Assembly (NCBI GenBank): GCA_949292335.1
Contig: CASEYY010000045.1
Location: forward strand, 1 to 32,476
Source: an uncultured Pseudomonadota bacterium
GTDB lineage: Bacteria; Pseudomonadota; Alphaproteobacteria; RF32; CAG-239
Length of the DNA: 32,476 bases
Reading direction: 5' to 3'
The first letter of the stretch is position 1. Each line of letters starts with the position of its first letter. Positions 1 through 32,476 of this stretch are shown piece by piece. The notes beneath the pieces are model-generated. The model was not told where the DNA came from, searched no databases, and saw only the letters and a list, made by a program, of their open reading frames with translations. A program made the translations under genes and the position numbers.

Positions 1-140
1 AAGAGGCTATGTTGAAGTACTTTACTCAACATCCTTGTTGCGTCCTTAAATCTTGGTTTTCTTAAGAAAAATCCGCACGGTTAATTACTCCGTACGGATT
101 TTATTTTACCATATTTTTTCTTAAAAAGAAATTAATTTTT
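1..140. repeat. Left arm of a 140-bp inverted repeat at the window ends
   Basis: Positions 1-140 match the reverse complement of 32277-32416 without gaps. The only differences I see are position 14 and four bases in the hairpin loop (81, 82, 84, 85). The arm holds a terminator hairpin (68-102) and part of a second structured block (9-32, ATGTTG/CAACAT stem). In both copies the orientation relative to the adjacent gene is the same, so each arm follows the stop codon of a gene reading towards the window edge. This suggests a dispersed multicopy element (inference). Confidence 0.9.
68..102 (-). terminator. Rho-independent terminator of the Nudix gene
   Basis: A 13-bp stem pairs AAAATCCGCACGG (68-80) with CCGTACGGATTTT (90-102). 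On the minus strand the single imperfect pair becomes a G-U wobble and the hairpin is followed by TTTTTCTT. It lies about 40 bases past the Nudix stop codon. Confidence 0.8.
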
Positions 141-141
141 T

Positions 142-678
142 TTAATCTATAAACGGTTCATATTTTTCTTGCAAAACTACATTGTTTTGCAAAACCCGAT
201 AAAGCCCATCCATCACCGTCGGAACGAATCGCCCCTCCTCAAGCAATTTATTTATCTCGGCAAAACCTGCCCACCTAACCTCGGAAACCTCGCTTTTTTC
301 TATCGCAATATCGGCAACATCTATATTCTGGTATACCAGATATACATCAACTATGGTATTTCCATGGCGGATAAAACTATAAGCCAGTTCCACATTCTCG
401 CCGGATAAATCAATACCCAATTCCTCTTTGGTTTCTCTTAAACAACCTTCAAAACTGTCTTCACCTTTGATTACCGCACCACCGGCCGATTGGGCCCACT
501 TGCCGGGGTAAGCTTTTTTTGATAAAGACCTTTTTTGAATCAAAAATTGATGCTTGTCATTAACTATCCACACATCAACCGCCAAATGATATTCGCCACT
601 TTGCAAATCTGCTTTATCGCGGCAAATTATCTTCCCCGTCTGATTGCGATTGATGTCGTAAACATCCCATTCTTCCAT
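142..678 (-). CDS. Nudix hydrolase, IPP-isomerase-like subgroup
   Basis: A 178-aa Nudix protein with a perfect Nudix box from G67 to I89: G, five residues, E73, seven residues, R81-E82, then E85-E86 and G88-I89. The glutamates bind the metal used to cleave a nucleoside diphosphate linked to another moiety. PGKW just before the box and the length resemble the YfcD / isopentenyl-diphosphate isomerase-like branch, whose substrates are often unknown. No signal peptide or membrane segment, so probably cytosolic. The start ATG at 678 has a weak purine-rich site (AAGGGTGG) upstream. It is transcribed away from the ygiW operon and ends at a strong terminator (68-102). Family is secure; the substrate cannot be read from the sequence. 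Confidence 0.9.
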   Translation of the reverse strand: MEEWDVYDINRNQTGKIICRDKADLQSGEYHLAVDVWIVNDKHQFLIQKRSLSKKAYPGKWAQSAGGAVIKGEDSFEGCLRETKEELGIDLSGENVELAYSFIRHGNTIVDVYLVYQNIDVADIAIEKSEVSEVRWAGFAEINKLLEEGRFVPTVMDGLYRVLQNNVVLQEKYEPFID

Positions 679-763
679 TCGCCACCACCCTTTATCTTTG
701 AATTTTATTAATTTTTATTTGAAGAATCAATATTATTTATTTTTTTTGAAAAAAATTTATTCC

Positions 764-780
764 CTTAAGCGAACCTTAAG
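764..780 (+). promoter_or_regulatory. PmrA/QseB-type response-regulator box
   Basis: Two identical half-sites, CTTAAG (764-769) and CTTAAG (775-780), are separated by 5 bases. This matches the known YTTAAK-N5-YTTAAK direct-repeat pattern bound by PmrA/QseB regulators. It lies 76 bases before the ygiW start, with AT-rich -10-like sequence downstream (about 791-798). The neighbouring regulator gene is of this family, so autoregulation is likely (inference). Confidence 0.6.
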
Positions 781-855
781 TTTAGAATGTTTAATTATCC
801 TTGTAAGCAACAAAGGTTCTAAATTTTATAAAACTTTACTTTAAGGAGATGTACC

Positions 856-1215
856 ATGAAAAATATATTAACCGTTTCTGCTTTGGCTTTAACTTTGAGC
901 TTGTCGGCAAATGCTTTTGCTCAAAATAATATGGGCGGAGGTTATACCGGTCCTTCGGTCGCCGCTGTTTCTGTCGCCGAGGCTCTTAAATTAAGCGATG
1001 ATGCTCCGGTGGTTATGGTCGGAAAAATCGAAAAAGGTTTGGGCGGCGAAAAATATCTTTTCAATGACGGAACCGCTACCGTTACTATCGAAATCGACGA
1101 TGACGATTGGCGGGGACTGCAGGTTGGTGAAAACGATACCGTTGAAATTCGCGGCGAAGTTGATAAAGATTTCATGAATTTTGAAATTGATGTCGACAGC
1201 ATAACAAAAAAATAA
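856..1215 (+). CDS. ygiW: YgiW/YdeI-family periplasmic OB-fold protein
   Basis: A 119-aa protein with a clear Sec signal peptide (residues 1-22, ending NAFA-Q), then the BOF/YgiW-type OB fold (about 35-118). Typical elements are VMVGKIEKGLGGEKYLFND and the closing EIRGEVDKD segment. Family members are periplasmic stress-tolerance proteins without known enzymatic activity. ATG 856 is preceded by AAGGAG at 7-bp spacing. It is the first gene of a three-gene operon with a response regulator (17-bp gap) and a sensor kinase, the same arrangement as ygiW-qseBC in gammaproteobacteria. A direct-repeat operator (764-780) sits upstream. Membership is well supported; the physiological stress is not visible. 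Confidence 0.88.
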   Translation: MKNILTVSALALTLSLSANAFAQNNMGGGYTGPSVAAVSVAEALKLSDDAPVVMVGKIEKGLGGEKYLFNDGTATVTIEIDDDDWRGLQVGENDTVEIRGEVDKDFMNFEIDVDSITKK

Positions 1216-1232
1216 TTTGAGGATTATTTACT

Positions 1233-1892
1233 ATGCGAATTCTCTTGGCAGAAGATGATAAACTTATCGGCGACGGCTTAAATGTCGGACTTGCCAAACT
1301 GGGGTTTACCGTTGATTGGTTTACCGACGGAGATGAGGCTTTTGAAGCCCTGTTCCAAGCTCCGTACGACGCAGTCATCCTCGACCTCGGACTGCCTAAC
1401 CGCGATGGCTTATCCATCTTAAAAGAATGGCGAGAGAAAAAACGCAATGAGCCGGTTCTAATCCTCACGGCCAGAGGTGATGTCGATCAGAGGGTTATTG
1501 GGCTTGACAGCGGGGCCGACGATTATCTCGCCAAGCCCTTTGCCCTGACCGAAGTTGCCGCCAGACTCAAGGCTTTAATCAGAAGATACAGTGATCGTAT
1601 GGAGCCCGAGATTAAACTCGGCTCCGTCGTCTTCTATCCGCAAACCAAAATTGTTACTTTTGAGGGCAAACCGGTGGTGCTGGCTCCTAAGGAACTTAAG
1701 CTCTTGGAGCTTTTAATGATGAATCCTAACCGCGTTATGACCAAAGAAACAATCGAGGAAAAAATCTATTCATGGGATGACGAGATTCAAAGTAATGCCG
1801 TGGAAGTACATGTCCACCATTTGCGTAAAAAATTGGGTAAAAATATCATCAAAACCGTTAATAAAGTCGGATATATGTTGGGTGAAATATGA
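1233..1892 (+). CDS. qseB: OmpR-family response regulator, QseB/PmrA-like
   Basis: A 219-aa two-domain regulator. The receiver domain (about 1-115) has the acidic pocket E7-D8-D9, phosphoacceptor D51 in LDLGLP, and the conserved lysine in YLAKPF. The C-terminal winged helix (about 125-218) shows the usual [12 protein letters not shown] and [13 protein letters not shown] segments. It should be phosphorylated by the kinase encoded next, whose start overlaps its stop (ATGA, 1889-1892), indicating translational coupling. Family comparison points to the PmrA/QseB/TctD branch, consistent with the CTTAAG direct repeat before the operon. The symbol is by synteny and similarity; pmrA-like would be equally defensible. 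Confidence 0.85.
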
Positions 1893-3232
1893 AAAAACTG
1901 AGCTTGAAATTACGACTTATGTTCTTATTTTTAATCACCGCCACGGCAGTGTGGATTGCCTCGGGCGTTTTGGTGTGGTCGGAAACTAAAGAACAAATCG
2001 ACGAATTTTTTGACACCTATCAGCTCATCTTGGCCAGACAACTTTCGGCTGCCGACTGGAATGCCGTCAAGCCTTCTACCCAACATGATGTTAACCAAAT
2101 AATCGAAGAGCTTGATGATGACGGCGAAGAAGAAGACGAAGCTATCGGGCTGGCCGTATTTGATAATTCTGGCAAAATGATTTTTAATGATGATGAAAAC
2201 GGAAAATATTTCGCGTTTCATCCGACCTCGGGCTTCACCGAACAAGCTCTGGGAAAAAAACAAAAACCTTGGCGAATCGTCTGGGTGAAAAGCGTTGATA
2301 AAAATTATTTTATCGCCGTTGGACAAGAAATTGAATATCGTAACGATGTGGCCTTGGAAATGATTGAAGAAGCTCTCATTCCTTGGAGTTATGGCTTGGC
2401 GGCAATGCTGTTAATTTTCTTTGCCCTCTTGGCCAAAGAATTTCGCCCTTTAAAATCGCTGGCCGCAAACATTACCGCCAGACAATCCGATGACCTTTCA
2501 CCGATTGACAACAAAAACATACCACAAGAAATTTTGCCGCTTATCAATTCTTTTAATAACCTTTTGACCAAAATCGAATCCATGCTTAAACGCGAAAGAA
2601 GTTTTATTGCCGATTCTGCTCACGAGCTCAGAAGTCCCCTGACCGCACTCAAAGTCCAACTTGATGTGGTCGAAATTGCCGGCGATGATGAAAATACGCG
2701 AAACAATGCTCTGAAAAATTTGCGAGAAGGTATCGAAAGAGCCGGACGCTTGGTCGAACAGCTATTGGCTTTGTCAAAATTAAATGCTCAGCAAATTACC
2801 AATGATAATGAAACTCTTGACTGGCAGAATATTATCACCGGCTCGGTTAATGAACAAAAAATTGAAGCCGAAAATAAAAATATTTCTATAACAACCGAAT
2901 ACACCGATAAGCCATTCTTAACCGCCGGACAGACTTTTTTGTGGAGCTTACTGTTTCGCAACCTCTTGGATAATGCCGTAAAATACAGCGGCTCAGGTGC
3001 CGAAATAAAAATAATGCTTGCGGCAGATAAATTGGAAATTACCAATTCTAAAGTTTCGCTCGCTCCGGAACATATTAAACGGCTTGGCGAAAGATTTTTC
3101 CGACCCGCCGGACAAAATGTGAAAGGTAGCGGTTTGGGCTTATCAATCGTCGAGAGAATCGCGGCACTACACGGCTGTAAAGTATCATTCTCGCTGGAAA
3201 ATGATGTCTTTAAGGTCGTGATTAAGCCTTAA
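1889..3232 (+). CDS. qseC: Sensor histidine kinase, QseC/PmrB-like
   Basis: A 447-aa membrane kinase. TM1 is about residues 10-30, the periplasmic domain 31-163, TM2 about 164-182, then HAMP. HisKA carries H245 in [14 protein letters not shown] and the ATPase domain shows the N box (DNAVKYS) and G box ([17 protein letters not shown]). It should phosphorylate the upstream regulator. The periplasmic domain has a strongly acidic patch near residues 74-84 (DDDGEEEDE). Such patches bind divalent cations, ferric iron or cationic peptides in PhoQ/PmrB-type sensors, so a cation signal is plausible here (inference). Its 3' end overlaps the convergent nitroreductase by 4 bases (3229-3232). Confidence 0.88.
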
Positions 3233-3828
3233 CCGAAGACCTTAACCCGCTCAGAAATCGACATAAATTCCTTATCTCCGGCCGCCGATTTGATTTTGCC
3301 AAATGGCATTTGCGAATATAATTTCCAACTTTGCGGCAGATGCCATTCCTTCGTGACATCCTCATCAATGAGCGGATTATAGTGTTGTAATGACGCCCCT
3401 ATTCCCTCAGATGACAAAGCTGTCCAAATCATGTATTGCAACATTCCCGATGATTGAGCCGAAAATAGCGGAAAGGCATCTTTATACAGCGGATATTGCT
3501 TTTGCAAACTGCCTATAGTGTCTTCATCTTCAAAAAACAATATTGTGCCGGCTGCCGCAGCAAATGAAGCTATCTTCTTTGTCGTTGCCGCAAATTTGTC
3601 CGCAGGGGTAACCTTTTGTAAATTACTTAAGACAATATTCCACAATTTGTGATGAGCGGCGGAAAATAATATTACCACTCTGCCGCTTTGCGAATTAAAG
3701 GCCGAAGGTGCGTGTTTGACGCAATCGCAGATTAATGACACTATCTCTTCGGAGCTTAGCGGTATATCTGTCCCTAAGTCGTAAATTGACCGTCTGTCTT
3801 GGTATATTTTTATCAAATCTTTGACCAT
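3229..3828 (-). CDS. Nitroreductase-family flavoprotein
   Basis: A 199-aa protein of the FMN-dependent nitroreductase family, small-subunit type. It starts with the RRSIYDLG motif that contacts FMN phosphate, then CVKHAPSAFNSQSGRVV, the conserved APS-NSQ flavin loop. The C-terminal part (QMPFGKIKS) is the usual IPFGK end. Members reduce nitroaromatics, quinones or similar acceptors with NAD(P)H as dimers; the natural substrate is unknown here. ATG 3828 has an excellent AGGAGG site at 6-7 bp. It is monocistronic and convergent with the sensor kinase, overlapping it by 4 bases. Confidence 0.88.
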   Translation of the reverse strand: MVKDLIKIYQDRRSIYDLGTDIPLSSEEIVSLICDCVKHAPSAFNSQSGRVVILFSAAHHKLWNIVLSNLQKVTPADKFAATTKKIASFAAAAGTILFFEDEDTIGSLQKQYPLYKDAFPLFSAQSSGMLQYMIWTALSSEGIGASLQHYNPLIDEDVTKEWHLPQSWKLYSQMPFGKIKSAAGDKEFMSISERVKVFG

Positions 3829-3942
3829 GATTCACCTCCTATAACATATATATTATATTTTCTTGTCCTTACAATATTTTTAATTGATAAAAAAACCTGT
3901 TGCATAAAAATTTTATTGTGCTAAATATCTATCCAGTGTTGA

Positions 3943-3982
3943 CGGGACGTAGTTCAGCTTAGGTCAGAGCGCTTGCATGGGG
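3943..3982 (+). pseudogene. 5'-half tRNA-Pro remnant
   Basis: These 40 bases repeat the 5' half of the intact tRNA-Pro at 4197, from the acceptor strand CGGGACG to the anticodon loop CATGGGG. The D-loop has a 2-base insertion (CTTAGGTCAG instead of CCTGGTAG). The match stops right after the anticodon; no anticodon 3' stem, T arm or acceptor 3' strand follows, so it cannot fold as a tRNA. It lies about 250 bp before the functional copy, in the same orientation. Confidence 0.85.
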
Positions 3983-3991
3983 CCGGAGGCG

Positions 3992-4018
3992 AAAAAATGT
4001 TCCGGTGAAACATTTTTT
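3992..4018 (+). terminator. Hairpin with T-run after the tRNA remnant
   Basis: AAAAAATGTT (3992-4001) pairs perfectly with AACATTTTTT (4009-4018) around a 7-base loop. It is symmetrical in A/T runs, so it could terminate transcription in either direction. No active upstream gene on the plus strand is obvious except the tRNA remnant. Confidence 0.5.
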
Positions 4019-4040
4019 AACGACGGGCGAAGTTTTGTTA

Positions 4041-4165
4041 TTTTGTTGGCAAACGACAGTTTGCGTCAACAAAAGTTACAAAACGAGTGACCGCAGCGAG
4101 TTGGCGATTGACTTCTAACCGAAGACAGAGCCTACGAGCCAGACAAGAAGGCGGAAGACTTCTTG
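4041..4165. repeat. Hairpin-rich non-coding stretch upstream of tRNA-Pro
   Basis: Two imperfect palindromes lie here. TTTTGTTG (4041-4048) pairs with CAACAAAA (4067-4074), with an inner CAAAC/GTTTG pair. CAAGAAG (4144-4150) pairs with CTTCTTG. No supportable ORF covers it. Together with the tRNA debris it looks like a dispersed repeat or a mobile-element scar; I cannot name the family. Confidence 0.4.
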
Positions 4166-4190
4166 CGCCAATAAAAAAGATTATTATAAA
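4163..4190 (+). promoter_or_regulatory. Candidate promoter of tRNA-Pro
   Basis: TTGCGC (4163-4168) and TATAAA (4185-4190) are separated by 16 bases. The -10 ends 6 bases before the mature tRNA 5' end, so the 5' leader would be very short. Confidence 0.45.
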
Positions 4191-4196
4191 TATTTT

Positions 4197-4273
4197 CGGG
4201 ACGTAGTTCAGCCTGGTAGAGCGCTTGCATGGGGTGCAAGAAGTCGGAGGTTCAAATCCTCTCGTCCCGACCA
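4197..4273 (+). tRNA. tRNA-Pro (anticodon GGG)
   Basis: A 77-base cloverleaf with encoded CCA. The acceptor CGGGACG (4197-4203) pairs perfectly with CGTCCCG (4263-4269), followed by discriminator A and CCA. The anticodon arm is CTTGC-ATGGGGT-GCAAG, giving anticodon GGG. The T arm contains GGAGG-TTCAAAT-CCTCT. The C1-G72 pair and A73 are proline identity elements. It is followed by a terminator, part of which is duplicated together with the tRNA 3' end at 4438-4512. The locus is the left border of an accessory island. Confidence 0.95.
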
Positions 4274-4331
4274 AATAAAAATACCTACCCTTGCCGGTAG
4301 GTATTTTTATTTGGAGAGGATTATCCTCTTT
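4258..4331 (+). repeat. Direct repeat copy A: tRNA-Pro 3' end plus terminator
   Basis: This covers the last 16 bases of the tRNA (CCTCTCGTCCCGACCA), the terminator hairpin, and the palindrome AGAGGATTATCCTCT. It recurs almost unchanged at 4438-4512 (one A moved or gained). Such 3'-end duplications are what tRNA-targeting integrases leave as attL/attR (established knowledge); no integrase gene is present here. Confidence 0.85.
4273..4312 (+). terminator. Terminator of tRNA-Pro
   Basis: A perfect 17-bp stem, AAATAAAAATACCTACC (4273-4289) with GGTAGGTATTTTTATTT (4296-4312), loop CTTGCC, directly abutting the tRNA CCA end. Confidence 0.85.
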
Positions 4332-4399
4332 GGCTTCTAATTTCGCCGCGGGCAAAGTTTTGCCCTCGCTCAATAAGATGTTCCAAAGAACTTGCAGAC

Positions 4400-4427
4400 A
4401 AAAAACGCCGGAGCAACGGCGTTTTTT
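4400..4427 (+). terminator. Hairpin terminator between the two direct repeats
   Basis: AAAAAACGCCG (4400-4410) pairs with CGGCGTTTTTT (4417-4427), loop GAGCAA. It is an orphan: no gene lies in the 106 bases between the repeats, so it is probably a relic of something lost. Confidence 0.6.
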
Positions 4428-4437
4428 ACTTAGCGTT

Positions 4438-4512
4438 CCTCTCGTCCCGACCAATAAAAAATACCTACCCTTGCCGGTAGGTATTTTTTATTTGGAGAGG
4501 ATTATCCTCTTT
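4438..4512 (+). repeat. Direct repeat copy B: orphan tRNA-Pro 3' end plus terminator
   Basis: It repeats the final 16 bases of tRNA-Pro including CCA, followed by a second near-identical terminator (4453-4492) and the AGAGGATTATCCTCT palindrome. No tRNA body precedes it. The last bases run into the 3' end of the restriction endonuclease gene on the other strand (stop at 4511-4513). It is a candidate attachment-site remnant bordering the restriction-modification cluster. Confidence 0.8.
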
Positions 4513-5143
4513 ATAATAAGTAGGGTAGTAAGTTGTTTTCAAAAAAATCCAACATATCTCCGACATCCGAGGTATCCCTCCACATATAATAGTTTTTGGT
4601 GTACTCTTGAAACCAATAAGCAATTTCTCTATTGCGTCGAGGGTCTCTTGTAATGTCACCAACTATTACTAGCCAAAATGGTAGAATTTCATCAGATAAA
4701 TTACTTGTTTTCCTAATAATTCTTAGCAGTCCTGGAGTAAAATATTTACAACTTCTTTCATGAGCATTACCTCGACCGGCTTGCATACTTGTTGTTTCAA
4801 TCCACCCATCTTGGCGTTTTATTTCTCCAAATAATATTTTACCGTTGTTTTTATTCCTTATAGCAAAATCCATACTAATTCCCCATTCATATTTTGGGGT
4901 GCCCTTTGCAGTTTTTAGTGTTGTATCAACATTATAGATTTTAATCAAGACATCTTGAGGCAATGGATAAGTTGAGTATATATCTTTAAACTCTTTTGGA
5001 TGTCTTTCCACAACAAACTGGTTCGGATAAACCGCGTCTAAAGAAGATTGCAATGATTTTTGAAATATTTCTTCGGCGGTTATTGCTTTATGCCCTGAAA
5101 CTGTTTGCCAATTTGCTCTCTTTCTCAATTCTTGTGTTGCCAT
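4511..5143 (-). CDS. Type II restriction endonuclease, MunI-like (predicted target CAATTG)
   Basis: A 210-aa protein closely resembling MunI (about 202 aa), as I remember that sequence. The catalytic D-E-K triad is visible as D92, E107 and K109 in GEIKRQDGW, with the same 15-residue D-to-E spacing as MunI D83/E98/K100. The segment GRGNAHERSCK (123-133) matches the recognition loop shared with EcoRI (GNAIERSHK), which reads the central AATT. MunI cuts C^AATTG, so the same target is predicted (inference). It follows the controller gene without a gap (controller stop at 5144-5146, ATG at 5143) and all three restriction genes are intact. The 3' end touches the duplicated tRNA/terminator block, consistent with insertion at that site. 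AT-rich relative to core neighbours. Confidence 0.9.
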   Translation of the reverse strand: MATQELRKRANWQTVSGHKAITAEEIFQKSLQSSLDAVYPNQFVVERHPKEFKDIYSTYPLPQDVLIKIYNVDTTLKTAKGTPKYEWGISMDFAIRNKNNGKILFGEIKRQDGWIETTSMQAGRGNAHERSCKYFTPGLLRIIRKTSNLSDEILPFWLVIVGDITRDPRRNREIAYWFQEYTKNYYMWRDTSDVGDMLDFFENNLLPYLL

Positions 5144-5350
5144 CTAAATCCCCTTAAAAAATTCTTCTAAAGATAGATGTAATCCTTGAGATATCTTATG
5201 TATATTCTCAATGGAAATGTTACGTTTCCCTGCCTCAACAGACGCTAAATATGTTCTATCCATATTTATTTGCAATGCAAATTTTTCCTGGCTCAATCCT
5301 GTTTTTAGCCGGAGGTTTTTTATCCGTTGTCCTAGAATCTGTTTTATCAT
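5144..5350 (-). CDS. Restriction-modification controller (C) protein, XRE family
   Basis: A 68-aa helix-turn-helix protein starting MIKQILGQRIKNLRLK. The HTH covers about residues 8-60 (GLSQEKFALQINMDRTYLASVEAGKRN), typical of C proteins and short XRE regulators. I chose ATG 5350 because AAGGAG lies 7-8 bases upstream; the longer reading from 5407 has no such site and runs through the promoter. C proteins time expression so that methylation precedes restriction. Here the gene is immediately upstream of and co-oriented with the endonuclease, and divergent from the methyltransferase, the expected topology. A C-box-like site lies at 5401-5420. Confidence 0.88.
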   Translation of the reverse strand: MIKQILGQRIKNLRLKTGLSQEKFALQINMDRTYLASVEAGKRNISIENIHKISQGLHLSLEEFFKGI

Positions 5351-5377
5351 AAGAAAAACTCCTTTATAATTGTGCTT

Positions 5378-5407
5378 ATAATACTTAAAAATATTTTTTT
5401 GAGTCAA
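5378..5407 (-). promoter_or_regulatory. Candidate promoter of the controller-endonuclease genes
   Basis: On the minus strand TTGACT (5407-5402) and TATTAT (5383-5378) are separated by 18 bases and lead into the controller gene 28 bases downstream. The -35 hexamer overlaps the candidate C box. Confidence 0.5.
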
Positions 5408-5420
5408 CGGTCTATAAGTA
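5401..5420 (-). promoter_or_regulatory. Candidate C-protein operator (C box)
   Basis: Read on the minus strand this is TACTTATAGACCGTTGACTC, close to the classical C box built on ACTTATAGTCCGTG-GACT. It sits between the divergent controller and methyltransferase genes, overlapping the controller -35. Inference from motif similarity and position. Confidence 0.5.
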
Positions 5421-5430
5421 ACAATCAGTA

Positions 5431-5459
5431 TTGACTTTTACTTTTTTATAAATTATTCA
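5431..5459 (+). promoter_or_regulatory. Candidate promoter of the methyltransferase
   Basis: TTGACT (5431-5436), a 17-base spacer, and TATTCA (5454-5459), about 24 bases before the methyltransferase start. The -35 is good, the -10 weak. Confidence 0.35.
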
Positions 5460-5482
5460 TTAGTAAACGAAATGAGGTGTAT

Positions 5483-6184
5483 ATGATGGACTGCAAATCA
5501 GGATATTCAATATATAATCCAAAGGCAAAACGTAAGGTAAAGATTAATCCATTGGAAGATTTATATCCAGAATTACCTAAAAAAAAATATGATGTTATTT
5601 ATGCTGATCCTCCTTGGGATTATGGCGGAAAAATGCAGTACGATAGATCAAGTATTAAGTCTGAAAATGTCGGCTTTAAAAGAGATATATTTATAAGTGC
5701 AGCAAATTTTAAATACCCTACTCTTTCTCTTAATGATTTGCAAAAATTGGATATTGCTTCGATTTCTGCAGATAATTGTATTTTGTTTATGTGGACGACC
5801 GGGCCTCAGCTAAACAATTCAATTAAGCTCGGAATTTCCTGGGGCTTTGAGTATAAAACTGTTGCCTTTGTGTGGGATAAACAAGTTCACAATCCTGGTC
5901 GTTACACTTTGTCTCAAACAGAATTCGTTCTTGTTTTTAAAAAAGGAAAATTTCCTGAAAATAGGGGAGCTAGGAATATAAGGCAATTAATTTCTATTCA
6001 TAGGGGGAAACATAGCGAAAAACCTATTGATGTTATTGACGGGATTTCCAAGATGTTTCCTAAGCAAACAAAAATAGAGTTATTCGCCAGAAAAAATTAT
6101 ATTGGCTGGGATAATTGGGGCTTAGAAATTCCTGATAGTAAAATCAAAATCTTTTCTAATGATGAACAAAATACTTTATTATAG
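5483..6184 (+). CDS. MT-A70 family adenine-N6 DNA methyltransferase (M.MunI-like)
   Basis: A 233-aa methyltransferase with the catalytic DPPW motif at residues 42-45 (IYADPPWDYGG) and the SAM-binding end motif ELFARKNYIGWDNWGLE, both diagnostic of the MT-A70 class. It presumably methylates adenine in the target of the adjacent MunI-like endonuclease, protecting host DNA. Three starts are possible (GTG 5477, ATG 5483, ATG 5486); I favour 5483 or 5486 because GAGG at 5474-5477 then has normal spacing. It is divergent from the controller/endonuclease genes and shares their promoter region. Low GC like its partners, suggesting joint acquisition. Confidence 0.9.
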   Translation: MMDCKSGYSIYNPKAKRKVKINPLEDLYPELPKKKYDVIYADPPWDYGGKMQYDRSSIKSENVGFKRDIFISAANFKYPTLSLNDLQKLDIASISADNCILFMWTTGPQLNNSIKLGISWGFEYKTVAFVWDKQVHNPGRYTLSQTEFVLVFKKGKFPENRGARNIRQLISIHRGKHSEKPIDVIDGISKMFPKQTKIELFARKNYIGWDNWGLEIPDSKIKIFSNDEQNTLL

Positions 6185-6247
6185 TTTTGAGTATGAAAAT
6201 ATACCATTTTTGTCTTCTGAATTTCTCTTTTGGGAGGTTTATCTCAA

Positions 6248-6895
6248 ATGCAATATTTTTTTCAAAAACACAATTCGGCTGACTTGATTATATTTTTTGC
6301 CGGATGGGGCTGTGATTATAATCAATTTGTAAATTTACACGACGATAAAGATATTTTGATTTTGTATGACTATCAAAATTTGGAATTGGATTTTGATTTT
6401 GGAAAATATCAAAATATTGATATTATAGCATATTCTGCCGGCGTTTTTGTGTCTTGCCTTTTATTTGATAAAATTCCTAATATCAAAAAAAGAATTGCTC
6501 TGTGCGGTAATCCATATTTGTTTGATGAACATTTGGGGCTGTCTTCAAAAAGCATTCAAGTTATGAAAGACATAAACTTGGATAATTATTTGGAATTCAG
6601 AAAAAAATACATGGTGTTTTCTGATGAAGAATATTTGAGATACAACCAACTTCAATCTTTGCGCTCGATTGAAAGCTGTCAAAGCGAATTGGAATATTTG
6701 CAAAAACTTTATCTGGAAAATAAACATAAAATATCTTCTGAGTTTGACAAAGCTATTGTGGCGGACAGCGATCTCTTATTTAATCTTGAGGCTCAAAAAG
6801 ATTTTTATAAAGAAAAATTATCAATCATTAAAAACGCCAAACATCATATTTTCTTTAGATTTAATAGCTTTGAAGAAATTACAAAAATACCATAA
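6248..6895 (+). CDS. bioG: BioG-like pimeloyl-[ACP] methyl ester esterase (DUF452)
   Basis: A 215-aa small alpha/beta-hydrolase-like protein with the BioG hallmark IIFFAGWGCD near the N-terminus and a nucleophile S63 in IIAYSAGVF (about position 65 in characterised BioG). A late histidine pair (NAKHHIFF) is suitable for the triad. BioG cleaves the methyl ester from pimeloyl-ACP to end the BioC-dependent step of biotin precursor synthesis. ATG 6248 is chosen because GGGAGG (6232-6237) lies 10 bases upstream; the TTG at 6230 overlaps that site. It is AT-rich and stands alone beside a restriction system with no other bio gene in the window, so the function is by family only. Confidence 0.8.
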   Translation: MQYFFQKHNSADLIIFFAGWGCDYNQFVNLHDDKDILILYDYQNLELDFDFGKYQNIDIIAYSAGVFVSCLLFDKIPNIKKRIALCGNPYLFDEHLGLSSKSIQVMKDINLDNYLEFRKKYMVFSDEEYLRYNQLQSLRSIESCQSELEYLQKLYLENKHKISSEFDKAIVADSDLLFNLEAQKDFYKEKLSIIKNAKHHIFFRFNSFEEITKIP

Positions 6896-7043
6896 TTTTT
6901 TCTTTTATTAAACATTAGCACATCAACACTAAATTTATGAGCTTGAAAATTTTATTAACTCGGATAAGTTATTCTGTGTTAAAGTTTTAATCCTTATTGC
7001 GGCAATGACAAATAAAAATCGCGGATATTGTGCGGAAAACATA

Positions 7044-8375
7044 ATGGAAATAGCTCTTTCGGAACATTTTACTTATAAAAAATTATTCAAATTTACTATC
7101 CCTTCCGTGTTGATGATGGTGTTTACTTCAATTTACGGAGTGGTGGACGGCTTCTTTATTTCAAACTTTGTCGGAGCTCAGGAATTTGCCGCAATTAACT
7201 TTATGTATCCGTTTTTGATGGTCGTCGGTGCCGTGGGTTTTATGTTTTCGGCCGGCGGAAGCGCTCTGGTGGCCAAAACTTTGGGCGAAAGAAAAAAACA
7301 AAAGGCCAACACAATCTTTTCTTTGGTGGTATATGCAACATTCGTTATCGGTTTAATCCTGAGCTTAATCGCCTTGCTTTTTATCAGGCAAATAACCCTT
7401 GCTTTTGGCGTTGAGGGAGCATTCTTGGATAAGTGCTTGCTTTATGTGTATATTTTATTTCCGTTTATTCCGATTTTTATGCTGCAAGTCGTGTTTCAGG
7501 CTTTTTTGATTGTGGCAGAACGTCCTAAACTGGGGTTGTTTGTGACGGTTGCCGCCGGAGTGGGCAATATGCTTTTAGACGCTTTGTTTATTATCGCTTT
7601 TGACTGGGGACTCGCAGGTGCGGCTTGGGCGTCGGCTTTGAGCCAAGTTATCGGCACCGGATTGCCACTGGTTTATTTTTGCTCTCAAAAATCGCTACTG
7701 CTACGTTTGGGAAAAACACATCTTTATACAACTGCACTAGCTAAGATTGCAATTAACGGCAGTAGTGAATTTATGTCAAATATTTCTATGTCTATCGTAA
7801 CGGTGCTTTATAATTATCAATTACTTAAATTTGCCGGTGAAAACGGAGTGGCGGCTTTTGGCGTTATTTCGTATGCAAACTTTATTTTTATATCGGCCTT
7901 CTTGGGATATACAATCGGTAACAACCCTATTATCAGCTATAATTACGGTGCGATGAACCACAAAGAATTAGAAAATGTATTCAAAAAAAATTTGGTAATG
8001 ATTGGTGTGACCGGAATAGCCTTGTTTGTTATATCGGAAATTTTTGCCCTGCCGATTGTAAAAATTTTTGTCGGCTATGATGCCGAGCTTACCAATATTA
8101 CAACACATGGCTTTAGAATCTATGCAATATCGTTTTTGCTGTGCGGATTTAATATATATGCTTCGGCATTTTTTACGGCATTGAACAATGGTTTGATTTC
8201 GGCAATTATATCATTTGTCAGAACCATAATTTTTGAGTGCGGCTGCGTGATGATATTGCCGATGTTTTTTGCTTTGGGCGGAATCTGGTCTGCCATAATT
8301 GTGGCTGAGATAATGGCGTTGGTTATCAGTGCATATTTCATTTATAGTTATAGAAGACATTATCATTATATCTGA
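7044..8375 (+). CDS. MATE-family multidrug/cation antiporter
   Basis: About 443 aa, roughly 12 hydrophobic segments in two similar halves. The N-terminal FTIPSVLMMVFTSIYGVVDG is the standard MATE opening (MepA/NorM-like subgroup with VDGFFISN), and the second half repeats the pattern. Members export drugs or metabolites in exchange for Na+ or H+. Two starts are possible. The long reading from 7005 has no ribosome-binding site; ATG 7044 has GGAAAA 6-7 bases upstream and places the first helix at the usual distance, so I prefer it. Substrate unknown. Not clearly in an operon. Confidence 0.9.
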   Translation: MEIALSEHFTYKKLFKFTIPSVLMMVFTSIYGVVDGFFISNFVGAQEFAAINFMYPFLMVVGAVGFMFSAGGSALVAKTLGERKKQKANTIFSLVVYATFVIGLILSLIALLFIRQITLAFGVEGAFLDKCLLYVYILFPFIPIFMLQVVFQAFLIVAERPKLGLFVTVAAGVGNMLLDALFIIAFDWGLAGAAWASALSQVIGTGLPLVYFCSQKSLLLRLGKTHLYTTALAKIAINGSSEFMSNISMSIVTVLYNYQLLKFAGENGVAAFGVISYANFIFISAFLGYTIGNNPIISYNYGAMNHKELENVFKKNLVMIGVTGIALFVISEIFALPIVKIFVGYDAELTNITTHGFRIYAISFLLCGFNIYASAFFTALNNGLISAIISFVRTIIFECGCVMILPMFFALGGIWSAIIVAEIMALVISAYFIYSYRRHYHYI

Positions 8376-8500
8376 TAAATAAAAATTGGCTTCGCTGTTT
8401 GGTAAAAGGCAAATATGAGGCAGCCTGATATAAAACAGTTGCTATAAGTATTTTTTTTGCTAAAATGCAGCAGATTTATAACTATACTTGAGAGGCCAAT

Positions 8501-9097
8501 ATGGCTGATGTAAAAAAACTTTTGCAAGGCTTTGATAATTTCTATCAAAAATACTTTGTTGAAAACCCCGAGACATATAAAAATCTGGTACTGGAGGGAC
8601 AATCGCCTAAAACTTTGGTAATTGCCTGCAGTGACTCTCGTGTTGATCCGTCTATCTTGATGAATGCGGATCCGGGAGATATTTTTGTTATCAGAAATGT
8701 GGCAAATTTGGTGCCGCCTTTTGATGATGATATGAGCCACTGTCATGGTACTTCGGCTGCTATAGAATATGCCGTAAGACACCTCAAAGTGCAAAATATT
8801 GTCATCTTGGGACATAGCCATTGCGGAGGTATTAAAACTTTGGTCGAAGAGCATAATCATTATCATAACTTTATTGATACTTGGCTTGAAATTGCCGAAA
8901 CCAAAACTATTAATCAAATATGCAAAGATAATGACACCGAAACTGCTTGCCGGCTTTGTGAAAAAGAAGCTATAAAAATTTCGCTTAATAACCTTATGAC
9001 TTTTCCTTTTGTTGCCGAGGCCGTGCAACAAGACAAGCTTAAAATCCACGGTTGGTATTTTGACCTGTGGTCGGGTAATCTTGATATTATTAAATAA
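8501..9097 (+). CDS. Beta-class carbonic anhydrase
   Basis: A 198-aa zinc enzyme interconverting CO2 and bicarbonate. The ligands are visible: C43 with D45-R47 in ACSDSRVDP, H105 and C108 in ILGHSHCGG. The substrate-side RNVANLVPP motif is present and the length is normal for the family. Cytosolic. ATG 8501 is preceded by GAGAGG. It is followed after 23 bases by the ferritin-VIT gene, probably co-transcribed, though no functional link is obvious. Confidence 0.95.
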   Translation: MADVKKLLQGFDNFYQKYFVENPETYKNLVLEGQSPKTLVIACSDSRVDPSILMNADPGDIFVIRNVANLVPPFDDDMSHCHGTSAAIEYAVRHLKVQNIVILGHSHCGGIKTLVEEHNHYHNFIDTWLEIAETKTINQICKDNDTETACRLCEKEAIKISLNNLMTFPFVAEAVQQDKLKIHGWYFDLWSGNLDIIK

Positions 9098-9120
9098 AAC
9101 TTTTTAAGGAGTGAAATATA

Positions 9121-10011
9121 ATGGTTAAGTCTGTTGCTATTTCTGAGGAAGCTTTGAAAGCTATCGCAGAATTTCAGAAAATTGAAATGACCAGCGCCAA
9201 AATTTACGCTGATTTTGCCAAAAAACAAAAAGATGAAAAAAATAAAAAACTACTTGAGCAAATTGCTGCCGATGAAGCACGCCATACTCAAATTTGGAAA
9301 CAATACACCAACAAAGATGTAAGACCTTGCAAAATAAAAGTATGGTTTTTTAAATTTTTACATTGGGCTTTGGGATACACCTTTGTAATAAAGCTTTTGG
9401 AAACCGGAGAATACGACGGCGTAAAAAACATGGAAAAGCTCATCAACGAAGTACCGGAAATTGCACAAATCATATCTGATGAGGAAAAGCACGAAAAACA
9501 ACTAATCGATATGTTAGATGAAGAAAGACTGAATTATGTCGGTGCTATGGTGTTGGGGCTTAATGATGCGTTGGTTGAGCTGACCGGAACTATTGCCGGT
9601 TTAACCTTTGTGCTTATGAATACGACCCTTATTGCCATGGCCGGAACCATTACCGGTATTGCGGCAACCCTTTCCATGGCCGCGTCAAACTATTTGGCCG
9701 AGCGAGCAGATGGAAATCCTAATGCCGTTAAGGCCAGCGTTTATACCGGTCTTACATATTTAGTGACCGTAATTTTCTTGGTATTGCCTTATCTCCTGTT
9801 TCCGGAAAATATGTTTATTCCGGCTTTGGCCTGCATGATTGTTATTGTGGTGGCCTTGATTGCAATATTTAACTTCTATATCGCCACCGTTCGTTCCGAA
9901 AAGTTTTTGCCCAAGTTTTTTGAAATGTCGGCAATAAGTTTGTCGGTAGCTTTAATCTCATTTTTAATCGGATTGGTAGCAAAATTATTTTTCGGAATCG
10001 ATGTCGGATAA
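9121..10011 (+). CDS. mbfA: Ferritin-like/VIT1 fusion iron transporter (MbfA type)
   Basis: A 296-aa protein. Residues about 8-140 form a ferritin-like four-helix domain with metal-ligand patterns (ADEARHTQIW and SDEEKHEKQL, ExxH). Residues about 140-295 form a VIT1/CCC1 transporter domain with the signature GLNDALVELTGTIAGL and later helices. In Rhizobiales, MbfA of this architecture exports iron and protects against iron and peroxide stress; a similar role is likely here. AAGGAG precedes ATG 9121 by about 8 bases. It ends at a strong bidirectional terminator. No Irr-type operator is identified by eye. Confidence 0.88.
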   Translation: MVKSVAISEEALKAIAEFQKIEMTSAKIYADFAKKQKDEKNKKLLEQIAADEARHTQIWKQYTNKDVRPCKIKVWFFKFLHWALGYTFVIKLLETGEYDGVKNMEKLINEVPEIAQIISDEEKHEKQLIDMLDEERLNYVGAMVLGLNDALVELTGTIAGLTFVLMNTTLIAMAGTITGIAATLSMAASNYLAERADGNPNAVKASVYTGLTYLVTVIFLVLPYLLFPENMFIPALACMIVIVVALIAIFNFYIATVRSEKFLPKFFEMSAISLSVALISFLIGLVAKLFFGIDVG

Positions 10012-10014
10012 CAA

Positions 10015-10050
10015 AAAACGAACTCCCTCAGCAATGAGGGAGTTCGTTTT
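10015..10050. terminator. Bidirectional terminator between convergent genes
   Basis: A perfect 16-bp stem, AAAACGAACTCCCTCA (10015-10030) with TGAGGGAGTTCGTTTT (10035-10050), loop GCAA, A-rich on one side and T-rich on the other. It serves the iron transporter and overlaps the stop codon of the antiporter. Confidence 0.92.
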
Positions 10051-11008
10051 AATTAAAGCTTATTGCTCCTCTGGCTATCATAATCTGTGGTATGAGATAG
10101 AGGATGTATAAGATTAAGAATATCCCGCCTTCGCTTCGCGACAATTTCGAGCCGCTGTACATGAAGATAAACAACAATACCGTTGCACCCAGCATTACCC
10201 ATAAATCATAGCATAGAATCTGTTTGGCAACTTCAACATCTACTATAGTCGAAGTAAAGCCCATGATAAATACAATATTCCAAATATTAGAACCGACAAT
10301 ATTACCCAAAGCAACACCATTTTGCTTGCGAATACCTGCCATTACAGTGGTGGCCAATTCGGGTAACGAGGTACCGACCGCGATTATGGTCAAGCCGATT
10401 ATCTCTTCGGAAACGCCTAATATTCTGGCCAAAGAAACTGCTCCGGACACCAACAAATCGGCTCCGTAAATAATACCGGCAAGACCGATTGCCGTAATCA
10501 CCAGTACCAAAAACCAACTTTTATCGGCTAACGGGCTAATGGCCTCGGCTCCGACATCTTCGCTTTTGGAATTGCGGTAGTTAAAATAGATAAACCAGCC
10601 AAGTAATACCAGCATGATTATGCCGTGCCAAAATATAAATTTGCCGCTTAAGGCAAAAAGTATAAAAATCAATGTGGTCAAAAACAAAAATTTATAGTCA
10701 CGGATAAAAATATCTCTCTTGCATTCCAAAGGATTGAGAAGTGCGGCAACACCCAATATCAATAAAATATTGGCAATATTAGACCCCACGATATTTCCTA
10801 CCGAAACTCCGGCCGCACCATCTAATGCCGCTTTGATACTAACAACAAACTCCGGTGCCGAAGTGCCAAAGGCAACCAAAGTTAAACCGATTATGATAGT
10901 GGGAATCTTTAGCTTATTTGCTACGGCAACCGAACCTCTGACTGTATATTCGGCACCTACGGTCAACAAAATAAAGCCTCCGACTATAAACAGCAGACTT
11001 TCCAACAT
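10049..11008 (-). CDS. Calcium/sodium antiporter (CaCA, YrbG family)
   Basis: A 319-aa inner-membrane exchanger with about 10 TM helices and the two inverted alpha repeats of the CaCA superfamily. Repeat 1 reads AFGTSAPEFVVSI then SVGNIVGSNIANI; repeat 2 reads AVGTSLPELATTV then ALGNIVGSNIWNI. The acidic residue of each GTSxPE motif binds Ca2+/Na+. It is probably the last gene of the ihfA-merR direction, 21 bases after the MerR stop codon. Stop codon lies within the bidirectional terminator stem. Confidence 0.93.
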   Translation of the reverse strand: MLESLLFIVGGFILLTVGAEYTVRGSVAVANKLKIPTIIIGLTLVAFGTSAPEFVVSIKAALDGAAGVSVGNIVGSNIANILLILGVAALLNPLECKRDIFIRDYKFLFLTTLIFILFALSGKFIFWHGIIMLVLLGWFIYFNYRNSKSEDVGAEAISPLADKSWFLVLVITAIGLAGIIYGADLLVSGAVSLARILGVSEEIIGLTIIAVGTSLPELATTVMAGIRKQNGVALGNIVGSNIWNIVFIMGFTSTIVDVEVAKQILCYDLWVMLGATVLLFIFMYSGSKLSRSEGGIFLILYILYLIPQIMIARGAISFN

Positions 11009-11029
11009 ATCAGACCTCCGTTATTTGAT

Positions 11030-11431
11030 TTATTTTGATACAGCGGCAGAAAGCTCTGAACGCAAATTTTCAAGCTGTTCTCGGATATTTTGCAATATTT
11101 CCCGAGAATGCGAATCCATCTCCAAATTTTGCGGGGCTTCGGTGAAAAAATCTTTTTGGATTTCCTCACCCATAATTGCCTTTAGCCCTTTTTCCTTAAA
11201 AAGTTTTTGCACACCTTCAATGGTATATCTCTCATCGTAAAGATAGTGCTTGATTATACTGATCAGCTTTACATCATCGGGACGGTAATAACGACGACCT
11301 CCCGATCTTTTCATTGGCTTAATTTGCTCAAATTTGGTTTCCCAAAAACGCAAAACATGAGTAGCAACACCCAACTCTTCGGCCAGTTCGGCTATGGTGC
11401 GAAATGCGGCTTTGCTCTTATTGACCGGCAT
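11030..11431 (-). CDS. MerR-family transcriptional regulator
   Basis: A 133-aa regulator. The winged HTH (about 10-78) reads [21 protein letters not shown] then [17 protein letters not shown], followed by the usual LFKEKG region and a C-terminal coiled-coil dimerisation helix. No cysteine cluster, so it is not a metal sensor of the classical kind. This short MerR next to ihfA is a conserved alphaproteobacterial pair. Spacing to the ihfA stop is 10 bases and GAGG precedes ATG 11431. Target genes are unknown. Confidence 0.88.
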
Positions 11432-11441
11432 AAGACCTCTG

Positions 11442-11726
11442 TTATTTGTTGATTATTTTACGCATGGTTTGCGAAGGCTTAAACGAGATTACCTTACGCG
11501 GAGTAATAACAGCCTCTACGCCGGTTTTAGGATTGCGACCGGTACGAGCATTCTTTTGACGCAATGAAAATGTACCAAAAGACGACAACTTAACATCATT
11601 GCCTTGAGCAAGCTCCTTTACAATTTCGTTGATTATCATATCCAAAATATCATTGGAATCTTTTCTGGATAGACCAATTTCTGAGTAAATTGCCTCGGCA
11701 ACATCAAGACGGGTAACAGTTTTCAT
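11442..11726 (-). CDS. ihfA: Integration host factor subunit alpha
   Basis: A 94-aa DNA-bending protein of the HU/IHF family. Features are [10 protein letters not shown], the [10 protein letters not shown] beta segment, and the minor-groove arm [10 protein letters not shown] with the intercalating proline. The adjacency to MerR and the sequence point to the alpha subunit; the beta subunit is not in this window. It is separated from plsX by a terminator and about 200 bases, so it likely has its own promoter. Confidence 0.93.
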
Positions 11727-11872
11727 CGCTAATATAATCCTTATTTTGATTGTTATGTTAATTGATACTTCTTTTATAAAAGTTTATGGTTTTGTATTAC
11801 ATTAAAAACTTTTCAAAAGCAATCCTTTATCCACAATTTTTACAGATTTTGTGTGTGGTTTAAGGGTATAAT

Positions 11873-11908
11873 AAAAGCGGATTTCTTTACAAGAGAAAAT
11901 CCGCTTTT
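11873..11908 (-). terminator. Terminator of plsX
   Basis: AAAAGCGGATTT (11873-11884) pairs with AAATCCGCTTTT (11897-11908). On the minus strand the hairpin follows the plsX stop by about 18 bases and is followed by TTTTATTAT. Confidence 0.85.
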
Positions 11909-11926
11909 TTCAATAGTTATTTTTAT

Positions 11927-12976
11927 CTATTCCATTTCATATAATATTGTTTGCAGCTCTTCCAAATCGACCTTGTCTATTTCTTCTTTTATGGTCGGAA
12001 CAAAATTTTGGCGAACCAACTTGGCCGCATTGTCGACCGCCCGCGAAAACGAAAAAGCGTCGGCTCCGCCATGGCTCTTTACCGATAAGCCGTTAAGACC
12101 TACAAACATGGCTCCGTTATACAATCTCGGATCCATTATCTTTTTGATTTTGCGGAGTGCCGGTATCATAAACAACACACCGATTTTTGCCAAAAATGAA
12201 CCTTTTATGGCGTCTTTTATCATGCGGGTTATCTGTTTGGCCGTTCCCTCAATGGACTTCAAAGCTATATTTCCGGTAAAGCCGTCGGCAACAATAACAT
12301 CGGCAATCCCGTTAGCGATATCATGCGGCTCGATAAAGCCTATGAAATCTATGCCCATTTTGGAACTTTTTATCAACTGAGCCGCCTGCTTGATTTCGTC
12401 TTTCCCTTTCATATCTTCGGAACCGATATTCAAGAGAGCAACTCTCGGCTTTGCCAGACCTAAAGCGTGACGAGCCAGAATCTCTCCCATAAAGGCAAAT
12501 TCAGCCAAATTGATGGCATCACATTCGGTGTTGGCTCCCAGATCAAGCATTACATATTTGCCGAAGCGGTGCGGCATTATGCTGACAATCGCCGGACGAT
12601 GTATTTTGGTTATGGTCTTTAGGGTCAATTTGGATATAGCCATCAACGCACCGGTATTGCCGGCCGAAACAACAGCTTGTGCTTCTCCGCTACGAACGGC
12701 ATCTATGGCCATGAACATACTGGTGTTGCGGTTTCTGATAACGCTTGAGGGTTTGTCTTCATTATGAACCATTTCCGGTGAATGTCTCAATTCACAAACC
12801 TTATCCAATTCGGGATAATTTTGCAACAAAGGTTTGACCTTGGAGGCATCGCCGAAAACGATAAATCTGATATCGGGATGATCCTTGGCTGCTATGGCCA
12901 AGCCATCTATAACGACTCGAGGGGAGTTATCTCCCCCCATCGCGTCTACAGATATGACTATGTTTTTTTCAGTCAC
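11927..12976 (-). CDS. plsX: Phosphate acyltransferase PlsX
   Basis: A 349-aa enzyme making acyl-phosphate from acyl-ACP for phospholipid synthesis. It opens with VISVDAMGGDNSP and has the conserved SAGNTGALM, MLDLGANTECDA and VADGFTGNIALK segments. I place the start at GTG 12976, where GGAG lies 6 bases upstream and the N-terminus has family length; the reading from TTG 13018 would add 14 unconserved residues and has no good site. It lies 44 bases after rpmF, the standard rpmF-plsX pair. Unlike the usual arrangement it is not followed by fabH: a terminator comes directly afterwards. Confidence 0.95.
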   Translation of the reverse strand: MTEKNIVISVDAMGGDNSPRVVIDGLAIAAKDHPDIRFIVFGDASKVKPLLQNYPELDKVCELRHSPEMVHNEDKPSSVIRNRNTSMFMAIDAVRSGEAQAVVSAGNTGALMAISKLTLKTITKIHRPAIVSIMPHRFGKYVMLDLGANTECDAINLAEFAFMGEILARHALGLAKPRVALLNIGSEDMKGKDEIKQAAQLIKSSKMGIDFIGFIEPHDIANGIADVIVADGFTGNIALKSIEGTAKQITRMIKDAIKGSFLAKIGVLFMIPALRKIKKIMDPRLYNGAMFVGLNGLSVKSHGGADAFSFSRAVDNAAKLVRQNFVPTIKEEIDKVDLEELQTILYEME

Positions 12977-13020
12977 TATTTGCTCCGTCACAAGCCTCTG
13001 ACAAGGCTGGTTATACAAAT

Positions 13021-13206
13021 TTATTCTGCTGTTTTTTGTGTTACGACTTCACGACCATCGTATTGACCGCATTTCGGGCAAACATTGTGAGGTCTTTTCA
13101 ACTCACCGCAGTTGGGGCATTCCATATAAGAATTGGCCTTCAATGCATCATGAGAACGACGCATATCTCTGCGGGATTTTGATGTTTTCTTCTTTGGTGT
13201 AGCCAT
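13021..13206 (-). CDS. rpmF: 50S ribosomal protein L32
   Basis: A 61-aa ribosomal protein with the N-terminal [20 protein letters not shown] and a four-cysteine zinc ribbon ([18 protein letters not shown]), i.e. the zinc-binding form. It is followed by plsX. An A/T-rich 9-bp inverted repeat (TATTTAGTT/AACTAAATA, 13261-13287) lies upstream, between this gene and DUF177; its role is unclear. Confidence 0.96.
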
Positions 13207-13363
13207 CTTTCCATACTCTTTATTTAAAGTTATTCCAATTAGTTATCGGCATTTGTAAACTATTTAGTTTTAAAAAGCAACTAAATAAATACCTTATATC
13301 GCGAAATTCTTTTGCCCTTTTAATCAATATTTTTCTTTTTGGCAAGGCTTTTTTACTATTTTT

Positions 13364-13873
13364 TTATTTTTTGAGAACCGAAAACGGATTGCTCTTAATC
13401 GTGGTTTCTTCATCAAACTCCGATTTAAAATTAAATACCTCTCCTTCTTGTCTCGGGAAATCATCAAGCTCTAGAGCCAGTTGCTCCAAGGCTATCGCTC
13501 CTAAATCTATGCCGCCGTCCGTGAGGCCGTCTATTATCTCTTCATCAATGTCAAATTCTTCCTCTTTTGCCTCGCAAGCTTGCCGACGAGTATCAAATTT
13601 CATCTCGAAATCAATATGATACGGACGAATAAAGTGCTCTAATGAGACAACACTTATGTGTTCAACCTCGGCACTAACCTTTCCCCAAACATTAAGCATA
13701 TGCTCTCTGCCGTGCAACTGAACATTTATCTCGCCCACAAAACCTTTAACTGCCGGAACTTTCATTATTTGTGCTATGTATTCCAGTTCTTCTTTGTTGG
13801 CTCTGAGAGTGTATTTTTGAACCGATTGTTTGATATCCTCAAGTTTTAAGGAGTAAGAAAAATCTTTTTGCAT
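13364..13873 (-). CDS. YceD/DUF177 family protein
   Basis: A 169-aa acidic cytosolic protein of the DUF177 family, recognisable by its mid-section (VSLEHFIRPYHIDFEMKF) and the acidic C-terminal half with DGGIDLGAIALEQLALELDDFPR. Relatives are linked to ribosome biogenesis and 23S rRNA abundance. It sits upstream of rpmF, its constant partner. I place the start at ATG 13873 (MQKDFSYSL) because AAGGAAA precedes it at normal spacing; the longer reading from 13957 runs into the bamE promoter region. Two of the usual family cysteines are not evident. Confidence 0.88.
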   Translation of the reverse strand: MQKDFSYSLKLEDIKQSVQKYTLRANKEELEYIAQIMKVPAVKGFVGEINVQLHGREHMLNVWGKVSAEVEHISVVSLEHFIRPYHIDFEMKFDTRRQACEAKEEEFDIDEEIIDGLTDGGIDLGAIALEQLALELDDFPRQEGEVFNFKSEFDEETTIKSNPFSVLKK

Positions 13874-13943
13874 TAATATTTTCCTTGTGTTATAGATGTG
13901 GAGTATGTTCACTGAGAATGGATATAAACGCAAGGATACTAAT

Positions 13944-14414
13944 ATGTCAACAAACAAAATCTTATTTGCCCTGCTTTGCTCGGCTTGCTTGGCTTCCTGC
14001 TCTTCAACAAATCAGGAAAAATGGTTCGTTACTCATACCGGAAATATGCCTTCCGAGGAAAGAATCGCCAAACTGGAAAAAGGAGATTCCAAAAATGAGG
14101 TATTGTCGTTGCTCGGTGCTCCTTCAAATGTGCCATCTTTTGATGATAATACCTGGATATATATGTCGGCCGAAATTAAAAGGGTTGCTTTTTTTAAGCC
14201 GGAAGAAACCGAAAGAAATATTCTGGTCGTAAGCTTTAATGATAACGGTAAAGTTGCCGAAATTGCTAAATTGACTCAGGCCGACGGAAAAAATATCACT
14301 CCGTCAAGAGCAAAGACCGAAGTTAACGGACAAGAACAGGGATTCTTTAGAAAATATTTCGGCGGCGTCGGACAATATAATCCGTTTGCCGGTCAGAATC
14401 GCGGCGGAATTTAG
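13944..14414 (+). CDS. bamE: Outer membrane assembly lipoprotein BamE (SmpA/OmlA)
   Basis: A 156-aa lipoprotein. The signal peptide ends in a lipobox LASC (residues about 15-18 of MSTNKILFALLCSACLASC). The BamE fold follows, with IAKLEKGDSKNEVLSLLGAPS and a tryptophan-containing strand NTWIYMSAE, and the alphaproteobacterial extension after it. It belongs to the BAM complex that inserts outer-membrane beta-barrels. I choose ATG 13944, preceded by AAGGAT at about 6 bases. It is divergent from DUF177 and its 3' end overlaps trmJ by 4 bases, both typical of alphaproteobacteria. Confidence 0.92.
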   Translation: MSTNKILFALLCSACLASCSSTNQEKWFVTHTGNMPSEERIAKLEKGDSKNEVLSLLGAPSNVPSFDDNTWIYMSAEIKRVAFFKPEETERNILVVSFNDNGKVAEIAKLTQADGKNITPSRAKTEVNGQEQGFFRKYFGGVGQYNPFAGQNRGGI

Positions 14415-15151
14415 TCTTTTTTGCCCAAATAGTTGATTATTCCGTAAAGGGTATTTAATTCCTGCTCGGTAAGTTCCGAACGGGTGAAAATGTTGCGTAA
14501 ATTGATAACCAATTTTTCCCTTTTTTGCTCATCGTTATAGTTGGCAAAACGCGATAGTTTGTCTTCCAAATGCTTACAGAAAAGCAAAACTTTCTCTTTG
14601 GGAGCTGCGTGACTGTGGTTGGTTACCAGCTCTGCCGATCTATGTCCTATCGTCAGCTTGTAGTACTCATATCCAAGCAGTAGTACGGCTTGCGATAAAT
14701 TAAGCGAACAATGCTCCGGATTTAACGGCACATTGATAATGCCGTCAGCCAAACATATGTCCTCATTACGCAACCCCGTGCGTTCGGGACCAAACATAAT
14801 ACCGCACTTTGCTCCTTGCATAATATGCTTGTACATTTCGCGGGCTCCGTCAGAAGCATCCAGCACCAATTTGGTCTGGTCACGGTGTCTGGCCGTTGAG
14901 GCTAAAACATATTGCAAATCCCCTATTGCTTCCAAGGTGGATGAATAAACCTTGGCTTGTTCCAAAATCTCTTCGGAATTGGACGATGCCGCTCGGGCTT
15001 TATCAGATAGGTGGTCTTCGCGAGGACTTACCAAACGAAGCTCCTTTAAGGCACAATTTTTCATCGCTCGAGCCGCCATGCCCACATTTTCGCATAGCTG
15101 CGGTTCTACCAATATCACACAAGGTGAGTGATTAATATTATCGTTCGTCAC
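14411..15151 (-). CDS. trmJ: tRNA (cytidine/uridine-32-2'-O)-methyltransferase TrmJ
   Basis: A 246-aa SPOUT-class methyltransferase. The N-terminal fold opens with CVILVEPQLCENVGMAARAMKN. The SAM knot contains GIMFGPERTGLRNEDI and NVPLNPEHCSLNLSQAVLL, matching TrmJ/LasT rather than the shorter TrmL. It methylates the 2'-OH of nucleotide 32 in tRNAs as a dimer. Its start overlaps the preceding secreted-protein gene by 14 bases, implying coupled translation, and its end overlaps convergent bamE. Confidence 0.92.
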   Translation of the reverse strand: MTNDNINHSPCVILVEPQLCENVGMAARAMKNCALKELRLVSPREDHLSDKARAASSNSEEILEQAKVYSSTLEAIGDLQYVLASTARHRDQTKLVLDASDGAREMYKHIMQGAKCGIMFGPERTGLRNEDICLADGIINVPLNPEHCSLNLSQAVLLLGYEYYKLTIGHRSAELVTNHSHAAPKEKVLLFCKHLEDKLSRFANYNDEQKREKLVINLRNIFTRSELTEQELNTLYGIINYLGKKD

Positions 15152-15692
15152 TTTGAGAACTTTCCGTCTTTTTGTTTTTAACTATATTTATTCCGGCTTT
15201 TTCAAAGAGATATTTTTCCATGTCGTTGTCACTTTTGGTGTTTACTTTGGGGCTCTCAATCTCAGCGGCAACTTTAGCTGCTGTTTCGTTGCTCTCGCCG
15301 GAAGATAAAGCTTCGCGTTTCTTTTGTATTCTGGCGGCAGAATCCATGGCTCCGAGAATTAACTTGCGATCTTTTACCGTCTGTTTTCGCACCGACATAT
15401 GGACATCATCTCGAGCATCACTGTCAATTTCTGCTTTTTGCTCAATAGTCATGGTCGTGGGAGGAGCCTCCTCGGCCAACATGGCATCTATCTCCGCATT
15501 TATTTGCTGTCTTGCCAAAGCCTCTTGCTTGAAAGCCGCAGTATCTTGTGCCGATTTGCTTGAAACTGCCTCCTTGGGGGTGGCAACTTTCGCCGAAACG
15601 GAAGAAGTATTGCCGCGACTAAACATTTGTGCTTGAGCCGTCAGTGACAAAACCATCAATATTGTTAAGACATATAGTATCCTGACTTTCAT
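15138..15692 (-). CDS. Secreted helical protein of unknown function
   Basis: A 184-aa protein I do not recognise. It has a good signal peptide (residues 1-21, ending AQAQ), then a Ser/Ala/Lys/Glu-rich, mostly helical and low-complexity region with repeated acidic/basic stretches (EAVSSKSAQDTAAFKQEALARQ). No cysteine lipobox or membrane helix after the signal, so it is likely periplasmic. It is flanked by another secreted unknown (9-base gap) and trmJ (14-base overlap), all on one strand. The three appear to form an operon; the coding reading is well supported by this tight spacing. Confidence 0.72.
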   Translation of the reverse strand: MKVRILYVLTILMVLSLTAQAQMFSRGNTSSVSAKVATPKEAVSSKSAQDTAAFKQEALARQQINAEIDAMLAEEAPPTTMTIEQKAEIDSDARDDVHMSVRKQTVKDRKLILGAMDSAARIQKKREALSSGESNETAAKVAAEIESPKVNTKSDNDMEKYLFEKAGINIVKNKKTESSQSDER

Positions 15693-15701
15693 ATCTTTTC
15701 C

Positions 15702-16415
15702 TTAATCTCTGCTGATTAAATCTATGCTATTGAAAAGTACATTCTCCATATCAAGACCGGATTGATCTTCGACAACATCCAAAAATCCGGAAAACATAGT
15801 ATCAAACGGGTTGTTTTGATGTCCTAATCCATTATATGCTCTTCTTAAATCATCGGAATAATCACTTAAAAAGTTTTGAAATTTATTGTCGTAGCTCTCG
15901 GGTATCTTGTAACCTAGATTCCGCAAATGTTGAACCATCACATTCATATTGTGATTGTTAACTTCGGGAGCAAGCATCTCTTGGCCGTAAGCCGTACCAT
16001 AGGTCGTAACTTCTCCGGTATAATCAAGCTTGCCAAAGCTGCCGGAACCTCTCCATGCATCGCTATCACCCTCGGGGACTTTGTTCGGGCTTCGCGAAGC
16101 TCGCAACAAATTGCGTTTGGCGTTGGGATTGTTGTTTATGGTTTTTACCGTAACTCCGGTTTTGGCGTTACCGGCAGAATCTATGGCCGGAACAAAAACC
16201 GGAGCTTCGGCATCGGCATTTATGGCTTTATACTTGATGGAGGGAATATTTACGCGTCGCTCTTGATTGCGGCGAACTCTGGCTACCCCTCCGGAAGACG
16301 ACATCGCCGCATCAAAATCCGCCGTATCCCACGGACTGGCAGGAAGCTGAGCTAAGCTCTCCCCCGCCGCTAAAATACCTAAAGTTCCGAGACAAGCTAT
16401 CAACAATTTCCGCAT
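15702..16415 (-). CDS. Secreted protein of unknown function
   Basis: A 237-aa protein with a clear signal peptide (residues 1-22, GESLAQ) and no further membrane segment. The mature part has an asparagine-rich, probably extended N-terminal half. A more helical C-terminal half contains VMVQHLRNLGYKIPE and a DYSDDLRRAYNGLGHQ segment, about 100 residues that look folded. I do not recognise the family. It begins the trmJ-directed gene set and probably acts in the periplasm with the next gene product (inference from spacing of 9 bases). Confidence 0.72.
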   Translation of the reverse strand: MRKLLIACLGTLGILAAGESLAQLPASPWDTADFDAAMSSSGGVARVRRNQERRVNIPSIKYKAINADAEAPVFVPAIDSAGNAKTGVTVKTINNNPNAKRNLLRASRSPNKVPEGDSDAWRGSGSFGKLDYTGEVTTYGTAYGQEMLAPEVNNHNMNVMVQHLRNLGYKIPESYDNKFQNFLSDYSDDLRRAYNGLGHQNNPFDTMFSGFLDVVEDQSGLDMENVLFNSIDLISRD

Positions 16416-16497
16416 GGCACTATCCTCCGGACAATTATCCTATTAAATCAATATTATCATAAAACTGTCGTCGATTGTATTACAAAATTGTTATATT

Positions 16498-17160
16498 TTA
16501 CTTAATTTTTTTATTTTTAAGTTCCGCTATCTCTTTTTCCAGTTCTTTCAACTTCTTCTCCAAAGGATCAATGTCTTGTGCCGAAGCACCGTAGGCCATA
16601 AATTGGGGCTTTTGTTTTTTCTTCTTATCAACTACTCGGCCGGGGACGCCAACTACCGTCTGGTTGTCGGCAACATCTTTTAATATTACGGCATTGGCTC
16701 CGATTTTTACATTGCTCCCTATGATTATGGGGCCTAAAATTTTGGCACCGGCTCCTATAACTACATTGTCCTTTAGGGTCGGGTGCCTTTTTTGTACCTG
16801 CTTACCGCTCTCATCAAAAACCGTAGTCCCTCCAAGGGTTACTCCGTGATATATGGTCACATTGTTGCCGATTTCGGAAGTTTCACCAATAACAACTCCC
16901 ATACCGTGGTCAATAAAAAATCCACTGCCGATTTTTGCCGCCGGATGTATTTCAATTCCGGTAAGGAAACGCATGAATTGCGACAAAGTTCGGGCTGTCA
17001 GTCTAAAACCTTTGCACCATAGCCAATGATTGAGTCGATACGCGGTTACAGCATGAAACCCCGATGATAACAAAATGACTTGAAACTTACTTGATGTGGC
17101 TGGGTCGCGGGATATTACCGCCGATATGTCTTGAAGAATTATCTTGAATTTTGAAATCAT
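16498..17160 (-). CDS. cysE: Serine O-acetyltransferase
   Basis: A 220-aa left-handed beta-helix acetyltransferase of the short EpsC/CysE type. It makes O-acetylserine for cysteine synthesis. Visible features are [21 protein letters not shown] with the catalytic histidines, [20 protein letters not shown], and hexapeptide repeats up to [10 protein letters not shown]. The C-terminal 45 residues form a charged coiled coil ([19 protein letters not shown]) rather than the usual inhibitory tail, so feedback control by cysteine may differ. No cysK is nearby. Divergent from the alpha/beta hydrolase. Confidence 0.92.
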
Positions 17161-17251
17161 TTTGTGTTACATTCCTTCAAAAATTAACTTTTTGTAGAGA
17201 GTATAGTGTTATATTCGCTACAAAACAACTATCTTTTAGGTTAATAACATT

Positions 17252-18040
17252 ATGACAGAAGTACTTTTTAACGGGCATGCCGGCAGACTTGAAGGTCGTT
17301 ATCACCAAAGCGATAATCCTGCCGCTCCCATCGCTCTGATTTTACACCCGCATCCGCAATACGGCGGAACTATGAATAATAAGGTGGTCTACACCTTGTT
17401 CAGCGTATTTCAAAACTTGGGATTTTCGGTATTGAGATTTAACTTCCGCAGTGTCGGCCGCTCTCAAGGTGCATTTGAAGACGGTCCGGGAGAACTTTCC
17501 GACGCTACCGTCGCTTTGGATTGGCTGCAGACCATGAACCCCGAAGCCAGACAATGCTGGATTGCCGGATATTCTTTCGGTGCGTGGATTGGTTTGCAAC
17601 TTCTGATGCGGCGTCCCGATATTAATAATTTTATTGCCGTTTCTCCTCCGGCAAATGAAAAAGATTTTTCTTTCTTGGCTCCTTGCCCGACCTCTGGACT
17701 AATAACCCAAGGTTATGCAGATGAAATTGTTACCCCGTCAAGCGTTGCTTCAATGGTCAAAAAACTTAATACGCAACGCAATGTTTCGGTTGACTTTGCA
17801 ATGGTTGAAGGGGCTGACCATATGTATAATAACCATTTGGTCGACCTGTATAAAATTGCCGGACACTATATTATCGACGCCATGAAACGCAAAGCTCCGA
17901 CTCGGAAAAAACGCGGCAGACGCAGAAAATCCGAGATTGAGAACGAGGATGAGGTCTTATTGCTGGAAACAGAAGTCGAAAATGATAACGATGACTTTGA
18001 TGAAACCGACAATAACGATGATTTCGATGATGAAGAATAG
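17252..18040 (+). CDS. Alpha/beta hydrolase with charged C-terminal tail
   Basis: A 262-aa cytosolic protein. The hydrolase core (about 1-212) has HPHPQYGGTMNNKVV, FNFRSVGRSQG and the nucleophile elbow AGYSFGAWIG. The histidine near EGADHMYNN completes a plausible triad. This subfamily is widespread in proteobacteria without a fixed substrate. The last 50 residues are unusual: a basic stretch (KRKAPTRKKRGRRRK) followed by an acidic, Asp/Asn-rich end (DDFDETDNNDDFDDEE). Such tails suggest binding to nucleic acid or a basic partner, but this is inference. Followed by a strong terminator. Confidence 0.88.
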   Translation: MTEVLFNGHAGRLEGRYHQSDNPAAPIALILHPHPQYGGTMNNKVVYTLFSVFQNLGFSVLRFNFRSVGRSQGAFEDGPGELSDATVALDWLQTMNPEARQCWIAGYSFGAWIGLQLLMRRPDINNFIAVSPPANEKDFSFLAPCPTSGLITQGYADEIVTPSSVASMVKKLNTQRNVSVDFAMVEGADHMYNNHLVDLYKIAGHYIIDAMKRKAPTRKKRGRRRKSEIENEDEVLLLETEVENDNDDFDETDNNDDFDDEE

Positions 18041-18042
18041 GG

Positions 18043-18067
18043 AAAGCCCGCGAACACCGCGGGCTTT
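18043..18067. terminator. Bidirectional terminator between hydrolase and RHH genes
   Basis: AAAGCCCGCG (18043-18052) pairs perfectly with CGCGGGCTTT (18058-18067), loop AACAC, followed by TTTTTA on the plus strand. It lies between the convergent hydrolase and RHH genes. Confidence 0.9.
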
Positions 18068-18274
18068 TTATTGGTTTTTAAGCTCTTTCAAAATGTAAAT
18101 CCTGATTGCACTGGAAAGATTGGATACCTTTTTGTTGCTGTCAATCTCGGTGACTAGCTCATTAACGCTTTTGTGCTTTATCAATGCTATCCTTTTAAGC
18201 TCATGCAAAAACTCATCTTCAAGGCAAATACTGGTTGAGTGTCTGCCGGCAATTACTACCGATATTTTTTTCAT
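18068..18274 (-). CDS. Ribbon-helix-helix protein (RHH_4 family)
   Basis: A 68-aa protein with the RHH_4 pattern: beta strand HSTSICLEDEFLHELKRIA, helix KSVNELVTEID, and the closing NLSSAIRIYILKEL. Such proteins are small DNA-binding regulators common in alphaproteobacteria, often next to sspB. Its ATG overlaps the sspB stop codon (ATGA, 18271-18274), so the two are translationally coupled. Target unknown. Confidence 0.88.
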   Translation of the reverse strand: MKKISVVIAGRHSTSICLEDEFLHELKRIALIKHKSVNELVTEIDSNKKVSNLSSAIRIYILKELKNQ

Positions 18275-18735
18275 TTACTTTTTCTCAAAGAATCTATGGA
18301 AACAACTTCGGCCGAACCGCCGGATACTTTTTTGGTATCTTCGGCTGAGGCAGTTTGTTTGTTCATTTCGTCGCTGCTCTCTTCCATATGGCCAAAACTT
18401 AGGGCAAAACGAGCATACGGGTCGGCAAAATAGGTTATGGCTTCATAAGGAATTCTTAAGGTTTGCGGAACTCCGCCAAAGCTTAAATCAACTTCAAAAT
18501 ACTCCTCCGACAACATCAGATTGGCAAATTGGTGCTGCAAAACGATGGTCATATTCTCCGGATATTGGCTCAGCAAGTCTGAGCTCATCCTGACATCGGG
18601 GTGATTGGTCTTGAACGATATATAAAAATGGTTCTCCCCGGGAAGCCCTTCGTCTGCGGCTATTTTCAATGCTTCGATTACCACATGCTTGAGCGATAAT
18701 TCTACCAGTTTATCGTAATTTATGCCATCGTTCAT
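18271..18735 (-). CDS. sspB: ClpXP adaptor SspB
   Basis: A 154-aa alphaproteobacterial SspB. The folded N-terminal domain (about 1-110) has GINYDKLVELSLKHVVIEAL, ISFKTNHPDV, LQHQFANL and IPYEAITYFADPYARFALSF. The variable linker ends in a short basic tail (IDSLRKSK) that would dock on ClpX. It binds ssrA-tagged proteins and hands them to ClpXP. I place the start at ATG 18735 because GGAG lies 7 bases upstream; the longer reading from 18792 begins inside the tmRNA. Its gene follows the tmRNA gene by only about 20 bases, an unusually direct pairing of tag and adaptor. Confidence 0.93.
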   Translation of the reverse strand: MNDGINYDKLVELSLKHVVIEALKIAADEGLPGENHFYISFKTNHPDVRMSSDLLSQYPENMTIVLQHQFANLMLSEEYFEVDLSFGGVPQTLRIPYEAITYFADPYARFALSFGHMEESSDEMNKQTASAEDTKKVSGGSAEVVSIDSLRKSK

Positions 18736-18752
18736 AAAATTTCTCCGTAAAA

Positions 18753-18769
18753 AACAGGGCTTTCCTGTT
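18753..18769 (-). terminator. Terminator or attenuator at the tmRNA-sspB junction
   Basis: On the minus strand AACAGG-AAAGC-CCTGTT is followed by T residues, ending 18 bases before the sspB start. An alternative pairing, GGGCTT (about 18783-18778) with AAGCCC, uses overlapping bases and would compete with it. Confidence 0.6.
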
Positions 18770-19069
18770 GCTAGGTAAGCCCCAAACCCCACTTAAAGCA
18801 CTCCATGGCCTTAAGAATTTATTGTGTTGCAACTACCAATTAGGCAGCGATAGCAACAGGAGCTACGTTATTATCGTTAGCATTCATTTTAATTTGAACC
18901 GATAACGGTGGTATCTAACCGAACACAGCCTACCCATCTTTACTATACCCTGTCAAACCTGTATCGCCCCCTCAAAAAAAGTATTGGTGGAGGCGCCGGG
19001 TACCGCCCCCGGGTCCAAAGCATCTATTTCATAGAGCCTCTAGTGTCATAGTCGGTAAAACCGACATTT
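18753..19069 (-). ncRNA. ssrA: Circularly permuted (two-piece) tmRNA
   Basis: On the minus strand the acceptor part comes first and ends GGCGCCTCCACCA (CCA at 18987-18985). A 13-base spacer follows (18984-18972), then the coding part starts GGGGGCGATACAGG at 18971. The first seven bases GGGGGCG pair with CGCCTCC of the acceptor part, so excision of the spacer restores the tRNA-like end. The tag ORF reads ANDNNVAPVAIAA then TAA (18881-18840), a typical alphaproteobacterial tag. It rescues stalled ribosomes with SmpB. The T-arm stem CCGGG/CCCGG has a loop GGCGGTA instead of TTCRANY. Ends are approximate; the order of parts is the alphaproteobacterial permuted form. Confidence 0.93.
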
Positions 19070-19075
19070 AGTAAT

Positions 19076-19104
19076 ATAATACCTCTACAGCGAAAAAGCA
19101 ACAA
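19076..19104 (-). promoter_or_regulatory. Candidate tmRNA promoter
   Basis: On the minus strand TTGTTG (19104-19099) and TATTAT (19081-19076) are separated by exactly 17 bases. Transcription would start near 19069, just before the acceptor part. Confidence 0.6.
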
Positions 19105-19197
19105 AAATTCTTATCTCTTCTTTGTGGAAAAACAACTTTTGCAATATTTATTTTTAACTTTGTTATATGATTAAAAAAAATTTGGGAGTCTTTTACC

Positions 19198-19758
19198 ATG
19201 ACTAAAATTGCAATCTGGTGTCGCCATGAGGGTGACAATATCATCGGAATCGGGGAAAATATTCCTTGGCATGTATCTTCCGATTTTAAGCGGTTTCGCC
19301 GCATAACCGAGAATATGAGTATTGTTTGCGGACAAACTACTTATGAAAGCTTTCCTAACCGCACTTTGCCGAATCGCAAGATTTATGTGTTGACTTTTGA
19401 TGAACATTATGAAGTTTCGGATAAAAAAAATCATTTTGTGATTAATGATGCAAACGAGCTGAGAGATTTGGAAGAACCGTTGTATATTTGCGGCGGAGCC
19501 AGCATATATAAACTATTTATGAAAAGAATGCCGCCGGAGATTGTGGTTGACAGTTGCTATAAGGGAGAGCTTAATCCCGAACTTAAAGGACAACCGGTTG
19601 ACATAACCGAGTGTATGGAAAGAATTAAAAAAGATTACTGGCAAATTTCGCCGGATTATGATGAAGACAACATCGTAACGACCATCAAAATTAAAAAAGG
19701 CGAATTTATTCCGCAAGAGATATTAAAACATATTACTTTTGCTATTATTAATCGTTAA
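19198..19758 (+). CDS. folA: Dihydrofolate reductase
   Basis: A 186-aa enzyme reducing dihydrofolate with NADPH. Signature segments are [18 protein letters not shown], with D29 as the likely catalytic acid, then [22 protein letters not shown] and the NADPH-binding [13 protein letters not shown]. It is slightly longer than the usual 160-170 aa owing to a C-terminal extension. GGGAG lies 9 bases before ATG 19198. It is followed by thyA after 13 bases, the reverse of the commoner thyA-folA order. Confidence 0.94.
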
Positions 19759-19771
19759 AAAAGGAGTTGTT

Positions 19772-20560
19772 ATGAAACAGTATTTAGATTTGTTGCAAGA
19801 CATTTTAGACAACGGACAAGATGCCAACAACCGCACCGGTATCTACGCCAGAAAAGTTTTCGGAAGGCAAATGCGGTTTGATTTGAGTAAAGGATTTCCT
19901 TTGGTTACAACCAAAAAAGTTTATTTGCGTGCCATAATTCACGAATTGATATGGTTGTTGTCGGGCAATACCAACATAAAATATTTGCATGACAATAATG
20001 TTACAATCTGGGATGAATGGGCAGATGAAAACGGTGATTTGGGACCAGTTTACGGACATCAGTGGAGGAACTTTAATTCGCAAGGGATTGATCAAATCAA
20101 AGATGTAATCGAGCGGATAAAGAAAAATCCGCAAGATCGCAGGTTGATTGTTACGGCGTGGAATCCGGCTCAAATTGATGAAATGGCCTTGCCTCCTTGT
20201 CACTGTTTCTTTCAGTTTGATGTGACACCGGATGGCAAGCTTAACTGCCAATTATATCAGAGAAGTTGCGATATGTTCTTGGGCGTGCCTTTTAATATTG
20301 CTTCTTATGCTTTATTAACCATGATGATTGCTCAGGTTTGCGGACTTAAAGCCGGAGAATTTGTGCATACCTTAGGCAATGCTCATATTTACTCAAATCA
20401 CTTTGAGCAAGTAAAATTGCAACTGTCGCGTAAGCCCTATCCGTTGTCGGAAATGAAAATTAATCCTAATGTCAAAAACATTGATGATTTTAGGTTTGAA
20501 GACTTTGAGCTGGTCAACTATCAGTGCCATCCGACCATTAAAGGTGATGTGGCTGTTTAG
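19772..20560 (+). CDS. thyA: Thymidylate synthase
   Basis: A 262-aa enzyme converting dUMP to dTMP with methylene-tetrahydrofolate, producing dihydrofolate for the adjacent reductase. The catalytic cysteine is C143 in [11 protein letters not shown]. Other conserved parts are [36 protein letters not shown] and [10 protein letters not shown]. Length matches E. coli ThyA (264). ATG 19772 follows AAGGAG at 6 bases, which decides against the upstream ATG at 19739 inside folA. Ends at a strong terminator. Confidence 0.97.
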
Positions 20561-20584
20561 AAATCAGTGAAAAGGAAACTCCTT

Positions 20585-20622
20585 AACAAGTGGCAACTTT
20601 TGCGGTTGTCACTTGTTTTTTT
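20585..20622 (+). terminator. Terminator of folA-thyA
   Basis: AACAAGTGGCAAC (20585-20597) pairs with GTTGTCACTTGTT (20605-20617) with one G-U pair, followed by a T-run. Confidence 0.9.
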
Positions 20623-20735
20623 ATAGAATGAAAGCCGGTGCTCTTATCACAAGAGGGCCGGCTTTACTCAATGACAAAAGCTTCTTAGAAAAGGTAAGTT
20701 ATGCTTCACAGCAAGAGGCCTCACCTTTTTTTGAA
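20623..20735 (+). other. Gene-free stretch with two hairpins, possible small RNA
   Basis: A nested hairpin AAAGCCGG/CCGGCTTT with inner CTCTT/AAGAG spans 20631-20665. It is followed by a terminator-like structure AAAAGGT (20689-20695) with ACCTTTT and a T-run ending near 20732, which encloses a TGCT-TCAC-AGCA hairpin. Two ordered hairpins ending in a terminator resemble an independent small RNA. I see no convincing promoter. Confidence 0.35.
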
Positions 20736-20830
20736 AACGGAGAGAAATCGGGGTCGGTGTACTTCGGTACTTCGACTTTCCTAAGGTAGAAATATTCCGT
20801 GACGCACGCCCGAAATGATTTCCCTCCGTT
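20736..20830. repeat. Structured repeat, copy 1 (63-nt core within a 14-bp stem)
   Basis: The outer stem AACGGAGAGAAATC (20736-20749) pairs with GATTTCCCTCCGTT (20817-20830) with one mismatch. The core (20750-20812) contains a hairpin GTCGG-U-GUAC-UUCG-GUAC-U-UCGAC and a conserved CCTAAGGTAG segment. A second short hairpin is CGTG-ACG-CACG. The core begins GGGG and ends CCCG, so it can close on itself. The core recurs at 20856-20917. Confidence 0.85.
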
Positions 20831-20841
20831 ATATTGTTAAA

Positions 20842-20936
20842 TTAAGAGAAGGTGTGGGGTCGGTGTACTTCGGTACTTCGACTTCCTAAGGTAGAAATAT
20901 TCCGTGACGCACGCCCGTAATAACACCTTCTCTTAA
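20842..20936. repeat. Structured repeat, copy 2 (62-nt core within a 14-bp stem)
   Basis: The core at 20856-20917 is identical to copy 1 apart from one missing T. The outer stem is unrelated in sequence but perfectly complementary: TTAAGAGAAGGTGT (20842-20855) with ACACCTTCTCTTAA (20923-20936). Conserved core plus changed but still paired flanks is the signature of selection on structure or of insertion into palindromic sites. Confidence 0.85.
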
Positions 20937-21066
20937 AAATAATTTCTAAAAAATATCCAATCATGATTTTGTACTAGCAGTTATTTTTATCATTGTCAAT
21001 ACTTTTTGGGTAAATTTGTCTTTTTTTGTGTGAACTGTTACAACGAACAATTTTAAAATAAAAAAA

Positions 21067-21110
21067 CCGAGAGGTTTGAGTATCTAAAAAAAAGATAAAC
21101 AACCTCTCGG
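21067..21110 (-). terminator. Long hairpin terminator on the minus strand
   Basis: CCGAGAGGTT (21067-21076) pairs with AACCTCTCGG (21101-21110), with an inner TATCT/AGATA stem. On the minus strand it is followed by TTTTTTTATTTT. It lies 270 bases beyond the DEAD-like gene, so it may end that transcript or a separate small RNA. Confidence 0.75.
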
Positions 21111-21228
21111 AACGTAACATGTGAATCAACCACAAAAGGGGGCTATCACAGCAGCCTTTCATAGTTTTTAATCATTAAAACTTAGGATGTTTTTGCAAAA
21201 CCCCTTGTTTTTTTGTGTTTTTCATGGA

Positions 21229-21276
21229 CGGCAACTTTGCTGGACTGATTGCAAATATAAACAAATCAGGTCGCCG
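21229..21276 (-). other. Candidate structured RNA element downstream of the DEAD-like gene
   Basis: On the minus strand CGGCGAC (21276-21270) pairs with GTTGCCG (21235-21229) using a G-U pair that is a mismatch on the plus strand. It encloses CTGATT/AATCAG with a 13-base loop. The rest of 21111-21383 shows no ORF or other feature I can support. Confidence 0.35.
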
Positions 21277-21383
21277 CGTGTTTATTATTATGGAACATAT
21301 ATAATTAGCATAAATAATCTTTATTGGGTTGTTGGTGTAATCTACTTTTTATAAACTGTCAACCTTTTTTGTATGACACAAGC

Positions 21384-22166
21384 CTAAACCGCCTCGTCTT
21401 CTTTGGCAATTATTCCTTTTTTCAAAATGAACTCCGGTGTTTTGCCATTAAAAGAATTAAACTTCTTACTTAGGGATACTGCTTCCTCGTCAAGCTGCTC
21501 ATTAACACAGACACTGGGCTTTTTTTCTTTTCCTTTGACTGCCGAGATATCCGCTTCCTGCTCTTTGGTCTTGTCTACCTTTATCTCTTCGGGAGTTTTT
21601 AGTATCTTTGACAAAACATCTTGAGTTTCTTTGGAGCGACGATTGGTATATACAATGTTCTGCTTTTCTGCCGGCAACATAACCAAAACTTTTTCTAAAT
21701 TTTCTAACTGCTTGTTCTTTTTTATCAAGTTGATATCATCAACCACCAAAATGTCTACTTTGGATAAGTCAACCTTCAAATTTTCGGCAGCATCCAACAA
21801 TAAATCCGGTGCACCGATGATGACATTGGTCTCATCATCTAAGGTCTCATCTCCGTTGGAAATGGCTGCACCGTTAATCTCGTGATATTTGTTAAAAACT
21901 GCCAAGCAATCGGAGGTCTTCACCGCCATTTGCGAGTTGGCCGTAATTATTAATATGTTTTTGGCTCTTTTGCCGTTGATTATATCCAACAAGGGTAAAA
22001 CATACGACATGGTCTTGCCGCAACGCGTGGGAGCGATGGTAAATATATCCCTGCCCTCCAAAATTGCCGGTATCACATCGGCCTGCACGGTTGTGGGTTC
22101 GGAAATTCCAAACTCATCAATCGCTTTTATGGTTTCTTCACTTAATCCTAATTCCGAAAACTTCAT
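21384..22166 (-). CDS. Degenerate single-domain DEAD-box-like protein
   Basis: A 260-aa protein derived from a DEAD-box RNA helicase but containing only the first RecA domain. The opening MKFSELGLSEETIKAIDEFG and PTTVQADVIPAILEGRD match the Q-motif region. The P-loop is altered to APTRCGKT (usual AQTGTGKT), motif II is VVDDINLI instead of VLDEAD, the PTRELA motif is TANSQMA, and SAT is replaced by YTN. The second RecA domain is absent; residues about 190-260 are a charged tail. It probably lacks normal helicase activity and may be a binding or regulatory protein (inference). It follows the cupin gene by 11 bases on the same strand. Confidence 0.82.
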   Translation of the reverse strand: MKFSELGLSEETIKAIDEFGISEPTTVQADVIPAILEGRDIFTIAPTRCGKTMSYVLPLLDIINGKRAKNILIITANSQMAVKTSDCLAVFNKYHEINGAAISNGDETLDDETNVIIGAPDLLLDAAENLKVDLSKVDILVVDDINLIKKNKQLENLEKVLVMLPAEKQNIVYTNRRSKETQDVLSKILKTPEEIKVDKTKEQEADISAVKGKEKKPSVCVNEQLDEEAVSLSKKFNSFNGKTPEFILKKGIIAKEDEAV

Positions 22167-22177
22167 TTTTTTAACCC

Positions 22178-22540
22178 TTAAATTCTGCCATATTTATCTT
22201 CAAATCTGACAATATCGTTTTCATCTAGCTCTTCTCCGGTTTGAATCTCAATAAAAACAACATTCTCTTTACCGTCATTGCGAATCCGGTGCTTTACTTC
22301 GACCGGAATGTAAACCGCATCATCAGCTCTTTTTATCAACTCTTGCTCTCCTAATGTAACAACCGCCTCGCCGGCGACAATTATCCAATGCTCGGAACGA
22401 TGGTGGTGTAACTGTAGCGACAATGTGCTGCCGGGAGTGACCGTTATCTTCTTAACACAATAGTTGTAAGAACTTTCCAACACTTCCCATCGGCCCCACG
22501 GACGCTCGTCAGAATCTCCTCTTTTGTATGTCGTAGCCAT
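22178..22540 (-). CDS. Cupin-type mannose-6-phosphate isomerase
   Basis: A 120-aa single-domain cupin matching the C-terminal isomerase domain of the bifunctional AlgA/ManC enzymes. Conserved parts are ERPWGRWEVLE, the metal site LSLQLHHHRSEHWIIVAGEA, VYIPVEVKHRIRN and the ending ENDIVRFEDKYGR. It likely interconverts mannose-6-phosphate and fructose-6-phosphate, although free-standing copies may act on other sugars. It precedes the DEAD-like gene by 11 bases and is divergent from ptsP. Confidence 0.85.
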   Translation of the reverse strand: MATTYKRGDSDERPWGRWEVLESSYNYCVKKITVTPGSTLSLQLHHHRSEHWIIVAGEAVVTLGEQELIKRADDAVYIPVEVKHRIRNDGKENVVFIEIQTGEELDENDIVRFEDKYGRI

Positions 22541-22636
22541 TATTTATCCTTTAATAAACTTTGTTTTTCTCTTGATGAATACGAATATAGAGAATATAAG
22601 TAAAAACGCAAGGTAAAAAATAAAAATGGTGGAATT

Positions 22637-24901
22637 ATGGCCGTGGCAAACAAAAATAAAGCCGTGGAAATGGTTAAACTCTTTAAAAAAACCATCGGCT
22701 CTAAAAAAAGTGTTAAGCAAAGGCTCGACCGTGTCGTCGAAATAATAGCCGAGGTAATGGATGTCGATGCCGCGGCTTGTTATCTGGTTTTGGATGATAA
22801 TTGCTTGGAATTGTTTGCTGCTTCCGGATTTGACACTAAAATAGCCAATAATGTTTCTTTAAGAGTGGGTGAAGGTATTATCGGCGGAATTGCCATGAGC
22901 AAAAGAACCACCGCCGTTGAAAATATTTGGCTTAATCCAGATTTCTTATATCGTGCCGAAGCCATGGAAGACAATTTCAAAAGCTTCTTGGGAACCCCCC
23001 TAATCAGATGGGGACGCGGCATCGGCGTCTTGTGCCTGTATAAAAAAGACCTTTACGAATTTAAAAAAGATGATGTCGAAGCTTTGGAAACTTTGGCCAT
23101 GGCCTTTGCTGATTGGGCCGCGTCCGACGAAATGCGTAAATATAAAAATTCCTTTATGCAAAAACGCGGACAAACCACAAAAGACCGATATAAAGGGATT
23201 TCTCTAAACCGAGGCTTCGGGGTCGGTCCAGCCGTGGTACACCGTCGCAGGCAAACCGTTACCAAAATCTTGGCTGAAGATAAAAATGCCGAACTGGAAA
23301 AACTTAAAACCGCACACACCCAAATGAATAACGATTTGGATGAAAAATTTAACTCCAGCAAATTGGGATTGGGCGAGCATGCCGATATTTTAGATGCCTA
23401 CCGGATGTTTGCCAAAGATAAAGGTTGGTACAACAAAATTGCTGGATTTATCGACGGCGGATTGACCGCAGAAGCCGCAGTGGAACGGGCCTATGAAGAT
23501 ATGTGGAATCGTCTCTCGGCAACTCAAGACACTTATCTTAAAGAAAGACTGCACGACCTGAGAGATATTGCCGATAGATTATTGGCTTACTTATGCGGTG
23601 ACAACACCAATATATCCGTCAGCGAACTTAACGAGATAGTCGTGGTTGCACAGACCATGGGGCCGGCCGACTTAATGGACTACGACTACCATAAAATTAA
23701 AGCTCTTATCTTGGAAGACGGTTCTCCGACCATGCATGTCGCCATTGTTGCCAAGGCACTCGGTATCCCCGTCGTTTCTAAAATCAAAGGTATTTACAAG
23801 GAAATTAAAAGCGGTGAGATTTTGGCCGTTAACGGCGATGAGGGAATCGTATATGTTGCCCCTTCGGACAAAATATTATCTTCCATCCGAGCCAAAATCG
23901 AGGAACGCAAAAACCTCATTGCTCAGATGGAAAAACTGCGTGATATTCCACCGGTTACCAAAAATAAACAACGAGTCAACCTATACATTAATGTCGGATT
24001 AGATTTTGACCTCGATTATATTAACTCCACAAATTGCGACGGTGTCGGTTTATACCGAACCGAAATTCCTTTTATGGCGGCCGAAAAAATGCCCGATGTC
24101 GAACACCAAATCGCATATTATAAAAAGTTAATGGATAAGGCCGGTGATAAAAAAGTTGTTTTCAGAAGCCTTGATGTCGGCTCGGATAAATTATTGCCGT
24201 ATTGGACCTACTCCGGAGAGGAAAACCCGGCGATCGGGTGGCGTTCGATAAGAATCACCCTCGACAGAAGAGCTATTTTGCGGCAACAAATGCGTGCTTT
24301 CATAAGAGCCGCTGCCGGTAAAGAACTCAATGTCATGTTTCCGATGATTTCAAACTTGACCGAGTTTTGCGATGCCAAAGAAACTCTTATGCTTGAATTG
24401 GAAAAAGAAAAAAAACGTTCCGATAGTGTTCCGACAAAAGTTAATGTCGGCTTGATGATTGAAGTTCCTTCGGTGGTATTTCAGCTTGACGCTATATTAC
24501 CCGAGGCCGATTTTATTTCAGTGGGAACAAATGACTTGGCTCAGTTCGTGTTTGCCTGCGACAGAACCAATAACCGCCTGTTCGAAAGATATGATGTCTT
24601 GTCGGTACCGTTCTTGCGGATTATGCAAAAAATTATTCAACAGGCAAACGAGGCTAATGTTTTTTGCTCGGTCTGCGGCGAAATGGCTTCTAATCCCATT
24701 GAAGCCATGGTACTGCTGGGTCTTGGTTATCGCAATCTTTCGGTTTCGGGAGCTTCTTTCGGTAAAGTCAAAAGTATGATACTTTCGGCTAACACCGATG
24801 AGCTCGCCGATTATGTACAAACACTGCTTGATTTCAATCAGCGAACCTTAAGACCGCAATTAATTGCTTATGCAAATGATCACGGTATTGAAATTTTGTA
24901 A
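22637..24901 (+). CDS. ptsP: Phosphoenolpyruvate-protein phosphotransferase PtsP (EI-Ntr)
   Basis: A 754-aa cytosolic enzyme I of the nitrogen PTS. An N-terminal GAF domain (about 20-160) is followed by the EI N-terminal part, the swivelling phosphohistidine domain with H367 in DGSPTMHVAIVAKALGIP, and the PEP-binding TIM barrel. Barrel signatures include GLYRTEIPFM, FRSLDVGSDK, GWRSIRI, GLMIEVPSVV, SVGTNDLAQF and the C-terminal CGEMASNP. It passes phosphate from PEP to NPr and EIIA-Ntr. The phosphohistidine motif departs slightly from GGxTSHxAI. The GAF domain likely senses a small molecule such as glutamine. prfA nearby is the usual alphaproteobacterial context. Confidence 0.95.
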   Translation: MAVANKNKAVEMVKLFKKTIGSKKSVKQRLDRVVEIIAEVMDVDAAACYLVLDDNCLELFAASGFDTKIANNVSLRVGEGIIGGIAMSKRTTAVENIWLNPDFLYRAEAMEDNFKSFLGTPLIRWGRGIGVLCLYKKDLYEFKKDDVEALETLAMAFADWAASDEMRKYKNSFMQKRGQTTKDRYKGISLNRGFGVGPAVVHRRRQTVTKILAEDKNAELEKLKTAHTQMNNDLDEKFNSSKLGLGEHADILDAYRMFAKDKGWYNKIAGFIDGGLTAEAAVERAYEDMWNRLSATQDTYLKERLHDLRDIADRLLAYLCGDNTNISVSELNEIVVVAQTMGPADLMDYDYHKIKALILEDGSPTMHVAIVAKALGIPVVSKIKGIYKEIKSGEILAVNGDEGIVYVAPSDKILSSIRAKIEERKNLIAQMEKLRDIPPVTKNKQRVNLYINVGLDFDLDYINSTNCDGVGLYRTEIPFMAAEKMPDVEHQIAYYKKLMDKAGDKKVVFRSLDVGSDKLLPYWTYSGEENPAIGWRSIRITLDRRAILRQQMRAFIRAAAGKELNVMFPMISNLTEFCDAKETLMLELEKEKKRSDSVPTKVNVGLMIEVPSVVFQLDAILPEADFISVGTNDLAQFVFACDRTNNRLFERYDVLSVPFLRIMQKIIQQANEANVFCSVCGEMASNPIEAMVLLGLGYRNLSVSGASFGKVKSMILSANTDELADYVQTLLDFNQRTLRPQLIAYANDHGIEIL

Positions 24902-24960
24902 AAAACATATAGAATGCTTTTCATAAAGCGAGTCTATTTGCCAAAAAAGGAAGATAAACA

Positions 24961-25965
24961 GTGAAAAAAGAAAAAATCGTCGATGAAAAAAAATTAAAAA
25001 ACCCTACTAAAACCGAACCGGAACAAGAAGTTCAGGTAAAAGAAAAAAGCCCGAAAAAAACTAAAGTCGGTGCAATGCTCAAAGAAATGCGTCTGCAAAA
25101 AGACTTGAAACTTGTTGATATCGCAAAAAGACTTTGTATACGCAGAATCTATCTTGAAGCGATTGAAGACAGTGATTATAAAGAACTACCTCCAATTCCC
25201 TATGGTATCGGTTTTATCCGTTCTTATGCAAACTTCCTCGGATTGAACGGAGAAAACATTGTAGAACTTTACAAAGAAGAAACCAATACCGCCGAGGCTA
25301 AAGAAAAAATAAAAGTCTTAGAACCGCAGCCCGAGGCAAGTATGCCGAGTTTTCAATATTTGCTCATAAGTCTGTTGGCTATCATTTTGATATATCTGGG
25401 ATGGTCAACAATGGCTCAAAAAAATGCCCTGCAATTACAAGAAAACACTTTGGATAACGCCACTGCCGCAGCCCAAGAGGAAGAAGCGGTTGATAATATG
25501 GTCGTGGTCGAAAGCATCAATTTTAATGAAAATACGACTCAAAATGACGACACAACTTTGGCTGAAGAAATTGCTAATACAGATAATTTGGTAACCGTAT
25601 CAGAACAAAGTTATGAAGCTCCTGTCCCTGAAGAAGACAACGAAGATATTGCTCCCGAGACTAAAAAAGAAGAGAGCAAAACCGAACAGCCTCAAGAGGA
25701 TGACAGTAAAATTTCTGAAAACGGAGTTTATATTGAAATATTGGAAGAGACTTGGGTCGAAGTTAAGGACAGCAGTAAGCTCTATATCAGCAAAGTATTA
25801 AACAAAGGCGATGTATACAAAGTTCCGGAGGGTAAAGGCATGATCTTGTCTTTTGGCAAGTCTAATGGTGCAAATGTCTATATTAACGGTAAACTCACCA
25901 AAATAGTCAAACCGGAAAAGAAAACCAATATTGCTTTAGATCCTTTCTTGGAAAGCAATCATTAG
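24961..25965 (+). CDS. rodZ: RodZ-like helix-turn-helix membrane protein
   Basis: A 334-aa bitopic protein with RodZ architecture. A charged N-terminus (1-35) is followed by an HTH_25 domain (about 36-100, VGAMLKEMRLQKDLKLVDIAKRL, then PPIPYGIGFIRSYANFLG). One TM helix lies at about 131-150, then a long acidic periplasmic linker, then a DUF4115 beta domain (about 255-330, VYIEILEETWVEVKDSSKLY). RodZ links MreB filaments to the elongation machinery and sets rod shape. The start is GTG 24961 with GGAAG upstream. It lies between ptsP and prfA, an insertion into the usual pair. Confidence 0.88.
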   Translation: MKKEKIVDEKKLKNPTKTEPEQEVQVKEKSPKKTKVGAMLKEMRLQKDLKLVDIAKRLCIRRIYLEAIEDSDYKELPPIPYGIGFIRSYANFLGLNGENIVELYKEETNTAEAKEKIKVLEPQPEASMPSFQYLLISLLAIILIYLGWSTMAQKNALQLQENTLDNATAAAQEEEAVDNMVVVESINFNENTTQNDDTTLAEEIANTDNLVTVSEQSYEAPVPEEDNEDIAPETKKEESKTEQPQEDDSKISENGVYIEILEETWVEVKDSSKLYISKVLNKGDVYKVPEGKGMILSFGKSNGANVYINGKLTKIVKPEKKTNIALDPFLESNH

Positions 25966-25982
25966 CCTAACCTGTTTTCTTG

Positions 25983-26023
25983 ATAAAATAGCAGCTGCAG
26001 TATACCTGCCTGCTATTTTATTT
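25983..26023 (+). terminator. Terminator of rodZ
   Basis: A perfect 12-bp stem, ATAAAATAGCAG (25983-25994) with CTGCTATTTTAT (26010-26021), followed by TT. Confidence 0.75.
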
Positions 26024-26062
26024 GTAATATGATGTATGAATTTAATTTTTGGGATGATGAAA

Positions 26063-27136
26063 ATGGATTTTACGGAAAAATTAGCAAATGTGGTAAACCG
26101 CTACAATGAGTTGGAAGCTTTAATCGCAGAACCAAATGTAACACCTGATAATTTGGTTAAAATGAATAAAGAAATATCTAACCTTGCTCCGATTGTTGAG
26201 GCCATAAAAGAATACAACACCCTCAAGCAAAATATGAATGATGCCAAAGATATGCTCGATGATTCTTCTTTGGATAAAGAGCTTAGAGATTTGGCCGAAG
26301 CCGAGTTTTATGAAATAAAAGAAAAATTACCAACAAAAGAAAAAGAAATAAAAATCTTATTGTTGCCCAAAGACAGTGATGATACCAAAAACGCAATTTT
26401 GGAAGTCAGAGCCGGAACCGGTGGTGACGAAGCGGCCCTGTTTGCCGCCGTGTTGTTTGAAATGTACCAACATTATGCCGCTATTCAAGGCTGGAAATTT
26501 GAGGTGATGGATGTGAGCGAAAACGAGCTCGGAGGATATAAAGAAGCAACTGCCTCAATCAGCGGAAAAGATGTTTTCTCCAAGCTTAAATTCGAATCCG
26601 GAGCTCATAGAGTACAACGCGTTCCGGTTACCGAAAGTCAGGGCAGAATCCACACCTCCGCCGCTACCGTTGCCGTATTACCGGAAGCCGAAGAAGTTGA
26701 CATTTATATCAATCCGGCCGATGTTAAAATGGAAGTCTTTCGTTCTTCGGGTGCCGGCGGACAGAAAGTTAACAAAACAAGCTCGGCCGTGCGTTTAATC
26801 CATATCCCGACCGGAACCGTCGTTGAATCGCAAGAAGAGAGATCTCAATTTAAAAACCGCGATAATGCAATGCGTAAGTTGCGTGCAAAACTATATAATT
26901 CGCAAAAAGAAGCTGCCGATGCGGCCTATTCCGAACAACGCAAATTGCAGGTCGGCAGCGGCGACCGCAGCGAAAGAATCCGCACTTATAACTATCCGCA
27001 AGGCCGTGTAACCGATCACAGAATAAACTTAACCCTCTACAAACTGGAAGAAGTGGTCTCCGGTGACGCCTTGGGCGAAATTATTGACGCCTTGATTGCC
27101 GAAGATCAGGCTCAAAAACTAGCCGAGCTTGATTAA
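26063..27136 (+). CDS. prfA: Peptide chain release factor 1
   Basis: A 357-aa class I release factor for UAA and UAG. The GGQ loop is intact (SSGAGGQKVNK, near residue 230). The codon-reading region has the RF1-type PVT tripeptide (RVPVTESQGRIHTSAATVAV) and the C-terminal SERIRTYNYPQGRVTDHR is RF1-typical. I use ATG 26063 for normal family length; the reading from 26036 adds nine residues. GGGATGATGA upstream supplies a modest ribosome-binding site. prmC/hemK, which methylates the GGQ glutamine and usually follows prfA, is absent here; dnaE follows instead. Confidence 0.95.
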   Translation: MDFTEKLANVVNRYNELEALIAEPNVTPDNLVKMNKEISNLAPIVEAIKEYNTLKQNMNDAKDMLDDSSLDKELRDLAEAEFYEIKEKLPTKEKEIKILLLPKDSDDTKNAILEVRAGTGGDEAALFAAVLFEMYQHYAAIQGWKFEVMDVSENELGGYKEATASISGKDVFSKLKFESGAHRVQRVPVTESQGRIHTSAATVAVLPEAEEVDIYINPADVKMEVFRSSGAGGQKVNKTSSAVRLIHIPTGTVVESQEERSQFKNRDNAMRKLRAKLYNSQKEAADAAYSEQRKLQVGSGDRSERIRTYNYPQGRVTDHRINLTLYKLEEVVSGDALGEIIDALIAEDQAQKLAELD

Positions 27137-27188
27137 ATTGCTTATTAATTGCGTTTTTGTGTTGTTTATATAATGGTTTTTGTTATGA

Positions 27189-27219
27189 TATTTCCGATGG
27201 AATAATATAGTCGGAAATA
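27189..27219 (+). promoter_or_regulatory. Hairpin covering the dnaE ribosome-binding site
   Basis: A perfect 9-bp inverted repeat, TATTTCCGA (27189-27197) and TCGGAAATA (27211-27219), ends three bases before the dnaE GTG. The right arm contains GGAAA, the only candidate Shine-Dalgarno sequence, so folding would hide it (inference). Confidence 0.5.
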
Positions 27220-27222
27220 AAA

Positions 27223-30200
27223 GTGGAACCTAAGTTTATACATCTGCGTGTGCATACTGCCTACTCCTTGTCGGAAGGGGCAATGGAAGTACCGGCATTG
27301 GTAAAAAAATTTACCGCAATGAATGTGCCGGCTTTTGCCATGACCGATACGGCAAATATGTTCGGTGGTAAAGCGGTTTCCAAGTTTGCTGCCGAAGCAG
27401 GCATCAAACCTATCTTAGGCTGCCAGTTCTACCTTCGCAATCCCGATGCCGATGACATCATGAAATCAAAGGGGCAAGTAATAGAACCTGATAAAATCGT
27501 GCTTTTGGTAATGAATGACCAAGGTTACCAAAATATTATGCACTTGATGAAATTATCTTACCTTGATAATCCGACATCGGTTGAAAAACCTTATCTCAAG
27601 ATGAGCGACTTAGAAGCTTCAAATGCCGGATTAATCGCCTTAAGCGGCGGCGTTGAAGGACAAATCGGCCGTTTGTTACTGGAAAACCGCAACGATGAGG
27701 CCGAACAAACCACCCTTGCCTTAAAAAATATTTTCGGTAATCGCTTTTATATGGAAATAGCCAGAATCGGCTTGGAAGCAGAACATAAAACCGAGGATAA
27801 GTTTATTGAACTGGCATACAAACATGACATTCCGTTGGTTGCTACCAATGAAGCATTCTTTTTTGACACCGATATGTACGAAGCCCATGATGCTTTAGTT
27901 TGTATTGCTGCCGGTGAATATGTGTCAAATGAAAATCGCAAAAAATATTCTCCGAACAATCGCCTCAAATCAGAAGCCGAAATGCTCGAACTATTCGCCG
28001 ACTTACCCGAAGCTCTGCAAAATACCGTGCAAATTGCCAAAAGATGTAACTTCATCTCAACCAAAGTTCAGCCTTTATTACCTATCTTTATTTGTCCGGA
28101 TGGCTTGACGCAAGACGAATTTATTGACCAAGAAGCTCGCCGCGGCCTTAACGAAAGGTTGCAAAAACATGTCTATTTTGAAGGCATGACCGCTGACGAA
28201 AAAAAAGAAATTGATGAAAAATATTTTGCACGGCTTGATTATGAGCTCAGTGTAATCAAAAAAATGGGCTTCCCCGGATACTTTTTAATCGTGTCGGACT
28301 TTATCAAATGGTCTAAATCTCACGGCGTGCCGGTGGGTCCGGGTCGTGGCTCCGGTGCCGGTTCTATCGTTGCGTGGTCTTTGCGTATTACCGATCTTGA
28401 CCCAATAAAGCTTGACTTGCTGTTTGAAAGATTCTTAAACCCCGAACGCGTTAATATGCCCGATTTCGATGTCGACTTCTGCCAAGAAAATCGTTATAAA
28501 ACCATCGAATATGTACAACAAAAGTACGGCAAAGATAAAGTCGCTCAAATCATTACTTACGGCAAGTTACAATCAAAAGCGGTTATTCGCGATGTGGCTC
28601 GCGTGTTGCAGATGCCCTATTCGCAAGCCGACAGAATTTCTAAGATGATTCCGCCCGGAGTGCAAGGCAAAAACCCAACCCTGCAAGAGGCTCTTGATCA
28701 GGTTCCGGAATTGGAAGAAATGCGGCAAAACGATCCGCAAATTAATAAGTTATTTGATATTGCCATGAAATTGGAAGGTCTGTACCGAAACTCCGGTATG
28801 CATGCTGCCGGCGTGGTTATTGGCGACAGGCCGCTGGAACAACTGGTGCCGCTTTATAAAGATCCCAGAGCCGATATGCCGGTGACACAATATGATATGA
28901 AATTTGTCGAAGAAACCGGACTGATTAAGTTTGACTTTTTGGGGTTAAAAACACTTACCGTAATTAAAAAAGCCGTAGATTGGATAAAACAGAGTAAAGG
29001 TATCGACATTGTCCCCGATGAAATACCTCTGGATGATAGAGCAACATACGAAATGTTGCAAAGAGGCGACACCTCGGCAGTATTCCAATTTGAATCGCCG
29101 GGTATGCGTGATGTCCACAAACAAATTAAACCCGATAGATTTGAAGACCTGATTGCTATTGTGTCATTGTACCGTCCGGGACCGATGGATAACATCCCGA
29201 CTTATATTAAACGCAAACACGGTGAAGAAGAAATTACCTATCTGCATCCGGATTTAGCCCCTATCCTTGATGAAACCTACGGCATTATGGTTTACCAAGA
29301 GCAAGTTATGAAAATTGCTCAGGTTTTGGGTGGATACACTTTGGGCGGAGCCGACAAACTGCGTAAAGTTATGGGTAAAAAAATGCGTGATGAAATACCC
29401 AAACAAAGAGCGATGTTTACCGAAGGTGCAATCAAAAACGGTATCTCGGAAGAAATTGCCGGCAAAATATTTGACCAGATGGAAAAATTTGCTTCTTATG
29501 GTTTTAATAAGTCCCATGCTGCGGCATATTCTTTGATTTCGTATCAGACGGCTTATCTTAAGGCACATTATCCGACCGAGTTTATGTGTGCGGTGATGTC
29601 TTTGGATATGACTAATGTCGATAAGCTTTTGCTGTACAAAGAAGAATGCAAAAAAATGGGGATTACGGTTCTGCCGCCGGATATCAACCACTCATTGAGC
29701 GAATTTGCCGTTGAAGGCAATAACATTCGTTATGCTTTGGCGGCAATTAAATCGGTCGGTGCGGCCAATATGCAAGCCATTGTCGAGGAAAGAGAAAAAA
29801 GAGGAAAATTCAAAGATATTTCCGATTTTATCCATTGGGTTGATTTTAAGCAAATTAACCGTCGACAACTGGAACAGTTGATTAAAGCCGGTGCTTTTGA
29901 TTGTCTCGACAAGTCTCGCGGTAAATTATTTGCTAATATCGACACCATTATTTCACACATATATTCGGCAACCGAGCTTAAGACCAGCTCACAAAAATCC
30001 TTGTTCGGGGTAGAAGAGTTGCAGTCTAAGGTCGCATTGAACGATAAACCGGATTGGCCGGAATTGGAAAAATTGCAGCTTGAGGCGGAGGCAATCGGTT
30101 TTTATTTGTCGGCACATCCGCTCGATAGCTACAAAAAAGGAATGGAGAGGCTCGGCGTTAAGAAATATGTCGAAGTTATGCAAGGATTAAGAACCGGCGA

Positions 30201-30687
30201 CAGTTTACGCAGTAAGTTGGCCGGATGTGTAAATTCTTTTCAAAAAAGAATCTCTAAAAACGGTAACAAATATGCTTTTTTGGAAATGTCGGACGGGACT
30301 TCAAATTTTGAAGGGTTACTTTTTTCCGATGCCCTGACCCGCTATGCAGAAGTAATAAATTCCGGCAACCCTCTGCTTATAAATGTAACCATTGATAAAA
30401 AAGAAGAGGATGCTAATCCGAGAATGATGATTAATTCGGTGGAGACACTGGATCAGGCCATCGCCGAAATTGCCGACGGTTTGGAAATCTCCATTGATGA
30501 TGTAAGTGCCGTTAGGCCGCTTAAAGACATTTTGAATAAGGATCGTCGCGGCAGAAATAAAATCTACATTAAACCGCTAAACAATCAATGGGATGTTACA
30601 ATTTCTCTGCCGGACGGTTTTGCCTTATATGGCGATACTCTTACCCAAATCCGGGCTCTGCCGGGAATTTCAGTAAAGGAAATCTAA
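27223..30687 (+). CDS. dnaE: DNA polymerase III subunit alpha
   Basis: A 1154-aa replicative polymerase, the length of E. coli DnaE (1160). The N-terminal PHP domain starts HLRVHTAYSLSEGAM. The polymerase core has GPGRGSGAGSIVAWSL and the catalytic aspartates in NMPDFDVDFCQ near residue 415, then FASYGFNKSHAAAYSLISYQ. The tandem helix-hairpin-helix and OB-fold parts are at the C-terminus. The start is GTG 27223; GGAAA at 7 bases upstream is the only candidate site and lies in a hairpin. The stop is immediately followed by the ATG of a membrane protein gene (30688), suggesting coupling. Confidence 0.97.
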   Translation: MEPKFIHLRVHTAYSLSEGAMEVPALVKKFTAMNVPAFAMTDTANMFGGKAVSKFAAEAGIKPILGCQFYLRNPDADDIMKSKGQVIEPDKIVLLVMNDQGYQNIMHLMKLSYLDNPTSVEKPYLKMSDLEASNAGLIALSGGVEGQIGRLLLENRNDEAEQTTLALKNIFGNRFYMEIARIGLEAEHKTEDKFIELAYKHDIPLVATNEAFFFDTDMYEAHDALVCIAAGEYVSNENRKKYSPNNRLKSEAEMLELFADLPEALQNTVQIAKRCNFISTKVQPLLPIFICPDGLTQDEFIDQEARRGLNERLQKHVYFEGMTADEKKEIDEKYFARLDYELSVIKKMGFPGYFLIVSDFIKWSKSHGVPVGPGRGSGAGSIVAWSLRITDLDPIKLDLLFERFLNPERVNMPDFDVDFCQENRYKTIEYVQQKYGKDKVAQIITYGKLQSKAVIRDVARVLQMPYSQADRISKMIPPGVQGKNPTLQEALDQVPELEEMRQNDPQINKLFDIAMKLEGLYRNSGMHAAGVVIGDRPLEQLVPLYKDPRADMPVTQYDMKFVEETGLIKFDFLGLKTLTVIKKAVDWIKQSKGIDIVPDEIPLDDRATYEMLQRGDTSAVFQFESPGMRDVHKQIKPDRFEDLIAIVSLYRPGPMDNIPTYIKRKHGEEEITYLHPDLAPILDETYGIMVYQEQVMKIAQVLGGYTLGGADKLRKVMGKKMRDEIPKQRAMFTEGAIKNGISEEIAGKIFDQMEKFASYGFNKSHAAAYSLISYQTAYLKAHYPTEFMCAVMSLDMTNVDKLLLYKEECKKMGITVLPPDINHSLSEFAVEGNNIRYALAAIKSVGAANMQAIVEEREKRGKFKDISDFIHWVDFKQINRRQLEQLIKAGAFDCLDKSRGKLFANIDTIISHIYSATELKTSSQKSLFGVEELQSKVALNDKPDWPELEKLQLEAEAIGFYLSAHPLDSYKKGMERLGVKKYVEVMQGLRTGDSLRSKLAGCVNSFQKRISKNGNKYAFLEMSDGTSNFEGLLFSDALTRYAEVINSGNPLLINVTIDKKEEDANPRMMINSVETLDQAIAEIADGLEISIDDVSAVRPLKDILNKDRRGRNKIYIKPLNNQWDVTISLPDGFALYGDTLTQIRALPGISVKEI

Positions 30688-31500
30688 ATGACAAAACAAA
30701 TTGATAAAACTGCTTATGCTCCCGTCTCTTTGCCGATTATTACCACAATTTTCGGTCCTTACGGTTTGTTGACGGATAAATTTAAGGAATTTGTCCGCCT
30801 GAGTGCATTGTTTGCTTTATTTTTGTCGTTGCTGTATTTGCTGAGCGGTACAGAGCTATTGTGCGGAAATGAATTGTATCGAGCCAACCATTTTTGTAAC
30901 GGCAATTTATGGGTTTGGGCAGGGGTAAGAATCATAAACTTCATCATATTATGTATGTTTATTCGTATATGGTACGGTATTTTACAAAACGGCAAATTAA
31001 CCGATAAATTTGAGCTTATTAAGCCCAATATGAGAGATTTAAAAATCTCTTTGCTTGTTATTGCATATATTGCCACAATTTTGATTGCCGGTTATGCTTT
31101 GTACTTGTTATATGTGCGTGAGCCGAATCCGGATTGGCGAATTGAGCTTGCTTACTTTACGGTAGTATCTCTGGGATTTTGGCCACCGATATTGGCCTTA
31201 AGATTTTTTGTTTATTTTGCCTTTGCCGCCGCCGGTGAAAAATTACCGAGCATTAAAGAAGTTTGGCAAAAAACCTCCGGCAATACATTTATCATAATAA
31301 TGTCTTTAATGCTGTTGTTGATTATTGCCTTGTTGGTGTCGACATCGTTTGTCTATAGCTTTTTAGCTGCAGAAAATGCCGATAAATTGTATATATCCTT
31401 GGCAGGTGAATTTTTATCAAATATAATATCGTTATTTACAGCGGCATGTTTTACTAATTTTTGCCATATTCAAAAAAAATTTTTATTTGAAAGGAAATAA
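30688..31500 (+). CDS. Multi-pass membrane protein of unknown function (1)
   Basis: A 270-aa protein with about five or six hydrophobic segments (around residues 38-56, 75-97, 117-138, 154-180, 198-222, 232-250). I do not recognise a family. Two cysteines flank a loop after TM1 (LLCGNELYRANHFCNG), possibly a disulfide in the periplasm. The ATG follows the dnaE stop directly, and GGAAAT at the end of dnaE serves as its site. Followed after two bases by a similar-sized membrane protein, so the two are probably partners. Real coding status is supported by spacing and continuous hydrophobic pattern. Confidence 0.78.
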   Translation: MTKQIDKTAYAPVSLPIITTIFGPYGLLTDKFKEFVRLSALFALFLSLLYLLSGTELLCGNELYRANHFCNGNLWVWAGVRIINFIILCMFIRIWYGILQNGKLTDKFELIKPNMRDLKISLLVIAYIATILIAGYALYLLYVREPNPDWRIELAYFTVVSLGFWPPILALRFFVYFAFAAAGEKLPSIKEVWQKTSGNTFIIIMSLMLLLIIALLVSTSFVYSFLAAENADKLYISLAGEFLSNIISLFTAACFTNFCHIQKKFLFERK

Positions 31501-31502
31501 AA

Positions 31503-32285
31503 ATGACAACATCTGAAATAAAAAAACTTCCGTTTTGGGAAACGATAGCCCGCAGTTTTAAGTATGTATTAAAAAATAATGCATTGCTTAAAGGTATTTT
31601 GCCGTTGATAGCTGCTCTTGTCGTGTTGCAAATGTTTATTGGTATGCCCTTTATGTGTTCAATCAATATGAACAAATGTGAAATCAGTCCTTGGCAACAA
31701 AATTTGACTTTGCTCACCATAATTCTGGCTTCGGTTGGTGTTATCATAAATTATTGTAGGGCAATCGTTTGCAAAAGTGATGTTGATTTTATTTCTTTGG
31801 ATTTTTGGAAAAAAATGGGACTGTATTTGATTGCATCCTTAGTGCTTTCGGTAATCATAATTTTTCCGGTGTTGATAGGTATTTATTTGATGTCATTTTT
31901 CTTTGACCCCAACCTTTTGATTAACCTCACAACTTCACTCACAATATTAATTTCCGTAGCAGTTTCAATAGTTGTTGCTCCGCTGTTTTTGGTGTTTCCG
32001 GCGATTGCCTCCGGCGATTATAAGATTATTAATTGGAGTACTTTGTTTAAGATGGCCAAAGGTAATCACAATGCAATATTTTGGGCACAATTTGTAATTA
32101 TGACACCTTACTGGTTGATTGCAAAGATGTGGTACAATCTTTATGCTTTGATTGGGATAGACAACTATGTTGTTAATTTAATATTTGTAATCGGAGCAGT
32201 TGCTTTGGGAATGATTGACGCCGGATTTAAGGGGGCATTTTTTGCTCATATATATCAATTCTTCAAAGTGAAAAATAAAAATTAA
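31503..32285 (+). CDS. Multi-pass membrane protein of unknown function (2)
   Basis: A 260-aa protein with about five or six hydrophobic segments (around 32-50, 70-87, 107-132, 142-168, 190-212, 222-245). The N-terminus is soluble (LPFWETIARSFKYVLKNNALL). Its layout parallels the preceding gene: similar length, a Cys-containing loop after TM1 (FMCSINMNKCE) and a mid-protein helix pair. The two could therefore be distant duplicates. No family recognised. AAAGGAAAT upstream is a good ribosome-binding site. The gene ends inside the right repeat arm and its terminator. Confidence 0.78.
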   Translation: MTTSEIKKLPFWETIARSFKYVLKNNALLKGILPLIAALVVLQMFIGMPFMCSINMNKCEISPWQQNLTLLTIILASVGVIINYCRAIVCKSDVDFISLDFWKKMGLYLIASLVLSVIIIFPVLIGIYLMSFFFDPNLLINLTTSLTILISVAVSIVVAPLFLVFPAIASGDYKIINWSTLFKMAKGNHNAIFWAQFVIMTPYWLIAKMWYNLYALIGIDNYVVNLIFVIGAVALGMIDAGFKGAFFAHIYQFFKVKNKN

Positions 32286-32416
32286 TTTCTTTTTAAGAAA
32301 AAATATGGTAAAATAAAATCCGTACGGAGTAGCTGTCCGTGCGGATTTTTCTTAAGAAAACCAAGATTTAAGGACGCAACAAGGATGTTGAGTAAAGTAC
32401 TTAAACATAGCCTCTT
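32277..32416. repeat. Right arm of the 140-bp inverted repeat
   Basis: It is the reverse complement of 1-140 with five visible differences and no gaps. It includes the stop codon of the last membrane protein gene, a terminator hairpin, and the left half of the cloverleaf-like block that continues to 32467. Confidence 0.9.
32315..32350 (+). terminator. Terminator of the dnaE-membrane protein genes
   Basis: AAAATCCGTACGG (32315-32327) pairs with CCGTGCGGATTTT with one U-G wobble, then TTCTT. It is the counterpart of 68-102 in the left arm; only the loop differs. Confidence 0.85.
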
Positions 32417-32467
32417 TAGTGAGGAATTTCGGGCTTTCTGCCGTTTGGCGGAGAGTTTTGTTGCGTC
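32373..32467. repeat. Cloverleaf-like structured repeat
   Basis: A perfect 10-bp closing stem, GACGCAACAA (32373-32382) with TTGTTGCGTC (32458-32467), encloses three hairpins. They are ATGTT/AACAT with AGTA/TACT (32385-32408), CCTC-TTTAGT-GAGG (32411-32424), and CTGCC-GTTT-GGCGG (32438-32451). The first part is duplicated at the left window edge (1-45). No protein is encoded. It resembles a structured RNA or a palindromic mobile repeat. Confidence 0.65.
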
Positions 32468-32476
32468 TATAGTATG

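Follow-up and report, generated by a model that had tools for sequence, protein, structure and literature searches.

We identified a pair of tandem hairpins with nearly identical cores in the gap between thyA and a DEAD-box gene in the window, the whole 32,476-nucleotide stretch analysed here, which is contig C45 of a 1.475-Mb alphaproteobacterial genome (G000). The feature is real and unusual, and probably represents a new lineage-restricted family of noncoding RNA genes. The twin units belong to a set of about four predicted hairpins that lies in a putative promoter and terminator context of its own. Judged from the DNA sequence, an RNA gene at this position is well supported, and from this we infer that the RNA is expressed.

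An earlier note on this DNA described twin cores of 63 and 62 nt that differ by a single T, each closed by 14-nt arms that are unlike between the units and yet pair with themselves within each unit. Both descriptions are borne out (Table 1). The unit 2 stem is Watson-Crick at 14 of 14 pairs, one pair of the unit 1 stem reads A.C on the plus strand and G.U on the minus strand, and in both units 4–5 unpaired bases separate the core from the right arm. Of the two readings offered in the note, that of a structured RNA is supported insofar as pairing is kept in relatives and long hairpins recur in place; the strand is most likely the opposite one, and the unit is longer than described. Pairing of the outer stems is maintained in relatives. 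The two stems did not diverge from a common stem, since the sister species have a separate counterpart for each. The duplicated part of the twins, as the sequences indicate, is the core and not the stem.

The gap is gene-free, as the note had it, and spans 823 bases from the thyA stop (20560) to the stop of the DEAD-box gene (21384). The longest ORF starting and ending within it encodes 62 amino acids. At the sister loci L034 and L035 the gap contains no ORF of at least 60 amino acids and the 62-amino-acid ORF is not seen, so a small-protein product does not fit the locus. The core had also been placed outside the known RNA families, and the Rfam search of the window agrees, returning only tmRNA models and a tRNA at gathering scores and none at the locus. 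Relaxing the threshold to E up to 10 produced four Rfam matches at the locus, all far below their cut-offs, and 12 related loci yielded only tmRNA families and one STnc490 match outside the RNA. Pairing is conserved where no ORF is, the combination that characterizes a generic small RNA gene. The RNA is not named in the portions of the literature on related topics that we found, which is not a claim of its absence from print; passages of PMC12306168 concern another taxon and treat no RNA.

The gap appears to hold two tandem transcription units (TUs) on the minus strand, TU1 (21362–21060) and TU2, which carries the twins. In the folds, hairpin A comes first after the promoter and is joined to hairpin B by a linker like UUUUCAAAAUAUA; hairpin C is next, and in relatives it is followed by a U-tailed terminator. 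The relatives' promoter reads TTGACA-N17-TTTATA and lies on the DEAD-gene side, pointing towards thyA (the window's minus strand). TTGACAA was found at 11 of 11 collapsed loci, and a hairpin followed by a T run on the RNA strand occurs in relatives and at TU1. The window's own promoters and terminator are weak, and a consensus scan of 20540–21400 found no promoter and did not call the TU2 terminator. The hairpins, their promoter and terminator context, the minus direction and the recurrence in relatives are supported by computation.

Table 1. Features of the thyA-adjacent locus (positions in the window)
Feature	Position	Strand	Basis
TU1 promoter-like sequence: TTGACA, 17 nt, TACACC	21334..21362	-	weak -10 box
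TU1 hairpin, arms CGGCGAC / GTTGCCG	21229..21276	-	fold; same in G058 and G065
TU1 hairpin, GUGA in loop	21135..21159	-	model R1 12.5 bits, E 0.48, weak
TU1 terminator: stem CCGAGAGGTT / AACCTCTCGG, then seven T	21060..21110	-	fold
TU2 promoter-like sequence: TTGACA, 17 nt, TAGTAC (G065: TAATAC)	20971..20999	-	weak in window
TU2 hairpin A (unit 2 of the earlier note)	20842..20936	-	fold, relatives
Unit 2 arms	20842..20855, 20923..20936
Unit 2 core, 62 nt	20856..20917
Loop element CUACCUUAGGAA in hairpin A	20883..20894	-	mean unpaired probability 0.69
TU2 hairpin B (unit 1 of the earlier note)	20736..20830	-	fold, relatives
Unit 1 arms	20736..20749, 20817..20830
Unit 1 core, 63 nt	20750..20812
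Loop element CUACCUUAGGAA in hairpin B	20778..20789	-	mean unpaired probability 0.67
TU2 hairpin C, inner part UGCU-GUGA-AGCA	20689..20729	-	R1 10.7 bits, E 1.9, not significant
TU2 terminator-like hairpin, no T run after	20631..20665	-	R1 18.2 bits, E 0.0062 on minus; 9.6 bits on plus

A BLAST search with the core against 153 genomes of the family gave matches at E up to 1 in 31 genomes. These are strong only in G000 itself and in the sister species G058 and G065, and the best match thereafter has an E-value of 0.0065. An exact 24-mer of the core occurs in one genome contig (G058) and in no viral contig. The earlier note had looked to many copies in the same genome and its relatives; instead, G000 holds no third copy at E up to 1 and strong matches are confined to three species. 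A weak match in G032 lies downstream of thyA inside a hairpin with a different stem, and close relatives carry, downstream of thyA, runs of long hairpins whose stems differ yet pair.

Counting as a TU any promoter with two or more long hairpins after it, we identified by eye TU-like units, mostly adjoining thyA, in 23 of the 36 genomes of the genus, the remaining 13 having been examined in part only. They are found in G000, G032, G035, G039, G044, G048, G050, G057, G058, G063 and G065, in G033, G037, G051, G052, G053 and G062, in G046 and G061, and less clearly in G040, G041, G042 and G059. Tandem units number two in the window and three in G050, and G033 has one TU 41 kb from thyA and another near it. 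No such array was found in the first 560 bases (361 in one case) of 20 stretches downstream of the DEAD-box gene from 13 other genera. A match in G024, which belongs to another genus, covers the tail of the terminator together with the last part of the neighbouring gene; it was rejected as giving no sign of the RNA.

Contiguous stems (arm of at least 11, loop of at least 10) number 25 across 15 related loci, compared with 3.05 (sd 1.4) in 20 block shuffles. Their density is 2.59 per kb at these loci versus 0.68 per kb in the 20 stretches from other genera, which are partly coding and thus an imperfect control. Units 1 and 2 fold with z-scores of -2.8 and -3.7 on the plus strand and -4.4 and -5.6 on the minus strand. 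All 15 of 15 TU transcripts fold at z -3.0 to -8.4, with the more extreme value on the RNA strand in 13 of them (the exceptions are G037a and G037b).

The earlier note had described a UUCG-capped hairpin. This cap exists on the plus strand only; on the minus strand, taken here as the transcribed one, the loop is CGAA. We set a plus-strand RNA with a UUCG cap aside because of the direction of wobble changes, the promoters and the terminators, and the RNA most likely lies on the minus strand. Among the sister species G000, G058 and G065, five of five arm substitutions produce G.U on the minus strand and A.C on the plus strand (chance 0.03). Hairpin A carries two of them, one per arm, and the 3' arm of hairpin B the other three, all different C-to-U changes. 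For the RNA of G051, G052, G053 and G062, a manual count over columns 110–577 of the consensus fold gave 17 pairs changed on one side and still paired, four that become A.C and four changed on both sides; the RNAalifold covariation term for A3 of this RNA is +2.64, which is unfavourable. Wobble counts of 23:8 in a strict scan and 23:4 in a TU-only scan do not differ significantly from the 21:11 of control loci (Fisher P 0.58 and 0.13), and a loose stem scan gives 107:92, with no bias.

The promoter pattern occurs at 38 places in 21 of the 36 genus genomes, versus 6 for a reversed control pattern. Seventeen of the 38 were assigned to TUs, and 11 of the other 21 (L159–L162, L164–L170) were read as protein-gene starts or chance and dropped. 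Nine C/terminator hairpins follow a common plan, in which a C stands opposite a C or U and four pairs of changing sequence lead to a GUGA-like loop. Within this set 96.6% of 117 cells pair and 11 of 13 pairs have changed on both sides, a count that is partly circular because the set was picked by eye for pairing. The hairpin model R1, built from these nine, gave 25 matches at E up to 1, spread over 14 of 36 genomes and including its own nine members, and recovered one new TU (G033 C6:46531, 37.4 bits). Among the places read beyond the members and G033 (L174, L176–L180, L188, L189), three (L176, L180 and L189) proved to be terminators that follow tRNA or other RNA-like stretches, three (L174, L177 and L188) did not look like TUs, and L178 and L179 (in G064 and G043) may be TUs elsewhere. 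R1 serves as a helper and not as proof, because ordinary terminators also score, and it is not specific, because window palindromes at 4276–4489 outrank the window's own hairpins. These palindromes are two near-identical stems (4276–4309 and 4456–4489) near a tRNA. L188 (G040 C2, around 225720) contains a GUGA-loop terminator preceded by tandem repeats whose hairpins centre on CGCAACTTTCAGTTGCTCAGGGG.

Of the 7-mers containing three or more G/C, GCCAUAG and UUUGCCA occur most often, each at 7 of 11 collapsed loci compared with at most 5 in 40 shuffles; the GCCAUAG count is partly post hoc because the motif was first noticed by eye. The 8-mer GCCATAGG was found at 5 loci, a count that shuffled sequence also reached (maximum 5). 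Loop motifs are predicted to be unpaired with a mean of 0.68 over 13 sites, versus 0.35–0.49 for whole transcripts. GCCATA is missing from both window TUs and from G050a, G050b, G035, G037a and G037b, and among the later-found TUs G033 and G052 hold GCCAUA. The corresponding loop in the window is CUACCUUAGGAA, and G057 (CUACCCUAGGAA) and G032 (CUACCUUAGGAA) hold one each beside a GCCAUAG loop. The element CUACCYUAGGAA occurs once in G057, once in G032 and twice in the window.

An AUA indel is present in both G000 cores, in one G058 core and in neither G065 core, a distribution that fits conversion between cores. Contrary to this pattern, the one-T difference between the cores tracks the unit in G000 and G058. 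We infer from these sequences that the CUACCUUAGGAA core may have been copied into a neighbouring hairpin in the window's ancestor.

The reading we favour, with about even odds, is that the locus encodes a new lineage-restricted multi-hairpin noncoding RNA, from two tandem genes, whose repeated loop sites serve a trans partner in a sponge-like manner. Window positions 21362–20631 on the minus strand would then comprise two tandem noncoding RNA genes with the twins in the second, and the TU2 transcript of about 340 nt would be a string of independent long hairpins. The stems would be free to change as long as pairing persists, acting as scaffolds that expose GCCAUAG and its relatives, CUACCUUAGGAA in the window, together with a GUGA-capped hairpin. 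The repeated loop elements would be putative binding sites for one trans partner, either protein or RNA, and the molecule may act like CsrB/RsmZ, as a decoy or sponge with multiple sites. Copying of one hairpin's core into its neighbour's stem could have given rise to the twins and doubled the site. A trans-acting RNA with several like sites is the most economical reading, and the sponge step is offered as an analogy and not as evidence.

CsrB and RsmZ carry several stem-loops per RNA that expose a short repeated element. The RNA at this locus would resemble them in this arrangement; unlike theirs, its repeated element is GCCAUAG-like and not GGA. By eye, GGA is found in some loops (AGGAAG) and not in others (AGGUAU, AGGUCA, GUGAGG), so that a repeated GGA is not a feature of this RNA. 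A search for CsrA, which recovered it from 3 of 14 known genomes used as a control, detected it in none of the 36 genus genomes; with CsrA absent, CsrB was rejected. A sponge role for CsrB/RsmZ is described in passages of PMC12047976 and PMC4894983.

A broader proposal, which we hold only tentatively, is that this is a new class of multi-site, non-CsrA sponge RNA in which stems turn over almost freely, GCCAUAG-type loops persist, and neighbouring hairpins exchange cores, so that the number and kind of sites evolve by gene conversion. If real, the family would be nearly invisible to sequence search, as core BLAST clearly identifies three species where position, promoter and pairing suggest 23 of 36 genomes. 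It would also offer a clean case of structure kept during sequence turnover and of core copying that alters the number of binding sites; a lineage that lacks CsrA might, moreover, prove to use sponge regulation.

It is rather unlikely that the TUs are instead ordinary base-pairing sRNAs, arisen as tandem duplicates, whose loop seeds pair with mRNA start regions and whose long stems only stabilise the molecule. CCUAUGGC, the complement of GCCAUAGG, does contain an AUG, and the units come with promoter and terminator contexts of their own and are tandemly repeated in the window and in G050. Tandem noncoding genes of one kind are also known in alphaproteobacteria as the homologous sRNAs AbcR1/AbcR2, according to passages of PMC3712013. 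However, the AUG complement is lost in the window because the seed there reads CUACCUUAGGAA, and several long hairpins per RNA exceed the needs of a seed. In addition, the RNA at this locus has no Rfam match and carries several long variable stems, unlike the compact conserved AbcR RNAs.

Both strands of the locus fold, and its long palindromes would be able to extrude as DNA, as might be expected of a cis-acting DNA structure (a cruciform, or a recombination or replication site) from which no RNA is made. We consider this improbable, since the wobble direction is one-stranded in the sister species and the promoters and U-tailed terminators of relatives lie on one strand. GC skew follows gene direction without a switch of its own, and a replication terminus was rejected because the skew follows the genes.

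Ten related loci show the layout promoter, RNA, terminator, small basic ORF, which is reminiscent of type III ToxI in that an RNA gene precedes a small ORF; the RNA would then be an antitoxin, and the ORF a toxin that was lost in the window. The likelihood of this is very low, as the ORF family occurs in 12 of 36 genus genomes and is absent from the window's genome though the RNA remains. The ORFs have no significant match to a toxin family, and the predicted fold (pLDDT 85.6), which combines a four-stranded sheet with two helices, found no PDB or viral counterpart at E 0.001. Furthermore, a ToxI-style row of short like repeats is not seen in the RNA, whose hairpins differ in sequence except for the twin cores. 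We set the type III toxin-antitoxin reading aside, there being no toxin in the window's genome. The ORF itself encodes about 95 amino acids, is basic and fast-changing, and lies between the RNA and thyA (L040:1148-1438, L071:2783-3082 and eight other loci).

A palindromic mobile repeat (REP, MITE or RPE-like), in line with the palindrome-seeking element that the earlier note had entertained, is hardly credible despite the long inverted repeats that flank a repeated core and the fast turnover, as neither a third core copy in the genome nor a phage or plasmid match was found at E up to 1, the core occupies one identical, orthologous place in three species, and several dispersed copies were not found. 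On the plus strand the core (TCCTAAGGTAG...AATTCC) resembles what we take to be a segment of 23S rRNA domain IV. A 23S mimic was rejected, as the loops of relatives depart from this short likeness (CCAUAGG), the minus strand would be its complement, and cmscan gave no rRNA match.

The DEAD-box gene on the far side of the gap (21384–22166, minus strand) encodes the first helicase domain only and is most like RhlE. Pfam DEAD was found without a helicase C domain, NCBIfam matches fell below cut-offs, and yet at E 1e-40 the gene was found in 139 of the 153 genomes of the family. The STnc490 match (L158:604-711, 68.4 bits) lies at a contig end in G062, right after the second RNA copy; STnc490 is linked to an IS200-type element. 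On the other side of the window's gap, a permuted alphaproteobacterial tmRNA (18753–19105, minus strand) is located upstream of the dihydrofolate reductase and thyA genes.
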